The notes under the pieces were generated by a model. The model was not told the origin of the DNA. It ran no database searches and worked only from the letters and a program-made list of their open reading frames with translations. Below, piece by piece: positions 1 to 64,000 of a DNA stretch of 64,000 bases. Numbering within the stretch: position 1 is the stretch's first letter; each line of letters begins with the position of its first letter. A program made the position numbers and the translations under genes. Source of the DNA: Thermococcus profundus. Its GTDB lineage: Archaea > Methanobacteriota_B > Thermococci > Thermococcales > Thermococcaceae. The DNA lies in the NCBI RefSeq assembly GCF_002214585.1, contig NZ_CP014862.1, positions 744,001 to 808,000 on the forward strand, read 5' to 3'.

Positions 1-80
1 TTCCCCTTTCTAACCTGGTTTCTCCCGCGAACCCAATACCTTTTTAACCGGGGGACCAACCTAAGCATGGAGGTGAGACC

Positions 81-419
81 ATGGCCGAGGACATCGAGGA
101 GATCAGGAAGAGGAAGCTCATGGAGCTCCAGAAGAAGTACCTCGAACAGCAGAAAGCTCAGGAGGAGGCCATAAAGCAGGAAATGGAGCTTGAAGCTCAG
201 CTTGAGGCGATAATGCGGAAGATCCTCACCCCTGAGGCAAGGGAGAGGCTCGGTCGGGTTAAGCTCGTAAAGCCCGAACTTGCGAGGCAGGTCGAGCTCA
301 TACTGGTTCAGCTCTACCAGGCGGGCCAGATCAGGGAACCGATAGGTGATGATAAACTCAAGAGAATACTGGCACAGATCGATGCCAGGACTAGAAAGGA
401 GTTCCGTATCAAGTGGTAG
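81..419 (+). CDS. PDCD5-family DNA-binding protein
   Basis: A 112-residue protein rich in charged helices. It has a long Lys/Glu/Gln-rich N-terminal helix (residues 1-45) followed by a compact helical core (LTPEARERLG, then LARQVELILVQLYQAGQI) and a basic end (ARTRKEFRIKW). Length and the core motif fit the archaeal PDCD5-like family (PF01984), small nucleic-acid-binding proteins of uncertain role. The ATG follows a strong GGAGGTGAG site at 69-77. A TATA-like CTTTTTAACC lies near 42-51. The next gene starts 14 bp after the stop with its own RBS, so the two are probably co-transcribed just upstream of TFB. The family call is firm; the cellular role is not. Confidence 0.9.
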   Translation: MAEDIEEIRKRKLMELQKKYLEQQKAQEEAIKQEMELEAQLEAIMRKILTPEARERLGRVKLVKPELARQVELILVQLYQAGQIREPIGDDKLKRILAQIDARTRKEFRIKW

Positions 420-433
420 CGGAAGGTGACCGG

Positions 434-736
434 ATGGACGTCAAGAGGATCATAGAACTCCTCGATTCCAAAGGCGAGGTGAGCCTCGACACCTGGAAGG
501 CCGTCTCGGTTAAGAACAACCGGGATGGGACAGTGGATATTCTCTATCGCAACCTCCACCTTGGAAGCGATGAAGATCCGGTCTTCCTCTGGATATACGC
601 CAACCTAGTTGAAGACGGCGACGAAGACGTTAGGGTTCTCGAAAGGATAACCTTCAAGAGGGAGGATCTGGCGTGGATACTCCGCTACATCCCTGCCAAG
701 AAGAACGGGAAGAGAAACCCTGAGGAAGGTTTATAA
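434..736 (+). CDS. Conserved hypothetical protein
   Basis: A 100-residue soluble protein I cannot assign to a named family. It begins MDVKRIIELLDSKGEVSLDTW, which reads like a small helix followed by beta-strand segments (DGTVDILYRNLHL, VFLWIYANLVEDG). The ATG at 434 is chosen because GGAAGGTGAC at 421-430 sits just before it; a start at 413 would lie inside the upstream stop and has no RBS. It sits between the PDCD5-like gene and TFB and probably shares their transcript. Its stop codon (734-736) lies inside the TATA-like box used for TFB. Confidence 0.75.
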   Translation: MDVKRIIELLDSKGEVSLDTWKAVSVKNNRDGTVDILYRNLHLGSDEDPVFLWIYANLVEDGDEDVRVLERITFKREDLAWILRYIPAKKNGKRNPEEGL

Positions 737-738
737 GG
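730..738 (+). promoter_or_regulatory. TATA-like box for tfb
   Basis: TTTATAAGG at 730-738 lies about 36-44 bp before the GTG start of TFB at 774 and overlaps the stop codon of the preceding gene. Spacing is right for an archaeal TATA box with a short leader. Confidence 0.55.
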
Positions 739-773
739 CCTATCCCGATAGGGCCGGCCGTGGGGGTGTTTGA

Positions 774-1676
774 GTGAGTAAGAAGAGGGTCTGTCCTGTT
801 TGCGGCTCCACGGAGTTCATCTACGATCCAAGCAGGGGAGAGGTCGTCTGTAAGGTTTGCGGTTACGTTATTGAGGAGAACGTCGTTGATATGGGGCCCG
901 AGTGGAGGGCCTTTGATGCGAGCCAGAGGGAGAAGAGGGCACGCGCGGGCGCCCCAGAGAGCATACTCCTTCACGATAAGGGCCTCTCCACGGATATAGG
1001 AATAGACCGTTCCCTTACCGGCTTGATGAGGGAGAAGATGTACCGCCTGAGGAAGTGGCAGAGCCGCCTGAGGGTCAGCGACGCCGCCGAGAGAAACCTG
1101 GCCTTCGCCCTGAGCGAGCTGGACAGGCTGGCCAGCAACCTGCGCCTTCCGAGGCACGTTGAGGAGGAGGCCGCCCGTTTGTACCGTGAGGCCGTTAGAA
1201 AGGGCCTGATAAGGGGCCGCTCCATTGAGAGCGTCATAGCGGCCTGTGTCTACGCCGCCTGCAGGCTTCTCAAGATCCCCCGAACCCTTGATGAAATAGC
1301 TGAAGTTTCTCGCGTCGACAAAAAGGAGATAGGCAGAAGCTTTCGCTTCATAGCGAGACACCTCAACCTCACCCCAAAGAAGCTCTTCGTTAAGCCGACA
1401 GATTACGTCAGCAAGTTTGCAGATGAGCTGGGATTAAGTGAGAAGGTTAGAAAGAAGGCCATAGAGCTCCTTGAGGAGGCATACTCCCGGGGTTTAACCA
1501 GCGGGAAGAGCCCGGCCGGCCTCGTTGCGGCGGCGCTCTACATAGCCGGCCTCATGGAGGGGGAAAAGAGAACCCAGAGGGAAGTGGCCGAGGTGGCGAG
1601 GGTCACGGAGGTCACAGTCAGGAACAGGTACAAGGAGCTCATAGAAAAACTAAACCTGAAGGTGCCGATGGGCTGA
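774..1676 (+). CDS. tfb: Transcription initiation factor TFB
   Basis: A 300-residue TFIIB orthologue that bridges TBP/TATA DNA and RNA polymerase in archaeal initiation. The N-terminal zinc ribbon is intact: CPVCG at residues 7-11 and CKVCG at 26-30 give four Cys ligands. The B-reader/linker follows (GPEWRAFD, about 42-49), then two cyclin-like repeats of about 90 residues (roughly 105-195 and 200-295). The start is GTG at 774 with a GGGGGTG site just upstream. Its stop abuts the stop of convergent FEN-1 with no gap. Thermococcus species often carry two TFBs; this one, next to FEN-1, matches the arrangement I recall for TFB1 of T. kodakarensis. Confidence 0.97.
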
Positions 1677-2696
1677 TCAGCCGAACCAGCTTTCCAGTGT
1701 CTTCTGCTTCCCCGCTTTTACTGCTTTCTTCAGTCTTTCAAGACCGTTCTTCACCCTCTCCTCGCTGAAATCGTGCTCGTCGCACAGGAACTTGAGGATT
1801 CTTTCTTCATCGGGCTCTCGCCACTTGAGCTCGTATTCGTCGGTAACCGGGGGATTGAGGAAGAACTCCTTTATGGCGTAGAGGTCGACCTCGCTCTCCT
1901 TCTGGTACCTGGCGAGGGGGTCTTTACTCCTCTTGACTATCGTCAGGGCCTTCTTTGGCCCGATGCCCTTTATCCCGCCGGGGTTGTAGTCGGTTCCTAT
2001 TAAAATCGCCATCTCGATGAGCTTCTCCCTGTCTATGCCTAGTTCTTTGAGCACCTCATCCAGAACGACCAGTTCGGGCTTGACATCGACGTAGACGTTC
2101 TTTCCGGGGAGCTTTCTCCTCCCGGTTATCGTGAGGTTTCTCACGAGCCTTGGGGCCCCGAAGAGGAGGGAGTCGTAGTCCTGACTGGCCGATGCGTAGA
2201 CCCTCTTTCTGGCCGCCATGTACGCCGCCTGGGCTTCTCCCTCGCTTGGGGCCTGTACAACGGGGATTCCCATAAGCTCCAGGAGTTTTTTGGCGTCGTT
2301 GATTAACCCTTCATTAACGCGCGTCGCCCTCATGGCGTACTTCTTGGCTTCTTCAAGGTCTCCCCTTTCTAGCGCTTCGTGCCACTTCTCTTCGGCCTCT
2401 TCTCGGGCTTCCCTTCTCTTTTCTATCTCCCTCTTCTTGAACTCAGGAGGTTTGCCGTCAAACACATAAGCGGGCTTCACCCCAGCTTCCATGAGGTTTA
2501 TGGTCCTGTAGAAAAAGCCGCTGAGGTGGGAGGTTATCCTTCCCTTTGAGTCCATTAGCGGTGTTCCATCGCGCTGCCTTATGATCGAGAGGAACTGGTA
2601 CATGGCGTTGAAGGCGTCGATAGCAACTTTTCTGCCGTAGAGGTTCTCGATTCCAATCTCCTTCCGAGGCACAAGCTCTCCGATCTGTACTCCCAT
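1677..2696 (-). CDS. fen: Flap endonuclease 1
   Basis: A 339-residue structure-specific nuclease that removes 5' flaps during Okazaki-fragment maturation and repair. The start is the ATG at 2696, preceded on the minus strand by a GGTGGGG site. It gives [14 protein letters not shown], the canonical N-terminus whose free end sits in the active site. The XPG N region (about 1-100) carries [11 protein letters not shown]; the XPG-I region carries [14 protein letters not shown] and the acidic YDSLLFG segment; [19 protein letters not shown] is the helix-hairpin-helix. The C-terminus ends QKTLESWFG, matching the PCNA-interacting (PIP) motif. A longer upstream reading has no RBS and would add about 28 unconserved residues. 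Confidence 0.97.
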
Positions 2697-2761
2697 CCTT
2701 CCCCACCTAGAGAAAAGTTGGGATGAGGGATATTTAGCCTTTGCTTCTGCCCACATCCCCC

Positions 2762-3241
2762 TCATTGATTGGAGGACCACTGTTTATTTATTCCATGCTC
2801 AATAATGAACCTCTCCTCCTCTGAGATCCTCCGCCTCTCCTGGACGTATATCCATCCGAGGACGAATATTACGGCCGCCATGCTAATCAACGTCTGCCAT
2901 CCCAGGGCGTTGTAGTCCGCGGTTATAACCAGCTTTCTGACTATGGCCACAACGCCGAGTTCGGCCACGCGGCGCATGCTGACGTGGTGCTCCTTGATGT
3001 AGAGGGAGAGCAACTCAAAGAGCTCCAGGAGGATTATGACGAGGAGGAACTCGTGGAGCGCCTCCTCCACGTCGGTGCCGTGGAGCATGATAAGCGTGAG
3101 GTCGTAGAGCATGTATGCAACGTAAGCCATGGTGAGGAGTGCCAGGATTATCACGACCAGGTCAAACGCAAGGGACATCCACTTGAGTGCCGCAGTCTGA
3201 AGGGGGGTCAGCTCTCTCTTTGGCTTTTCGATTATCCCCAT
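2762..3241 (-). CDS. PsiE-family membrane protein
   Basis: A 159-residue integral membrane protein with four predicted helices: about 22-48, 62-82, 98-115 (around [11 protein letters not shown]) and 118-135 ([15 protein letters not shown]). The layout resembles the phosphate-starvation-inducible PsiE family, whose function is unknown. The C-terminus is charged and cytosolic. A TATA-like GGATTTAAACC (minus strand, near 3270) precedes it. FEN-1 starts 65 bp downstream in the same direction, so the two could share a transcript. Family assignment is by overall pattern. Confidence 0.75.
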
Positions 3242-3388
3242 TAGACCACCCTAACTGATTGCATCCCTTGGTTTAAATCCTTTTTTGCCTTTAACGGCTG
3301 TCGATTCAATCATCGTCAAAATGAGAAGGGAAAGGTTTTAACGGCTTTCACAGACGTAAAACTGTAAATGTCATCTGAGGTGATAGAG

Positions 3389-4786
3389 ATGGTTGACCAG
3401 AACATAGTTGCCCTGTTCAGACCGAAGAGCATCGCCGTTATCGGCGCTTCAGAAAAACCTGGCAAAATCGGATACGCTGTCATGAAAAACCTCGTTGAGT
3501 ACGGCTATGAGGGCAAGATCTACCCTGTCAACATCAAAGGGGTAGAGATTGAGATAAACGGAAGGAAGTTCAAGTCCTACAAGAGCATCCTCGACGTTCC
3601 GGACGAGGTTGATATGGCCGTCATCGTCGTCCCGGCCAAGTTCGTTCCCCAGGTGGTTGAGGAGTGCGGAAAGAAGGGCGTCAAAGTTCTCCCGATAATC
3701 AGCTCTGGATTCGGTGAGCTCGGCCCAGAGGGCAAGAAGGTTGAGGAGCAGCTCGTCGAGACTGCCCGCAAGTACGGCATGAGAATCCTCGGCCCGAACA
3801 TCTTCGGCGTCGTCTACACCCCCAAGAAGCTCAACGCCACCTTCGGCCCGACCGACGTCATGCCGGGCAAGCTCGCCCTCATCAGCCAGAGCGGTGCCCT
3901 CGGTATAGCCCTTATGGGCTGGACCATCCTTGAGAAGGTTGGCCTCTCGGCGGTTGTCAGCATTGGAAACAAGAGCGACATCGATGATGCGGACCTGCTT
4001 GAGTACTTCGAGGATGATGAGAACACCAATGCAATCCTCATCTACATGGAGGGCGTTAAGGACGGAAGGAAGTTCATGGATGCAGCTAAGAAGGTCAGCA
4101 TGAAGAAGCCTATAATCATCATAAAGGCCGGAAGGAGCGAGCGCGGTGCCAAGGCCGCAGCTTCCCACACCGGTTCACTCGCCGGTTCAGACAAGATATA
4201 CGAGGCCGCGTTCAAGCAGAGCGGCGTACTCAGAGCTCTTACCATCGGAGAAGCCTTTGACTGGGCGAGAACACTCAGCAACCTCCCAGAGCCCGAGGGA
4301 GAGAACGTGGTCATACTCACCAACGGCGGTGGAATAGGCGTTATGGCCACCGATGCCGCCGAGGAGGAGGGACTTCACCTCTACGACAACCTCGAGGACC
4401 TCAAGATCTTCGCCAACCACATGCCGCCCTTCGGAAGCTACAAGAACCCGGTCGATTTAACCGGTATGGCCGGAGCAGAGGCCTATGAGGGAGCCGTCCG
4501 CGATGCACTCGCCAACCCGAACATGCACAGCATAGCCGTCCTCTACTGCCAGACAGCGGTCCTCGACCCAAGGGACCTAGCAAAGATAGTCATCCGCGAG
4601 TACAACGAGAGCGGAAGGAAGAAGCCGCTCGTGGTAGCCATCGTCGGCGGCATAGAGGCCAAGGAAGCCATTGACATGCTCAACGAGGAGGGCATTCCGG
4701 CCTATCCGGAGCCGGAGAGGGCCATCAAGTCCCTCGCGGCCCTCTACAAGTGGAGCAACTGGAAGAAGAAGCAGAAGAAGGAGTGA
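3389..4786 (+). CDS. Acetate-CoA ligase (ADP-forming), alpha subunit
   Basis: A 465-residue alpha subunit of ADP-forming acyl-CoA synthetase. In peptide- and sugar-fermenting Thermococcales this enzyme converts acyl-CoA, ADP and Pi to the acid, CoA and ATP. The CoA-binding Rossmann domain starts SIAVIGASEKPGKIGYAV. The succinyl-CoA-synthetase-like domains follow, with the phosphohistidine in AAASHTGSLAGSD (His260 from this start). The ATG at 3389 is preferred because GAGGTGAT at 3377-3384 sits just before it; an ATG at 3368 would place that RBS inside the gene. No beta subunit (ATP-grasp) gene is adjacent, as is usual for these scattered subunits, so the substrate class cannot be read from context. 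A TATA-like GGTTTTAACG lies near 3334. Confidence 0.95.
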   Translation: MVDQNIVALFRPKSIAVIGASEKPGKIGYAVMKNLVEYGYEGKIYPVNIKGVEIEINGRKFKSYKSILDVPDEVDMAVIVVPAKFVPQVVEECGKKGVKVLPIISSGFGELGPEGKKVEEQLVETARKYGMRILGPNIFGVVYTPKKLNATFGPTDVMPGKLALISQSGALGIALMGWTILEKVGLSAVVSIGNKSDIDDADLLEYFEDDENTNAILIYMEGVKDGRKFMDAAKKVSMKKPIIIIKAGRSERGAKAAASHTGSLAGSDKIYEAAFKQSGVLRALTIGEAFDWARTLSNLPEPEGENVVILTNGGGIGVMATDAAEEEGLHLYDNLEDLKIFANHMPPFGSYKNPVDLTGMAGAEAYEGAVRDALANPNMHSIAVLYCQTAVLDPRDLAKIVIREYNESGRKKPLVVAIVGGIEAKEAIDMLNEEGIPAYPEPERAIKSLAALYKWSNWKKKQKKE

Positions 4787-4860
4787 ATCTCCTCTTCTCT
4801 TTTCTGGATATTTTACCCAAAGATTTTTATGTGCATCAGGAGTAATATTTGTGATGTCCT

Positions 4861-5463
4861 ATGTACAGGAAAATAGTTTACGTTCTGGGATTTTTGCTGT
4901 TATCCCTGGGTGCAGTCCTAACGGCAACTTACAGTCCAGCAAACTGCGGCGGCCTGGCCTGCATGCTTCCATCATCCGTACTCTTTGACGCAAACTTGAA
5001 CACAACTCCCGAACTCGCCTCTTCTGGGGGAGGTTTTGTCTTTACCTCGAATTACTCACTGAACGTCTCAAGATTTGTCGTGGTTCTAGACTCTCCCGCG
5101 GGGACTTCGTTCCACATCGAGAATGACGCTCTGGTTCTAGAAAGCGGTCCACTGAAGAACCTGACCTTCATCTATTCCAACGGAACCCTTGAAATCCGGA
5201 GAGATGAAAGGGGAAAGAAGCCTGTGAATCTTCGGCGGCTGATCTTCAGAAAGGGCCTCAAAGTGGAGTCCCTGACCGTTTACGGCGATCCGAGGGAGTA
5301 CCTTGACTTCGAGTACTGCTCCAAGCACTTCGATGAGCTCAAGAGGGAGTGCGAGGAGAGCGGTTCTCCCGCGTATCAGCTCTACTCTGGTCTTCTTCTG
5401 ATGGTTTTCGGCCTTGCGGTCTTTGGCTTCGGCATGCTACGGGGAGTTCCTGAAGTGATTTAA
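4861..5463 (+). CDS. Hypothetical membrane-anchored exported protein
   Basis: A 200-residue protein not assigned to a family. It has an N-terminal hydrophobic segment (about 5-23), a roughly 150-residue outer domain and a C-terminal hydrophobic segment (about 176-193, LLLMVFGLAVFGFGML), so both ends appear membrane-anchored. The outer region carries Cys29/Cys34 and a second Cys pair near 153 and 164, which could form disulfides, plus several N-x-S/T sequons (NTT, NYS, NVS, NLT, NGT). ATTTTTATG near 4825 is a plausible TATA box. The only RBS hint is weak (GTGATG). Confidence 0.7.
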   Translation: MYRKIVYVLGFLLLSLGAVLTATYSPANCGGLACMLPSSVLFDANLNTTPELASSGGGFVFTSNYSLNVSRFVVVLDSPAGTSFHIENDALVLESGPLKNLTFIYSNGTLEIRRDERGKKPVNLRRLIFRKGLKVESLTVYGDPREYLDFEYCSKHFDELKRECEESGSPAYQLYSGLLLMVFGLAVFGFGMLRGVPEVI

Positions 5464-5496
5464 GCCCTTCCCCCAATTTTATTGTCGGGTGGTCTC

Positions 5497-6204
5497 ATGC
5501 TCATAACCCTGATGAGCGATATTCACTCCAACTGGGAGGCCCTTCAGGCGGTCTGGAAGGAGGTTAGAAAAGCGGATGTGATACTCTGCATGGGTGATTT
5601 GGTCGGCTACGGAGCGAATCCAAACGAGGTCGTGGAGTTCGTCAGGGAGCAGATGGAGAAGAGGGAGTTCCTCTGCGTCCGGGGCAACCACGACAACGCG
5701 ATAGCCTTCGGAGCGGAGTGGGGCTTCAACCCCTACGCGAGGGAAGCGGTTCGGTGGCACCAGCGGGTCATGGGCATTGAGAACCTTGATTTCCTGAGGA
5801 GGCTCCCAGTGAGACAACTGTTCACCGACGACACCGGGAGGAGCTACCTTCTCATCCACGGCTCGCCAAGGGCACCTCTCGATGAGTATCTCTTCCCCTG
5901 GCTTCCGGATAGCGAGTTTAACTCCGTTTTGAGCTACGTAAGGCAGGACGATCTCCTTGTCGGCCACACTCACGTCCCAATGCTGAAGCTGATAGGGGAG
6001 AGACGCATCATCAACCCCGGTGGTGTTGGTCAGCCAAGGGACGGGGACTGGAGGGCTGCTTACGCCATCATAGACACGGAAGAGGAACCGCCGGATAACG
6101 TGGAGTTCCGCAGGGTGGAATACGATGTGGAAGAAGCGGCGAGGAAGATAGTGGAGGCGGGCCTTCCGCGGTTCCTCGCGGACAGGCTCTTTGAGGGCTA
6201 TTAA
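5497..6204 (+). CDS. Metallophosphoesterase (YfcE/calcineurin-like)
   Basis: A 235-residue calcineurin-like phosphoesterase. All binuclear-metal motifs are visible: SDIHSN (D-x-H) near the N-terminus, GDLVGYG, GNHDN, HGSPR and GHTHVPM, followed by NPGGVGQPRDGD. This is the typical small phosphodiesterase/protein-phosphatase-like subgroup; the substrate cannot be told. The ATG at 5497 is used because GGGTGGT lies just before it; an in-frame TTG at 5482 has no such site. Its last 4 bases overlap the end of the convergent PRC-barrel gene. Confidence 0.93.
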   Translation: MLITLMSDIHSNWEALQAVWKEVRKADVILCMGDLVGYGANPNEVVEFVREQMEKREFLCVRGNHDNAIAFGAEWGFNPYAREAVRWHQRVMGIENLDFLRRLPVRQLFTDDTGRSYLLIHGSPRAPLDEYLFPWLPDSEFNSVLSYVRQDDLLVGHTHVPMLKLIGERRIINPGGVGQPRDGDWRAAYAIIDTEEEPPDNVEFRRVEYDVEEAARKIVEAGLPRFLADRLFEGY

Positions 6205-6485
6205 CGGTGCCTTATACCGCGGAGCTTGGACTTAACCGCGAGCTTGTTGGAGTCGATGATGATCACCTCACCTATGCTCCTAACTGCGCTCACCGGTATC
6301 AGAAGGAGCCCCTCGTGATCGGTGACGAACTCGCTGGTGTCGAGGTCTTCGTCGGGCTCGGCCACGATGACGAGAAGCTCTCCAGTTTCCTCATCGAAGC
6401 TGAGGTCGTAGACCCAGCCGAGTCTTACACCCGTATCTGTAATCAGCTCCACATCCCTGAGCTTTGAGGCGAGGATCTTTACCAT
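6201..6485 (-). CDS. PRC-barrel domain protein
   Basis: A 94-residue single-domain protein: ASKLRDVELITDTGVRLGWVYDLSFDEETGELLVIV, then a hydrophobic strand and IGEVIIIDSNKL. This is the small beta-barrel PRC fold seen in RimM and in stand-alone archaeal proteins proposed to bind RNA or partner proteins. The start follows GGGGTGA on the minus strand. A TATA-like GTTTTATACG lies near 6525-6534. It overlaps the convergent phosphoesterase gene by 4 bp. Confidence 0.88.
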   Translation of the reverse strand: MVKILASKLRDVELITDTGVRLGWVYDLSFDEETGELLVIVAEPDEDLDTSEFVTDHEGLLLIPVSAVRSIGEVIIIDSNKLAVKSKLRGIRHR

Positions 6486-6615
6486 CTTCTTTCACCCCTT
6501 GTTTTATGCACATTCCTTTGTGGATTTAATCGTATAAAACTTTTCCGATGTCTTTATACCGACGGAATTCAGGGAAAGTCTTTCCCACAAAAGCAAAGGA
6601 GAAAAAGCAGGGAGT

Positions 6616-8508
6616 TCAGATCCCGGCTCCAATGTCCTCCGCGATGTCCGGGAGGTCGAGGGTGAGGAGCTTGACCTTGGTCGGGATTCCGTCCCTGCTC
6701 CAGCCCCTTGCCTGGTAGTATTCATCCAGCATCCTGTCGAGCTCCCAGGGCGGGACGTGCAGGCCCTTGCTGACTCCCTCTGGGATCGGCTCCCACATGA
6801 TCCTGTACGGGAGCGTGTCGTCCTTCCTGCTGAAGCCCTCCCTGACGTTGAATGCCCTTGCGACGTTCATGATCCTCTCTCCGACGGTTATTATCTCGGC
6901 CTCGCTCATGTGCATTCCGGTCACTGCCTCAATGAGCTCCGGGAAGCCCTCGAGGAAGTACATGTGCCTTGAGAACTTGCACACTCCAAGGGCATCGTAG
7001 ACCGCCATGAGGTTCTCGTGAACGGCTATCTCGTATCCCTTGTTCTCGCCCTTCGTCCTGTCGATTCCGTCGAACTTCCACCACTTGCCGACGAGCTCGG
7101 TTCCGTAGGCTCCGGCAGTTAGGTGGTCGGCACCGCGGACGCTGACGGCGAACGCTAAAGCCATTCCCTTTATGCCGCGGACGTCGTAAGCGGGCGGCTC
7201 CATTCCCTTGACGTGCATGGCGAACTTCCAGCTCTCCTTTCCAAGCCTCTCGCTGGCCCTCTTGACACCATCGGCGAGGAGCTTTCCGAGGTTGCCCTCG
7301 CGGTAGGCCATCTTTCTGAGGGCCTCAACGGCTGCCTCACCGTTGCCGAAGGTGAGCTCTATGCCGTCCGTGTCTTCCTTGGTGAGGAGACCGCGCTCAT
7401 AAGCTTCCATTGCCCAAGCTATCGTGACACCGGCCGAGATGGTGTCGAGGCCGAGCTGATCCGCGAGGTAGTTGAGGTAGGCAACGGTTTCAAAGTCGTC
7501 TATCTCAAGCACACCGCCGAATGAGTAGAGGGTCTCGTACTCGGGACCGTCGACCTCAAAGGTTCCCCACTTCTGGCTCTCAACGTGGACGTACTGGCTG
7601 CACGGCTTGTTACAGAGCGGGCACGGCTTCCTTCCCTTCCTGTACTTCGGTGCCCAGAAGTAGGGGTCTATGCCGATGTGCTCCCTGCCCTCCTCCTTGG
7701 CCTTCTCGTAGGCCTTCTTGAAGAAGCCCATCTGCCAGTTCCTGACCGGGAAGGTGCCCCTCTCGCGGTTCATCCAGTCGAGGAACTCGCCGCTTCCGTA
7801 GTCCATGTCGGCCTTGGTAGCCGGGTGGTCCTTGAAGATGAGCGCCCACTTCTTTATCAGCTCGCGGAGCTTCTCTGGATTAGCTATCGGAACCTTCTTG
7901 CTTCCCTTTACAAGTATTCCCTTGAGCTTCTTGCTTCCGAGAACTGCACCCGGACCGCCTCTGGCGGCCTGCCTGTCGTCGGTCTCGATTATCGAGATGA
8001 GGCTTAGCCTCTCGCCGGCGGGACCGATGAAAGCGGTAGCGTAGCCGGGATACTCTTCCTTGGCCTTGCTCCTGGCCTCTCCGGTGGTGAGGCCCCAGTA
8101 GCCGTCGGCCGGGACTATCTTTACCTCGTCATCGTTGATAACGAGGAGAACGGGTTCATCGCTCTGCCCCTCAATGATGAGCATGTCGTAGCCGGCTCTC
8201 TTGAGCTGAACTCCGAGCTCGGCACCGGCCATAGATCTGCCGTAGCCGCCTGTGAGCGGGCTCTTGAAGTTGAAAGCGGTCTTTGAACCGGTTCCGATTC
8301 CGGTGTCAACGAAGAGACCGGGGGTTATTATCATCTTGTTCTCCGGCCCGAGCGGGTCCGCTCCTTTCGGAACCTCGTCGTAGAGAATCCTGGTTCCAAA
8401 ACCGACACCGCCGAGGTACTTCCTCGGGAAGCCCTCTGGGAGCGGTTCGACTTTGGTCTCTTTGGTAGTCAAGTTGACCCTAAGGATCTTTCCCCAGTAT
8501 CCACTCAT
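6616..8508 (-). CDS. Tungsten-containing aldehyde ferredoxin oxidoreductase family protein
   Basis: A 630-residue member of the AOR family, which oxidises aldehydes to acids with a tungstopterin and passes electrons to ferredoxin. The N-terminal domain begins SGYWGKILRVNLTT. The [4Fe-4S] ligands are Cys296, Cys299, Cys303 (CPLCNKPC) and Cys510 (LGVCKFS), the AOR spacing pattern. ARGGPGAVLGSKKLK and the DxxGxC-like pterin region (YDALGVC) are present. Length falls between P. furiosus AOR (about 605) and GAPOR (about 653). I cannot place it among AOR, FOR, WOR4 or WOR5 without alignment. It stands alone, with 207 bp upstream and a TATA-like GGTTTATTAG near 8545-8554. No ferredoxin or maturation gene is adjacent. 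Confidence 0.93.
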   Translation of the reverse strand: MSGYWGKILRVNLTTKETKVEPLPEGFPRKYLGGVGFGTRILYDEVPKGADPLGPENKMIITPGLFVDTGIGTGSKTAFNFKSPLTGGYGRSMAGAELGVQLKRAGYDMLIIEGQSDEPVLLVINDDEVKIVPADGYWGLTTGEARSKAKEEYPGYATAFIGPAGERLSLISIIETDDRQAARGGPGAVLGSKKLKGILVKGSKKVPIANPEKLRELIKKWALIFKDHPATKADMDYGSGEFLDWMNRERGTFPVRNWQMGFFKKAYEKAKEEGREHIGIDPYFWAPKYRKGRKPCPLCNKPCSQYVHVESQKWGTFEVDGPEYETLYSFGGVLEIDDFETVAYLNYLADQLGLDTISAGVTIAWAMEAYERGLLTKEDTDGIELTFGNGEAAVEALRKMAYREGNLGKLLADGVKRASERLGKESWKFAMHVKGMEPPAYDVRGIKGMALAFAVSVRGADHLTAGAYGTELVGKWWKFDGIDRTKGENKGYEIAVHENLMAVYDALGVCKFSRHMYFLEGFPELIEAVTGMHMSEAEIITVGERIMNVARAFNVREGFSRKDDTLPYRIMWEPIPEGVSKGLHVPPWELDRMLDEYYQARGWSRDGIPTKVKLLTLDLPDIAEDIGAGI

Positions 8509-8716
8509 ATAAGATCACCCACGCTCAGTAATGTGCAGGTTCTAATAAACCTTTTGGGTTCACAGAGAGCTTTAATTCTCTCCAGATCTGAAAACACTCC
8601 CGTTTAACGAAAAAGGCCAAATAAGCTTCCATATTTAGCGCCGGCACATGAAAGAGTTTTCGGGCTCTGGTGAAAGAGCGAAAATTCTTGCATGAAAAAT
8701 TGATAAACCCGAAAAT

Positions 8717-9478
8717 TCAGAGCTTCCACGGCTCAAGGGATATCCCCCTATCGTTCAGAAACTGAGTCACCTTATCTACCTCTTTCTCGTCCTCTGCAAA
8801 GATTATCAGCCCTATGTACTTCCCAAAGCCCTTTGGGGACGAGTGTATCCTGACGTTGAATTCCTCCAGGGCTTCTTTGAGGAGAGGGGCCAGTTTGCTC
8901 TCGTCGGTTATCTCCGCCAAAAACTTCCTCTGGACGAACTTCCTCTTTCCAAGCCTCGGGAGAACCTCCTTTTCGAGCATTGCCTTCATCTCCCTCGGCA
9001 TGCCTGGGAGGACGAATATCTTAACGCCATCGTGCTCAATGAAAGCCCCCGGCGCGGCACCTTCGGTGTTCTCAAGCGGCTCCGCCCCCTCCGGCAGGTA
9101 GGTCATCTTCCTCCGGCCCTCGTTGAGGTTTGGATCGTCTATGTATCCCTCCCTATAAAGCTTCTCGTAGAAGACCTTTATCCTCTCTAGACACTCCTCA
9201 CATTGGACTAGCTTTCTCTCAAGTGCCTCAGCAACAGCCAGCATTGTAACGTCGTCGTGGGTCGGCCCGAGGCCGCCTGAGATGACGAGGACTTCAGGTT
9301 TTCTGCCGAGTATCTCCATAACAGCTACCTTTATCTCCTCAACGTCATCGCCAACCGTTGTTATCCTCCTCACCCAGTAACCCCTCTCCGTCAGCTTTGA
9401 TGCTATGAACGCCGCGTTGCTGTCAACGGTGTTGCCGCTCAAAAGCTCATCTCCGATGGTCAAAATCTCAGCGAACAT
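8717..9478 (-). CDS. CinA-like molybdopterin-binding-fold protein
   Basis: A 253-residue protein of the CinA N-terminal family (COG1058). It has EILTIGDELLSGNTVDSN at the start, SGGLGPTHDDVT (the MoCF-type motif) near residue 68, and PEGAEPLENTEGAAPG plus LPGMPREMK further on. The family includes NMN deamidase-related and ADP-ribose pyrophosphatase-like CinA proteins; this form lacks the C-terminal deamidase domain. It starts 6 bp after the IPK stop with a GGTGAGG site, so it is translated from the IPK transcript. Confidence 0.9.
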   Translation of the reverse strand: MFAEILTIGDELLSGNTVDSNAAFIASKLTERGYWVRRITTVGDDVEEIKVAVMEILGRKPEVLVISGGLGPTHDDVTMLAVAEALERKLVQCEECLERIKVFYEKLYREGYIDDPNLNEGRRKMTYLPEGAEPLENTEGAAPGAFIEHDGVKIFVLPGMPREMKAMLEKEVLPRLGKRKFVQRKFLAEITDESKLAPLLKEALEEFNVRIHSSPKGFGKYIGLIIFAEDEKEVDKVTQFLNDRGISLEPWKL

Positions 9479-9484
9479 CTGGCC

Positions 9485-10273
9485 TCACCTCAGCCTAGTT
9501 CCGAATCCGTCCCCCCTGATGGCCCCAGCCAGTCTTCCGGGGATTTTCCCGTTCACAAACCAGACCTCCGAGTAGTTGGCCATCTCGTAGGCCTTCCTCA
9601 GCTTGTTGCATATCCCCCCGGTGACGTCCGTTCCGGAGGCTGTGCAGTTGAGGCGATCTAGAAGGCTAGGAACTTCGTCTCTGGCAAGCTCCTGAATGAG
9701 CGTCCCCTCACCGGGTTTTCCGTCGTAGATGCCGTCAACGTCCATGAGGAATACGGCTTTCTTCGGCCTGAGCATCTTCGTGAGGTACGCCATTATTTGG
9801 TCGCCTGAGAGGATGTCTATTCCTTGGGCAACATCAACCGCTACATCCCCGAAGAGAATTGGGACGAAGTCCAGTTCAAGGAGCCTCTCAATGACCTCTA
9901 TGTCGGCGTAGATTATTTCTCCCCTTTCCGTTAGGAAGATTGAAGACGTTGAAACCGAAAACGCTGGCAGGTTTTGGGAGAGGAAGATGTCGATGAACCT
10001 CGCGTTCGCCCTCAGCATCGACTGATGGGTGAGGGAAAAGCCCCTCCTCTTTCCCTGATCCGCTTCCCAGTTCCCAGAGAGACCGTCCCGTATTGCGTGC
10101 TCGCTCGCGTGGTAGTGGCCGAAGCTGCCGCCGCCGTGAACCACTATGAACTCCTCGTTTGGATAGAACTCGGCAATCTCCCCGGCGATTCTCCTCACGG
10201 TTTCAGTGTCAAAGTTCTCCGCTTCCCCAGCCTTGTTGCTGAAGACGCTTCCTCCGATCTTTATGAGTATCAT
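9485..10273 (-). CDS. Isopentenyl phosphate kinase
   Basis: A 262-residue amino-acid-kinase-fold enzyme that phosphorylates isopentenyl phosphate to IPP, the last step of the archaeal modified mevalonate pathway. Visible motifs are LIKIGGSVFSNK at the N-terminus, VVHGGGSFGHYHASEHA (with the IPK-diagnostic His after the Gly-rich loop), LFGDVAVD, ILSGDQIMAYL, FLMDVDGIYD, and GTDVTGGICNKL. The ATG at 10273 follows GGGTGTTG; a TTG four codons earlier has no RBS. Mevalonate kinase lies about 900 bp upstream on the same strand, so two steps of isoprenoid synthesis are clustered. Confidence 0.95.
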   Translation of the reverse strand: MILIKIGGSVFSNKAGEAENFDTETVRRIAGEIAEFYPNEEFIVVHGGGSFGHYHASEHAIRDGLSGNWEADQGKRRGFSLTHQSMLRANARFIDIFLSQNLPAFSVSTSSIFLTERGEIIYADIEVIERLLELDFVPILFGDVAVDVAQGIDILSGDQIMAYLTKMLRPKKAVFLMDVDGIYDGKPGEGTLIQELARDEVPSLLDRLNCTASGTDVTGGICNKLRKAYEMANYSEVWFVNGKIPGRLAGAIRGDGFGTRLR

Positions 10274-10326
10274 GGCAACACCCAAAAAAGAGTTGAAAAA
10301 ACAGTTTAAGAGTTTGTTGGACCCAC

Positions 10327-10980
10327 TCAGGCGAGCTTTACTTCCATCATTTCAATACCAGGGTTAAGGGCTTTTGCAACCCTAACAACGTCCGTTCCGC
10401 TGGCCCTTTCAATTTCGATCACTGTTGTCGTAAGCTCAGCTACCAGGGGAATTATGTACGGCGAAACCTCTTTCATTAGAGTTCTGTTTATAAAGCAGAA
10501 ACCCTTAACGCGCTCATCTCCGACGTGGGAAAGCATTGTGTTTACTATGTTCAGTATCCCCCTCCTTGACTCGGCGAAGAGCATCATGAGCTTTTCAAGG
10601 CCCAGGACTATCATAACTACATTGCCATCCTTTACCGCGCTTTCGTACGTTCTGGAGAATGCCTTTTCCCCAACCGTCGATCCCGTTATATTAAGCTGGC
10701 CTATAACATTACCCACAACGGTTCTACCGCCTATCTTTATAACGTCGATATCTTTGAACTTTTCCACGTTCATTCCATTGAGCCTCATGTGCTGGTAGTG
10801 AAGGTAGAGCGTATCGAGGATGTCAACGATAACTACTTTATAATGCCTTTTCTCTGCCCATGAGGTCAGATAGTAGAGGCTCCTAACGGGTGTTGAATAT
10901 CCGGAGTACTCAATCATTACTATCTCCCCGAACTTTATACCATCGAGTACTCCCTCAAACTCACCCACGGCCTTCTCCAT
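10327..10980 (-). CDS. DUF257 family protein
   Basis: A 217-residue protein resembling DUF257 (PF03192), a family restricted to Thermococcales with no known function. It starts MEKAVGEFEGVLDGIKFGEIVMIEYSG and has RecA-like features: EIVMIEY, HYKVVIVDILDT and a VVMIVLGLEKLMML strand, but no intact Walker A, so a degenerate RecA/KaiC-like fold is possible (inference). It lies between mevalonate kinase and IPK. A TATA-like AAGCTTTATG is visible upstream near 11011. Confidence 0.85.
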   Translation of the reverse strand: MEKAVGEFEGVLDGIKFGEIVMIEYSGYSTPVRSLYYLTSWAEKRHYKVVIVDILDTLYLHYQHMRLNGMNVEKFKDIDVIKIGGRTVVGNVIGQLNITGSTVGEKAFSRTYESAVKDGNVVMIVLGLEKLMMLFAESRRGILNIVNTMLSHVGDERVKGFCFINRTLMKEVSPYIIPLVAELTTTVIEIERASGTDVVRVAKALNPGIEMMEVKLA

Positions 10981-11173
10981 CCTCTCACCCCCATGATGGT
11001 GAAGGACATAAAGCTTATCTCACCGAACGGAATGGAATGTATGGAATATTTTAAAACTTTTTGTGACTAAAAATGTCCAGGCCGGCTCAAATCTATAACT
11101 CCCATGATTGCCTTTAAAACAGAAAAAGGAGCCATACACTTCCAAAAAATGATTATGGGGTGGTATAAGCGGA

Positions 11174-12187
11174 TTATACCTCCACCTCCTCAATCCTTAA
11201 GCCTTCCCTGCTTATCCTCGTCACCATCGGTGTCCCGCCCGCTATCGTTATGGCGGTTGCAACCTCGCTCTGCTTTCCTGGTGCGAGTGCGTACATACAG
11301 CCGCCTCCTCCAGCCCCGGTGATCTTAGCTCCAAGTGCACCCGCTGTCCTGGCCGCATAAACCAGCTCGCTCAGCTTTTTAGTTGAGACGCCGAGGGCAT
11401 CGAGGAGGCCATGGTTTATGTTCATCAGCTTACCTAGGGTCTGGAACTTCAGCTCTCTATCAAGGTCGGAAGTGATGACGTCTTTGGCCTTATCAACGAG
11501 TCTGCCCATTGAATTCAATATTGGCTCGAATATCTCTGGCATCTCCTCGTAGTTTCTCCTGACCATTGCCACGAGCTCCTTAGTCGAGCCGCTCGAACCG
11601 GTGTAGCCTACAACGATCGGGAGCTCCATGAAGGGTAAATGCCCAAACTTCCCACCCTTGTAGTGAATGAAGCCGCCTATGGCAGAGACCGTCGGATCTA
11701 TGCCGCTCGATGCACCCTGGACGAGGAGTTCAACTTTATGCCCGAGCTTTCCAACTTCCTCGTTGCTCAGCTCGAGGCCGAGAAGCCTTGAGACGGCACC
11801 GATGGTGGCCACAGCAACCGCCGCGGAGCTTCCCAAGCCAGCGCCAACGGGAATCTGGGAGGTTATTGAAACCGTTATTCCCCTCCCGTTTACGTCCGCC
11901 TCTTCCTTCACCAGCTCTATCGCCTCCCGGACGTAGCCGAGAACTTCAGCGGCTTTTCCATAGTCGCTCTCGAAGTAGATGCTGTCCTCTGTAAAGGAAA
12001 CTATTAAGCCCGGCGTCCTTATGTCGTGGGCCTCTATCTTTATCGCTCCAGTGTCGTTGAACTCAGCCCGAACGTACGTCCTGAGGTCTATGGCCGCCGC
12101 TATGGCCGGCTTCCCATAAACGACGCTGTGCTCCCCAAAGAGGATAATTTTAGCCGGTGCCGAGGCGAGAACCCTTTTAGCGCTCAT
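11174..12187 (-). CDS. mvk: Mevalonate kinase
   Basis: A 337-residue GHMP kinase that phosphorylates mevalonate. Motif 1 is [23 protein letters not shown] (first 30 residues), motif 2 [15 protein letters not shown] and motif 3 [14 protein letters not shown], all intact; [11 protein letters not shown] carries the catalytic Asp region. The ATG overlaps the stop of the upstream HepT-like gene by 4 bp (ATGA), so translation is probably coupled to that toxin-antitoxin-like pair. RBS-like purines lie inside the upstream gene. Confidence 0.97.
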
Positions 12188-12522
12188 CTTTGACCCTCCA
12201 AAAGCCGTTTTAAAGCATCTTCAAGCTGTGGGAGATCATTCTGGAGTGTATACCAAACTATCGAGAGATCAACACCGAAATAAGCGTGAATCAGCCTGTC
12301 CTTCATACCAGCTATCTCTCTCCAAGGCACTTCGGGGTGCTTCTCCTTGAATTCGGAGGGCAAATTCTTTGCGGCTTCGCCGATGATTTCAAGGTTTCTC
12401 AAAACAGCGTCTACTGTCTTTTCATCCTCGATAAAATCCTCATATGCCATGCCTTCGGTGTATCTTTGTATCTTTTCAATGGCCTCAGGAACCTCTTCAA
12501 CGTAGAGAAGGGGGTCTCTCAT
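12184..12522 (-). CDS. HepT-like (DUF86/HEPN) protein
   Basis: A 112-residue all-helical DUF86/HEPN protein, the usual partner of a minimal nucleotidyltransferase (MntA). HepT toxins are HEPN RNases whose activity needs an R-x4-H motif and is silenced by AMPylation of a nearby Tyr. Here the region reads [19 protein letters not shown]: the His and following Tyr are present, but the usual first Arg of the motif is Lys. It starts inside the stop of the MntA-like gene (ATGA overlap) and itself overlaps the mevalonate kinase start, so all three read as one transcript. Confidence 0.88.
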
Positions 12523-12827
12523 AGGTATTTCACCTCTCTCAAAACATGCTCCTTGATCCTTTTTTTGAGAGCCTGTGGAGTTACCAGGTCAACCCTTACG
12601 CCCAGAAGGCTTTCAAGGTACTCCTGAAGGCGGATAAAGTCTATCATCCCAATCGGACTCTCAAACTCGACCAGAATATCCACGTCGCTCTCCGGCTTCT
12701 GCTCACCTCTCGAGTACGAGCCAAAAATCCCGATTCTCTTTACTCCGAACCTTCTACGAAGCTCGCTCCTATGCAAGCGGAGAATCCTTTGGACATCGGA
12801 GAGGTTTCTTACCCTGCGAGTCTGCAT
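12519..12827 (-). CDS. MntA-like minimal nucleotidyltransferase
   Basis: A 102-residue nucleotidyltransferase of the DNA polymerase beta superfamily. [20 protein letters not shown] contains GS plus the D-x-D pair, and the third acid is in VRVDLVTP. In HepT/MntA modules this enzyme AMPylates and neutralises the HEPN RNase. The pair sits directly upstream of mevalonate kinase with 4-bp overlaps throughout. The start ATG at 12827 has only a weak purine stretch upstream. Confidence 0.9.
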
Positions 12828-12863
12828 GGTAGAAAATATTGAAAAACCCTTATCACACTTTCG

Positions 12864-13742
12864 CTAGCGCCTGAAGACTATGCTCGCGTATCCCACAACC
12901 GCCTCTGTGCTCCTGCTGACCTCGAAGCTCGTCGTGTAGTGGAGGAGTTCAGCCTCAACCGCTCCAGCCAGGCGGGAATAGACTATCGCAGTCCCAACTC
13001 CGCCCGGTCCGCACATCGTGTGGTTCATCTCTCTTATCCCCCTGAACATTCCCTTGACGTCGAAGTCGAGAATCCTCCTGATTATCCTGAAGTCCCACTC
13101 CTTTATCCTGTGGGGAAGTTCGTCAGCTCTAACTCTGAAGGGCACGTAGCCGTAGACAGGGCCGTAGTGCATGAAGTCCGTGCTGGCTATGACAACCACG
13201 TCCCTGCCGAGTTCCCTGCTCGCCTCGAAGATGGCCCTTCCGAGGTCTTCGGCAACTTCTTCGTCCTGCATTCCAAGGACTATCGGCACGATTTTGACTT
13301 CCTTTCCAGCCTTCTCAGCTAGATACTGTATAAACGGAACCTGAACCTCGATGGAGTGCTCGTATCTATGCGCGAGGTCGTCCAAGTCGGCTATGCCCGA
13401 AATCTTAGCTATCTCCTTTGCCAGCTCTCCGTCAACCTCTATCTCGCCGAGCGGTGTTATCCACGTGCCCGGTGGGTGGATTGCTATGGGTGAACCAAGA
13501 CCGGTGTGGTTCGGTCCGAGGATTATGAACGTCTCTGGAAGGCCGTCCTCAAAGATAGCCTTGTAGGTTCTGCTCGCTGTGTAGCCCGAAAATATGTAGC
13601 CGGCATGAGGCGCAACTCCAGCCGTTATCCTCCTCTCGCTTCCTTCTTCCCCAAGGTCTTTGAAAAACTCGTTCAGCATTCTAACTAACTCCTCGTCAGC
13701 GGGGTAGAAGCTTCCGGCAACGGCGGGATACCTGACTGTCAT
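12864..13742 (-). CDS. MEMO1 family protein
   Basis: A 292-residue MEMO1-like protein (LigB-related fold). It begins [17 protein letters not shown], then [42 protein letters not shown] and a late CGPGGVGTA. These are the conserved His and Cys positions of the family, which in humans binds iron or copper; the archaeal role is unknown. It starts from a GGGGGTGAGAGT-type site and lies between threonine synthase and the MntA/HepT/mvk run, all on the minus strand. Confidence 0.93.
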
Positions 13743-13776
13743 ACTCTCACCCCCAATTGTTAGTCATCCTCAGGGT

Positions 13777-14841
13777 TCAAATACCTTGGGTTAACTTGAG
13801 CCCCGAACCAGTTAGGGGGAGTAGGATCTTCGAGCCGTCTGGTATCTCCCCAGTTTCAACGAGTTCCCACAGTGCCGCCAGGACGACCGCCGAAGTCGGC
13901 TCCACGAGGAAACCCGCTTTTCTGAGCCACTTCAGTGCGTTTTCTGTCTCGTACTCGTCGACACTCACGCATGTCCCTCCCGTTTCCTGCAGGGCCCTCT
14001 TCATCTCTTCTCTCCTTGGGGGCTCGGGAATCGCTATTCCGTCGGCAAGAAGATTTTGAATCGGTGAGCGCTCGCAGAGGCTTTCGTATCCCGAAGCCTG
14101 CACCGCTATCAGCCTTGGGATCTCGCTAACGACGCCCATTTTCCTTAACTCGAAGAATCCCTTCCAGAGGCCTAGGAGGAGTGTTCCACTTCCGGTTGGG
14201 GCGAAGACGTAATCAGGGACTCCAACCTGCTCGTAAGCCTCGAAGGCGGCAGTTTTCGTTCCCTCGATGAAGTATGGGTTGAGCCAGTGTGAGGCGTAGG
14301 TTATCCCCTCGCTCTCTGAAAACTCTACCGCCCTCTCGTGAACTTTCATCCTGTCCCCATCTATGAAGTGGAGAACCGCACCGAGCCTTTGTAAGAGGGA
14401 TATCTTCTCCGGGCGGGCGTCGTAGGAGAGGAATACGTGGACGTTTATGTTGGCGGGGAGGGAGTAGAGGGCCAAGCTGAGCGCCGCGTTGCCCGAGCTG
14501 TCTATCGCAACCTCGTCTATCCCCTCCTCAAGGAGCTTTGAAACCGTTACCCACGTCCCCCTATCCTTGAAAGATCCGCTCGGCTGGAGGTATTCGAGTT
14601 TGAAGATGGCCGTGACGGTCTCCAGGTTCAGCTCGCTCACTGGCGTTATCGCGGGCGTTGCTGGGGGGAGCAGAGAGCCGCTTATCGGGAGGAAGTTGAT
14701 GTACCTCCTCATATCTAGGTACGGCTGAAGGTTCCCGAAGAAGTCGAAGTAGTTCCTCTCGACCAGCAGTGTGCCGCCGCAGCCGCACCTTAGGATGAAC
14801 CTCTCGTCGTACTCCTTTCCACACCGCGTACACTTCAGCAT
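13777..14841 (-). CDS. Threonine synthase-like PLP enzyme
   Basis: A 354-residue fold-type II PLP enzyme. An N-terminal rubredoxin-like ribbon (CTRCGKEYD then CGCGGTL) precedes the catalytic domain. The PLP lysine is in PSGSFKDRGT, and SSGNAALSLAL and PTGSGTLLLGL form the phosphate-binding loops. This layout is usual for archaeal threonine synthase (O-phosphohomoserine to threonine); cysteate or diaminopropionate relatives cannot be excluded without alignment. The ATG at 14841 follows GGTGGGAGA; a TTG four codons upstream is unlikely. Uridine phosphorylase is divergent, with only 66 bp between starts. Confidence 0.85.
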   Translation of the reverse strand: MLKCTRCGKEYDERFILRCGCGGTLLVERNYFDFFGNLQPYLDMRRYINFLPISGSLLPPATPAITPVSELNLETVTAIFKLEYLQPSGSFKDRGTWVTVSKLLEEGIDEVAIDSSGNAALSLALYSLPANINVHVFLSYDARPEKISLLQRLGAVLHFIDGDRMKVHERAVEFSESEGITYASHWLNPYFIEGTKTAAFEAYEQVGVPDYVFAPTGSGTLLLGLWKGFFELRKMGVVSEIPRLIAVQASGYESLCERSPIQNLLADGIAIPEPPRREEMKRALQETGGTCVSVDEYETENALKWLRKAGFLVEPTSAVVLAALWELVETGEIPDGSKILLPLTGSGLKLTQGI

Positions 14842-14907
14842 TCTCCCACCCAAGGGTTTTTAGGTTTGAGTTCCATATTGACCCCAGAGACTAAAAAGGT
14901 GATGGGT

Positions 14908-15747
14908 ATGGGTGAAAAGTTCGTTTCGGCTGAGAGGCCCCAGACTGAGGAGGGATACCAGTACCACATAGCCTGCAAGCCGGGGGACGTTTCAAGGTAC
15001 GTTCTCCTTCCGGGAGACCCTGAGAGGGTTCCAAAGATAAGCTCCCTCTGGGACGAGGCCAGGGAGATTGCCTTCCACCGTGAGTACAGGACGCACACCG
15101 GGAAGTACAAGGGCGTGCCTATAAGCGTGACCTCAACTGGAATAGGTGGGCCGTCGGCGGCGATAGCCGTCGAGGAGCTGGCGGCTATTGGAGCTGACAC
15201 CTTCATCCGGGTGGGCTCTACTGGAGCCATACAGCCGGGAATGGAGATAGGAGACCTCATTATAGCTAAGGCCGCCGTAAGGCTCGAGGGAACCTCCAAG
15301 CAGTACGTACGGGTTGAGTATCCTGCTGTGGCTGATCTTGAGGTTACCCTTGCCCTCATAGAGGCCGCTGAGAGCCTCGGAGTACGCTACCACCTTGGCA
15401 TAACGGCCTCGACCGACAGCTTCTACCTGGGCCAGGGCAGGCCTGGTTTAAACGGCTACTTCCCGAGCTTCGCGAGGAACATAATGGACGACCTCAGGCA
15501 GGCCAACGTTACCAACTTCGAGATGGAGGCGGCGACACTCTACACCCTCGCGAGCATCTACGGCCTGAGGGCAGGCTGTATCTGCGCCGTCTTCGCCAAC
15601 AGGGTTACCAACGAGTTCGGCAAGGCCGGCGAGAAGGAGGCGGCTTTGGTTGCGAGCGAAGCAGTTAAGATACTCTCCGAGTGGGACGAGGAGAAGGAGA
15701 AAGCCGGAAAGAAGGTCTGGCATCCGGGATTGAGGCTTAGAAGGTAA
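14908..15747 (+). CDS. udp: Uridine phosphorylase
   Basis: A 279-residue hexameric nucleoside phosphorylase of the PNP/UDP family that splits uridine with phosphate. It shows VLLPGDPERV at the N-terminus, TSTGIGGPSAAIAVEEL, FIRVGSTGAIQP, the substrate-binding NFEMEAATLYTLA and a late VFANRVTNEF. The ATG at 14908 lies 4 bases after GGTGAT; two in-frame ATGs upstream (14866, 14902) are less well placed. The following helical-repeat gene begins 4 bp after the stop and is probably co-transcribed. Confidence 0.93.
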   Translation: MGEKFVSAERPQTEEGYQYHIACKPGDVSRYVLLPGDPERVPKISSLWDEAREIAFHREYRTHTGKYKGVPISVTSTGIGGPSAAIAVEELAAIGADTFIRVGSTGAIQPGMEIGDLIIAKAAVRLEGTSKQYVRVEYPAVADLEVTLALIEAAESLGVRYHLGITASTDSFYLGQGRPGLNGYFPSFARNIMDDLRQANVTNFEMEAATLYTLASIYGLRAGCICAVFANRVTNEFGKAGEKEAALVASEAVKILSEWDEEKEKAGKKVWHPGLRLRR

Positions 15748-15751
15748 CGCG

Positions 15752-16846
15752 GTGAGGGTTTTGGATGAGAGGCTGATCGAGGTTAAGAGCCTCATCAACA
15801 AAGGCGACCTTGGGGCGGCACTCGCACTGGCCGGGAGAATAGATGATCCATACTGGAGGGACTACGCCCTCAGGTGGGTGGCTGAGGCCTACGCCCAGGA
15901 GAACCCTGGGAAGGCCCTTGAAGTCGCTGGAAAGATAGCGACGGAGTCCCTGCGTGATGAGGTCTTCAGGGATCTTTCCTACATTTTCTCCAAGAACTGG
16001 ATGTTCAAACCTGCCATCGAGGCGTCGAAGAAGATCCGGAGCGAATTCGTGAGGAAAAAGGCCCTTAAGGCGGTCTCCGCCATGCTCGCAAGGGCGATCG
16101 TGGAGAAGGGAAGTGCCGGCATGAGCCTCAGCGAGCTCGGCCTCGATGAGGGGGATATAGAGGTTCTCAAGCCTCTTCCCCCCGGAATCAGCCTTAAGAA
16201 CGGCAAACTGATGCCGGGGGCAGAGCTCCTCCGTATGAAAGGGGAATTCAGGAACGCCGTTGTTTCTCAGAACGAGGTGGCTAAGGTAGCTCCACCAAAA
16301 CCTTCGGTTAAGCCCCTCGAGCCCCAGCTGGGAGGTTACCTCGTTGGGTACTTCAAGCTGATCGCGGATCTGGCCAACGCCGAGGAGCTCCAATACTGGG
16401 CGTCCCTAGTGGGGGAACCCCTGAGAAGTCGCCTTCTGGAGGATCTGGGGCTCATCTACCTGAAATCTGGGAATTTCGAAAAGGCGGCGGAAATCTACGA
16501 AAAGGCCTCTCGTGTGAGCCAGCTGGGCTTTCTCCTGGCCCTCAAATGTCTGGAGAATGGCGATGCCAAGCGGGCCGTGGAGTTCGCCGAGAAGATAGCG
16601 GATCCTGTTAAGCGGGTGGTTCTCCTTGAGGAGATGCTGAGAAGAGGCTTTCTCGATGAGGAGCTTGCTCGAAAGGTTTTGACTCCCAAAAGCGACTACG
16701 TCTTAGCGAGGCTCCTTAAGTTCTTTGCCTTTGAACTCTTGGAGGAGTCAAAGATGAGAAACGACTCCGAGCTGAGGGAGCTCTCGAAGCGGATCTTTGA
16801 TCTTGGGGTGAAAATTCAGAGGGAGTATGAAGCCCGGCTGTTTTAG
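15752..16846 (+). CDS. Hypothetical helical-repeat (TPR-like) protein
   Basis: A 364-residue protein made almost wholly of short amphipathic helix pairs. Examples are GDLGAALALAGRIDDPYWRD, GKALEVAGKIATESLRDEVF, SGNFEKAAEIYEKASR and GDAKRAVEFAEKIADPVKRV. These look like TPR/alpha-solenoid repeats spaced about 32-34 residues apart, in an N-terminal block (about 1-110) and a C-terminal block (about 205-330) split by a less regular, Pro-rich linker. It is probably a scaffold protein; I know no function. The start is GTG at 15752; no ATG is in frame nearby. A convergent acidic microprotein gene abuts its stop. Confidence 0.8.
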   Translation: MRVLDERLIEVKSLINKGDLGAALALAGRIDDPYWRDYALRWVAEAYAQENPGKALEVAGKIATESLRDEVFRDLSYIFSKNWMFKPAIEASKKIRSEFVRKKALKAVSAMLARAIVEKGSAGMSLSELGLDEGDIEVLKPLPPGISLKNGKLMPGAELLRMKGEFRNAVVSQNEVAKVAPPKPSVKPLEPQLGGYLVGYFKLIADLANAEELQYWASLVGEPLRSRLLEDLGLIYLKSGNFEKAAEIYEKASRVSQLGFLLALKCLENGDAKRAVEFAEKIADPVKRVVLLEEMLRRGFLDEELARKVLTPKSDYVLARLLKFFAFELLEESKMRNDSELRELSKRIFDLGVKIQREYEARLF

Positions 16847-16990
16847 CTACCAGTCCTCGTCCTCTTCCCAGTCCTCTTCTTCCCACTCCTCCTCCCAGTC
16901 TTCGTCCTCGAAGTCCTCCTCGAACTCCAGTTCCTCCTCCAGATACTCCTCGTCCTCCCTTTTGGAAACCTTCTTTTTGGGTGGGATCAT
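16847..16990 (-). CDS. Acidic 47-residue microprotein
   Basis: A short gene with a strong start: AGGAGGTAGTCCC directly precedes the ATG at 16990 on the minus strand. The product has a basic head (MIPPKKKVSKR) followed by about 35 residues that are nearly all Glu/Asp with spaced Trp, Phe, Tyr and Leu, ending DWEEDEDW. It should be disordered and very acidic, like tails that bind basic proteins or mimic nucleic acid (inference). A much longer reading in this frame overlaps the plus-strand gene at 17078 and is not credible. Its stop abuts that of the helical-repeat gene. Confidence 0.7.
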   Translation of the reverse strand: MIPPKKKVSKREDEEYLEEELEFEEDFEDEDWEEEWEEEDWEEDEDW

Positions 16991-17077
16991 GGGACTACCT
17001 CCTGAAAAATTTCGTGCGATCGGATTTAAGACTTTCTCCAGGGGAAGGTTTTTGAGCGTTCCCGGAGATGAACGACC

Positions 17078-17839
17078 ATGCGGGTGGCCGTTATCACCGA
17101 GGATGCGCGGGTCTACTATCTCATCGTAAAAACCCTCAAGGCTTACGGGATAGGTTTTCACAGCCTTAGACCTGGGGAAAAGATACCCTTCGACGTTGAA
17201 GCAGTCCTTACTGACGAGAAGAGCTTTGGTAAGGTGGATTTTCCTGTTAAGATAGTGGTGAGGGACGAGAGCTTTGTAGACGAACTCCTGGCAGTTCTTG
17301 AAGGTAGGGAGAGGTTCAAGCAGGTTTTCATCGCCATCGATCCGGGAGAGAGGCCGGGTCTGAGCGTCGTCGCAGACAACAGGGTTCTGGAAGTCCACAG
17401 GCTCAAAGGTCCGAGGGACGTGGGAATCATAATCGATCTTTTGGAGCGCTATCCGGGTGCGAAAATAAAAATCGGCCACGGAGCGAAGAGGCAGCGGACG
17501 CTGACTTTGAAGGCCCTCGGTCAGCTCCTCGGCTACGATTATCCCGTGATCCTGGTCAACGAGGCGAGAACCACGCCTAGGGTCGGCAACACCGAGGCCT
17601 CTGGAGTTCAGGACATAGTCGCCTCAATAAACATTGGGCTGAGACGGGGAAGGGAAACCACGATAGCGGACCTCCTTGAGGTTAAGGAACCTACCAAAAG
17701 GGAACTCGAGGACATAAAGCGCAGGAGCAGGGAGCTGAGCGGGAACGTGACGATATCAACTAGCTTGGCCAGGGAAGTCGCCCTCGGGAACATGACCCTT
17801 GAAGAGGCCATAGAGAAGCAGCGGAGGAGGAAGGGTTAG
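17078..17839 (+). CDS. Uncharacterised RNase H-fold-like protein
   Basis: A 253-residue protein with two parts. Residues 1-75 resemble a receiver/Rossmann-like half (RVAVITEDARVYYLIVKTLKAYGI). From about 85 it has FIAIDPGERPGLSVVADNRVLEVHRL, which resembles the first strand pair of RuvC/YqgF-type RNase H folds (Asp after the hydrophobic strand, then DPG). Further acidic points are KIGHGAKRQR, VNEARTTP and GVQDIVASINIGLRRG. A nuclease or resolvase-like role is only inference. TATA-like AAGGTTTTTG near 17046 gives a short leader. CDC48 follows 66 bp later with its own promoter. Confidence 0.8.
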   Translation: MRVAVITEDARVYYLIVKTLKAYGIGFHSLRPGEKIPFDVEAVLTDEKSFGKVDFPVKIVVRDESFVDELLAVLEGRERFKQVFIAIDPGERPGLSVVADNRVLEVHRLKGPRDVGIIIDLLERYPGAKIKIGHGAKRQRTLTLKALGQLLGYDYPVILVNEARTTPRVGNTEASGVQDIVASINIGLRRGRETTIADLLEVKEPTKRELEDIKRRSRELSGNVTISTSLAREVALGNMTLEEAIEKQRRRKG

Positions 17840-17845
17840 CGGAGA

Positions 17846-17857
17846 GGTTTTATACCC
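17846..17857 (+). promoter_or_regulatory. TATA-like box for cdc48
   Basis: GGTTTTATACCC at 17846-17857 lies about 50 bp before the CDC48 ATG at 17906 and just after the stop of the preceding gene, a good match to the Thermococcales TATA consensus. Confidence 0.6.
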
Positions 17858-17905
17858 TCTCGTCCTATAACGAAGCGTTGGGAGAGATGTTTGGGGGTGA
17901 TCATT

Positions 17906-20422
17906 ATGATATTCGGAAGGGAGGAGAGTGTGGACGAGATCAAGCTCAGGGTTGCAGAGGCTCTCAAGGTCGACGTTGGGAGGGGCATAGTCCGCTTTGA
18001 CAGGCCCTACCAAAAGAAGCTCGGTGTCAGCACGGGCGACATAGTCGAGCTCGTAGGATCGCGTTCAACTGCTGCCATAGTTGCCAACGCCCACCCCGAC
18101 GACAGGGGACTGGACATAGTGAGGATGGACGGGTACATAAGGAAGAACGCGGGGGTCAGCATAGGGGACTACATCACGATACGCCGCGCCCAGGTTCAGG
18201 AGGCCAAGAAAGTGGTTCTCGCCCCGGCCCAGAAAGGTGTGATCCTCCAGATCCCGGGGGATCTGGTCAAGGGAAACCTCCTCGGGAGGCCCGTGGTCAA
18301 AGGGGACATAATCGTCGCTAGCAGTAGGGGTGAGACCGGTTACTACGGCGGTTCCCCCCTGGACGACCTCATAAGGGGCCTCTTCGAGACGATGCCCCTC
18401 GGCTTCGGTGAGCTCAAGTTCGTTGTCGTCAACACCATCCCCAAGGGGATAGTTCAGATAACCTACAACACTGAGGTTGAAGTTCTCCCTCAAGCGGTGG
18501 AGATCAGGGAGGAGAGCATCCCAGAGGTTACCTACGAGGACATCGGCGGTTTAAGCGACGCCATCCAAAAGATCCGTGAGATGGTTGAGCTCCCGCTCAA
18601 GCACCCTGAGCTCTTCGAGAGGTTGGGCATCGAGCCGCCCAAGGGAGTTCTGCTTTACGGTCCGCCCGGAACTGGTAAGACTCTGCTCGCTAAGGCCGTT
18701 GCCAACGAAGCCAACGCTCACTTCATAGCGATAAACGGTCCGGAGATAATGAGCAAGTACTACGGCGAAAGCGAGGAGCGCTTGAGGGATATCTTCAAGG
18801 AAGCTGAGGAGAACGCCCCGAGCATAATCTTCATTGACGAGATTGACGCAATAGCGCCGAAGAGGGAGGAAGTCGTTGGGGAGGTTGAGAAGCGCGTTGT
18901 TTCACAGTTGCTCACCCTCATGGACGGCCTCAAGAGCAGGGGCAAGGTGATTGTTATAGCCGCCACCAACAGGCCCGATGCACTCGATCCAGCCCTCAGG
19001 AGACCTGGAAGGTTCGACAGGGAGATTGAGGTAGGCGTTCCGGATAAGCAGGGCAGGAAGGAGATACTTCAGATCCACACAAGGGGAATGCCGCTCGAAC
19101 CGCCCTTTGAAAAGACGGAGGTCCTTAGAATACTCGATGAACTGGCCGCGAGGGGAGGCCAGTACCTTCAGAGCGCGGAGGTCATGAAGAGGCTGGTTGC
19201 GGAAGCGGGGAGCGAGGACGAGATAAGGGAGGTTCTCAAGAGGAACAGCGAGATCTATTCGGAAGTCAGGGCCAGGCTCGTGGACAAGATGCTAGAGAGA
19301 ATCGCCGAGAGGACTCACGGCTTCGTCGGTGCTGATTTAGCGGCCCTCGCCAGGGAGGCCGCGATGGTGGTTCTCAGGAGGCTCATAAAGGAGGGCAAGG
19401 TGAGCCCCGAGCAGGAGAGGATACCGCCGGAGGTTCTCCAGGAGCTCCGCGTTCGGGAGGAGGACTTCTACGAGGCCCTCAAGATGGTCGAGCCGAGTGC
19501 GCTCAGGGAGGTTCTCATAGAGGTTCCGAACGTCCACTGGGAGGACGTCGGCGGGCTTGAGGAAGTCAAGCAGGAGCTCAGGGAAGCGGTAGAATGGCCC
19601 CTGAGGTACCCCAAGGCCTTTGAGAGGCTTGGGGTGAACCCGCCGAAGGGGATTCTGCTCTACGGTCCGCCTGGAACCGGCAAGACCCTACTAGCCAAGG
19701 CGGTCGCCAACGAGAGCGAAGCCAACTTCATAGCCATAAGGGGGCCTGAAGTGCTGAGCAAGTGGGTTGGGGAGACGGAGAAGAGGATAAGGGAGATCTT
19801 CAGGAAGGCCAGGCAGGCCGCCCCAACCGTGATATTCATCGATGAAATAGACGCAATAGCCCCCGCCAGGGGAAGCTACGAGGGCGGAAGGTACCTCGAC
19901 ACCCTCCTCAACCAGCTCCTCACCGAGATGGACGGAATTGAAGAGAACAGCGGTGTGGTCGTCATAGCGGCGACCAACAGGCCGGACATCATTGATCCTG
20001 CACTCCTCAGGCCGGGAAGGTTCGACAGGCTGATAATGGTCCCCGCTCCTGATCAGAGGGCCAGGCTGGAGATATTCAGGGTGCACACCAGAAGAGTTCC
20101 GCTGGCCGAAGACGTTGACCTCGCGGAGCTGGCGAAGAGAACCGAGGGTTACTCCGGTGCCGATATAGAAGCCCTCGTAAGGGAGGCGGCGATGATAGCC
20201 CTCAGGAGGGCGGCTTCATCGGCTTCGAGGGAAGCTCTGGAGAGCCAGAGTGAGGAGTTCCTCGAGAGCCTGAAGGTTACTAAGAGGGACTTCGAGCTCG
20301 CCCTGAAGAAGGTCAAGCCGAGCATAACCCCCTACATGCTGGACTACTACCGGAACTTCGAGGAGAGCAGAAAGAGGAGGGCCGAGAAGGAGAAGCGGGG
20401 GGTCGATTACTACACGTTTTGA
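17906..20422 (+). CDS. CDC48/VAT-type AAA+ ATPase
   Basis: An 838-residue hexameric unfoldase of the p97/CDC48/VAT family. The N domain (double-psi barrel, about 1-185) binds substrate. D1 has Walker [19 protein letters not shown] and Walker [11 protein letters not shown]2 repeats both ([19 protein letters not shown]) with its own RPGRFDR arginine finger. D1 carries a roughly 60-residue insert after [13 protein letters not shown], before [13 protein letters not shown], also seen in other Thermococcales CDC48 proteins. The C-terminus ends DYYTF, so it lacks a strict hydrophobic-Tyr-X end. The ATG at 17906 follows GGGGGTGAT. The proteasome beta gene starts 87 bp later, which suggests the two work together. 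Confidence 0.97.
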
Positions 20423-20438
20423 CCCCTCCCCCCGAAAT

Positions 20439-20450
20439 CTTTAAATACCC
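20439..20450 (+). promoter_or_regulatory. TATA-like box for psmB
   Basis: TCTTTAAATACC lies about 60-70 bp before the psmB start, after a C-rich stretch. It gives psmB and perhaps the following aCPSF1 gene a promoter separate from cdc48. Confidence 0.55.
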
Positions 20451-20509
20451 TTTATCCAAAGCGCCATTGTGGTTTTTCTGTTCTATACAGACCATCAGGG
20501 GTGTTACTG

Positions 20510-21130
20510 TTGAACGGGAGTCTAAACGCCACGAAGGGCACAACAACCGTAGGCGTAGTGTGTAAGGACGGAGTGATCCTAGCGGCCGACAGAAGGGCAA
20601 CGCTCGGCAACATGATAACGTCGAAAGAAGTCACCAAGGTGTTCCAGATAGACGACCATCTGGGCATAGCCGGCGCCGGTCTGGTTGGGGATATACTCGG
20701 CTTAACCAGGCTTCTAAGGGCCGAGGCCAAGCTTTACCGGGCCAAGGTGGGAAAAGAGATGTCGGTCAAGGCCCTTGCCACCCTGCTCTCGAACGTTCTC
20801 CACGGAGGCAGGGGCTATGCCTACTTCGCGTGGTTTCTGGTTGGAGGCTACGACTCTGCCCCAGCACTCTACTCAATAGACGCCGCGGGCGGAGTTACTA
20901 AGGAGAAGTTCGTGGCGGCGGGTTCTGGTATGGAGTTCGCCCTTGCAATACTTGAGGATGGATTCTCGGAGGATATGGGTCTTGAAGAGGGGATAAAACT
21001 CGCCGCCAGGGCCGTGAAAGCCGCGATAAAGAGGGACGTTTACACCGGAGAAGGTGTTACCCTCGTGACGATCACGAAGGATGGGTATAAGGAGCTCAGC
21101 GGGGAGGAACTTGAAGCGATTCTGAAGTGA
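20510..21130 (+). CDS. psmB: Proteasome subunit beta
   Basis: The catalytic beta subunit of the 20S proteasome. After a roughly 10-residue propeptide the sequence reads [23 protein letters not shown]; the first Thr after Gly is the mature N-terminal nucleophile, and Asp/Lys of the catalytic triad follow ([13 protein letters not shown]). [18 protein letters not shown] and [11 protein letters not shown] are typical. TTG at 20510 is preferred because GGGGTG at 20499-20504 lies 5 bases upstream; a GTG at 20501 would add three residues without an RBS. Thermococcales usually have two beta genes. The aCPSF1 gene follows with its RBS overlapping this stop region. Confidence 0.95.
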
Positions 21131-21140
21131 GGTGGTACCT

Positions 21141-23087
21141 TTGATCAGGAGGGAAACTTTTGTAGAGGACATTCTAAAGGACATAAGGGCAGTGATAGAC
21201 CAGATGGTCCCGAGGGAAGCCAAGGTTACGGAGGTTGAGTTCGAAGGACCTGAGCTAGTCATCTACGTCAAGAACCCCGAGGCAATAATGCGCGACGGCA
21301 ACCTCATCAAGAGCCTTGCCAAGGTTCTAAAGAAGAGGATCAGCGTCAGGCCAGACCCGGAGATTCTCCTGCCCCCGGAGCAGGCCGAGGAGCTGATAAA
21401 GCAGATAGTCCCGCCGGAAGCGGAGATAACGAACATAAGCTTCGATCCATCGGTGGGTGAAGTTATAATCGAGGCGAGGAAGCCGGGTCTGGTCATAGGC
21501 AAGAACGGCGAGACGCTCAGGGAGATAACGCAGAAGGTTCACTGGGCACCAAAGGCGGTGAGAACTCCGCCTATTCAGAGCCAGACCATCTATTCGATCA
21601 GGCAGATACTCCAGGCCGAGGCGAAGGACAGGAGGAAGTTCCTCAGGCACGTTGGCAGGAACATCTACCGCAAGCCCGAGTACAAGAGCAAGTGGATAAG
21701 GATCACCGGTCTTGGAGGGTTCCGCGAGGTCGGAAGGAGTGCCCTTCTCGTTCAGACCGACGAGAGCTACGTCCTCGTTGATTTTGGTGTCAACATAGCC
21801 GCGCTGAGGGATCCGAGCAAAGCCTTCCCGCACTTCGATGCCCCCGAGTTCCGCTACGTTCTCGACGAGGGCCTTCTCGATGCCATAATCATCACCCACG
21901 CCCATCTCGACCACAGCGGAATGCTTCCCTACCTCTTCCGCTACAAGCTCTTCGACGGGCCGATCTACACGACCCCGCCAACTAGGGATCTGATGACCCT
22001 CCTCCAGCAGGACTTCATCGAAATCCAGCACATGAACGGCGTCGAGCCGCTTTACCGGCCGAGGGACATCAAGGAGGTCATTAAACACACCATAACCCTG
22101 GACTACGGCGAGGTTCGCGACATAGCGCCGGACATAAGGCTCACCCTCCACAACGCCGGCCACATACTAGGTTCCGCCATAGTCCACCTCCACATCGGAA
22201 ACGGCCTCCACAACATAGCGGTCACCGGCGACTTCAAGTTCATCCCGACGAGACTCCTTGAACCGGCGGTCTCTCGCTTCCCGCGCGTTGAGACCCTGGT
22301 GATGGAGTCGACCTACGGAGCCAGCAACGACTACCAGATGCCGCGCGAGGAGGCCGAGAAGAGGCTTATAGAGGTCATCCACCAGACGATAAAGCGCGGT
22401 GGAAAGGTTCTCATTCCCGCTATGGCTGTTGGAAGGGCCCAGGAGATAATGATGGTCCTTGAGGAGTACGCCAGGATTGGTGGCTTCGAGGTTCCCATTT
22501 ACCTCGACGGAATGATATGGGAGGCGACGGCGATTCACACCGCCTACCCTGAGTACCTGAGCAAGAGGCTGAGGGAGCAGATATTCCACGAGGGCTACAA
22601 CCCGTTCCTCAATCCGATATTCAAGAGCGTCGCCAACTCCCGCGAGAGGCAGGACATCATAGACTCGGGAGAGCCGGCGATAATCATCGCGACCTCTGGT
22701 ATGCTCGTCGGCGGGCCGAGCGTGGAGTACTTCAAACAGCTCGCATCCGATCCGAAGAACACAATGATCTTCGTCAGCTACCAGGCTGAGGGAACCCTCG
22801 GAAGGCAGGTGCAGAGGGGCCTCCGCGAGATACCGCTCGTAGGGGAAGATGGGAGGACCGAAGTCGTCCAGGTCAACATGGAGGTTCAGACCATAGACGG
22901 CTTCTCAGGTCACGCCGACAGGAGGGAGCTGATGAGCTACGTGGCAAGGCTCAGACCGAGGCCGGAGAGGATAATCACAGTCCACGGCGAGCCTCACAAG
23001 TGCCTTGACCTCGCTTCGAGCATACACAAGAAGTTCAACCTCTCCACTAGGGCCCCCAACAACCTCGACGCCATAAGGCTCAAGTGA
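21141..23087 (+). CDS. KH-domain beta-CASP ribonuclease aCPSF1 (FttA)
   Basis: A 648-residue archaeal CPSF73-like nuclease. Two KH-like domains occupy about 1-170 (the second with GLVIGKNGETLREI, the GxxG loop). The metallo-beta-lactamase core has DFGVN, ITHAHLDHSGMLPYL, GHILGSA and TGDFKF. The beta-CASP part has PAMAVGRAQE and IATSGMLVGG, and the end has DGFSGHADRREL and TVHGEP. Orthologues (PH1404, T. kodakarensis FttA) end transcription by cutting nascent RNA. The TTG at 21141 is preceded by GAGGTGGT, which overlaps the psmB stop; a GTG at 21132 lies within that site. Proteasome and RNA-cleavage genes are neighbours across Thermococcales as I recall. Confidence 0.97.
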   Translation: MIRRETFVEDILKDIRAVIDQMVPREAKVTEVEFEGPELVIYVKNPEAIMRDGNLIKSLAKVLKKRISVRPDPEILLPPEQAEELIKQIVPPEAEITNISFDPSVGEVIIEARKPGLVIGKNGETLREITQKVHWAPKAVRTPPIQSQTIYSIRQILQAEAKDRRKFLRHVGRNIYRKPEYKSKWIRITGLGGFREVGRSALLVQTDESYVLVDFGVNIAALRDPSKAFPHFDAPEFRYVLDEGLLDAIIITHAHLDHSGMLPYLFRYKLFDGPIYTTPPTRDLMTLLQQDFIEIQHMNGVEPLYRPRDIKEVIKHTITLDYGEVRDIAPDIRLTLHNAGHILGSAIVHLHIGNGLHNIAVTGDFKFIPTRLLEPAVSRFPRVETLVMESTYGASNDYQMPREEAEKRLIEVIHQTIKRGGKVLIPAMAVGRAQEIMMVLEEYARIGGFEVPIYLDGMIWEATAIHTAYPEYLSKRLREQIFHEGYNPFLNPIFKSVANSRERQDIIDSGEPAIIIATSGMLVGGPSVEYFKQLASDPKNTMIFVSYQAEGTLGRQVQRGLREIPLVGEDGRTEVVQVNMEVQTIDGFSGHADRRELMSYVARLRPRPERIITVHGEPHKCLDLASSIHKKFNLSTRAPNNLDAIRLK

Positions 23088-23130
23088 AAACTTTAAATCC
23101 CTCCTCCTCTTTTAACTATTGGTGTTAGGA

Positions 23131-23889
23131 ATGGTAGCCCCCGGCCCAATGAATAACGCCGATTTTGCCATCATCGCCCCTTACGTCTACACCGCGCTTC
23201 TGTTGAACGCGGCCCTCTGTGTCCTCGCGTACCGGGAAGTGCGGGCGGTCTGGGAAGAACTCCCCCCTATGAAGTGGAGGACCATATCCTTTCTCCTGGG
23301 CCTCATGGCCGTTCTCGTTGCTTCCCTCCTTGAGTTCCCGTTCATAGCGCCCCTGAAGTTCGGGGAAAAAAGTGCTTCTCTCTTTGCCCTCTTCCTCCTT
23401 GGAATGGCGGTCGGCCCTATAGAAGAGTTCTCAAAGCTTCTCCCGGTTAAGATCTTCCACGAGGAGCTCTGGGTGCTCTGGAAGAAGGCCGTGGGAACGG
23501 CGTTTTTCTTCGGCCTGATCGAGGCAGTCCTTTATTCCATCGTCCTTACGGTGGCTGGTGAGCCCGTTATGGCTCTCCTGAGGTTCGTTCTCGTCGGATT
23601 TCACGTTGCCCTCACCGCTATCTCTGCCACCATCCTCCTGGTTGAGGGGAGCTGGGGTGGCTACATCAGGGCTTCCGTTTACCACTCACTATACGATCTC
23701 CCTGTTCTCCTGTTTGCGGGAGGCTACACCGGTCCCCTCCTCTACGCCCTGATGCTCGTGGGAGTTGTCGCTATCATAGCGATCATCGTGGACTTCGCCC
23801 TCTCCGTGAAGAAGGCCGGACGGCTGAAGGTGGGGGAAATACCCGGGGAAGGCTTTGTTTACCCGCCTTTTGGCGATTTTGATCTCTGA
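23131..23889 (+). CDS. PrsW-like intramembrane protease
   Basis: A 252-residue multi-pass protein with about seven hydrophobic segments. Conserved polar residues of the PrsW family lie in membrane helices: GPIEEFSKLLPV (E-E-x-x-K), FGLIEAVLY, HVALTAISA and VYHSLYD. PrsW proteins are putative membrane metalloproteases related to CPBP/Rce1; substrates in archaea are unknown. The start ATG at 23131 follows GGTG at 23121; TATA-like CTTTAAATC is at about 23090. The gene ends about 50 bp before the convergent DNA ligase. Confidence 0.87.
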   Translation: MVAPGPMNNADFAIIAPYVYTALLLNAALCVLAYREVRAVWEELPPMKWRTISFLLGLMAVLVASLLEFPFIAPLKFGEKSASLFALFLLGMAVGPIEEFSKLLPVKIFHEELWVLWKKAVGTAFFFGLIEAVLYSIVLTVAGEPVMALLRFVLVGFHVALTAISATILLVEGSWGGYIRASVYHSLYDLPVLLFAGGYTGPLLYALMLVGVVAIIAIIVDFALSVKKAGRLKVGEIPGEGFVYPPFGDFDL

Positions 23890-23938
23890 TTTTCCCTTGA
23901 TTTAATTCAAAAGCAGGAAATATGATGCCTCTTCCGCC

Positions 23939-25627
23939 TCACCTCTTCGCTTTGAACCTTTCCTGGAGTTCGTAGAGCTGTGCAACTCTCTCTATCGTGT
24001 CGGCCTCTTCAGGACTCTTGTCTTCCCTCAGGGCCACGTAGCGCGGGAAACGAAGGGCAAAACCGCTCCCGTACTTTGGACTCTTCTGTATCTCCTGGTA
24101 GGTGACCTCTATAACCACCTTGGGCTCCAGTTCGACGTATTTTCCCTCCTCCCTGACTATCAGCGGCTTGAGCATCTTTGTGAACTCGGCCAGATCCTCA
24201 TCGGTGAAGCCGCTGCCGACCTTCCCAACCGGGACGAACTCGCCGCTGTGGGGATCGAAGGCCGCGACGAGGAAAGAGCCGAGGAGGTGCGCCCTCCTTC
24301 CCTCTCCCCACTCGGCGCCTATAATGACCAGATCTAGATCCTCCATCGTGGGCTTCACCTTGAGCCACTTCTTGCCCCTGTTGCCTGGCTCGTAGATCGA
24401 ATCCAGTCTTTTTGCCATAACCCCCTCATGTCCGAGCTCCAATGCCTTCTCGTAGAATTTCTGAGCTTCCTCAACGCTGTTCGTCACCAGCTGTACGGCG
24501 AGCTTTATCTTCTCGCTCTCCTCGATGAGGTTCTCAAGTCTTCTCCGCCTTTCCTCAAACGGGGTCTCTATGAGGCTCTCCCCGTCGATGAACATCACGT
24601 CGAAAAGGTTGAGCTCCAGGGGGATCTTCTCAATCATCTCCTCGATGTTGTACTTTCTCCTGAAGCGCCTGAGGACGTACTGGAAGGGCCTTGGTCTTCC
24701 GCCTTCGCCGACCGCTACAAGTTCGCCTTCCACTATCGCCCTTTCGGCTTTGATGCTCTCCAGGACTGCTGAGACAACATCAGGGATTGCCCTCGTGACG
24801 TTCTCCAGCCTGCGGGAGTAGATGACGACGCTCTTTCCGTCCTTGTGCACCTGAACCCTGGCCCCGTCGTACTTTATCTCGAAGGCGGCCTTTCCACCCA
24901 TCTCAAGGAGGGCTTCCTTGACGTCCGCGGCGTTCTGGGCCAGCATCGGTCTTATAGGCTTCCCTACCTGAATCCTCACCTTGGACAGTCCATCGTTGCC
25001 CTCAAGTTTGGCTATCTTTGCCACGTGGCCAAAGTCGCTCGTGAGCATGTACGCCCTCTCAACGAGCTCTGGTTTGACGTTGAAGGCGCTCGCTATGGCG
25101 TCTCTAAGTATCCCCTCGGCAACCCCGGTTCTCATGGTTCCGAGAACGGTCCTCGCCAGGTATTTAGCTTCCTCGCCCTCCGCGTCCATGAACAGGTTCG
25201 CCAGGTACTTCATCTTTCTGTCCTGGCTCCCCTCCCCGCTCGCCTCTGCGATCTTGATGAAGGTGTCGTAAACGCGTTTTATAGTGAGGGGCTGGGAAAA
25301 GAAACTCTTCTGCTTTTTCTTTTTGACTGCCAGGGCTATGCTCTCACCCAGATCCCCCGTGTCTTTGATTGAGTTCTCTATTTCGCTCTCCGAAACTCCC
25401 GTTGCCATGGAAACTGCCTTTATCAGAAGCTTCTCCCCAACACCCAGCTCCCTCTCATCCCAGTCCGGGAAGACCTTGCCCAGGATGAGGTAGGGAACCA
25501 CATCGAGAAGCTCGTCCGGCGTTCTCTTCAGAAAATCTGCGACGAACTTTGTCTTGAGGGTTTTCAGCGTGGTCTTTTCAAGCCTCCTGTAGAGGTCGGC
25601 GAGCTCGGAGTACTTCATGTCTGCCAT
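23939..25627 (-). CDS. lig: ATP-dependent DNA ligase
   Basis: A 562-residue ligase, the length known for Thermococcus enzymes. An N-terminal DNA-binding domain (about 1-230) is followed by the nucleotidyltransferase domain with the adenylated Lys in [13 protein letters not shown], then [30 protein letters not shown], and [10 protein letters not shown]. The OB domain carries WLKVKPTM. The C-terminal helix reads [15 protein letters not shown]. The ATG at 25627 follows AGGTGATAATC; longer in-frame readings lack an RBS. Pantoate kinase lies just upstream, the same order I recall in T. kodakarensis. Confidence 0.97.
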
Positions 25628-25668
25628 GATTATCACCTGTCTTAACCTTGAATCGAAAAGATAAAAAG

Positions 25669-25890
25669 TCAGCGCTTCCGCGGTGAGAGCCCCCACTCAA
25701 AGGCAACCGTCAGGAGAAAGCCTGTTGAAAACGACACCAATGGATTCAGTCTTCCCTCGAAGAGGAGCCAGAGGGCAAAGCCTCCAGCGAAGCCCGATAG
25801 AAGGGTTCCCCATTGATAGACTCCCTTCATGTTGGCGTATGTGGCGAGGGCCACGAAGAGGAGTGTGAGAAAGATTAGGTACCCGTTCAT
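25669..25890 (-). CDS. Small membrane protein
   Basis: A 73-residue protein with three hydrophobic stretches (about 4-20, 28-42 and 50-66) and a basic end (SPRKR). The ATG at 25890 overlaps the stop of pantoate kinase (ATGA) and is preceded by GAGGGGGGAT, so it is clearly translated from that transcript. No family recognised. The DNA ligase start lies 41 bp downstream. Confidence 0.75.
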
Positions 25891-26801
25891 TCCGATCCCC
25901 CCTCGAACCATCTTCCAACCTTCGGTCTCTCCCAGTGTATCCCGGTTATGTCGTAGGGCACACCTAGATCCGCAAGGAGGCTTTTTACGTCATCCACCTC
26001 GTTCTTCCTAAGCAGGGCGAAGAGGCCCTTCCCGAGCATTATCATCGAGCTCGGGTTCTTCAGGACTTTATCGATCTCTCTCGCGAGCTCCATGAGGTCG
26101 CCAGTGAGGAGGCCCGTCCCCTCTGCAAAGGACCTTGCCAGGACCATCATTCTCTCCGGCCTTGGATCCTTCAAAAGGGCATCAAGGGCCTTTGAGCCCT
26201 CCACCTCAATAGCCTTCACGACGTCCCCGTCTAGGACTTCCCTCGTGTGGAGGGGGCCTAGGGGGACGACGAGAACCCGGTAGTCCTCGAAGAACAGGTT
26301 GTCCACGACCCCTATTCCTGGGCCCCCCGCCTTTACCCTGACTTCAATTCCCCCTGCGAGCTGGCCCACAACGTCGCCCAGTCCGCCCTTGTGGATCACC
26401 TCTGCCTCGTGAGCCAGCTTCGCCGCGGAGAGCCACGTGCCTCCAAACGCGTAGCTCAAAGCTAAAGCAGTTCCAAGGGCGCCCCCCGCGCTGTTTCCGA
26501 AGCCGTGGCCGTTGGGAAAATCAAAGTACTGCCATATCTCAACCTCCCCAAGGAAGTCCTCGGGAACGAGATTTTCGGCGACGTAGTAGGTTATCTCTGC
26601 ATCCCTCTTCCCCACTGGCTCCCCGTTGAAAGCCGCGTGTATGTGTCTCTCCAGCGTCCCGCCCTCAATACTTGCAAAGACGTTGGTTCCTTTGTCAAGG
26701 TTTATCCCCGCCCCGAGGGAGCCAGCCTTCAGGGGATCATCGTGGAACCTTGGGACGAAGAAGGCAGTTATGTGAGCCGGGATGAAAGCCCTGACCAGCA
26801 T
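25887..26801 (-). CDS. Pantoate kinase
   Basis: A 304-residue GHMP-fold kinase of the archaeal PoK family (COG1829), which phosphorylates pantoate in the archaeal CoA pathway (with phosphopantothenate synthetase). Visible features are FIPAHITAFFVPRFHDDPLKAGSLGAGIN at the N-terminus, the nucleotide loop GHGFGNSAGGALGTALAL, and GGLGDVVGQLAGGIEVR. The start is adjacent to the stop of the upstream RqcH gene (GGGGGTGA at the junction). The order RqcH-PoK-small membrane protein-ligase suggests one transcript. Confidence 0.93.
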   Translation of the reverse strand: MLVRAFIPAHITAFFVPRFHDDPLKAGSLGAGINLDKGTNVFASIEGGTLERHIHAAFNGEPVGKRDAEITYYVAENLVPEDFLGEVEIWQYFDFPNGHGFGNSAGGALGTALALSYAFGGTWLSAAKLAHEAEVIHKGGLGDVVGQLAGGIEVRVKAGGPGIGVVDNLFFEDYRVLVVPLGPLHTREVLDGDVVKAIEVEGSKALDALLKDPRPERMMVLARSFAEGTGLLTGDLMELAREIDKVLKNPSSMIMLGKGLFALLRKNEVDDVKSLLADLGVPYDITGIHWERPKVGRWFEGGSE

Positions 26802-28760
26802 TCACTCACCCCCTTTGACTTCAACAATGTCCCCGTTTCCCGGTGGAAGCGTTGCCATGATATCCTCCTCGCGCACCCTGTAGCCCCACTTCTCAAGGAG
26901 GTGCTTAATCTTCTTAACCAGCTCGCTCTTCTTTAGTCCTCCGGGCCTTATCACAATGTACCTGTCGGTGTGAGCCTTTATGGCATCAACAGGCGCGCAG
27001 ACGACGTAGTCTTCACCTTCGTAGTTCACAACTCCAACCGCGAGCTTGAGCGGAAGCCCGTGAAGCCAGTTCCTCTTCCCGTACACCATGAAAGCACCCT
27101 TGCCGAGGTACTCACCGCTCGGCGTCTGCTTGGTAACCTGGTTGGGATACGCCCAGTATGCATCTTCGCTGTAAACGCCCCTGCTCCAGGCCTTGCTCAT
27201 GGAAACCGCGAACTGGCAGGCCTCGAAGATGGTTTTCTCTCCAGCCTTCTGGCCGTCCTTGATAACGACGTGGGGAGCACCGTAAACGTCGGCGTGGCAG
27301 TAGAGGTCGTTCTCGTCCATGTGCCTCTTGATGAGTATCTCGTTCGTGCTCGCGTCCTTTCCGGCTAAAACGAGGAAGCCCTCACTTGATATAAACCAGC
27401 GGAACTTCTCGAACCACTTCTTCTTTCTTCTCTCGATTCTCTTAACGTTGAGTTCCTTCTTCATCTCCTCCTCGATGAGCTTCTCCACCTCGTCGAGCTT
27501 CCTCTTCGTGTCCTCGTAGGCCTTCAGCGCCCCCTCGTACTTGTGCCTGAACTTCTTGGCCTTCTCGTAGTAGAGTTCGGCGTTCTCGCCTATGCTCTTA
27601 TGGAGGTAGAGCCTCACCTTTTTGCCTTCGAGCTCTATCGTTACCGCCTTCTCCTTCGGGTCGATCCCCTTAACCATGAGCGCCACTTTGTTGCCCGCCT
27701 TCTTGCCCTCCTCTATCCGTTTCTTGAACTCGTCCCAGCCGAGCGTTTCCGTTGCCTTTCTGAATTCCTCCAGAAGGCGCTCCACGAGCGAGAAGTTGGC
27801 GTAGATTAAATCTCCTATCTCCTGGTTGGCCTTCGCTCCCTCCTCGAAGCCCTTCAGCATCTCCTCCTGCTTTTTGAGGGTCATTAGGAGCTGTCTCTTT
27901 TTTCCTTCTAATCTCTTCGTCTGCTCAAACCGGGCCTTCTCAATCGTTATCTTTCCAAAGTATTCGTCGAGGGCCTCGCTGAAGGTGGGGAAATAGCGCT
28001 TCTCAAGCCCCTCGTAGATCTTCAGCTCTATCGGAACGACGTCGTGCATCGCTCCGTCTTTGAAGACTATGTTGGGCATCGGCTCGTCGTTGAAGGTCTT
28101 CATCATGGATTCGTAGACTTTCCTCAGGTCATCGTCGCTTAACTCCTTCACGGGCGTAGTCTTCTCGAAGCCGGCCCTTCTCGAAATCTCCTCGGCGTAC
28201 ATGCCGCCCATGTTGAGCTTTCTAGCGAGAGCGCGGACGAGCTCAAGCTCTTCCTCCTCGCGCATCAGCTCAAGGAAGCGCTCAGGAGTAACCTCAAGAG
28301 GGTTCTCTCTAGCTGGAGGATACTGGTAGTCCGCCTTCGGCATTATCCGTCTGTCCTTGTACTCCTCGTAGCGGAGGGCGGCGATGATTTTGTTTTCAGA
28401 GTCCACGAGGAGGATGTTGCCCTTCCCGAAGAGCTCCCCCACGATGGTGTACTCCCCTATCCTGATCTTCACAATTCTATCGAAGGAGTGCTGTTCGATG
28501 GCGTCTATGAAACCGCCGCTCAGGTGCTTTCTCAAAAGCATCGTGAAGCTTGATGGCTGTTTCGGTGCTTCCTTCACGTAGCTCGTGACGTGGAAGCGCT
28601 TTCCTGCCTGTAGGATCAGATCTGCCCTGCCCTCCTTAGTGCGCAACTTTATCCTAATCTCGTCCCCGTCGTGGTAGACCTTGTCAACGCGGGAGCCAAC
28701 GAGCCACTGGAGCTCCCTAACTATGTAGCGTATGTCAACGCTGCTCATTCCCTCCTTCAT
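26802..28760 (-). CDS. rqcH: Ribosome quality control protein RqcH (NEMF/Tae2 family)
   Basis: A 652-residue NFACT protein that binds split 60S/50S-peptidyl-tRNA and adds C-terminal tails to stalled chains. The NFACT-N domain (about 1-190) has DIRYIVRELQWLVGSRVDKVYH and the conserved Asp-Arg pair in HSFDRIV needed for tRNA recruitment. The helix-hairpin-helix is near KLNMGGMYAEEI. A long coiled coil covers about 290-450. The NFACT-R domain has KWFEKFRWFISSEGFLVLAGKDASTNEIL, HADVYGAPHVVIK and WLHGLPLKLAVG. Two ATGs, 28760 and 28748, both have purine-rich sites (GGTGGGAGA and AAGGAGGGA); the outer is given here. Confidence 0.95.
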   Translation of the reverse strand: MKEGMSSVDIRYIVRELQWLVGSRVDKVYHDGDEIRIKLRTKEGRADLILQAGKRFHVTSYVKEAPKQPSSFTMLLRKHLSGGFIDAIEQHSFDRIVKIRIGEYTIVGELFGKGNILLVDSENKIIAALRYEEYKDRRIMPKADYQYPPARENPLEVTPERFLELMREEEELELVRALARKLNMGGMYAEEISRRAGFEKTTPVKELSDDDLRKVYESMMKTFNDEPMPNIVFKDGAMHDVVPIELKIYEGLEKRYFPTFSEALDEYFGKITIEKARFEQTKRLEGKKRQLLMTLKKQEEMLKGFEEGAKANQEIGDLIYANFSLVERLLEEFRKATETLGWDEFKKRIEEGKKAGNKVALMVKGIDPKEKAVTIELEGKKVRLYLHKSIGENAELYYEKAKKFRHKYEGALKAYEDTKRKLDEVEKLIEEEMKKELNVKRIERRKKKWFEKFRWFISSEGFLVLAGKDASTNEILIKRHMDENDLYCHADVYGAPHVVIKDGQKAGEKTIFEACQFAVSMSKAWSRGVYSEDAYWAYPNQVTKQTPSGEYLGKGAFMVYGKRNWLHGLPLKLAVGVVNYEGEDYVVCAPVDAIKAHTDRYIVIRPGGLKKSELVKKIKHLLEKWGYRVREEDIMATLPPGNGDIVEVKGGE

Positions 28761-28850
28761 TCTCCCACCGGTGTAAGTTGGGGGAGGAGTTTAAATGGTT
28801 GTGCCCGAGGCTTTATAAGCTCCACAACTGAGTAGAGTTAGGTGAACCAA

Positions 28851-29900
28851 ATGAAGACCGAACGCGCGAAGGAGATACTCCTTCAGCTTTTGAGAATACC
28901 CTCGCCTTCTGGAAGAGAGGACAGGGTTATGCTCCACATCATGGAGTTCCTCCACAGACTTGATTACGACGTCCACATCGAGAGCGACGGCGAGATAATA
29001 GACCTCGTTGTGAACCCAAACGCGGACCTCTTCTACGAAGTCCACGTCGATACAATACCCGTTAGGGCCGAGCCCTTCGTGAGGGGCAACATCGTCTACG
29101 GAACCGGTTCCAGCGATATAAAGGGCGGTGCAGCTGCGATTCTCTTGATGATGGAGAACCTGAAGAAGGAAGGGAAGGACCTCAACGTTGGAGTGGTTTT
29201 CGTCAGCGACGAGGAGATGGGAGGAAGGGGAAGCGCCCTCTTCATGGAGCGCTACAAGCCCAAGATGGCGGTGGTTCTCGAACCGACTGATCTGGAAGTT
29301 CACATAGCCCACGCAGGTAACATCGAGGCGTATTTTGAAGTTGATGGAAAGGAGGCCCACGGTGCCTGTCCTGAAAGCGGCGTCAACGCGATAGAGGAGA
29401 CTTACAAGATGCTCGAGGAGATGAAGAAGCTCGAACCCTTCAAGCAGAAGGGGAAGTACTTCGACCCGCACATAGGCATCCAGGAGCTCGTCTGCGAGAA
29501 CCCGGTCTACCTCATCCCGGCCCTCTGCAAGGGAAGGCTTGAGGCTAGGCTTCTGCCGGACCAGGAAGTTGAGGACATACTGGACCTCCTCGACCCGATA
29601 TTCGACGAGTACACGCTGAAGTACGAGTATACAGAGATTTGGGACGGCTACGAGCTCGATGAGGATGAGGAGATAGTCCAGCTGGCGAAGAAGGCCATGG
29701 AGAAGACCGATGTTGATGAGTTCGGCGGAATGAGGAGCTGGACAGATGCTATAAACTTCATGTACAACGGGACTAAGACCATCGTCTTCGGCCCCGGCAA
29801 TCTCGACATCTCCCACACGAAGAACGAGCACATCGACGTTAGGGACGTAGTAGCTGCAAGCGAGTTCCTAAAGGTTCTCAACGAGCTCTATGGTGAGTGA
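28851..29900 (+). CDS. M20 family metallohydrolase (ArgE/DapE-like)
   Basis: A 349-residue zinc amidohydrolase. The metal ligands are visible: EVHVDT (H-x-D), GTGSSDIKGGAAA (bridging Asp), VSDEEMGGRG (catalytic Glu and a ligand Glu), VLEPTD (Glu or Asp ligand) and SHTKNEH near the end. The dimerisation domain (about 165-280) contains KEAHGACPESGVNA. Substrates in the family include acetylornithine, succinyl-diaminopimelate and small peptides; no arg or lys genes are nearby, so the substrate is open. The ATG at 28851 follows AGGTGA; TATA-like GGCTTTATAAGC is at about 28808. Confidence 0.92.
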   Translation: MKTERAKEILLQLLRIPSPSGREDRVMLHIMEFLHRLDYDVHIESDGEIIDLVVNPNADLFYEVHVDTIPVRAEPFVRGNIVYGTGSSDIKGGAAAILLMMENLKKEGKDLNVGVVFVSDEEMGGRGSALFMERYKPKMAVVLEPTDLEVHIAHAGNIEAYFEVDGKEAHGACPESGVNAIEETYKMLEEMKKLEPFKQKGKYFDPHIGIQELVCENPVYLIPALCKGRLEARLLPDQEVEDILDLLDPIFDEYTLKYEYTEIWDGYELDEDEEIVQLAKKAMEKTDVDEFGGMRSWTDAINFMYNGTKTIVFGPGNLDISHTKNEHIDVRDVVAASEFLKVLNELYGE

Positions 29901-29921
29901 AGGCAACCCTTATTAGGACTG

Positions 29922-29948
29922 ACCCCCCACCAGTAACTGGTGGGGGGT
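29922..29948. repeat. Perfect palindrome over the RBS of the ATPase gene
   Basis: A 12-bp perfect inverted repeat with a TAA centre: ACCCCCCACCAG (29922-29933), then CTGGTGGGGGGT (29937-29948). The right arm contains the GGTGGGGGG ribosome site and ends one base before the ATG at 29950, so a hairpin in the mRNA would hide the RBS. A 19-bp direct copy (from the C run to CTGGTG) recurs right after the gene at 31015-31033. Confidence 0.85.
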
Positions 29949-29949
29949 A

Positions 29950-31014
29950 ATGCTCTTCAATCCAAAACCCAAAACAAGGAGAGACGAACTCTACGACCGC
30001 GAGGAAGAGCTCTCAATTCTGGAGGGTTCTCTCAAAAAAGGCGTTCCTCTTATCGTCCTGCTCGGCATAAGGCGCCTTGGAAAAAGCTCTCTCCTCAACG
30101 TCTCCCTCGGTGAGGTCCCGGTTAAAAGCGTCAAGATAGACGCCAGAAAGGTTTATTCCGCCTTTGGAAGCGTCCCTGGAAGCGCCCTGGCAAAGCTTAT
30201 TCTCGAAGGCTACATCAAAACTTCGCCCCGTGAGAGGGTTAAAGATGCTTTAAAGGACATCAAAGGTGTTCGCCTAGCGGGTGTTGGCCTTGAAATCCGT
30301 GTGGATAGCAGCGTAAACCTCTTCAAGGTCCTCGAGAGGATTGACTCAATGGGAGAAAGGTTCGTCATAGCCATAGACGAGGCCCAGTACCTTCGCTTTT
30401 CCCGCTCCCGCTATGCCGAGCTGATAGCGTGGGCGGTTGACGAACTCCAGAACGTCGGATTCATCCTGACCGGCTCGGAAGTCGGCCTTCTGGAGGACTT
30501 CCTCCGCCTTCACGATCCGGAATCGGCGCTCTTCGGCAGGGCCCACGTTGAGGTGAAACTCAGAAGGTTTGAGAAAAGCCAGAGCCTCGATTTTCTCAGG
30601 AGGGGCTTTGAGGAGATTGAACTCGACATAGATGAGCACGAAATTGAAGAGGCCGTTGACGAGCTCGACGGCATAGTCGGCTGGCTGACTCTCTACGGCT
30701 ACAACCGCTATCTCGGCCTTTCCCACGGCGAATCCCTCCGGAAACTGAAAGACGATGCCAGGAGGTTAATCCTCAGTGAGTTCTCAAAGCTTAAAGAGCT
30801 CTCCCCCCGCTACGGGCTCGCCATGATGGCGGTCGCCAACGGCAGACACAGATGGAAGGAGATAAAAGAGGCCGTCGAACTCCTCGAAGGCAAAAGACTG
30901 GACGACAAAAACTTCTCCAACGTCCTCAACAACCTCGTCCGCTACGGCTACCTTGAAAAAAGGATAGACGGATACTTCATACCCGACCCCCTCGTTGAGC
31001 TGGCGTTTAAGTAA
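29950..31014 (+). CDS. Archaeal AAA ATPase (PF01637-like)
   Basis: A 354-residue archaeal ATPase of the STAND-like family common in hyperthermophiles. It starts FNPKPKTRRDELYDREEELSIL. Walker A is GIRRLGKSSLL, Walker B is FVIAIDEAQYL, and sensor 1 is FILTGSEVGLL. A C-terminal winged helix is likely (about 275-354: NGRHRWKEIKEAVEL, FSNVLNNLVRYGYLEKR). Functions are unknown; members are often variable between strains. The gene is tightly framed by the palindromes at 29922-29948 and 31014-31033, and its RBS is inside the first. It stands between unrelated core genes, which hints at an inserted cassette. Confidence 0.9.
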   Translation: MLFNPKPKTRRDELYDREEELSILEGSLKKGVPLIVLLGIRRLGKSSLLNVSLGEVPVKSVKIDARKVYSAFGSVPGSALAKLILEGYIKTSPRERVKDALKDIKGVRLAGVGLEIRVDSSVNLFKVLERIDSMGERFVIAIDEAQYLRFSRSRYAELIAWAVDELQNVGFILTGSEVGLLEDFLRLHDPESALFGRAHVEVKLRRFEKSQSLDFLRRGFEEIELDIDEHEIEEAVDELDGIVGWLTLYGYNRYLGLSHGESLRKLKDDARRLILSEFSKLKELSPRYGLAMMAVANGRHRWKEIKEAVELLEGKRLDDKNFSNVLNNLVRYGYLEKRIDGYFIPDPLVELAFK

Positions 31015-31033
31015 CCCCCACCAGTAACTGGTG
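31014..31033. repeat. Second copy of the palindromic repeat
   Basis: ACCCCCACCAGTAACTGGTG begins on the last base of the ATPase stop codon. It shares 19 bases exactly with the upstream copy but loses the long right arm, so the inverted repeat here is only CACCAG/CTGGTG. It lies 13 bp from the end of the convergent helicase gene. Confidence 0.8.
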
Positions 31034-31045
31034 CCCCTTCAGAGC

Positions 31046-33829
31046 TCAGGACTCCCCGTCTTTTTCTTTGCCATTTTCCTCACCCTTCTTATCCACCCAG
31101 AAGCGCCTCGTCCTTATGAACTGCCTCTCGCGCTCCATCAGGGCGACCAGGAGTGCATCCCCCTTATACTGGGCAAGAATCCTTGCGGCAGTATCAGGTC
31201 CGGTTCCATAGCTGGCAAGAGCTAAGACAGCGTCGAAGCCGTAGGAGTCTACGAGGTCCGCAGCCTTCAGCAGCTTTCTGTAAACCCTTTCCTCCTTTCT
31301 CTCAAGCGGTCTTCCGTGCCTGACCTTATCAAGAACCGGCAGGAACTCCTCCGCGTCTATCGGGTGGGCGACGGCCAGCATCTTCGAGCCGCAGCGGGGG
31401 CACTCCCTTTTTTTGATGCTTCTAAGGCGGGCAACCTTCGTCTTCGAGTGCCAGCCGCAGTTGGTGCATACTAAAACCACCTCGTGGTCTAGGAGTCTAT
31501 TCCTAAACAGTTCAAGGATTTCGTCCCTCTCAAGCGCTCCGCTCAGAAGGAACTCTCCTCCAACGGTTACGTTCAGCTTTGCAAGCGTTGACGGCTCCCC
31601 TCTCAAAGCCGTCTTCACTCTCAGCGAGCCCCTCTTCAGCATCTCAAGAACAAGCTCTGCCTTTTTCACGTCGACTTTGTCGTGGTAGAGCTCGTTCAGG
31701 GTTTCCCTCTCTATCACCGTCCCCTCGAAGAGCCTCTCAACACGCCTTATCTTCGCGTCTCTCCGCAGAGCCCCGAAGCGCTTCGCAACGTTCAGCATCC
31801 TCCAGCGGTAGGCGTGAGAGTCTCTCAAAGCCCTAGCCACGATGAACTCGACGCTCTCCGGCTCCTGGTAGAGGTAGCGCTTGACTTCGTCGGGGTTAAG
31901 CTGGAATGGCGTCTTGAAGACTATCGCATGCGCTTGAGCCCTGACGGAGAAAACCCTTCCGTAGCGGAGGATTAGGAGTGAGTGGACTATCCTGCCTATC
32001 GCCTCGTTTGCCCTGTTGCCGAAGTCCGCGTGGATAACGAGCGCTTTCGGCGTGCTCTCCACGACTATATCGCGGTCCGTCGAGAAGGGTTCGCCCTTTA
32101 TTTCTCCGAAGGCCCTCCTGAGCTCCTCCTCGCTGAACTCAACTCCTCCAAGGAGGGAAAGCGCGTTCTTGAAGTCAAATGCCAGCTCTCTCTTTAGCCT
32201 CCCAACGGCAAAGGCGACACTGAAAGGAACCGGTATCATCTCGCCCTCCCAGCTCGGTATGGCGCTCTCAATGCTCGAGCTCTCGCGCGCCTTGATGATC
32301 TTGGCCTCGTCGTCTATCTCCAGAACTATCCAGCTGCGCCCGTTCATGACGAAGTCCATCCCTTCCTCCAGATCCATGACGAACCTCTCGTCCAGCCTTC
32401 CGATTATGTGACCGCTCCTCGCGTCGAAAACCCGCCAGGAGACCTCGTCCGGTATCGTCGAGAGGTTCTCGTAGTAGTACTGGAACGCTCCCCTCCTGAG
32501 GTAGAGCAGGCCGGTTTCCTCGTCGTAGCCGATCAGGCGGGCATCTTCGAGCACCTTGAGAGTATCGAGATAATCCTCCCAGGTTAAATCCCTGTAAACG
32601 TAGGCCCTTCTGGCTATTTCATAGGGCCTCTCTCTCGGCAATCTCTTGTATTCAACGAGCAAGCCGACGACAAAATGTGCCAGAACGTCCAGACCGCCAA
32701 TAGGCTCAACGGCCTCAAAGCGGCCTTCCAGCGCGTGCTTCGCTATGACTAGACTCTGGAGATAGTCCTCAACGTTGGAGGTTATCACGTAGGCCTCGCT
32801 GACCTCCCCAATGCGGTGCTTCGCCCTCCCGGCTCTTTGAACGAGCCTGTTAACCTGCCTCGGGCTCATGTATTGAATCACGACATCGACGTCGCCGATG
32901 TCTATGCCAAGCTCCATCGATGAAGTGCATATCAAAGCCTTTATCCTGCCTTCCTTCAGGCCCTTCTCGGCTTTAATGCGCGCTTCCCTGGAGAGCGAGC
33001 CGTGGTGGACTTCAACCGGTTTGCCCCAGGCCTTCAGCCTGTGGGCAAGGATTTCCGCGAACTGGCGCGTGTTCGTGAATATGAGGGCTTTACCGTGCCT
33101 CTCGACTATCTCCCAGAGGAGCCTCAGACGGGCGGCTATCTCCGGCGAGAGGCTCAGCTCCCGGCCGAGCTTTTCGTCTTCCTTGGTCGGAGTTGGATAG
33201 AGAACATGGAAGCGGTAGGCCTTCTTCCAGTTGGGCTTCACTATGACGTCAGCCTTCAGCCACTCCCTCACTTCCTCCTCGTTGCCGACGGTAGCGGTCA
33301 TTCCTATCCCTCTAAAGTCCGCTATCTCCTCCAGGCGCTCAAGGCCGAGGAGGAGCTGGGCGCCGCGCTTGTTATCAACGAGCTCGGCTATCTCATCCAC
33401 GATAACGAACTTGACGTTGGTCAGGTGTTTTCGGAGGGATTTGACTGTTAGAATCACGCCGAGGGTTTCCGGAGTTATTATGAGCATCTGTGGCGGGTTC
33501 TTGGTTTGTTTGGCTTTTCTGTATGCGGAGGTGTCGCCATGGCGCACCTCGACGGTTATTCCGAGTTTCTTCCCCCACCACTCGAGCCTTTCGAGGAGGT
33601 CGCGGTTGAGGGCCTTGAGTGGGGCGATGTAGAGAGCTGAAATCGGCTTTAGCCCATTCTCAAGGATTTCGTTGAAAACTGGAAGAACAGCGGCTTCAGT
33701 CTTCCCCGAACCTGTGGGGGCTATTATCAGAACACTCTTTCCGGAACTAACCTCGCGGAAAGCGTCCTGCTGGAGCCTGTTGAGCCTTCCAAAGCGCTCC
33801 TTTATGGCCTTCTTGAGGAGGGGGTGCAT
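31046..33829 (-). CDS. Lhr-family superfamily 2 helicase
   Basis: A 927-residue DEAD/H-box helicase of the Lhr (Lhr-Core) type. Motif I is APTGSGKTEAAVLP, Ia IAPLKALNRDL, II VDEIAEL, III MTATVG, then the RecA2 motifs IFTNTRQFAE, SSMELGIDIGDVDVVIQ and RLVQRAGRAKHR. The winged helix and Lhr-type C-domain follow. Near the C-terminus CTNCGWH and CPRCGSK form a zinc ribbon (about 810-845), and the tail is Lys/Glu-rich. Such helicases act on DNA or RNA:DNA hybrids; whether this is aLhr1 or aLhr2 cannot be settled here. A divergent promoter with the MFS gene lies at 33850-33885. Confidence 0.93.
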   Translation of the reverse strand: MHPLLKKAIKERFGRLNRLQQDAFREVSSGKSVLIIAPTGSGKTEAAVLPVFNEILENGLKPISALYIAPLKALNRDLLERLEWWGKKLGITVEVRHGDTSAYRKAKQTKNPPQMLIITPETLGVILTVKSLRKHLTNVKFVIVDEIAELVDNKRGAQLLLGLERLEEIADFRGIGMTATVGNEEEVREWLKADVIVKPNWKKAYRFHVLYPTPTKEDEKLGRELSLSPEIAARLRLLWEIVERHGKALIFTNTRQFAEILAHRLKAWGKPVEVHHGSLSREARIKAEKGLKEGRIKALICTSSMELGIDIGDVDVVIQYMSPRQVNRLVQRAGRAKHRIGEVSEAYVITSNVEDYLQSLVIAKHALEGRFEAVEPIGGLDVLAHFVVGLLVEYKRLPRERPYEIARRAYVYRDLTWEDYLDTLKVLEDARLIGYDEETGLLYLRRGAFQYYYENLSTIPDEVSWRVFDARSGHIIGRLDERFVMDLEEGMDFVMNGRSWIVLEIDDEAKIIKARESSSIESAIPSWEGEMIPVPFSVAFAVGRLKRELAFDFKNALSLLGGVEFSEEELRRAFGEIKGEPFSTDRDIVVESTPKALVIHADFGNRANEAIGRIVHSLLILRYGRVFSVRAQAHAIVFKTPFQLNPDEVKRYLYQEPESVEFIVARALRDSHAYRWRMLNVAKRFGALRRDAKIRRVERLFEGTVIERETLNELYHDKVDVKKAELVLEMLKRGSLRVKTALRGEPSTLAKLNVTVGGEFLLSGALERDEILELFRNRLLDHEVVLVCTNCGWHSKTKVARLRSIKKRECPRCGSKMLAVAHPIDAEEFLPVLDKVRHGRPLERKEERVYRKLLKAADLVDSYGFDAVLALASYGTGPDTAARILAQYKGDALLVALMERERQFIRTRRFWVDKKGEENGKEKDGES

Positions 33830-33849
33830 GTTTTCTACATCTGCGGGAC

Positions 33850-33908
33850 GGTTTATAATTTCTACCGACCGCTAGCTTTATAAGTGATATATCGTTCGAT
33901 AGGTCGGT
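33850..33908. promoter_or_regulatory. Divergent promoter with operator-like inverted repeats
   Basis: A TATA box on each strand: TTTATAATT region (33852-33860) for the helicase and TTTATAAG (33877-33884) for the exporter. Around the exporter box lie two inverted repeats: ACCGACC (33864-33870) with GGTCGGT (33902-33908), and TATCG-TT-CGATA (33890-33901). The second sits over the likely start site, and the right half of the first runs into the GGTGAT ribosome site. They look like binding sites for a repressor; no regulator gene is adjacent. Confidence 0.6.
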
Positions 33909-33915
33909 GATAAAA

Positions 33916-35400
33916 ATGAGGGTAGTCGAGAAGGGGCGGACATACGACTTGGCCTACGCAAAGAAGGCGATGATGGTGGTTGTCATCCTCCCTCTCCTCG
34001 TCATGTACACGGAGGCCATGCTGACACCCGCTTTACCAACTATCCAGAAGGAGTTCGCGATAAACCCAAACGACGTCAGCTGGATTCTGACGATTTACCT
34101 CCTCGTTGGAACCGTCAGCGTCGCCCTATTCGGAAAGCTCGGCGACATGTACGGAAAAAAGAGGATGTTTCTGGTAGCGCTCGCCTTCTACACCATTGGC
34201 GTCATTCTCAACGGCTTCGCGCCGAGCTTCAGATGGCTCCTTGTCACGAGAGCCATCCAGGGCTTTGGAATGGCCATATTCCCCCTCGCCTTCGCGCTCG
34301 TCCGCGAGGAGTTCCCGCCGAGCATGGTGCCGCAGGTCCAGGGGATGATAAGCGCGATGTTCGCGGTGGGTATGGTCATAGCCCTCCCGCTTGGGGCATG
34401 GGTCACCCAGAACTACGGGTGGAGGTGGACGTACCACTCGGCGGCGCCCTTTGCAGTCCTCATGTTCTTCCTCGCTTGGTACGTTCTCCGTGAGAGCCGC
34501 TACGTAAACCCCGGAAGGATCGACTGGGTAGGCGCGTTCCTTCTCACCGTTGCCGTTGTGCCAATGCTCGTCGCCGTAACGAGAGCTCCCAACGTCGGCT
34601 GGGCGGCGAGGGAAACGCTTATACTCCTTGGAATAGGTATAATCGGCACGATATTCCTCGTCCTCTGGGAGCGGAGAGTGGAAAACCCGATAATTCCCCT
34701 TCGCATCATAACCGCCAGAAACCCAGCCATAGCCAACCTGGGGATAATGTTAGCAGCCTTTGGACTCTCGATGATGAGCCAGGCAAACACCTACCTCCTC
34801 CAGATGCCGGAACCGTACGGTTTCGGAAAGACGATACTCCAGAGCGGCCTGTTAATGACCCCAATGGCCCTCGTCATGCTCATCGTTGCCCCGCTCGCCG
34901 GGAAGTTCATGCCGAAGATCGGAGCGAAGCCCATAGCAATAGCGGGTGCCCTCACCGGAAGCGGTGCCCTCGCGGTAATGTCCCTCTACGCAACGAAGAT
35001 GTCGCTCTGGCAGTTCGTGACGATGATAACCGTCGTAGGGGTGGGCATAAACCTCATGAACATCTCCCTCATCAACGTGCTGGTCTTCTCGGTGCCGCCG
35101 AGAATGATGGGAGTTGCAACAGGCTCCAACAGCCTCTTCAGGAACTTCGGCTCAACCTGGGGGCCAGCCATAGCGGGAACGGTGATGAGCACCTACTACG
35201 CCCTCTTCCATCCGCCTGGGGCTCCCCCCTTCGTTAAAATAAAAATTCCAACAGAGAGGGCCTACGAGGTGCTTTTCGGCAGCGCCGCAGGGATTTATTT
35301 CATCCTTGCCCTGCTTGCTCTGGCCATCGTTGAGGTCATGAAGGGCGGAAGGATACGCGAGGTGGAAGAGGAAGGAGAAAAAGAAGTGGTCGTTGAATAA
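33916..35400 (+). CDS. MFS multidrug exporter, DHA2 (14-TM) type
   Basis: A 494-residue membrane transporter with about 14 hydrophobic helices. The MFS motif A is GKLGDMYGKKRMF after TM2, and motif C-like Gly/Pro pattern is in VGMVIALPLGAWVTQNYGWRW (TM5), which marks antiporters. The first periplasmic-side segment has TEAMLTPALPTIQKEF, typical of EmrB/QacA-like drug exporters. The C-terminus is acidic (EVEEEGEKEVVVE). The ATG at 33916 follows GGTGATAAAA. It has operator-like repeats in its promoter, consistent with inducible export. A T-rich terminator follows at 35405. Confidence 0.92.
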   Translation: MRVVEKGRTYDLAYAKKAMMVVVILPLLVMYTEAMLTPALPTIQKEFAINPNDVSWILTIYLLVGTVSVALFGKLGDMYGKKRMFLVALAFYTIGVILNGFAPSFRWLLVTRAIQGFGMAIFPLAFALVREEFPPSMVPQVQGMISAMFAVGMVIALPLGAWVTQNYGWRWTYHSAAPFAVLMFFLAWYVLRESRYVNPGRIDWVGAFLLTVAVVPMLVAVTRAPNVGWAARETLILLGIGIIGTIFLVLWERRVENPIIPLRIITARNPAIANLGIMLAAFGLSMMSQANTYLLQMPEPYGFGKTILQSGLLMTPMALVMLIVAPLAGKFMPKIGAKPIAIAGALTGSGALAVMSLYATKMSLWQFVTMITVVGVGINLMNISLINVLVFSVPPRMMGVATGSNSLFRNFGSTWGPAIAGTVMSTYYALFHPPGAPPFVKIKIPTERAYEVLFGSAAGIYFILALLALAIVEVMKGGRIREVEEEGEKEVVVE

Positions 35401-35404
35401 TGGT

Positions 35405-35424
35405 TCTTTTTTCTTTCTCTTCTG
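35405..35424 (+). terminator. T-rich terminator after MFS gene
   Basis: Runs of T (TTCTTTTTTCTTTCTCTTCT) begin 5 bases after the stop, the usual form of an archaeal oligo-T terminator. The convergent Fe-ADH gene ends 32 bp after the MFS stop. Confidence 0.5.
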
Positions 35425-35431
35425 TTCCCAT

Positions 35432-36568
35432 TCATTCCCCGTAGAAAGCCTTCAAATACAGCTTCCTTATCTCCTCCGGTTTTGGTTCCACTGGATTAAA
35501 CGCTATCAGCCCGTCATGGTAAGCCTTCTCCACCATCTCGTCGAGCTTTGCCGTGAATGTTTCTTCATCAACAAGGTCATTAAGCTTTGGAACCCCAAGC
35601 TGCTCGTTGAGCTCTTTGACCGCTTGTATCAGCTCCTCCGCGCTCTTCAGTCCAAGCTCTCTCGCTATCTCATCATAGCGCTTCCTCGCGTACTCGCTTC
35701 TCTCGGCGTTGAACTTCATCACGTAGGGTATCAATATAGCGTTGAGAAGGCCGTGCGGTCCCATCCACGCTCCCTTGTGGCTCATGGCATGTGCCAAACC
35801 AAGGCGTGCGTTGAGGAAGGCTATCCCAGCCATCGTCGCCGCGTAGTGCATCCTTGCCCTCGCCTCGGCATCACCTTCAAGGGACTTTGGAAGCCACTCG
35901 AAGACGGTCTTTATAGCCCGAATCGCCATCGCGTCGCTGAAAGGTCCCGCAACATTCGTCGTGTAAGCTTCTATCCCGTGGACAAGGACATCCAAGCCGG
36001 AGTTCCGGGCGACTTCCTTCGGCATCCTCCTCGGTAGCCTCGGGTCGAGAATAGCCACATCCGGCGCTATCTCCGGGGTGACTATGTTGTACTTGACCCC
36101 ACCTTTCTTCAGCACGCTCGCGGCGGAAACCTCGCTTCCGGCGCCGCTCGTTGAGGGGACCGCTATGAGTGGAGTCTTTAACTTTGGAACGGGCTTTGGC
36201 TTCGAGAAGCGGTCGATGAATGCTATCTCCTCGAAGACGAGGTCAGGGGCATCGTAGAAGACCTTCAATGCCTTAGTCGTGTCGATGACGCTGCCACCGC
36301 CGAGGGCTATGAGAAGGTCAGGCTGGAACTCCCTCACCTTCGGCAGTAACTCCTCCACCGCCTCGACACTCGGCTCCGCAGGAAGGCCCGCTATGCTCAT
36401 GGTCTCTGCGCCCGCTTCCTTAACGTAGTCCTCGGCCTCGCTCAGGAATCCTCCTCTCTTCATGGAACCTGAGGACAGAATGAGAACGCGCTCGTGGTTC
36501 CTGGCCTCGTTCTTGAGGCTCTCCAGTGAACCCTCACCTTCAACTATGCGGGTCTTAAGCCAGAACAT
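35432..36568 (-). CDS. Iron-containing alcohol dehydrogenase
   Basis: A 378-residue group III alcohol dehydrogenase. The NAD(P)-binding half has ALGGGSVIDTTKA and VPSTSGAGSEVS. The iron site uses Asp193, His197 (GLDVLVHGIEAY), His260 (GLAHAMSH) and His272 (PHGLLNA); the spacing between the last two is two residues shorter than in FucO-type enzymes by my reading. The substrate may be an alcohol or aldehyde made in fermentation. The ATG at 36568 follows GGTGGTGCCC. Confidence 0.92.
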   Translation of the reverse strand: MFWLKTRIVEGEGSLESLKNEARNHERVLILSSGSMKRGGFLSEAEDYVKEAGAETMSIAGLPAEPSVEAVEELLPKVREFQPDLLIALGGGSVIDTTKALKVFYDAPDLVFEEIAFIDRFSKPKPVPKLKTPLIAVPSTSGAGSEVSAASVLKKGGVKYNIVTPEIAPDVAILDPRLPRRMPKEVARNSGLDVLVHGIEAYTTNVAGPFSDAMAIRAIKTVFEWLPKSLEGDAEARARMHYAATMAGIAFLNARLGLAHAMSHKGAWMGPHGLLNAILIPYVMKFNAERSEYARKRYDEIARELGLKSAEELIQAVKELNEQLGVPKLNDLVDEETFTAKLDEMVEKAYHDGLIAFNPVEPKPEEIRKLYLKAFYGE

Positions 36569-36780
36569 GGGCACCACCAATGTTGGTTGATTGGTCGACT
36601 TTTAATCCTCTCGCATGGGGGAAGTACTGGGGGTGCAAAACTGCAACATGCGATGAATAGTTGCGTCAATGATGTCACCAATCCGAGTACTGTGCGTGGA
36701 AAGGATGAACCACCAGAGGGGCCCCAACAGGAGCTCGATTTCCAAAGGGTTTTTCTACCCTTGAGGTTTTAGTGTTTTCC
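36569..36780. other. Intergenic region, no gene seen
   Basis: This 212-bp divergent gap holds the promoters of Fe-ADH and TrmY. A TATA-like GACTTTTAATCC lies at about 36597-36608. I looked for a C/D box RNA because ATGATG-like strings occur near 36652 and 36669, but no D box (CTGA) follows at a fitting distance. Confidence 0.5.
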
Positions 36781-37398
36781 ATGAGAACGTTCATCATTAA
36801 GGCAAACACTACCGTGACTTCCCCGGACTTCTCGCTCAAAGACCTTCCCGGGACAGGAGGGAGGATAGATCTCCTCTGCAGGTTCCTCAACAGCGCATTC
36901 CTCCTCTCGCACGGCATAAGAAAGGACGTCAGGGTCTTCATGACGCTCTACGGCAAGCCCAATCCCCCGAAGACCGTCCACTTCGAAGGACCAAGACTGA
37001 AGGTTCGCCTCAATCCAGACGAGAGGAGCACGGCGTTAATCCTCAAGAGGGCCCTTAAGGCAGGAAAGGACCTGCGGGATCCCCTAAAGGAATTGGAAGT
37101 CTTCCCGGGAGTTTACGTCAGCAACATGACTTTCGAGGATGTGATACGGAGGGTAATGAAGGACTCGTCGCTCTACTACCTCGTCGAGGATGGAAAACCT
37201 ATAACGGAAGTCAGATTTCCTCAGAACCCTGCATTCATTCTCGGAGACCACATTGGCCTCAGCAAAGATGATGAACGATTCCTTGAGGGCATAGTGGAGA
37301 AGGTTAGGGTGGGGAGGAAGAGCTACCTGGCCTCGCACGTAGTGGCTTTCGTCAACATCTGGCTGGATGGGATAGGACACAGAAATGAGAAAGGATAA
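36781..37398 (+). CDS. trmY: tRNA (pseudouridine54-N1)-methyltransferase TrmY
   Basis: A 205-residue SPOUT methyltransferase (COG1901). TrmY turns pseudouridine 54 of tRNA into m1-pseudouridine, the archaeal replacement for T54. The N-terminus [35 protein letters not shown] and the C-terminal knot region ([18 protein letters not shown], then [15 protein letters not shown]) are characteristic. The start ATG at 36781 has no strong RBS; an out-of-family extension of three codons is possible upstream. It converges on mtnA with a 9-bp gap. Confidence 0.92.
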
Positions 37399-37407
37399 AG
37401 AAAAGCC

Positions 37408-38478
37408 TCATCCCAGCTTGAATAGCTTCTTTAGATTCCTCTCGAAGGGCGGCCAGACCACGCCCCTATCGGTTATTATTCCAGTCAGGTACTTGTGGGG
37501 GGTGACGTCAAAGGCCGGGTTGTAGACGTCAACGTCCGGCGCTATCTTACAGCCGCCGCAGGTGAGAACCTCTTCCGGCTTGCGCTCCTCTATGGGTATT
37601 TCCTTCCCGCTCTTCAGGCTCATGTCTATCGTTGAGAGCGGTGCAACCGTGAAGAACGGAATTCCATGTTCTTTTGCCAGAACAGCCAAGGTATACGTTC
37701 CAATCTTGTTGGCGAAGTCCCCGTTGGCAACGATCCTATCTGCTCCGACTATTATCGCGTCAACTTTGCCCTGCTGCATCACAAAGCCCGCCATGTTGTC
37801 GGTTATCAGCTTGAGCGGAATTCCATCGTAGTGGTACTCCCATGCGCTCAGGCGGGCGCCTTGAAGGACGGGCCTTGTCTCGTCCACCCAGAGGAGCTTC
37901 AGAGCTCCATCGCGGTGCATGACCCTCAAAACGGCCCCAACAGTTCCGAGTTGAACCGTTGCAAGGCTTCCCGCGTTGCAGTGCGTTAGAACATTACCCT
38001 CGGGGAGAACATCCGCACCGTAGTGGCCCATCCTCAGGTTGGCCTCAACGTCCTCGTCGGCTATCTTTTGAGCCTCAGCAACGATGAGCTTCTTTATCTC
38101 ATCAAGGCTATCCTCCATGTGCTCCTCAACCAGCTTCTTCACCCTGTTGAGGGCCCAGAAGAGGTTGACGGCTGTGGGCCTCGTGTTCTTGAGCCTGTCG
38201 TAGGCTGAGTAAAACCCGTTCATGAACTCGTCCTTGGTCTTGGCCTTCGTCGTGTCCGCGTAGAGTGCCAAACCGAAGGCGGCAGCAGCGCCTATTGCCG
38301 GCGCTCCGCGGACTTTCATCGTAACTATCGCATCGGCGACCTCGTCAACGGTCCTGAGTTCTATCTCCCTGAACTCCCTCGGGAGAAGGGTCTGGTCTAT
38401 CATGATGACCTTTCCTGGCTCATATCTAACGCTCCTTGGTAACCTGGTGAGTTCTTCCGGCTTGTACCTGATCTCCAT
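37408..38478 (-). CDS. mtnA: S-methyl-5-thioribose-1-phosphate isomerase
   Basis: A 356-residue enzyme of the eIF2B-like isomerase family. MtnA converts methylthioribose-1-P to methylthioribulose-1-P in methionine salvage. Motifs are MKVRGAPAIGAAAAFG, NTRPTAVNLFWAL, the catalytic Cys in THCNAGSLATVQLGT, WVDETRPVLQGARLSAWE and the catalytic Asp in IIVGADRIVANGD. The close relative ribose-1,5-bisphosphate isomerase lacks this full-length N-domain, so MtnA is preferred. The ATG at 38478 follows GGGGTGATGGGT. Confidence 0.94.
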   Translation of the reverse strand: MEIRYKPEELTRLPRSVRYEPGKVIMIDQTLLPREFREIELRTVDEVADAIVTMKVRGAPAIGAAAAFGLALYADTTKAKTKDEFMNGFYSAYDRLKNTRPTAVNLFWALNRVKKLVEEHMEDSLDEIKKLIVAEAQKIADEDVEANLRMGHYGADVLPEGNVLTHCNAGSLATVQLGTVGAVLRVMHRDGALKLLWVDETRPVLQGARLSAWEYHYDGIPLKLITDNMAGFVMQQGKVDAIIVGADRIVANGDFANKIGTYTLAVLAKEHGIPFFTVAPLSTIDMSLKSGKEIPIEERKPEEVLTCGGCKIAPDVDVYNPAFDVTPHKYLTGIITDRGVVWPPFERNLKKLFKLG

Positions 38479-38533
38479 ACCCATCACCCCAAAGTGTTTA
38501 AGGGAGGAACTTAAAGCTCCTTCGGTGAGCGGA

Positions 38534-39076
38534 ATGGTGCTGAGAATATTCGTAACGGGGCCAGTTGGAGTCGGAAAAACAACGCTCGTTGAGCGGGTGG
38601 CTAAAGAAGCCGACCGCTGGGGCTACATCGTCGGCGGAATGATAACCCAGGAAGTGCGCAGGGGCGGAAGGCGCGTCGGGTTCAAGATAACTGCCCTCGA
38701 CACCGGCGAGGAGGGAACCCTCGCCAGCATTAGGGGCACCTCACATCTCCCTGGCGTTCCGTTCGGGAAGTACATCGTCCACGTCGATGAAATCGAGCGC
38801 GTCGGCGTTTCTGCGATAAGAAGAGCCCTAGTAGAGGCAGACCTGATAGTCATAGACGAGATCGGCCCGATGGAGTACAAGAGCGACGAGTTCGCCAAAG
38901 CCGTCGGAGAAGTCCTGAAGTCGGAAAAGCCTCTTCTTGCGGTCGTCCACCGCAAATTTGCCGACAGGTTCAGACCGCTTGGAGAACTTCATGCGCTTAG
39001 CTTTGAGAACAGGAACGCAGAATTTGGAATAATTTTGGATAAGGTAATGAAAGAACTGAAGGGAATCAGAGGTTGA
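38534..39076 (+). CDS. Nucleoside-triphosphatase THEP1 family
   Basis: A 180-residue P-loop NTPase (NTPase_1, THEP1). Walker A is FVTGPVGVGKTTLVERV, Walker B is LIVIDEIGPMEYKS, and FKITALDTGEEGTLAS is conserved. The Aquifex and human relatives hydrolyse NTPs slowly; the in vivo role is unknown. The ATG at 38534 follows GGTGAGCGGA. A longer reading from 38402 overlaps mtnA and lacks support. Its end overlaps the convergent CBS-protein gene by 11 bp. Confidence 0.93.
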   Translation: MVLRIFVTGPVGVGKTTLVERVAKEADRWGYIVGGMITQEVRRGGRRVGFKITALDTGEEGTLASIRGTSHLPGVPFGKYIVHVDEIERVGVSAIRRALVEADLIVIDEIGPMEYKSDEFAKAVGEVLKSEKPLLAVVHRKFADRFRPLGELHALSFENRNAEFGIILDKVMKELKGIRG

Positions 39077-39599
39077 GGGAGTCCTTACAGCTCTCGCAGA
39101 CCCACTTCTCTCCTCCTTCAATGTAGACCTTGTAGAGCGGGCCGTACTGACCGCAGATCTCGCAGATGCCGTAGACCTCGGTCTCCTCCTCCGTCTCTTC
39201 CTCTTCCTCACTGTTGTACGTGTTGAGTGCCGTGAGCAGATCCGCAGCCGTAACGAAGCCGATGGGTTTCCCGAGTCTGGTGACGAGGAGCCTTCTGACA
39301 CCCTTGTCCATCATCCTGTCGATCGCGTCCTGGATGCTGTAATCGTCTTCGATTGTTATGGGGTTCTTGGTCATGACGTCCTTCACTTTGACCTTCTTCG
39401 GATCCTTCCCCTTGGCAACGACCTTGTCAAGGATGTCCCTATCAGTGATAATCCCTACGATCTCATCGTTTTCATCAACGACAACGGCACTTCCCACCTT
39501 GTTACGTGCCAACACCCTCGCGACCCTGTGCACGGTATCGTTTGGCTTTACGATTACTGCCTTTCTCTTGACCACCTGACCCACCGCGATCTCTGCCAA
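39066..39599 (-). CDS. CBS-domain protein with C-terminal zinc ribbon
   Basis: A 177-residue protein with two CBS motifs (about 8-60 and 70-125: VGSAVVVDENDEIVGIITDRDIL; DKGVRRLLVTRLGKPIGFVTAADLL), an acidic linker (SEEEEETEEETE) and a C-terminal ribbon CEICG...CESC (about 145-172). CBS pairs bind adenosine nucleotides, so this may be an energy- or nucleotide-responsive binding protein. The TTG at 39599 is preferred because GGGGTGAT lies 4 bases before it; a GTG three codons upstream overlaps that site. It overlaps THEP1 tail-to-tail by 11 bp. Confidence 0.85.
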   Translation of the reverse strand: MAEIAVGQVVKRKAVIVKPNDTVHRVARVLARNKVGSAVVVDENDEIVGIITDRDILDKVVAKGKDPKKVKVKDVMTKNPITIEDDYSIQDAIDRMMDKGVRRLLVTRLGKPIGFVTAADLLTALNTYNSEEEEETEEETEVYGICEICGQYGPLYKVYIEGGEKWVCESCKDSLNL

Positions 39600-39622
39600 C
39601 TCTATCACCCCATCAGTGGGGG

Positions 39623-40333
39623 TTACTCGCGACTCTTAAAAACGTTTTGGGATTTCCTCTTAAGAAGCCAGTATGCGACCAGAAAAACGATAATGAACGT
39701 TATTATTGCTAGATACAACGGAAGGGAACTCCAGTTAGAACCGTGAGTTTGGGCTACGCCGCTTACTGTGCCATTTGAAACCGTATGTAAGGGCGTGGTT
39801 GTTGCTGCAGGCGGCCTTGTGGTGTTGGTGCCTGTGATAACGAACTTGGATATGTTTTCACTCACCGAATAGCTCTCAGTGACGTTTGTGGTGTTTGTGA
39901 TGGCGAGCGTCCCCGCGGGTTTAGCTCCAAGGAACCTCTTTGAAACTGCATACACGACGGTGGAGATGAAAGCGGCCAGTCCCAGGCTTATCACGTGGAG
40001 CCTTTCTATAGTGTGCAGTTTTTTGCTCACCTTCGTAGCATCGCGCCGGGGGACTATGAGGATCGGCCTGTTGGATGCACGGTAGAGCTTCACCTCTTGG
40101 AGCTTTTTGCCGTACTTCTTCCCTGCCAGTTCAACGAGTCCCACCCGTAGCATTCGCTCTATGTGGTAGCTGACCGTGGAGAGGGGGAAGTTAAGCTCCT
40201 CCGCTATTTGGGTTATCGATTTCGGCTCTTCCTCAATAGCGTGAAGAATGGCCAGTGCCTTCTCGTTTGTTATGATCTGCGCAAGAAGCTTCGCGCTTTC
40301 GTCGTTGATGTCTATGACATTGCCGTCTCCCAC
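39623..40333 (-). CDS. Membrane-anchored ArsR-type transcriptional regulator
   Basis: A 236-residue protein with an N-terminal winged helix (about 12-85: KALAILHAIEEEPKSITQIAEELNFPLSTVSYHIERM), then a basic linker, a hydrophobic helix (LHVISLGLAAFISTVVYAV, about 115-135), a Thr/Ser/Asn-rich outer segment with many N-x-T/S sequons (ITNTTNVT, NTT, NGT) and a second helix near the end (LAIITFIIVFLVAYWLL). DNA binding would be inside and the roughly 70-residue loop outside, a one-protein sensor design. The GTG at 40333 follows GGTGGCGTTA; a TTG at 40390 would place the TATA-like GTTTTAATA inside the gene. Confidence 0.8.
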   Translation of the reverse strand: MGDGNVIDINDESAKLLAQIITNEKALAILHAIEEEPKSITQIAEELNFPLSTVSYHIERMLRVGLVELAGKKYGKKLQEVKLYRASNRPILIVPRRDATKVSKKLHTIERLHVISLGLAAFISTVVYAVSKRFLGAKPAGTLAITNTTNVTESYSVSENISKFVITGTNTTRPPAATTTPLHTVSNGTVSGVAQTHGSNWSSLPLYLAIITFIIVFLVAYWLLKRKSQNVFKSRE

Positions 40334-40441
40334 TAACGCCACCAGAATAAGATTGGGGACGATAGGTATTAAAACTTTCCACAGGTTCAAGGCGGCTTGA
40401 AGTAAAAGGGGTTAGAGTAAAAGGAAAGGGATTTAATCAGT

Positions 40442-40717
40442 TCACGGCTTCTCGAGAACGATCTCGATGGTCGAGGTGTTGGCAGTCCTGCCGTCGGCGG
40501 TCGGAAGCTCCTCGGTGCCGATCTTGATCTCCTTAACCCTGACCTCTGGGAGGAACCTGTTCCTGACGATCTCGGCGACGTCAACGGCCCTGCTGATAGC
40601 CCTACCGCGAGCCTTCACGGTGACCTCCTTGGCACCCTCGTTGAACTGGGTGATAACGGCCAGGACGTAGTTCATAACCGGCTTCTTTCCAATGTAGACA
40701 ACGTGCTCCTCAGCCAT
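40442..40717 (-). CDS. albA: DNA/RNA-binding protein Alba
   Basis: A 91-residue chromatin protein. [49 protein letters not shown] shows the Alba dimer fold, with the DNA-contacting Lys in IGKKPVMNY and the RNRFLP segment. It coats double-stranded DNA and RNA at high levels in Thermococcales. GGAGGTGCCAGAA precedes the ATG at 40717, a strong RBS fitting an abundant protein, and the TATA-like AGTATTTAACCC (minus strand) lies near 40763-40776. Confidence 0.96.
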
Positions 40718-40762
40718 TTCTGGCACCTCCGGAAGTTTTGTCGTTAGGCTATCGCCGGGATA

Positions 40763-40880
40763 GGGTTAAATACTTTTCGGTTTTCCCATCGACACGAAAG
40801 GGAGTTGCCCCTCTGCAAGGGGATTCCGCGAAAGGCCGCTTCACATCTTAACATTATTGTGCCAAAGAAAAGGTTTTAAC
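40763..40880. promoter_or_regulatory. Divergent promoters of alba and purB
   Basis: AGTATTTAACCC (minus strand, about 40763-40774) serves alba and AGGTTTTAAC (40871-40880) serves purB. Between them lies a GC-rich stretch with a small hairpin (CCCCT-ctgc-AAGGGG, about 40816-40831) whose meaning is unclear. Confidence 0.5.
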
Positions 40881-40911
40881 CCCTTTAAATTGACATGTAG
40901 ATGGTGATAAA

Positions 40912-42276
40912 ATGGCCGTTCATCCGATCGACTACCGCTATGGAAGCGAAGAGATGAGGCGCATCTGGGACGAGGAGAACAAGCTTCAGAAGCTCCTTGA
41001 CGTCGAGGCTGCCCTAGCGAGGGCCCACGCAAAGCTTGGCAACATCCCGGAGGAGAGCGCGAGAGTAATCTCTGAGAGAGCGAACACGAGATGGGTTAAG
41101 CTCGAGAGGGTTAAGGAAATCGAGGCGGAGATACACCACGACATAATGGCGGTAGTTAAAGCTTTAAGTGAGGTCTGCGGCGAGCATGGCAAATACGTCC
41201 ACCTAGGTGCAACTTCAAACGACATAATAGACACCGCGAACGCGCTCCTCATAAAGGAGAGCCTTGCTATAGTCGAGAGAGACCTAAGGGAGCTGCGCTC
41301 AGTCCTCAAGAAGCTAGCGAAGGAGCACAAGTATACCGTCTGCATCGGAAGGACGCACGGTCAGCACGCCATCCCAACGACATACGGCATGAAGTTTGCG
41401 ATATGGCTTGATGAGGTGCAGAGGCACATAGACAGACTCAACCAGCTCAAGGAGAGGATCCTCGTGGGTCAGATGAGCGGCGCGGTTGGAACCATGGCGA
41501 GCTTCGGAGAGAAGGGGCTTGAGATACAGAAATTGGTTATGGAAGACCTTGGTCTCAAACCAGCGAGGATAAGCAACCAGATAATACAGAGGGATGTTTA
41601 CGCCGAGCTCATGGCCTTCCTTGCCATCGTTGCCTCAACTCTCGACAAGATGGCCCTAGAAATCAGGAACCTCCAAAGGACCGAGATACTTGAGGTCAGC
41701 GAGCCCTTCGGGAAGAAGCAGGTCGGCTCTTCAACCATGCCTCACAAGAGAAACCCGATAAGGAGCGAGAAGGTGAGTGGCTTAGCTAGAGTTCTCTACT
41801 CCAATGTGATCCCCGCTTTGCTGAACAATCCGCTCTGGCACGAGAGGGACCTTACCAATTCCTCCGTCGAACGCGTTGTTCTACCAGAGAGCTTCGTTCT
41901 CCTCGATGAGATGCTGAGGAATATGATAAAGGTGCTCTCTGGCCTCGAGTTCTTCCCGGAGAACATAAAGAGGAACCTCTATATGACGAGGAACCTCATA
42001 ATGGCCGAGCCGCTGATGCTGAAGCTCACCGAAAGGGGCATGGGGAGACAGGAGGCGCACGAGCTTGTAAGGAAGCTGGCCATGAAGGCCTTCAGCGAGG
42101 GCAGAGACCTTCTTGAGATCGTGAGGGAGGACAAGACCGCGAGGGAGCTCCTGAGTGAAGAGGACTTCAAAGCACTAAAGCCTGAGAACTACATTGGGCT
42201 TGCACCGCGGATAGTGGACAATGTAATCGCGTTTATAGAGGAGAAAGAGCGGGAAGAAGTATCTAAAGGCCAGTAA
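40912..42276 (+). CDS. purB: Adenylosuccinate lyase
   Basis: A 454-residue fumarase-superfamily lyase that acts twice in purine synthesis (SAICAR and adenylosuccinate cleavage). It has HPIDYRYGSEEMRRIW at the start, TSNDIIDTANAL, the catalytic His in GRTHGQHAIPTTYG, and the signature GSSTMPHKRNPIRSE. The ATG follows GGTGATAAA. TTTCTTT-type runs follow the stop, after which the sequence turns sharply AT-rich. Confidence 0.97.
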   Translation: MAVHPIDYRYGSEEMRRIWDEENKLQKLLDVEAALARAHAKLGNIPEESARVISERANTRWVKLERVKEIEAEIHHDIMAVVKALSEVCGEHGKYVHLGATSNDIIDTANALLIKESLAIVERDLRELRSVLKKLAKEHKYTVCIGRTHGQHAIPTTYGMKFAIWLDEVQRHIDRLNQLKERILVGQMSGAVGTMASFGEKGLEIQKLVMEDLGLKPARISNQIIQRDVYAELMAFLAIVASTLDKMALEIRNLQRTEILEVSEPFGKKQVGSSTMPHKRNPIRSEKVSGLARVLYSNVIPALLNNPLWHERDLTNSSVERVVLPESFVLLDEMLRNMIKVLSGLEFFPENIKRNLYMTRNLIMAEPLMLKLTERGMGRQEAHELVRKLAMKAFSEGRDLLEIVREDKTARELLSEEDFKALKPENYIGLAPRIVDNVIAFIEEKEREEVSKGQ

Positions 42277-42311
42277 TCTTTCTTTAGGCCTTTCTACTGC
42301 CTTTTTCTTTG
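42277..42311 (+). terminator. T-rich terminator after purB
   Basis: Pyrimidine runs (TCTTTCTTTAGG, then CCTTTTTCTTT) directly follow the purB stop and mark its likely end, before the AT-rich island begins. Confidence 0.45.
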
Positions 42312-42632
42312 GGCATTCTTTTAGAGTATTTTCTACAATTTATCTCTCAGATTTCTCAGTGAATTATTACATTTAGTATTCTTAAATCTGAAACCTTAGA
42401 TAAGATGTTTTTCATTTATTTTAATATAAAAATAAAATAATAATATAAAATATCTAATTTTTATTAATATTATGGCTTTTAAAATAAACCTAGAAATCTA
42501 AAGTTGTTTAAAAACTATTATAAATAGTAAAAAATGGTAAATTTATACTACTTAACAATGTTAAATGAACAAAGGCGAGCATTTGGTTGCCTGGAATGTT
42601 GGGATGCCAAGAACGTCAATTGTTCAAGTGTG

Positions 42633-44066
42633 AAGCCCGCTATTACATGACCAGTTTTCTATTACAATGAAAGGTAGTTATCCACCTGATGAGGGCATCC
42701 AGTATGCCCATTTAGGAAACTACCGATATCATATTGATCTGCCTCCCTGAAATACTTAATAAAAGCCAGAATGCAAGGAGGACTGTGATCATTTTTCACT
42801 ATGCTTGTTATAAGAAGCCCAAGGCCTACCCCAATTATCCGCGAGCACCTTCTAACACCCATCAAAGTTAGAAGGAAAGCTGAGGTCATGAAATAATCAA
42901 GAGATAAAACCCTTCTCAGGAGGTTAGATGGAAGGTCCTTTTGGAACGTGTCTGAAGGGAAATGTTGAGGGTACTGTTTGCAGCGCTGTTAAAGGCCCTA
43001 TGGCCGCAACTAGGCAGATAGTTTACTCAGCTACACATTATTGGGGTACCAATGATAAACGTCGTCTCCTCAGAGAACCCGTCTCCTCAATTTGGCTTTT
43101 CAACTGCATTGAGCTTCCTAATTAATTAGATATCGCTTTGAAATTGAGTAGTTGATCAGGAGATACAAGAAATCCCTCTGCATTGAGGGGTTTTAAAAGT
43201 TGAGTTTATGGCTTCCGTAGCTTTAACCCTCGAATGACTGGATGGGTTTTTGTTCCTGCTGTCCTCTTGCTTAATCCGTGAGCACTTTCCGTGGTGTTTT
43301 TCTTCCAGCAGATCTAATAAGAGCTTCTTGAAAAACTGTTCCCATCTCTGCTTGAATGCCCCATTAAGTGCTCGTTTTTGTTCTTTAGTTTTAGATATAA
43401 TGTATCTTATATGACAAACTAAAGTACAGCAAAGAACATCAAAACAAGGGGGAGCTCACAACCATAATAGCATCTAAATTGGAGTCCATGAAATATAAGA
43501 GAGGCCACGCCACAATACCCCAATGGGGGCAGAAACCGGGGCAGATACATAATGGCCTTGTACCACAGTCAGACATTATATCTCAAACCCTGTTCCTGAG
43601 GCATGGTACAAAGCAACCTCAACAGATTTGAGGCGGTACTCATACTGTAACAAGGCCATGGACAGGTTCGAGGCCTTTTCTCAAACGTAGGGGAGGACTA
43701 CAATGAAGCCAAAAACTGATATCCCACCTGAAATTGCCGTTAGGTACCTTCACTTATCTCACTGTGTAGCTGAGATACGGAGGCCCAGGTTGAAAGCCTA
43801 CACAACCCGTGCTGACTCTCAGCCGTTTATCGAGGTGAACCGACAGACAAGGAAGTTGGAGCTGGTTAAAAAAAGCCCGCCCGTACGAGGAATGGTAGGG
43901 TTATAGTCACCGTCACAGGCCAGTCTGAGCTTGAACTGGTGACGGGTAAGCCGCTAGAGTGGGGCTCCGCGCGTGTTATTCTAAATCCAATTGCTAGGTC
44001 GGCACTAGCCCGATCAATAACCACCTTTGCTCGTAACCAAAAACTGGTGGTGTAAGAGCGGGCTTT
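42633..44066. mobile_element. Decayed element bounded by 50-bp inverted repeats
   Basis: The left repeat (42633-42681) begins AAGCCCGCTATTACATGACC; the reverse complement of the right repeat (44066 to 44017) begins AAGCCCGCTCTTACACCACC. Aligned with one gap, about 40 of 51 positions match, out to the shared AAAGGT and GTTAT blocks. The span is about 1.43 kb, the size of a single-transposase insertion sequence. Inside are only broken frames on both strands, so I read it as a dead insertion sequence or similar mobile unit. No target duplication is obvious. Family unknown. Confidence 0.6.
43256..43445 (-). pseudogene. Possible transposase fragment
   Basis: On the minus strand one frame, open but without a start, gives CCTLVCHIRYIISKTKEQK, then RALNGAFKQRWEQFFKKLLL and DLLEEKHHGKC. 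The pattern C-x3-H-I-R-Y followed by charged helices resembles the C-x2-H-x-x-R-N/Y segment after the second catalytic Asp of some DDE transposases. The frame opens just after a stop near 43450 and closes near 43160. The likeness is by eye and weak. Confidence 0.3.
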
Positions 44067-44073
44067 AATTGAA
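43703..44073 (+). pseudogene. Frameshifted unknown gene inside the element
   Basis: An ATG frame (MKPKTDIPPEIAVRYLHLSH) runs 67 codons to a stop at 43904. If the frame is shifted at the A run near 43869-43874, it continues without stops as RNGRVIVTVTGQSELELVTG and so on to NQKTGGVRAGFN, stopping at 44073 inside the right inverted repeat. Upstream, the same frame is also open apart from one stop at 43688. This fits a decayed gene ending at the element border. I do not recognise the product; minus-strand coding over the same bases is also possible. Confidence 0.35.
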
Positions 44074-44501
44074 AAATTTCCATTACCCCCAACGGGTTCC
44101 CATTATGGTATCAAGCTAAGGTATCAGTGAATAATGAATTAATTTTTTTATTTTTATAAAGTTAGAATTTTAAGTTTAATATAAGTATAAAATTGCCATT
44201 TTTTAACATTTTTAAAAATAATTTAAATAATGGCTATCAAATTTTCAAAATTTAAAACTATAAAATGTATAAATTTAAAACATATACAAAAATTCTAAAA
44301 AAATATTTTAAATAATTATTAATATTACGTTTTAATAATGTAACAAATCACAGAAAAATTCATGACATAAGAAAACGGGAGGGGTACAAGAACAAAAATC
44401 CAATATGTTGAAAAATCTACAAGAAAGCGCTAAAGCGGGGCTATATGCTAACCGATTAGTATTAAAACGATGGGAGAGTATTCTTATGGAGGGTGAGGGT
44501 G

Positions 44502-45926
44502 ATGAGGTTACCATCACATAAGACGAAGATAGTGGCTACGATAGGTCCAGCGTCGAGGGATAGAAAGACTCTAGAGTCGCTGATAAAGGCCGGAATGAGC
44601 GTTGCCAGAATAAACTTCTCCCACGGCACGTTTGAAGAGCACAGGGAGACTATCAAGAGAATAAGGGACGTTTCTGTCAGACTTGGAAGACGCGTTGCCA
44701 TACTCGGGGATCTCCCTGGGGTCAAGATCAGGGTGGGTGAGATCATAGGCGGAAAGGTGGAGCTGAGGAGAAACCAGACGGTAACTCTAACGATTAGGGA
44801 CGTTGAGGGCATGGAAGGAATGATCCCCGTGGAGTTCAAAGAGTTCCCGAGGCTTGTGTCCCCAGGGGACACCATCTACCTGAGCGACGGCTTCATAGTT
44901 CTCAAAGTGGTTAAAGTAACGGGAACGGACGTTGTCTGCAAGGTTTTGGTTGGGGGCGTCTTGTATTCTCACAAGGGAATAAACGTTCCAAATGCCAGGA
45001 TACCCCTAGAGGCAATAACAAAAAAGGATCTCGAGATTCTGGAGTTCATGATAGAGAACGGCGTCGACGCTGCGGGAGTAAGCTTCGTCGGTTCTGCCTA
45101 CGACATCCTGAAGGTCAGACACTTCATAAGCGAGAGGGGAGGCAACCTCTTCATTGTGGCCAAGATAGAGCGCCCGGATGCCATCAGAAACTTTGACGAG
45201 ATACTCTCAGCCGCGGACGGAGTGATGATAGCTAGGGGTGACCTGGGTGTGGAGATGCCTATTGAGAAGCTTCCCATACTCCAGAAGAAGCTCATAGAGA
45301 AGGCTGTCACTGCTGGAAAACCGGCTATAGTCGCAACGCAGATGCTGGAGAGTATGACTGTGGAGAAATTGCCAACGAGGGCCGAGGTTACAGACGTTGC
45401 CAACGCCATCCTCGACGGTGCCGACGCCGTTATGCTCTCGGAGGAGACCGCAGTGGGCAAATACCCTGTGGATGCCGTGAGGATGATGGCAAGGATAGCA
45501 AGGGCCACCGAGGCCTACAGGGAGAGCTTTGGAAACGTGAGGATGCTTGAGTGGAAAGAAAAGATTCCAAAGAGGGGAACGATAAAGGACGCGGTTACTA
45601 GGGGCATAATAGAGGCTCTCCAGGTAATCGATGCAAAATACATCCTCACTCCCACAAAGAACGGCTACACTGCGAGGCTGATTTCAAGGTTCAGGCCAAA
45701 ACAGTGGATCCTTGCCTTCACCAAAGACGAGAGGGTGGCAAATGGGCTTATGTTCAGCTACGGTGTCTATCCCTTTGTTGTTGAAAGCGACAATGAGTGC
45801 GAGATAGTACGCCTTATAAAGGGCCTGGGATTGGTGAAGGAGGAGGATACAGTTCTCTTAACAAAGGGGGCACCAATCGGAAAGACCGTTGGAACGAATA
45901 CGATAAGGATATTCCAGATCCCGTGA
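44502..45926 (+). CDS. pyk: Pyruvate kinase
   Basis: A 474-residue glycolytic enzyme that makes pyruvate and ATP from PEP and ADP. Domain A has TKIVATIGPASR, ARINFSHGTFEEH, VAKIERPDAIRNFDEIL, MIARGDLGVEMP and the signature region VATQMLESM. The B domain lies about 68-165 and the C-terminal allosteric-type domain from about 345. The length is typical of archaeal forms. The ATG at 44502 follows GGAGGGTGAGGGTG. Its upstream DNA is the AT-rich island, so its promoter may lie in foreign-looking sequence (TTAGTATTAAAAC near 44456). Confidence 0.96.
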   Translation: MRLPSHKTKIVATIGPASRDRKTLESLIKAGMSVARINFSHGTFEEHRETIKRIRDVSVRLGRRVAILGDLPGVKIRVGEIIGGKVELRRNQTVTLTIRDVEGMEGMIPVEFKEFPRLVSPGDTIYLSDGFIVLKVVKVTGTDVVCKVLVGGVLYSHKGINVPNARIPLEAITKKDLEILEFMIENGVDAAGVSFVGSAYDILKVRHFISERGGNLFIVAKIERPDAIRNFDEILSAADGVMIARGDLGVEMPIEKLPILQKKLIEKAVTAGKPAIVATQMLESMTVEKLPTRAEVTDVANAILDGADAVMLSEETAVGKYPVDAVRMMARIARATEAYRESFGNVRMLEWKEKIPKRGTIKDAVTRGIIEALQVIDAKYILTPTKNGYTARLISRFRPKQWILAFTKDERVANGLMFSYGVYPFVVESDNECEIVRLIKGLGLVKEEDTVLLTKGAPIGKTVGTNTIRIFQIP

Positions 45927-45931
45927 GGCTT

Positions 45932-45958
45932 GTTTTCTTTTTGATTTTTCTTGAATTT
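45932..45958 (+). terminator. T-rich terminator after pyk
   Basis: GTTTTCTTTTTGATTTTTCTTG a few bases after the pyk stop is a typical oligo-T terminator; the convergent cysS gene ends at 45988. Confidence 0.5.
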
Positions 45959-45987
45959 TCAAAAGGAAAATAAAAAGTTGGTAGTTT

Positions 45988-47418
45988 TTAGATCTTGATC
46001 CTCTTCCACACGGTTCCCTGCGGCGTGTCCTCGAGCTGGATTCCAAGGTTTCTAAGCTCGTCTCTTATCTTGTCGGCCAGGTCGAACTTCCTCTCCTTCC
46101 GGAGCTGGGCACGGACGTCGATGAGGAGCTTTATCAAAGCTTCCTCCTCTCCGGCCTTTTCTTCGCGGAAGTAGTCTTCGAAGATTCCGAAGACCTCGCT
46201 GACAATCTTGAAGAACTCCCATGCCTTCCGCAGGATGCTCTCCTTCGGCCTCTCGACCTGGGTAAGGTAGCGGTTCACGGCGTTGCTTACCTCGAAGACT
46301 GCCTTGAGGGCTTCAGCCGTGTTGAAGTCGTCGTCCATAGCATCGTAGAACTTCTTCCTGCCGTCCCTTATGGCTTCGTAGGCCTCGAACTCCTCATTAT
46401 CCCACTTGAAGGATATCTCCGCCCTCTCCATAGCCACGCGGATGTTCTCAAGGGTGTTATACAGGCGCTCAAGGTTGTTCTTGGCATGTTCAAGGCCCTC
46501 CTCCGTGTAGTCGAGAGGTGAGCGGTAGTGTCTCTGAAGGACGAAGAGCCTTATTACCTCCGGATCGTAGCGCTCCAGCGCTTCCCTAATCGTCACAAAG
46601 TTGCCGAGACTCTTGCTCATCTTCTCGCCGTTCACCATGAGGAATCCGGTGTGCATCCAGTAGCGAACCCACTCGTGGCCGGTGCACGCTTCCGTCTGCG
46701 CTATCTCGTTCTCGTGATGCGGGAAGATTAGGTCGCTCCCTCCCCCATGGATGTCGAAGCTCTCGCCGAGGTATTTCGTGCTCATCGTGGAGCACTCGAT
46801 GTGCCAGCCGGGCCTTCCCTCGCCCCAGGGACTCTTCCACTTGGGTTCGCCAGGCTTGGCCTTCTTCCAGAGGGCGAAGTCCTCGGGGTTCTTCTTGCCC
46901 TCGCCCGGCTCAACGCGCGCTCCCTTAACGAGCTCCTCAACCTTTATCTTGCTGAGCTTTCCGTAGTCCTTGAACTTCCTGACCTCAAAATAAACGCCAT
47001 CGCTTCCCTCGTAGGCGTAGCCCTTCTCCTGGAGCTTCTTCACGAAGTCGATGATATCGTTAATGTGCTCGGTGACGCGGGGGTATATGTCCGCCGGTTT
47101 AACCTTGAGAGCTTTCATATCCTCAAGGAAGTATTTGAGAAACTTCTCCGCGAGTTCCTTCGGGTCTTCGCCAGTCTCGTTGGCCCTCCTAATTATTTTA
47201 TCGTCTATGTCCGTGAAGTTCATGGCCATTAGGACAGTATAACCCTTGTGCTCGAGGTAGCGCCTTATCACATCGAAGGCAATGTATGTCCTCGCATGGC
47301 CGATGTGGGTGTAGTCGTAAACCGTTGGACCGCAGACGTACATCCTGACCTCGCCTTCTCTCAGCGGCTTGAACTCCTCCTTCTGCCTCGTTAGGGTGTT
47401 GTATATTTTTATGGCCAT
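45988..47418 (-). CDS. cysS: Cysteinyl-tRNA synthetase
   Basis: A 476-residue class I synthetase. HIGH appears as YTHIGHARTYI and KMSKS as GEKMSKSLGNF. Zinc ligands are Cys29 in MYVCGPTVYDY, Cys in HIECSTMS, and HHENEIAQTEA. The C-terminal helical anticodon region is about 330-470. The ATG follows GGTGGTGAGAAA. It is a stand-alone gene, with its TATA-like box (CCTAATAAAACTCC on the minus strand) near 47445-47460. Confidence 0.97.
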   Translation of the reverse strand: MAIKIYNTLTRQKEEFKPLREGEVRMYVCGPTVYDYTHIGHARTYIAFDVIRRYLEHKGYTVLMAMNFTDIDDKIIRRANETGEDPKELAEKFLKYFLEDMKALKVKPADIYPRVTEHINDIIDFVKKLQEKGYAYEGSDGVYFEVRKFKDYGKLSKIKVEELVKGARVEPGEGKKNPEDFALWKKAKPGEPKWKSPWGEGRPGWHIECSTMSTKYLGESFDIHGGGSDLIFPHHENEIAQTEACTGHEWVRYWMHTGFLMVNGEKMSKSLGNFVTIREALERYDPEVIRLFVLQRHYRSPLDYTEEGLEHAKNNLERLYNTLENIRVAMERAEISFKWDNEEFEAYEAIRDGRKKFYDAMDDDFNTAEALKAVFEVSNAVNRYLTQVERPKESILRKAWEFFKIVSEVFGIFEDYFREEKAGEEEALIKLLIDVRAQLRKERKFDLADKIRDELRNLGIQLEDTPQGTVWKRIKI

Positions 47419-47551
47419 TTTCTCACCACCGGGACAACTTCACCGGGAGTTTTATTAGGTTATCGCCGTCCAAATATGGGTAGAACGTCGCGGCAAAAGC
47501 TTAAAAGTGGTGGCCTTAAATGCCACTCAGGAATTAGAGGAGGTAATGATC

Positions 47552-48505
47552 ATGACGAAGGTTCAGAAGGGAGACGTCGTAAGGCTTCACTACACCGGAA
47601 AGGTCAAGGAAACCGGCGAGATATTTGACACTACCTATGAGGAGGTTGCCAAAGAGGCCGGGATCTACAGCGAGAAGGGTATCTACGGCCCGGTTCCAAT
47701 AGCGGTTGGGGCGGGTCACGTTCTCAGGGGATTGGATGAGCAGCTTGAGGGCCTTGAGGTCGGGAAGAAGTACGAGATAATCGTCCCGCCCGAGAAGGGC
47801 TTTGGGAAGCGCGATCCCAAACTCATCAAGACCTTCACCCTCGGCCAGTTCAGGAGAAGGGGAATGTACCCGATTCCGGGGATGGAGATTGAGTTTGAGG
47901 GCAGCGACGGGAAGAAGCTTAGGGGAAGGGTTCTAAGCGTCTCAAGCGGAAGGGTTCGGGTTGACTTCAACCACCCCTACGCCGGCAAACATCTCGTCTA
48001 CGAAGTCGAGGTCGTTGAGAAGGTGGAGGATCCTATAGAGAAAGTCAAGGCCATGATAGAGCTTCGCCTGCCGATGGTCGACAAGGAGAAGGTCGTAATA
48101 GAGGTGGGGGAGAAGGACGTCACCGTGAACTTCAGCCCTGTACTGGAGAGCGTCGATAAGAACACGCTCGTCCTCGGCGAGATACTCCTTGAGAGCGACC
48201 TCAAGTTCATAGGCTACGAGGAGGTCAAGTTCAAGCCGACGGTTGAGGAACTCCTAAAGCCATCTGAAGCGGGGGGAGAATCTGAAGAAGCCGGGGAAGG
48301 CGAAGAAAACGAAGGCACTTCAGAATCTCCGGAAACCGTTGAGAATGCCACGGAAACCCCACAAGAGGAGGGAAAAGAGGGCGAGGAAACAGTGGTAGAA
48401 GACGAGAAGGTTGAGGAGGTCCCGTCTGAGGGCTCTCCACAGGGAGAAGCGTCCGTAGAGGCCCCGGGAGAACAATCCCACTCTGAGGATGAGCAGGAGG
48501 AGTGA
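47552..48505 (+). CDS. FKBP-type peptidyl-prolyl isomerase with acidic tail
   Basis: A 317-residue SlyD-like FKBP. The PPIase core (about 5-90) has GDVVRLHYTGKVKETGEIFDTT and VLRGLDEQLEGLEVGKKYEI, with the IF chaperone domain inserted (about 80-150: GFGKRDPKLIKTFTLGQF, GMEIEFEGSDGKKLRGRV). A further alpha/beta domain covers about 155-235. The last 75 residues or so are disordered and almost all Glu with Gly, Ser, Pro and Thr, longer than in the archaeal long FKBPs I know. The ATG at 47552 follows GGAGGTAATGATC; a GTG at 47507 lacks support. TATA-like GCTTAAAAG is near 47498. Confidence 0.92.
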   Translation: MTKVQKGDVVRLHYTGKVKETGEIFDTTYEEVAKEAGIYSEKGIYGPVPIAVGAGHVLRGLDEQLEGLEVGKKYEIIVPPEKGFGKRDPKLIKTFTLGQFRRRGMYPIPGMEIEFEGSDGKKLRGRVLSVSSGRVRVDFNHPYAGKHLVYEVEVVEKVEDPIEKVKAMIELRLPMVDKEKVVIEVGEKDVTVNFSPVLESVDKNTLVLGEILLESDLKFIGYEEVKFKPTVEELLKPSEAGGESEEAGEGEENEGTSESPETVENATETPQEEGKEGEETVVEDEKVEEVPSEGSPQGEASVEAPGEQSHSEDEQEE

Positions 48506-48578
48506 TCCTTCTTCCTTTCTCTTCCAATTTCCGCGAAGTTTATAATGTTCGATGCAGAATTCTTCAGAAGGTGAGAGT

Positions 48579-49493
48579 ATGCCTGCCCTGAGTAGGGAGA
48601 GATTTGAGGTGTTGATCCGGGATCTCACCAGCAGGTTTTCACAGGCCGACGAGAAGAAGATACGCGAGGTTCTCCCGGCTTTCGCCAGGGTTACTGAGAT
48701 CCCAGTTTCTTATCTGAATCCCTCGTCGCGGTATCATCCCGTCCTTATCTTAAAGAAGCGCTTTGGCAACTTGGAAAAGGATGTCAGAGTTTCCCTCGTT
48801 GATTTCAGGATACTCAATAAGTACAACATGCCAGGGTGGAGGAGGGAAGTCGAGTTCAGGCTCGACAGGGATGTTGTTCTGAGGGAGCGGGTTGGAGGTG
48901 TAGAGGCCCTGCTCATTGGGGATCCCTCACTCGTCTCTCGCATGAGGGACGCGGTGGTGAGGATCCTCCAGCAGATGAACTTTAGGCCGAGAAACTTTGT
49001 GATGTTCTACAACCAGATCTACATGGACTTTGGCAACAACAGGTTCATCCACATCGAGATCCTGGGAAGCGACCTCCGCCTGAGGCTTGTAAACCTTAAG
49101 TTCACGGACGCCAGCAGGATCCTTGGAAAGGCCATCCCCTACATGGACTCCGTCTTCGGCAACAAGAACCCCGAGTTCTACAAGCTCCTTTTCGTCTACG
49201 CCTCTGAAACCACCGGGAGCTTTGACTGGTTCTTCCACAGGTATATAATGCCCAGGCTGAACCCTGAGCAGAGGGAGTTTCTGAACGAGATGCACGACTA
49301 CCACAACTTTCTGAGGCTCCTCTACACCTACGTTGCAAGGCTCAACAAAGATCGTCTTGGGGACGAAGTTGGCATCAGGGTTGTCAGGAGGGCGAACCCC
49401 AACAGGCCCCTGGAGATAGGCATAGCCTTCACCAACAGGGGCATTGAGGTGAAGAGGTATCCGAGCACGACGACGATAAGCTTTATGGTGTAA
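48579..49493 (+). CDS. Conserved hypothetical protein
   Basis: A 304-residue soluble protein not recognised. Features are an N-terminal helical segment (EVLIRDLTSRFSQADEKKI), mixed alpha/beta with many basic residues (VREVLPAF, WRREVEFRLDRDVVLRERVGGVEALLIGD), NFVMFYNQIYMDFGNNRFIHIEI in the middle and HDYHNFLRLLYTYVARLNKDR towards the end. No enzyme motif is clear. The ATG at 48579 follows AAGGTGAGAGT; TATA-like AGTTTATAATG is at about 48537. A CPBP-like membrane protease gene starts 3 bp after its stop, so they are co-transcribed. Confidence 0.75.
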   Translation: MPALSRERFEVLIRDLTSRFSQADEKKIREVLPAFARVTEIPVSYLNPSSRYHPVLILKKRFGNLEKDVRVSLVDFRILNKYNMPGWRREVEFRLDRDVVLRERVGGVEALLIGDPSLVSRMRDAVVRILQQMNFRPRNFVMFYNQIYMDFGNNRFIHIEILGSDLRLRLVNLKFTDASRILGKAIPYMDSVFGNKNPEFYKLLFVYASETTGSFDWFFHRYIMPRLNPEQREFLNEMHDYHNFLRLLYTYVARLNKDRLGDEVGIRVVRRANPNRPLEIGIAFTNRGIEVKRYPSTTTISFMV

Positions 49494-49496
49494 CTT

Positions 49497-50117
49497 ATGG
49501 GTGTTCGGAGAAATCCCTATGTTCTTTTTCTTATCCTTCTGCCGGTTTCTTTTGTACCCCGACTCTTTGGGGGCTTCCTGGAAAGCTGGGCCCTCTGGCT
49601 GACTCTGTGGTACCTCATCATCCCGCTAGTAGTTTCCCTCTCTCTCGGCTTCAAGCTGAGGGATCTTGGACTTGCCCGTCCAAGTGGAGGATGGAGGGCT
49701 TTCGGTGTCCTACTGATGCTGGCGGTCGTTCTCAGCTTTGCCGGCATCTTCGTTCCTTCCATGAGGGGTTACTACCCCCGATTTGCCTATTCGAGCTGGT
49801 GGGAGTTTGGGGAGAAGGAAATGATTATGGGTCTCGTAATGTTTGCCCATGAGGCATTTTTCAGAGGCTTTCTGCTATTCCCCCTGGTAAGGGAGAATAA
49901 AGAGCTCGCCATCCTTGCTCAGGACATTCCGTACACTCTGGTACACCTTGGCAAACCCGGGGTGGAGGTGCCGTACTCCTTCTTCGCTGGCATCGTTTTT
50001 GGGTGGCTTGATTTAAAGTCTGGAAGCTTCCTTTTGAGCTTTCTGCTCCACTGGCTCGGCTCGGCGTTCTTTGACTTCCTCTGTGCCCTCGTTAAGGCGG
50101 GAGTGATTCCGCTGTAA
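49497..50117 (+). CDS. CPBP (CAAX-like) intramembrane protease family protein
   Basis: A 206-residue protein with about six membrane helices. The CPBP/Abi motif region reads FAHEAFFRGFLLFPL, followed by TLVHLGKPG and, in the last helix, LLHWLGSAFFD, the usual three motif positions. The first motif is normally E-E-x3-R; here the first Glu is His (H-E-A-F-F-R). Function is unknown. Start ATG at 49497 follows directly on the stop of the preceding gene; no strong RBS, consistent with coupled translation. Confidence 0.82.
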   Translation: MGVRRNPYVLFLILLPVSFVPRLFGGFLESWALWLTLWYLIIPLVVSLSLGFKLRDLGLARPSGGWRAFGVLLMLAVVLSFAGIFVPSMRGYYPRFAYSSWWEFGEKEMIMGLVMFAHEAFFRGFLLFPLVRENKELAILAQDIPYTLVHLGKPGVEVPYSFFAGIVFGWLDLKSGSFLLSFLLHWLGSAFFDFLCALVKAGVIPL

Positions 50118-50152
50118 TCCTTCAGAAAAGTTTGGAATGAGAGAAAAAAACT

Positions 50153-51478
50153 TCACTGGAGCATTCCCTCAAGCTTCTCCACGAACTTGATGCTTCTCCT
50201 GAGGTCTGCGAAGTATTCCTTGGCCTTCTCCACGTGCTCCTTCTCGACCTTTCCACCCCTGGCAAGTATGCTGGCTGGTGCTAGAAGCTGGACTGCATAG
50301 CGCAGGCTGGTCTTCTCGCCGAGCTCAGCTAGGTATTCAATTGCCTCCTCGCTTATCTCAATCTTCTCTTCCTTCGCGCGGATCTTTACTATTTCCCTGA
50401 CCTCCTCCTTCTTGTACGGTTCGGTGTTTATTATGAGGAGCCTGTCGAGCATGTCTATGGGGATCCCGTGCGGAGCTTTTATGTCGGTGCCCCTTATCGT
50501 CGTCATGCCCCTGTTTGTGGCCAGGATGAGTATCGGCGCGAGTTCGCTTTCCATGGCCCTTGCCAGGAACGAGAACGCCTCGATATCGAGCATGTGGCAC
50601 TCGTCGATGAAGAGAACTCCCGGAACGAGAACGGCCCTTCCTTCCTCTATCCACTTCTTGACGGTTTCATCAACCCTGCTCCTGACTTCATCACTTATCT
50701 CTGCCCCCGTGCTGAAGAGCAGGCCGAATATGTTGCCGCGGGCGTTTGCAACGTCTAGGTCGTGAAGTGTGACGGTGTAGGTGAACTCCTTGATCTTGAG
50801 AACCGGGCCGCTCGGGAGGTTGACCTTCTTCTTGAAGAAAAGCCCCTCTTCCTCCTTCGTTGTTCCAACCTTGGATATCCTGCCGGTTTCGGCATCGATC
50901 TGGATAACGTCCCCTTCCTCGATGTCGCTCTCCATGAGCTGGTAGGCGATCTCCCTGCCCGCCCTTATCGTCTTCTCGTCGTCCTTGGTGCGGAGGGTTA
51001 TTATCACACTCTCGGGTATCTCAACGTAGGGGTTGAAGGGGTGCTTGGTCTTCCTGACCTCTATCTTTTTGACCTCTCCCTCGTAGACCTTCCTCTCCTC
51101 GCTTATCCTGACTCCGATGGCTCGTCTCATGGCCTGCTTAAGGAACTCCGTTTTGTTCACCTCACTTGAGTAGATCTCGCTTCCAGCTATCTGGACGAAG
51201 GGCACATCTTCGCCTAGTTCCCTGGCTATGCCCATGGCTATGGCTGTTTTACCGCTTCCCGTAGGGCCCGCCAGCAGTATTCCCTTGCCGGCCAGTTTGC
51301 CCTTCTTTATTAGCTGGACCGCTATTCCAGCCGCTTCCCTCGCCTTAACCTGTCCCACCATTCCGTCGGCCATGAACTTCGCCTTGCCGTTCTCGTCGAG
51401 GCCGAGGCCCCTTATGTGGGAGTGCATCCCCACCCTCTCGAGGCTCCTTGGCGCGGCCACTTCTTCGATGATGGGCAT
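50153..51478 (-). CDS. TIP49/RuvB-like AAA+ ATPase
   Basis: A 441-residue RuvBL-type ATPase, as in eukaryotic INO80/R2TP complexes. Walker A is LAGPTGSGKTAIAMGIA, the insert domain II (about 125-240) is an OB-fold (EIPESVIITLRTKDDEK, GDVIQIDAETGRISKVG), Walker B is VLFIDECHMLDIEAFSFL (DECH) and sensor 1 is LATNRGMTTIRGT; SLRYAVQLL is sensor 2. Archaeal TIP49 has a patchy spread. The ATG follows GGGGGTGAGACC. TATA-like ATTTTTAAACCC (minus strand, near 51524-51534) precedes it. Confidence 0.94.
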   Translation of the reverse strand: MPIIEEVAAPRSLERVGMHSHIRGLGLDENGKAKFMADGMVGQVKAREAAGIAVQLIKKGKLAGKGILLAGPTGSGKTAIAMGIARELGEDVPFVQIAGSEIYSSEVNKTEFLKQAMRRAIGVRISEERKVYEGEVKKIEVRKTKHPFNPYVEIPESVIITLRTKDDEKTIRAGREIAYQLMESDIEEGDVIQIDAETGRISKVGTTKEEEGLFFKKKVNLPSGPVLKIKEFTYTVTLHDLDVANARGNIFGLLFSTGAEISDEVRSRVDETVKKWIEEGRAVLVPGVLFIDECHMLDIEAFSFLARAMESELAPILILATNRGMTTIRGTDIKAPHGIPIDMLDRLLIINTEPYKKEEVREIVKIRAKEEKIEISEEAIEYLAELGEKTSLRYAVQLLAPASILARGGKVEKEHVEKAKEYFADLRRSIKFVEKLEGMLQ

Positions 51479-51540
51479 GGTCTCACCCCCTTTATCTTTC
51501 CAGAAGTTACTAAAAAGGGGATGGGTTTAAAAATTTGACG

Positions 51541-51597
51541 GGCTCAGGCCGTCGATCCCGGGCATCGTTCACCCCAAAGGCCAATCTCATCATAGCC
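51541..51597 (-). ncRNA. C/D box sRNA candidate
   Basis: Read on the minus strand from 51597: GGCT, then the C box ATGATGA (51593-51587), a guide-length region, a D'-like GTGA and C'-like CGATG near the middle, a second guide region ending GGATCGACGG, the D box CTGA (51547-51544) and GCC. The outer GGC and GCC can pair, forming the terminal stem; total length is about 57, typical for Thermococcales. A TATA-like CACTTAAATCCCC (minus strand, 51627-51615) lies about 25 bp before the 5' end. It sits between PIMT and TIP49. D' and C' are imperfect. The target is not worked out. Confidence 0.65.
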
Positions 51598-51614
51598 TTG
51601 AATAGTTAAAGTGA

Positions 51615-51627
51615 GGGGATTTAAGTG
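51615..51627 (-). promoter_or_regulatory. TATA-like box for the sRNA
   Basis: CACTTAAATCCCC on the minus strand, centred about 24 bp upstream of the predicted RNA 5' end at 51597 and downstream of the PIMT stop at 51641. Its position supports independent transcription of the sRNA. Confidence 0.5.
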
Positions 51628-51640
51628 TTCCTCTTAAGGA

Positions 51641-52348
<708 letters not shown>

Positions 52349-54076
52349 TCAGAGGGCGCTGAAGAGGACACCGAGGAGCTGGGTTTGGCTTCCTCCGCTC
52401 GTAATGCCCATCATCCTCTCCATTAGAACCTGACCGGCGTACATGCCCGCGGCAAAGATCCAGAGGAGTATCACGAAGTACTTGAGGGCGACTATCCAGT
52501 GGCCGCCGTCGGCGGTCTTTATAGCGAGGGCGGAGAGGAGAGAGTGGATTATCATTATCGTAAGCATAACGTACATGACGAAGCTCATTCCAGTCGGCGG
52601 AATGACGTGGATTATGTCGCCTATGTACTCCGTCGGGATCTGGAGCTGGCCGAAGAGAGTGTTTATAGACGCTGCGACCTGAAAGGAGGCCGCAAGGGCA
52701 AAGGCGAAAGAGGCCGTGAGTCCGTAGATTATACCTATGAAGCTGGCCATGCTCTGCTGCCTCTTTCTCCTCAGCCTGACCAGCCGCTCGAAGTTCCTGC
52801 TTATGACCAAGCCAACGTAGTCGGGCTCGGCACCGAGCCTTATTGCCTCCCTGAATATCTCGGAGAAGATTCCAATGAGCCAGCTTCCGGTTCCGGCTAT
52901 GAAGAAGTCCCAGGCCCTCTCCCGGTCCACTCTGATTGCCAGCCGCCTGTAGAGGGCCCTTATGTCGTCGGTAAGCGATCCAAAGTCGTGGGCGCTTAGG
53001 TACTTGAGGACGAGGACGAGGGAGGTGCCGCTCGCGGCCAGTGATGAGCTCAGACTCCTTATGAATGCGGCGAAGTTCTCGTCCTTTCTAAATATTGACT
53101 CTTCCTCCTTGGCCGCGAGGTGGCCAACGTAGTAGAGGGGGGTGAGCACCAGGGCCACTACGAAGGGCTTGGGTATCTCAAACCGCGGTCCTATGAAGAG
53201 ATAGTACGCTAGGCCGGTTATGACGATCCCAAGAACGGAGATCTGAGCCGCCCTCTTCAGGCGCTTCATTCTCTCGGTCTCTATCCCCTTGGTGCTGGCC
53301 CATATCGGATCCTCCGGCATTCTGAACTTTATGACTAGGAAAACACCTATCTCAGCCGCCAGGATGATTGCCAGGGTGTAGAGGGAGAGCTTTCCTATAT
53401 CCTGACCCGTGATCAGGGGTCCTATGATGATGAAGCTGGCCATGAAGACGACGGAGATGATTATTGACTCATAGATCTCTTTGAACACGTCCAGATCGTA
53501 GAGGGCGCCCTCGTAAAATGTCTCGTAGTCGTCCATAACTGTTTTCTGCTCTTGGAAGAGGTACTCCTTCATGTCGACACCGCTGTCGAGGGAGTATGCC
53601 AGCCTGTCGAGGAAGTCCGCGAAGACCTTGCTCGGGGTTCTTCTCGCGAGAAAGCGGAAGGCCTCGGGCATGGATCTGTGGAGCTTTTCCACGATCACGT
53701 AGACTTTCTTGAGCTCGCTGGCTATTGCCCCTAGCTTTGGATCGTGGGCGAGTATCCTTATCAGGTCGGACCTCCCCATCTCGCTCGTCGAGAGGACAGC
53801 GAAGTAGGTTATGAAGTAAGGAATGTGGGAGTTTATCGAGATCTTCTTTGAGTCAGCCACTATGTAGGGGTAAACCGCGGCGTATATGAGGAGAATGACC
53901 GGGATGGAGTAGAGGAGGAGTGAGAGGGCGGACGATATCATCAGAAGGTTGGAGAATATGGCCGCGACTATGAAGAGAACCGCTGAAATGGCCACGTAGG
54001 GTATGAGGATCTTGCGTATGTAGGTCTTCATGTCAAGGTCTGCCTTGGTGAAGATGCTGATCTTTCCGTCGCTCAC
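52349..54076 (-). CDS. arlJ: Archaellum assembly membrane protein ArlJ (FlaJ)
   Basis: A 575-residue polytopic protein, the membrane platform of the archaellum motor that works with ArlI and ArlH. Two T2SF/FlaJ domains (about 100-250 and 335-490) with the typical ARRTPSKVFADFLDRLAYSLDSGVDM and SLSSSLAASGTSLVLVL segments, and about nine hydrophobic helices. It is the last gene of the operon. The GTG at 54076 follows GGGGGGAT, 12 bp after the arlI stop. Confidence 0.95.
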   Translation of the reverse strand: MSDGKISIFTKADLDMKTYIRKILIPYVAISAVLFIVAAIFSNLLMISSALSLLLYSIPVILLIYAAVYPYIVADSKKISINSHIPYFITYFAVLSTSEMGRSDLIRILAHDPKLGAIASELKKVYVIVEKLHRSMPEAFRFLARRTPSKVFADFLDRLAYSLDSGVDMKEYLFQEQKTVMDDYETFYEGALYDLDVFKEIYESIIISVVFMASFIIIGPLITGQDIGKLSLYTLAIILAAEIGVFLVIKFRMPEDPIWASTKGIETERMKRLKRAAQISVLGIVITGLAYYLFIGPRFEIPKPFVVALVLTPLYYVGHLAAKEEESIFRKDENFAAFIRSLSSSLAASGTSLVLVLKYLSAHDFGSLTDDIRALYRRLAIRVDRERAWDFFIAGTGSWLIGIFSEIFREAIRLGAEPDYVGLVISRNFERLVRLRRKRQQSMASFIGIIYGLTASFAFALAASFQVAASINTLFGQLQIPTEYIGDIIHVIPPTGMSFVMYVMLTIMIIHSLLSALAIKTADGGHWIVALKYFVILLWIFAAGMYAGQVLMERMMGITSGGSQTQLLGVLFSAL

Positions 54077-54088
54077 CTGGATCCCCCC

Positions 54089-55729
54089 TCAGATCCTAAA
54101 GCTCAGACCCTCGATACCGCGCTGGTAGAAGGCCTTGATCTCGCGGTAGACGTCCCAGTAGTTGGTTATGCCCAGCTCTCCCATCCTCTGGAGAATTCTA
54201 GCCCTAAGGAAGAGTTCGTTGTAAATCTCTTTGGGGTCCTCGTAACCCGCGACCTCTGCTATCTTGTTCTCAAGGATGTAGGAGTTGTTGAAACCGCGGA
54301 ATATGTGCTTGTCAGCCACAGGGTCCCACTCAAAGACGTTCCTCGTCGCAACACCGCCGAGCTCCTCGTAGTAGCCCTCTATCTCAACGACGCTGATCGT
54401 CCTTCTGAGGAACTTACCCTTGACGTAGACGGCCTGCTGGAAGACGGCTATGTTGAGGTTGTCGATGAAGGTTATCGGGACGTTTATAGGGGAACCGGTG
54501 AAACGCTGTATCATCTTCTTGATGTCACCTGCGTGGAAAGTGCTCATGACCGGGTGGCCGGTCTGCATTGCTTGGAAGGCTATGGCACCCTCGGCACCAC
54601 GGATCTCACCGACGATGATGTAGTTCGGCCTTGAACGCAGTGCCGCCTTCAGGAGGTCGAAGAGGGTGACCCTGCTCTCCTCCGGGCCCCTCTCACGCGT
54701 TATGAGCCTCTGCCAGGTTGGATGCGGCACCTGAACCTCCGGCGTGTCCTCAGCGGTGTAGATCTTTGAACCCGGCTTGATGAAGGGTATTATCGAGTTC
54801 AGGAGCGTTGTCTTACCTGAAGCGGTCTCACCGCAGACAAAAACACTCATGCCGTATTCAAGGGCTATCCACAGGTACGCCGCGACCTCAGCGCTCAGGG
54901 TTCCCCAGTTTATAAGCTGGACGATGCTTATCGGGGTGGCTGAGAACTTACGGATGGTGGCGCTCGGTCCCTTGAGGGAGATATCCGGGGAGTAGATTAT
55001 GTTGATACGCGAGCCGTCGGGGAGGGCGCCGTCGACTATCGGGTTCCTGTCGCTGACCGGCCTTCCTATGCGCTCCGCGATGTTCTTGAAGTAGTCGGCC
55101 AGCTTAACGTTGTCTCCGAAGGTGATGTTGGTTGGTAATGCCTCGAATATCTTGTGGACGAGGGAAACGTAGTTCGCACCTATGATGTGGATATCCTCTA
55201 TGTACGGATCCCTTGCTAGGGGTTCGAGGGGACCGATTCCTATGATATCCCTCTTGATGAGGTAGCGGAACTTCTCCATCTCCTCCTTGGTTATCGTGAA
55301 GGCCTCCTTTGTCCCCCCTATTTTCTGCTTGCTTTTCACCAGTGCCAGAACAGCCTCATCGAAGAGGGAATCTAGGAACCTCTCGAACTCTTCCTGATCC
55401 TCTGGAATTTCCCTGGTTGGAGCTATCTCAAGGATCTTGTCTTTAACCATCTCGTACTTCCTTTCTTCGTTTATGTTCTCGATCCTGGGCTCGATGACTA
55501 TGTACTTTTTCTCTGTTTTAGGGTCGCCGTATATGTGGATGAATATTGGATCTCCGACGGGATAGAGGATGTTGGGGTACATTATGTCCTTCATGTCTCT
55601 GCTGAGCTGGGCGTAGAACTCGGGCAGTTTTCCGTATTTTTTCCTGAAGTTTTCCACGTACCTCCTGAGGTGTGGGTTTCTCTGCATGGCATCTTCCAGG
55701 GTGTCGCTCTTGATCATCTGCGCGGCCAT
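54089..55729 (-). CDS. arlI: Archaellum motor ATPase ArlI (FlaI)
   Basis: A 546-residue secretion-type (VirB11/GspE superfamily) ATPase that powers archaellum assembly and rotation. Walker A is FVCGETASGKTTLLNSIIPF, the Asp box IYTAEDTPEVQVPHP, Walker B region YIIVGEIRGAEGAIAFQAMQTGH, and HAGDIKKMIQRF is the His box. The N-domain (about 1-220) is well formed (IIGIGPLEPLARDPYIEDIHI). The ATG follows GGTGGTGTGAT and starts 1 bp after the arlH stop. Confidence 0.97.
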   Translation of the reverse strand: MAAQMIKSDTLEDAMQRNPHLRRYVENFRKKYGKLPEFYAQLSRDMKDIMYPNILYPVGDPIFIHIYGDPKTEKKYIVIEPRIENINEERKYEMVKDKILEIAPTREIPEDQEEFERFLDSLFDEAVLALVKSKQKIGGTKEAFTITKEEMEKFRYLIKRDIIGIGPLEPLARDPYIEDIHIIGANYVSLVHKIFEALPTNITFGDNVKLADYFKNIAERIGRPVSDRNPIVDGALPDGSRINIIYSPDISLKGPSATIRKFSATPISIVQLINWGTLSAEVAAYLWIALEYGMSVFVCGETASGKTTLLNSIIPFIKPGSKIYTAEDTPEVQVPHPTWQRLITRERGPEESRVTLFDLLKAALRSRPNYIIVGEIRGAEGAIAFQAMQTGHPVMSTFHAGDIKKMIQRFTGSPINVPITFIDNLNIAVFQQAVYVKGKFLRRTISVVEIEGYYEELGGVATRNVFEWDPVADKHIFRGFNNSYILENKIAEVAGYEDPKEIYNELFLRARILQRMGELGITNYWDVYREIKAFYQRGIEGLSFRI

Positions 55730-55730
55730 A

Positions 55731-56429
55731 TCACACCACCGCCGCTATTTCTACTATCAGTCCTACCTTGGGTTCGACGCGGAAGGGGATAATCTTCTGG
55801 AAGATGCCCTTGGCGTTGTTGTACTTGACTATGGTTGCCGAGTTCTTCAAGTCACCACCAAAGACCTTGACGTTGAGCCTCACCAGCATGGTGGCCGCTT
55901 CCTCGAGGACGAAGAGGGAATCTCTGTCGATCTCCTCAGTGTTTGCGGTCAGTATTATCACCTTGTCCAGGGAGGCAAGCTTCTTCACGTAGAGGAGGAA
56001 ATCCCTAACGGCGTTTGGATCCTGCTCCCTGGATAGGAGTGATGAGAATGAGTCGATTATCATGACGTTCGGCTCCCAGAGTCGGGGCTCACCGAGGAGC
56101 CTGCTGAGAAACTTCCTCTTCTCGCTTATTCCACTGAGAAGTGGATACAGGGAAACAAAGACGAGCTTCTTTCTGATTAGAAAAGGGATTATGTCGTAGC
56201 CGAGCGAGCCCATCTGCTTTATGTACTCAACGGTGGTGTACTGGCTGGAGATGTAGCTGGCAGTGTAGCCGTTCATGAGGAAGCCGTAGAGCAGCCTCTG
56301 GACGAATATGGACTTACCAGTACCCCTGTCTCCCTCTAAGAGCATGATTGTCCCTGCGGGGATTCCTCCACCGAGACGACGGTGAAGCTCGTCGCCCTTG
56401 AGTTCCATCTTGAGCAGTTCCTCGACCAC
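55731..56429 (-). CDS. arlH: Archaellum regulator ATPase ArlH (FlaH)
   Basis: A 232-residue KaiC/RecA-like protein that binds ATP and docks on ArlI. Walker A is MLLEGDRGTGKSIFVQRLLY; Walker B is NVMIIDSFSSLL. The GTG at 56429 is taken as the start because GGTGGTGATCATC lies directly upstream; a longer form adds six residues and would contain the RBS. A 55-bp gap separates it from arlG. Confidence 0.93.
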   Translation of the reverse strand: MVEELLKMELKGDELHRRLGGGIPAGTIMLLEGDRGTGKSIFVQRLLYGFLMNGYTASYISSQYTTVEYIKQMGSLGYDIIPFLIRKKLVFVSLYPLLSGISEKRKFLSRLLGEPRLWEPNVMIIDSFSSLLSREQDPNAVRDFLLYVKKLASLDKVIILTANTEEIDRDSLFVLEEAATMLVRLNVKVFGGDLKNSATIVKYNNAKGIFQKIIPFRVEPKVGLIVEIAAVV

Positions 56430-56484
56430 GATGATCACCACCGTCAACGTTTGATTTTAGCCGATTTCAGGGCTTCACGTCCGA

Positions 56485-56946
56485 TCACTTCTTGAATACC
56501 AGCGATCTCTTCTTGCCGTTCTCGAGCACTATTTGGATCCTGTGGTACCCGGTGTCTATGGTGGTTTGAACGTGGATGACTCCCACATCGTACGGGTTGA
56601 GGGATGTTATCTCGTTGTTGTTCACGTCCGTGAAGGTGAGGTTCGCCGGTGGGATGATGTTGCCGTCGATGAAGACCTGCACGGAGTCGCTGCTGAACGG
56701 GAAGCTCACCTTTCCAATGTTTTTGATGTAAAACATGTACTTCCCGTCGGCATCTGTGGGAATGTTGTTGGGATCGTTGATTATCGCAAAGTCCGTCCTG
56801 AGCTTGTCAGCCATCAGGGCTCCGTTATCGTTTATCCCGTGGGCTATGTCGTTGGTTACGTAGGCAAGAGCCCCCGCAACACTGCCAGCGACGATTATCG
56901 CCACGATGAACATTATCAGCTCGCTCGCTGGCCCTCCTGCTGCCAT
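56485..56946 (-). CDS. arlG: Archaellum stator protein ArlG (FlaG)
   Basis: A 153-residue protein with an N-terminal membrane helix (MAAGGPASELIMFIVAIIVAGSVAGALAYV) and a beta-sandwich outer domain (about 45-150). ArlG with ArlF forms the filament-like stator that ties the motor to the S-layer. The ATG follows GGAGGTGAGCTA and shares one base with the arlF stop, so the two are coupled. Confidence 0.92.
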   Translation of the reverse strand: MAAGGPASELIMFIVAIIVAGSVAGALAYVTNDIAHGINDNGALMADKLRTDFAIINDPNNIPTDADGKYMFYIKNIGKVSFPFSSDSVQVFIDGNIIPPANLTFTDVNNNEITSLNPYDVGVIHVQTTIDTGYHRIQIVLENGKKRSLVFKK

Positions 56947-57440
56947 TAGCTCACCTCCGTTGGACAGTATGTAGCGGAACTTACCAAAGTTACACCTGGC
57001 GCCGTTGAGGAATACTGGTACGCGAACCAAACAATGCATCCATTGGGGAAAGACACGGTCTCGTTGTGAACATTAGTAGTATCTACGAGGGCATTAACGA
57101 CTACGTAACTGAGATTTCCCCCAGGGAGTAAGTAGCCTCTGTCCAGATTACCGATGTATATTCCATCATCAATGACATCAAACAAAGCCCTCACTGTGGT
57201 GCCGTTGTTCCCAAGTACAACTTCAAGGTCATCGGCAGATCCATCGTTATCATAATCTCCCCTTGAGAGACTCACTACATTGACGTTAAAGTACATCTGA
57301 GATATCCTCAAACTGTACCAATCCTCCCTGGCGGCCTGGACGTTGCTGTAGCTGCTGTCCCATGCGGAGTAGAGTGTGCCGGCGGCCACTAAAAATGAAA
57401 TGAAGATTATCGCTGCACTCGCTGACACACTGAACCCCAT
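56946..57440 (-). CDS. arlF: Archaellum stator protein ArlF (FlaF)
   Basis: A 164-residue protein with an N-terminal helix (MGFSVSASAAIIFISFLVAAGTLYSAWD) and a beta-rich domain (SRGDYDNDGSADDLEVVLGNNGTTVRALFDV). ArlF binds S-layer protein in Sulfolobus. Two cysteines (CIVWFAY, TYC) may form a disulfide. Local base composition is lower in GC than its neighbours. Confidence 0.92.
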   Translation of the reverse strand: MGFSVSASAAIIFISFLVAAGTLYSAWDSSYSNVQAAREDWYSLRISQMYFNVNVVSLSRGDYDNDGSADDLEVVLGNNGTTVRALFDVIDDGIYIGNLDRGYLLPGGNLSYVVVNALVDTTNVHNETVSFPNGCIVWFAYQYSSTAPGVTLVSSATYCPTEVS

Positions 57441-57473
57441 GGCCCTTCCCCCGCCGCTGTTTTGCTGCCACGC

Positions 57474-57902
57474 TCAGATTCCGTAGAACTCATCGAGCGT
57501 CTTTTCCAGGAGCTTTATCTCCCTCTCCAGCTTGTCGAGAACGTCTCTGTTGATTCTGAGCCCTCTAAGCCTCTCGATGAAGAGCAGACTTATGAGGTGG
57601 TCCTGCACGGTGAGCTTGTCCGCCGGCTTCCACTCCGGGTCCCTGTGGTGCGGCCTGGTTCCCTTCGCGTAGCGGAGCAACTGGTTGAGCACTTCCTCGC
57701 TTATCCAGCCTATCTCGTAGTAGAACTCAAGGACCCTCTCAAGGTTCTGAATGCCGACCCTGTCGATGAGGAACCCGAGCCACTTGAGGGCTATCATGGT
57801 TGATACGACGTCTTCCGGCAGTTTCTCAAGTCTGGCCTTCCTGGGCTCTTCCTCGAACAGCAGGTTGGCAATATCCTCGGGAATCTGAAGTTTCTCGGCC
57901 AT
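57474..57902 (-). CDS. Possible internal product of arlD/E (C-terminal domain)
   Basis: An in-frame ATG at 57902 is preceded by GGTGGTG (57914-57908) and a 5-base spacer, as good a site as those of real genes nearby. It would give a 142-residue protein MAEKLQIPEDIANLLFEEEP and so on, exactly the conserved C-terminal domain after the acidic linker. Internal initiation in flaD has been reported in Methanococcus, as I recall. Here it is inferred from the site alone. Confidence 0.45.
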   Translation of the reverse strand: MAEKLQIPEDIANLLFEEEPRKARLEKLPEDVVSTMIALKWLGFLIDRVGIQNLERVLEFYYEIGWISEEVLNQLLRYAKGTRPHHRDPEWKPADKLTVQDHLISLLFIERLRGLRINRDVLDKLEREIKLLEKTLDEFYGI

Positions 57903-58880
57903 CTCAACACCACCTTCCTCTTTTTCTTCCTCAACTTCGGGGGAAGGAACCTCCTCAACTTCAACCTCGGACGGAACCTCTACCTCTTCATGAACGTGAG
58001 CTTCCTCCACAATTTCCTCGGGGGCGGTTACCTCTTCAACTTCTTCAATTTCTTCCTCAACTTTCTCCTCTTCGGGCATTTCCTCAGGCACTTCGGCCTC
58101 TTCAACGACCTCGGTTTCCTCGGGAACTTCTTCCACTACCGCCTCCTCAGGAACGGCTACCTCTTCAACTTCTTCAATTTCTTCCTCAACTTTCTCCTCT
58201 TCGGGGATCTCTGGGGCAATTTCTTCAACTTCAGGTGCCGCCTCCTCTGGGACCTCCTCAGGAGTTTCCGCCTCTGCTTCGGCGGCTTCGACACTCTCCA
58301 CGGCCTCGGCGAGTTCCTCTGCTGTGACCTCCTCGCCGCTTTCGAGCTTCTTCTCCAGCTCCTCGACCTTGGACTTTGCCTCTTCAATCATCTCAGTTGC
58401 GGTTTTTCCTGTGAGCTTAGCTTCAAGCTCCTCGATCTTCTCGCGAAGCTCATCGAGCTTCTTCTTGGCCTCTTCGGGTATGGCTTCCTCTTCACCTTTT
58501 TCGAGCATCTCTTCGAGCTTCCCTATTCTCTCGTGAACCTCCTCAACCTTCTCTGTGACCTCCTCGGCCCTCTTCTCGTGAACCTTGAACTTGGTCTCCT
58601 CGAGGCTTTCTATGAGCCTGCTCAGCTGAAGGCCGAGGTCGCTCAGCCTCTTGCCAAGTTCATCCACCCTTCTGCTCAGCTGTTCGTACTTAGTGGCCTG
58701 GTTGCCGTAGGTTTCGAGCACCTTCTTGACTATCTTGTCGAGCTGCTCTGGCGTGAGCTGGTCCTTTCTGGCTATCAGCTTCTCCCTGAGGTCGTTGATG
58801 ACGACCGTTGGCACCTTGCCCTTAAGTTCTGAGAGCCTGGCGTTTATGTCTGCCTCAGTGACGAACCCTGCTATCTCCAT
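57474..58880 (-). CDS. arlD: Archaellum protein ArlD/E (FlaD/E) with long acidic linker
   Basis: A 468-residue cytosolic switch/adaptor protein. An N-terminal helical part (about 1-200, with coiled coil) is followed by a very acidic Glu/Val/Pro linker (about 205-325) and a C-terminal ArlD/E domain (about 335-468: PEDVVSTMIALKWLGFLIDRV, ISEEVLNQLLRYAKG). The linker contains a 48-bp exact repeat. An internal ATG at 57902 with its own GGTGGTG site could yield the C-terminal domain alone. In euryarchaea ArlC, D and E link the motor to the chemotaxis adaptor CheF. The start follows GGAGGTGTGATCG. Confidence 0.93.
   Translation of the reverse strand: MEIAGFVTEADINARLSELKGKVPTVVINDLREKLIARKDQLTPEQLDKIVKKVLETYGNQATKYEQLSRRVDELGKRLSDLGLQLSRLIESLEETKFKVHEKRAEEVTEKVEEVHERIGKLEEMLEKGEEEAIPEEAKKKLDELREKIEELEAKLTGKTATEMIEEAKSKVEELEKKLESGEEVTAEELAEAVESVEAAEAEAETPEEVPEEAAPEVEEIAPEIPEEEKVEEEIEEVEEVAVPEEAVVEEVPEETEVVEEAEVPEEMPEEEKVEEEIEEVEEVTAPEEIVEEAHVHEEVEVPSEVEVEEVPSPEVEEEKEEGGVEMAEKLQIPEDIANLLFEEEPRKARLEKLPEDVVSTMIALKWLGFLIDRVGIQNLERVLEFYYEIGWISEEVLNQLLRYAKGTRPHHRDPEWKPADKLTVQDHLISLLFIERLRGLRINRDVLDKLEREIKLLEKTLDEFYGI
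58029..58205. repeat. Two 48-bp direct repeats in arlD/E
   Basis: The 48 bases at 58029-58076 and 58158-58205 are identical and lie 129 bp apart, in frame. They encode the repeated linker unit PEEEKVEEEIEEVEEV. Such repeats can change the linker length by slippage or recombination. Confidence 0.85.
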
Positions 58881-58883
58881 CGA

Positions 58884-59363
58884 TCACACCTCCGCGAGCA
58901 CTTCGTAGATTATCGAGTCGAGGTCTACACCATACCCAGCGAGCACCTTAATGTCGTTCTTGACCTGCGCAAGCTCCATCTTGAGATCCTCCAATTCCTT
59001 TCTGAGCTCCTGTATCTCGTTGCTGAGCGGGTTCTCCTGTCCCATCTGCTCTTTGAACGGATTGATCTCCTGGCTGATGACTTCGTAGAGCATCATGACG
59101 TCCTTTATGGTTTTGTCCAGCCTCTCGATGTCGTCTCTGAGCTCCTGGATCTGCTTCTTCAGGGTGTCGATGCCTATCTTCATCCTCGGGAGGTCGTTTT
59201 CGATCTCGTTTATCCTTTCCATGAGCTGGTTTATCTGCTCGTTCTCTTCCCTGCTCTCAACCCTTTCCTCAAGCTCCTCTACTGCAATCTCCTCTTCGGG
59301 GGCGGTCAGTTCTTCTTTCTTCTTTTTCCCTCCAAATAAAGATGAAAGGAAAGCTAGGGCCAT
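58884..59363 (-). CDS. arlC: Archaellum protein ArlC (FlaC)
   Basis: A 159-residue mainly helical protein: a short basic start (FLSSLFGGKKKKEEL), a long coiled coil (about 40-100: INQLMERINEIENDLPRMKIGIDTLKKQIQEL) and the conserved ArlC end (VKNDIKVLAGYGVDLDSIIYEVLAEV). It is part of the cytosolic ring that links motor and chemotaxis signals. The start follows GGGGTGGTCAG; arlD/E begins 3 bp after the stop. Confidence 0.93.
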   Translation of the reverse strand: MALAFLSSLFGGKKKKEELTAPEEEIAVEELEERVESREENEQINQLMERINEIENDLPRMKIGIDTLKKQIQELRDDIERLDKTIKDVMMLYEVISQEINPFKEQMGQENPLSNEIQELRKELEDLKMELAQVKNDIKVLAGYGVDLDSIIYEVLAEV

Positions 59364-59375
59364 CTGACCACCCCC

Positions 59376-60023
59376 TCACTGGAGTTCGAGCACCTGCTGG
59401 GTGTACGAGTGCGGTGTTGTGAAGTCTATAACCCCCGCGGCACCGTTTTCGGGTATGACCTTTCCTGTAACGTGCGTGGCCGGTGGGAGTCCGTGGCCCT
59501 TGCCGAAGTCGGTTGTATCTATGAGTATGCCTGCTATGTCTCCCCAGTTCAGGACGGGGTTGTCTTGGCTATCCTTCATACTCCTGTCCGAGTCCTGGAC
59601 GACGGCGATTCCGAAGCTGGTTCCGCTTACGCTACTCCAGGTGGATATACCGAAGATGTTGTCAATGTCCCCAGTGTAGAACGCAGTGGGATCGTAGTTG
59701 AAGACGGTCATCTTCGCACCGTCGGTCAGCACTACCTTAACGTTGCTGAGGTCTATGCCCCCGCTTCCGGCATTGGGAGTGACGTAAATGACCATTCTGG
59801 TAATGTTGGATGACGTGGGGTTGGCGGAGTTAACGTAGCCGTAGACGTCCATTACCCGTATACCGCTCGCCACCTCCATGGTCGTCTGCCTGCCGGTACT
59901 CATGGCCTTCTGCTGGAGGTAGCCGCTGGTGGCTATGAGTACCCCTGCTGCCACCGCGGCAACCAGGACCATTGCGATGAACACTATGAGCGTTCCAATA
60001 CCTATCGCACCCTTCTTCTTCAT
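59376..60023 (-). CDS. arlB: Archaellin (fourth in operon)
   Basis: A 215-residue filament protein. The class III signal peptide [30 protein letters not shown] would be cut by the prepilin peptidase after the Gly of KKKG. The filament-core helix is followed by a variable outer beta domain. The end [11 protein letters not shown] is family-typical. It is the closest archaellin gene to arlC and among the most divergent of the four. N-x-S/T sequons are present (NIT). RBS GAGGTGATGGCAG. Confidence 0.94.
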
Positions 60024-60034
60024 CTGCCATCACC

Positions 60035-60694
60035 TCACTGGAGCTGCATCACGTTCTCGCCGAAGGTCGCCGGCGTGGTGAAGTCAATGACTCCTGCGGA
60101 TCCCCTCTCGGGTATGACCTTTCCTGTCATCTTCGTGCTCGGCCCGATGCCGTTTCCGCCATCGTGCTGGAACATCGTCGTCCAGATGCAGAGCGCAACG
60201 GTGTCGCCGAACTCCAGCGTGGGGTGGGTGTCCTGCATCTTGCTTCCTATGTCGTTTATAACGACTATTCCAAAGCTGGCTTCGTCCTGTATGGGGCCCC
60301 ATATGGTTATCTCGGTACTGTCAAACAGGTCCTTGACGTTCCCAGGATTCAGGAACTGTGACGAGTAGTTGTAGACCACCAGTCTCTTTCCGTCGCTCAG
60401 GACTATCTTTACGTTGCTGAGGTCGATGCCCTCGCTCCCGGCGTTTGGAGTAACCATTATGGCCATCCTCTCTATGAGGCCGCTGCTCGGCGGGTCTGCT
60501 GGAGTGTAGCCGTATATGTTGACTATCTTTATACCGCTCGCTACTTCCTGGGTCGTCTGCCTCCCTGTGGCCTGAGCCTTCTGCTGGAGGTAGCCCGCTG
60601 TCCCTATGATAACCCCTGCCGCTACTGCCGCCACTAGCACCATGGCTATGAAGACGATCAGCGTTCCAATGCCTATTGCTCCCTTCCTACGCAT
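60035..60694 (-). CDS. arlB: Archaellin (third in operon)
   Basis: A 219-residue archaellin with the signal [30 protein letters not shown] and the core helix. The start is ATG 60694 after GGAGGTGGTGCT; an upstream reading of 20 residues ([14 protein letters not shown]) has no RBS. Its outer domain differs strongly from its neighbours. The [15 protein letters not shown]-like end ([14 protein letters not shown]) matches the family. Confidence 0.94.
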
Positions 60695-60750
60695 AGCACC
60701 ACCTCCTGAAAATCTCAAAGAACGAAAAGGAAAGCTGAAGAAGCGAAGGT

Positions 60751-61413
60751 TCACTGGAGGTCAACGATGTGGGCGGTGTAGGTGCTTGGTGTGGTGAAGT
60801 CGATGACGCCTGGAGCGCCGAACTCAGGTATGACCTTGCCGGTTATGTGGGTCCTCACAGCTATTCCGTTAGTTCCACCATAAAGGGCTTTCTGGACATC
60901 TATGAGGAGAGCTGCGATGTCTCCTTTGTTAAGGGTGGTTCCTCCGTCGAGTGCTGACCCATCATAGTCCTGGATGATCATAGCAACATAGTGGGTCTCG
61001 TTGGCGTAGCTCCAGTAAGTTGCAGTTGAGTCAAAGATGTTGGTGACACTCGTTCCATCTACGGTGGGGGGGCTAGTTTGGTCGTGGAACTTGAGGTAAA
61101 CCTGCTTGTCCTTGTTGGCAAGGAGGATCTTGGTGTTCTTGAGGTCTATGCCGGCACTGCCAGCGTTCGGGGTAACGTAGACTGCAAGTTTAGTGATGTA
61201 AGTCTTGTCAGGAGTGTATCCGACCACCTTCATGACTTGTATTCCGCTTGCTACTTGTTCGGTGCTTTCTCTGCCGGTGCTTGAAGCCTTCTGCTGGAGG
61301 AAGCCGCTCGTGTTGATGAGCACTGCCGCGGCCACCGCCGCCACTAGAACCATGGCTATGAAGACAATAAGAGTGCCTATTCCTATAGCACCCCTCTTCT
61401 TCATGATCTTCAT
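60751..61413 (-). CDS. arlB: Archaellin (second in operon)
   Basis: A 220-residue archaellin. [38 protein letters not shown] is near-identical to the first archaellin, including an 89-bp exact DNA match, while the middle (residues about 75-170) has diverged. RBS GGAGGTGATGTGAG precedes the ATG at 61413; a second ATG three codons on is also possible. Sequons include NET. The C-terminal [18 protein letters not shown] is shared with the first archaellin. Confidence 0.94.
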
Positions 61414-61427
61414 CTCACATCACCTCC

Positions 61428-62072
61428 TCACTGTAGGTTAACTATGGGCGTGGTGTAGGTGCTTGGTGTGGTGAAGTCGATGACGCCCGGAGCGCCGAAC
61501 TCTGGAACGACCTGTCCAGTGATGTGCTTTCTTACGCCTATCGCACCGAAGAGATCCTTCACGTCAACTGTGAGGACGACAATGTCCCCTGCGTTTATGG
61601 TTGGAGAATTCTCCTGAACGCTGGTATCGTAGTCCTGGATGACGATAATTCCGAAGTAGGTTGCGTCGGTTGCTGTTGTTGGCCATGCATTTGCGCTGAA
61701 TATGTCGTTGTTAGTACTGTCAAACAAGTGCTTGTCCTTGTCATACCTCAGAACAGCCTGCTTGCTTCCATCACTGAGAATGACCTTAGTGTTGCTGAGG
61801 TCTATGCCGGCGCTGCCAGCGTTCGGGGTAACGTAGATGGCGAGCTTGATGATACCGTTGTCGCCACTGTTGTAGTATCCGGTGACCTGCATAACCTGTA
61901 TTCCGCTTGCTACTTGTTCGGTGCTTTCTCTGCCGGTGCTTGAAGCCTTCTGCTGGAGGAAGCCGCTCGTGTTGATGAGCACTGCAGCCGCTACCGCGGC
62001 CACTAGAACCATGGCTATAAACACTATCAAGGTTCCAATACCAATCGCACCTCTTCTGTTTCTGGCCTTCAT
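61428..62072 (-). CDS. arlB: Archaellin (first in operon, probably major)
   Basis: A 214-residue archaellin, closest to the promoter and therefore a likely major filament subunit (inference from position). The signal peptide is [20 protein letters not shown], cleaved after the Gly of RRG. It shares the first 60 residues and the C-terminal stretch with the second archaellin. The ATG at 62072 follows GGGGGTGCATGGCTG; the reading from 62102 extends into the leader and is not preferred. Confidence 0.94.
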
Positions 62073-62120
62073 CAGCCATGCACCCCCTAGGGTTGTTTGC
62101 ACTCATGATTACAAGCCGTA

Positions 62121-62180
62121 GATATAAATCGCTTTTTTGTTCTTAGTAGTGTAGGTGGACATGTAGGTGCATATGTAGGT
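62121..62180 (-). promoter_or_regulatory. Archaellum operon promoter with three direct repeats
   Basis: The TATA-like GATTTATATC (minus strand, 62130-62121) predicts a start near 62097. Upstream on the minus strand are three copies of ACCTACA at exactly 12-bp spacing (62180-62174, 62168-62162, 62156-62150), the outermost reading ACCTACATA. TACATA is, as I recall, the site bound by the euryarchaeal archaellum activator EarA; an EarA-like gene lies divergently at 62414. Confidence 0.7.
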
Positions 62181-62413
62181 AACTGTTTAATTTTTCTTGA
62201 AGTGGGGTTTGGATCAAACGATTTCATGTGGTTCTGGAGAAATTTTTTCGGGGGTTCTTGAATGTTAAAATGAATACAAGGATAAACCAAAAACGTTATA
62301 TACTATACAATCGAGAGATAGTTACGGTGCACACCTGTAGGTCGTTCCAGTAAAATCAGGGATGGTCAAAGGAGTCAGTAGACCCAGCTAATGCCAGTGG
62401 GGGGTGAAGGGGG
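62181..62413. other. Intergenic region between archaellum operon and regulator
   Basis: The remaining 233 bp hold no gene. The regulator has a TATA-like TTATATAC at 62296-62303, predicting a start near 62326 and an 85-90-base leader, long for this genome. In that leader TGTAGGT (62336-62342), the same element as in the archaellum promoter, lies just downstream of the expected start, suitable for feedback. A purine-rich GGGGGGTGAAGGGGG precedes the ATG. Confidence 0.55.
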
Positions 62414-62749
62414 ATGGCGGTGAGAACCATGATAATAGATCCGCAGGTGCTCAGGTCTATACACCGAAGCGAGCTCAGGAAAAGAATACTGCTGTACCTG
62501 AACGAAATATACCCTTCTGCCACGTATCTCTCGGAGATAGCGAGGGTTGTCGGTTCTGATCCTTCTAATGTCCGCGGTGCCCTCGTCGGTCTCGGCAATC
62601 GCTACAACGGCGAAAGTTCTCTCGTTTATCTCGGTCTGGTGGAAGAGATCAGCAACAACGGCTTCAAGTACTACCGGCTGACTGACTACGGAAGGCAGGT
62701 TGTAGAGTACCTGAGGGAGTACTACAGGTATTACAGGAAGTTTATGTGA
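62414..62749 (+). CDS. EarA-like winged-helix regulator
   Basis: A 111-residue winged-helix protein: RSIHRSELRKRILLYLNEIYPSATYLSEIARVVGSDPSNVRGALVGL, then a wing and a Tyr-rich last helix (YLREYYRYYRKFM). It lies divergently next to the archaellum operon. EarA, the activator of fla/arl in Methanococcus, is of this type and has Thermococcales homologues beside the operon, as I recall; here it is a good candidate but unproven. Two starts fit (62414 after GGGGTGA, and 62429 after GGTGAG); the outer is given. The methyltransferase follows at 10 bp. Confidence 0.8.
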   Translation: MAVRTMIIDPQVLRSIHRSELRKRILLYLNEIYPSATYLSEIARVVGSDPSNVRGALVGLGNRYNGESSLVYLGLVEEISNNGFKYYRLTDYGRQVVEYLREYYRYYRKFM

Positions 62750-62759
62750 GGTGACGGGG

Positions 62760-63734
62760 ATGGAGGAAGTGAAGCGCAGGGTGGCCGTCGTTGACTCCAA
62801 CATCGAGCAGATGGTCAAGATGTCAATACTCCACGTAATCCAGCTCGGAACGAAGCACGGCGTTTTTAAAGTCCTCTCAAGGGGACCTACTCAGAGGGAA
62901 GTCCTCGACAGCGTTGACCTCCCGAACAGGAAGCTTCTGATGGAGTTTCTGGATACCCTGAGGGCGATAGGGATCGTGGAGGAGCAGGGAAATCAGCTCA
63001 AGCTCAATGGGTTCTCATACCTCCTGAAAGTCCCGCAGGAGCACTACGATTCGCTTCTACCCGGATGGGTTTCCATCCTTGAAGAGATATACAGAATGGT
63101 CGATTATGCGTTCATAACCCCAACCCATCCGCACGTTCTCATGGACTTCGACAAGGACGCCGACTTCTGGGACATAAGGATGAACACTGACTTCGCGACC
63201 CTTTACAGGGATGCGATAGCCGCTGCCGGGGAGATAAGCAGTGGGGCGAGTGTCCTGGATCTTGGGTGTGGTTCGGTAGCACCCTACGATTTTGGAAAGA
63301 GAATAGGGTACACGGGCTTCTACACTGGCGTAGACTATTCGTCAGCCATACTGGAGATAGCCAGGATGAGGGCCGAGGAGAACAGCCTCCCAGTCGAGCT
63401 TAAGGAGCTGGACGTGAGGCTGATAAGGCCCGTCAACGAGTACGACACCGCAGTGATAAGCTTCCTTCTTGAGTACCTGAAACCGGAAGACTACGGACGG
63501 GTTCTCAGAAGGACGCTTGAAGCACTGAAGCCTGGAGGAAAGCTCGTGATCGTGGAGCCCTTCAGGGACAGGTTCAAGCATATTGAAGCCCTTGAGTTCT
63601 TTGAGAAGCTCAACAAGGACTTTAAGCGGTTCCCAGAAGCTAAAGAGGTTATAGGTGCTGTGGAGAAAGAGGGGTTCGATGTAGCAATAAAAGAGTATGG
63701 AAGGAGCATGATCGTGGTTAGCCTGATGCCCTGA
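62760..63734 (+). CDS. SAM-dependent methyltransferase with N-terminal helical domain
   Basis: A 324-residue protein. The N-terminal part (about 1-90) is a winged-helix/dimerisation domain like those of small-molecule O-methyltransferases (LGTKHGVFKVLSRGPTQREVLDSVDLPNRKLLMEFLDTLRAIGIVEEQGNQLKL). The Rossmann MTase follows with motif I ASVLDLGCGSVAPYDFG, GVDYSS, LKPGGKLVIVEPF. The ATG at 62760 follows GAGGTGACGGGG, overlapping the regulator stop region. It lies between archaellum and chemotaxis genes, so a role in motility, perhaps modification of a protein or cofactor, is possible (inference). Confidence 0.85.
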   Translation: MEEVKRRVAVVDSNIEQMVKMSILHVIQLGTKHGVFKVLSRGPTQREVLDSVDLPNRKLLMEFLDTLRAIGIVEEQGNQLKLNGFSYLLKVPQEHYDSLLPGWVSILEEIYRMVDYAFITPTHPHVLMDFDKDADFWDIRMNTDFATLYRDAIAAAGEISSGASVLDLGCGSVAPYDFGKRIGYTGFYTGVDYSSAILEIARMRAEENSLPVELKELDVRLIRPVNEYDTAVISFLLEYLKPEDYGRVLRRTLEALKPGGKLVIVEPFRDRFKHIEALEFFEKLNKDFKRFPEAKEVIGAVEKEGFDVAIKEYGRSMIVVSLMP

Positions 63735-63819
63735 TTTTGGATTTTTTACAATTTGTCCCGGTATTTCATACGGGAATTTGTATATTTTGCAGGGATTCTA
63801 ACGGGTCCGGTGGTGTAGC

Positions 63820-63866
63820 TACATACCTACCTACACAGAAGGGTTTTAGGGGTGTTGTTTAAATCT
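63820..63866 (+). promoter_or_regulatory. cheY promoter region with archaellum-type elements
   Basis: TACATA at 63820-63825 is followed directly by ACCTAC (63825-63830) and CCTACAC (63830-63836), the same element as upstream of the archaellum operon and in the same orientation relative to transcription. TATA-like GTTTAAATC at about 63858-63866 (or GGTTTTAGG near 63842) lies between this and the start at 63890. Confidence 0.6.
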
Positions 63867-63889
63867 GGTGAAGTAAGGAGGGGACGTCA

Positions 63890-64000
63890 ATGGCAAGGGT
63901 GCTCATAGCGGACGACGCTCTATTCGCGCGGATTCTCCTAAGGAAGATATTCACCGACGCAGGGCACGAAGTTGTTGGAGAAGCCTCAACAGGTAAGGAG
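63890..64000 (+). CDS. cheY: CheY response regulator (partial, runs off the window)
   Basis: The first 37 codons of a single-domain receiver: MARVLIADDALFARILLRKI, then FTDAGHEVVGEASTGKE. ADD is the acidic pocket pair; the phosphorylated Asp would lie beyond the window. GGAGGGG precedes the ATG. CheY is usually the first gene of the che operon in Thermococcales, so the remaining che genes probably follow. It links to the archaellum motor through CheF and ArlC/D/E. Confidence 0.9.
   Translation, partial: MARVLIADDALFARILLRKIFTDAGHEVVGEASTGKE

Follow-up and report, generated by a model that had tools for sequence, protein, structure and literature searches.

A PF01637 ATPase gene of Thermococcus profundus framed by two copies of its predicted operator and probably exchanged as a one-gene cassette

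The stretch of DNA analysed here, referred to as the window, comprises 64,000 nucleotides of the Thermococcus profundus chromosome (G000:C1:744001-808000; this genome is G000 in our set), and all coordinates given below are positions within it. An ATPase gene of 354 codons (c5; 29950..31014, forward strand) lies between a gene encoding an M20-family peptidase on its left (c4; 28842..29900, forward strand; Pfam PF01546) and a convergent gene encoding an Lhr-type helicase on its right (c2; 31046..33829, reverse strand; DEAD, DEAD_assoc and WH_Lhr Pfam domains). The c5 product is a member of the PF01637 archaeal ATPase family with a C-terminal winged helix: residues 15-246 match the ATPase_2 profile with 61.4 bits against a curated cut-off of 33.2, residues 285-337 (30802..30960, forward strand) match the winged-helix profile PF21100 with 33.9 bits against a cut-off of 27, and the protein is related along its whole length to the structures 2qen (query residues 1-350) and 2fna (1-353) in the PDB. 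No recombinase or nuclease domain was found in the protein by Pfam profile search, and no integrase or transposase is encoded between the repeats described below, which enclose the ATPase open reading frame only, or beside them, where the peptidase and helicase genes are located.

A TATA-like box of the ATPase gene, CTTATTAG (29909..29916, forward strand), is followed by an upstream palindrome, PAL1 (29922..29948), which we predict to be both an operator and the left border of a cassette. PAL1 reads ACCCCCCACCAGT-A-ACTGGTGGGGGGT, a perfect inverted repeat whose last base is 1 bp before the ATG at 29950. The original prediction placed its end correctly and was right that it is perfect, but the arms are 13 bp long and not 12. 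A second copy, PAL2 (31015..31033), is the predicted right border; it reads CCCCCACCAGTAACTGGTG and is an exact 19-bp copy of the PAL1 core, as had been claimed, although it abuts the TAA stop codon (31012-31014) and begins with the base right after it rather than on it. The motif GGTG, a putative ribosome-binding site that had likewise been predicted, is present in the right arm of PAL1. With up to two mismatches allowed, the 14-mer core has four matches in the window against 0.23 expected, a number reached in none of 100 shuffles, and an exact match occurs just twice in the 2.04-Mb genome, both times at this locus, and the reversed control has none. A chance repeat is ruled out by the shuffles, by the genome count and by the 543 control open reading frames described below, and a general regulatory motif is ruled out by the confinement of the core to this locus within the genome.

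The core, the ATPase and the peptidase gene c4 were used as queries against 94 genomes of the family; c4 forms a conserved left border and served as the anchor for finding the locus in all species. The oriented locus could be read in more than 60 genomes, and 56 Thermococcus genomes with the locus were placed in a tree of flanking genes. The ATPase is present at the locus in 13 of these 56 genomes (filled sites; the count includes a truncated remnant in G053 and G042, where the locus is split over two contigs ending in the palindrome), 19 have one palindrome but lack the ATPase (empty sites), four carry a different, inverted PF01637 ATPase beside one palindrome, and no recognisable palindrome is present in the remaining 20. 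The expectation that strains lacking the gene would retain one copy of the repeat thus holds in 19 species, and the repeat, far from occurring only in this genome, is shared across the genus. The flanking-gene tree requires 12 switches between a filled and a not filled site, at least ten of them forced by the starred branches, and filled sites cluster on it no more than shuffled labels do. Wherever the context is readable, the type i ATPase (the subfamily of c5) immediately follows the M20 peptidase gene in Thermococcus, and the second palindrome copy was found in the other filled species with a readable 3' end.

The junctions were compared for three empty species, the others having been read for a single palindrome only. 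The empty G013 aligns with the filled G017 and G039 from both sides as far as the palindrome, and both flanks likewise meet in one palindrome when the empty G044 is compared with the filled G061 and G023, and the empty G062 with the filled G025. An empty site therefore consists of the left flank with the TATA box, then one palindrome, then the right flank, and the missing segment runs from the ATPase start codon through to the second palindrome copy. The position of the TATA box is conserved in filled sites and its counterpart is retained in most empty ones. The locus consequently has empty sites that are exact and keep a single flanking repeat, as expected of a mobile gene cassette.

Several individual loci depart from this layout. 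In G042 two contigs end inside the type i palindrome (L069 positions 1-15 and L070 position 1), which could reflect either a mixed filled and empty population or a hairpin artefact. The truncated ATPase remnant of G053 (L093:2112-2398) lies between two decaying palindromes and is an example of loss through decay rather than clean deletion. The inverted ATPase beside the type i palindrome (L081, L090, L096 and L098, in G041, G047, G060 and G067, respectively) is 43% identical and has, in most copies, its own palindrome CCCCATACAGTATGGGG or a variant of it near its start; the copy in G060 is broken. A further ATPase with PF01637 and DUF234 domains (L088:3367-4695 and orthologues) is variably present at the locus, and in G033 just its promoter-like sequence is retained there.

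Divergence at 4-fold degenerate sites shows that the ATPase has moved without its neighbours. Between G000 and G031, the nearest filled relative of the window's ATPase, it is 0.12 in c5 as compared with 0.47 in c4 and 0.45 in c2 (P = 5e-16). The corresponding values are 0.05 in c5 against 0.34 in c4 for G061 and G042 (with c4 alone compared; P = 2e-10), and 0.05 in c5 against 0.22 in c4 and 0.17 in c2 for G017 and G039 (P = 9e-6); several other pairs have the same contrast in weaker form. Horizontal movement independent of the flanks, another property of mobile gene cassettes, is thus seen in synonymous divergence with P values down to 5e-16. Vertical descent in which the gene was only ever lost is ruled out by this contrast. 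Nor is the contrast due to a slowly evolving ATPase, since other ATPase pairs are saturated: between c5 groups, divergence at 4-fold sites is saturated to the same degree as in the flanks. The empty sister G013 differs from G017 by ~0.2 in both flanking genes, and because the ATPases of G017 and G039 differ by 0.05, less than this value, the ATPase transfer is younger than the split between G013 and G017.

The extent of the transferred tracts bears on how the gene moves. Between G000 and G031, the sequence enclosed by the palindromes differs by 4.9%, as against 12-21% for c4 and 12-17% to the right of PAL2; the edges of the low-divergence tract thus fall within ~30 bp of those of the cassette, and on the right side of G061 and G042 the sequence changes within a few bases of PAL2. 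Such tracts would suit a dedicated mobility, akin to that of a one-gene integrative element, in which the ATPase, by itself or together with a recombinase of the host, would bridge the two palindromes as attachment sites and bring about precise excision as well as insertion at empty palindromes. Presence and absence that are precise at the palindrome, empty palindromes that are unique and well preserved, and a separate site for each subfamily would suit it too. This explanation is nevertheless unlikely, given that the protein lacks a recombinase or nuclease domain, that the type i gene keeps to one locus in Thermococcus with no hopping seen, that no plasmid or phage copies and no relative among viral contigs were found, and that the subfamily called type v below behaves similarly with no 3' copy. 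Between G017 and G039 the low-divergence tract takes in ~600 bp of the left gene, an extent expected of general homologous recombination. Still more far-reaching, and quite doubtful in our judgement, is the proposal that a winged-helix AAA+ ATPase is a recombinase-free, self-framing mobile gene that uses its own operator palindrome as attachment site; if true, such an ATPase would direct insertion and excision, precise to the open reading frame, at empty palindromes specific to each subfamily, and would represent a novel class of archaeal one-gene mobile element.

As for a vehicle, no relative of the ATPase was found in the plasmid and phage collections or in the viral-contig collection, and a plasmid, phage or viral carrier was rejected on account of this absence; an 18-mer match in four viral contigs was judged to be due to chance. 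Insertion at several unrelated chromosomal sites, in the manner of integrons or IS elements, was not observed where the context was readable in Thermococcus, and type i is found at other loci in Pyrococcus only, where it has no 3' copy.

The palindromes left behind in empty sites are well preserved. Their core is nearly invariant at ATPase-less sites, while synonymous sites differ by ~0.5 on average. Perfect copies account for 16 of 23 in ATPase-less sites, which is unlikely at a lineage divergence of at least 0.1 and marginal at 0.05 (P ~0.05); the test is corrected for truncation, the sites being found via similarity, and assumes independence, which is not fully true. Unless the lineages diverged by ~0.05, neutral decay would have left the lone palindromes less intact than they are, and this suggests very recent losses, renewal of the site through repeated gain, or a function for the single palindrome.

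In nearly all subfamilies a palindrome sits between the TATA box and the start codon, and the distance between the two is 39 bp in the median over 100 relatives. Transcription in archaea usually starts ~26 bp from the TATA box. With this spacing, the median TATA position implies that the transcript is expected to begin inside the right arm, which makes a DNA operator likelier than an RNA hairpin. That a hairpin hides the ribosome-binding site and that the ATPase thereby limits its own translation, as had been suggested, is accordingly highly improbable: the complete 56-nt RNA does have a strong fold (-27.4 kcal/mol, z -4.1) and the GGTG is located in the right arm, but the left arm is probably not transcribed given the median distance of 39 bp, RNA from the expected start has an ordinary fold (z 0.2), and unrelated palindromes occupy the same DNA position in other subfamilies. 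In orthologues at other loci in Pyrococcus the same palindrome is found 5 bp before the start codon, upstream only. An autoregulatory operator would have just these properties, that is, a palindrome in the core promoter that is specific to the subfamily and accompanies the gene at other loci, and the position of the palindrome together with its dependence on the ATPase subfamily supports the operator originally proposed. The winged-helix-turn-helix domain of c5 is the presumed reader of the palindrome, and it is natural to infer that the ATPase's own winged helix may bind it. Rx1, a plant NLR modelled on Orc1/Cdc6, and IniR, a mycobacterial regulator with an ATPase domain modelled on SSO1545, have similar ATPase folds and have been reported to bind DNA (PMC4599002 and PMC5760070, respectively).

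The bracketing repeat is not confined to type i. We compared the 75 bp upstream of each gene with the 80 bp from its stop codon onward, using control open reading frames from the same loci, and found a shared repeat scoring at least 14 in 30 of 103 PF01637 genes and in none of 543 controls, whose maximum was 11. At least four subfamilies are bracketed, each by a different palindrome: CACCAGTWACTGGTG in type i, ACTTGCAGGGGTGCAAGT pairs in type ii, CTTACCCNNGGGTAAG pairs in type iii and GGACRT...CCCCATWATGGGG in type iv; in types v-viii the palindrome is upstream only. The PF01637 genes L312-L341 have no bracketing repeat, save for a self-match of coding sequence in L316. Palindrome type tracks the protein tree, with 13 changes for 10 labels as compared with 68 in shuffles, and extra changes are incurred for type i because some neighbouring c16 genes sit ~50 bp downstream of a type i palindrome. 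Empty sites whose flanks meet in palindromes were also found for two of the three further bracketed subfamilies, namely types ii (e.g. G071 against G036) and iii (e.g. G016 and G023 against G044). Four weaker type ii and iii sites (e.g. G001, G038 and G041), in which fewer bases match the filled relatives, are less certain. The contrast in divergence between gene and flanks is present in both types and is less strong. The type ii matches L231 and L236, which have no related flanks or ATPase nearby, were taken as chance.

Type v has no 3' copy. Where its ATPase is absent, the promoter and operator stay, the junction lies at the operator end in several species, and horizontal exchange of the ATPase is seen as well; since both are found without it, a second palindrome copy is dispensable for precise absence and exchange. 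The filled alleles that survive may once have had a 3' copy and lost it, or else the boundary is determined in some other way; type v is the main weakness of a model resting solely on recombination between two copies. Type v operators with no ATPase occur in L294, L300, L304 and L308 at ~position 1500, most of them keeping the TATA box, and the convergent neighbour there ends in T-rich, terminator-like sequence that is apparently missing in filled relatives. The window's genome itself encodes a type v relative outside the window (L202; G000:C1:1429184-1430242), with the operator GTATCGGTACCGATAC and no downstream copy.

Exchange in the unbracketed type v, a palindrome placed after the TATA box and before the start codon in almost every subfamily, in many with no 3' copy, and upstream-only palindromes in the Pyrococcus orthologues at other loci would all agree with a simpler explanation, in which the palindromes are autoregulatory operators and nothing more, and chance deletions between short repeats and ordinary allele exchange account for the rest, with no cassette role. 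We regard this as possible though not likely, because by itself it leaves unexplained both the recurrence of the 3' copy in four subfamilies and the frequent exactness of absence at the repeats. The associated suggestion that read-through is blocked by the 3' copy, or that a loop forms between the two copies, is similarly tentative.

As a pattern, a single-gene cassette that is framed by operators and in horizontal flux has good support. As to the mechanism, we consider it probable that the cassette is exchanged horizontally and lost precisely, most likely through ordinary host recombination. The palindrome between TATA box and start codon would be the DNA operator of an ATPase subfamily, presumably bound by the C-terminal winged helix of the ATPase, which would limit its own transcription; a second copy right after the stop codon would make the gene and its operators a one-gene cassette. 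Thermococcus species would exchange this cassette at one fixed chromosomal site, most likely via ordinary host DNA uptake and recombination on palindromes and flanks, and recombination between the two copies, a step that we infer, would delete it cleanly, leaving the promoter and one palindrome. Several sister PF01637 subfamilies are built alike at other loci, each around a distinct palindrome. The original prediction had offered mobile cassette and self-limiting operator or hairpin as two readings; the empty sites favour the cassette, the operator stands beside it as compatible rather than alternative, and the RNA hairpin is not supported.

Thermococcales carry a large and variable set of PF01637 ATPases without a settled function. 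For at least eight of the subfamilies a cognate DNA site can now be predicted, so that DNA binding by these proteins is directly testable, and the arrangement represents a repeatable route for swapping single genes at fixed chromosomal places, with the gene's own control element as border. The flux of the ATPase resembles that of defence genes, unlike that of housekeeping regulators.

In the openly licensed articles searched, we did not find a description of an ATPase gene arranged between copies of its own operator, nor, for the PF01637 family, of palindromes flanking the gene, operators specific to a subfamily or exact empty sites. The known AAA+/STAND ATPases of this family (SSO1545, PDB 2fna, and 2qen) share with c5 the PF01637 domain and the C-terminal winged helix, and the matches are whole-length. 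The candidate defence ATPases PDC-S27 of PADLOC are matched by the neighbouring PF01637 and DUF234 ATPase of the locus (E = 1.5e-40) and are similar in that the ATPase, like defence genes, is species-variable; the window's ATPase, however, matches them weakly (18.9 bits), and DUF234 was not found in it. With MITE and IS-type elements the ATPase cassette shares short repeats at both ends of the unit and presence or absence among relatives, and it differs from them in having no transposase, two repeat copies per genome, a fixed locus and a repeat placed in the promoter. Integron gene cassettes are attC-flanked single genes. In contrast to them, the ATPase cassette has neither an integrase gene nor an array, each gene subfamily has its own palindrome, and at other loci the promoter leaves with the gene; in general terms it resembles them in consisting of a single gene with a palindromic border site, in leaving the promoter in the empty site and in its precise presence or absence.
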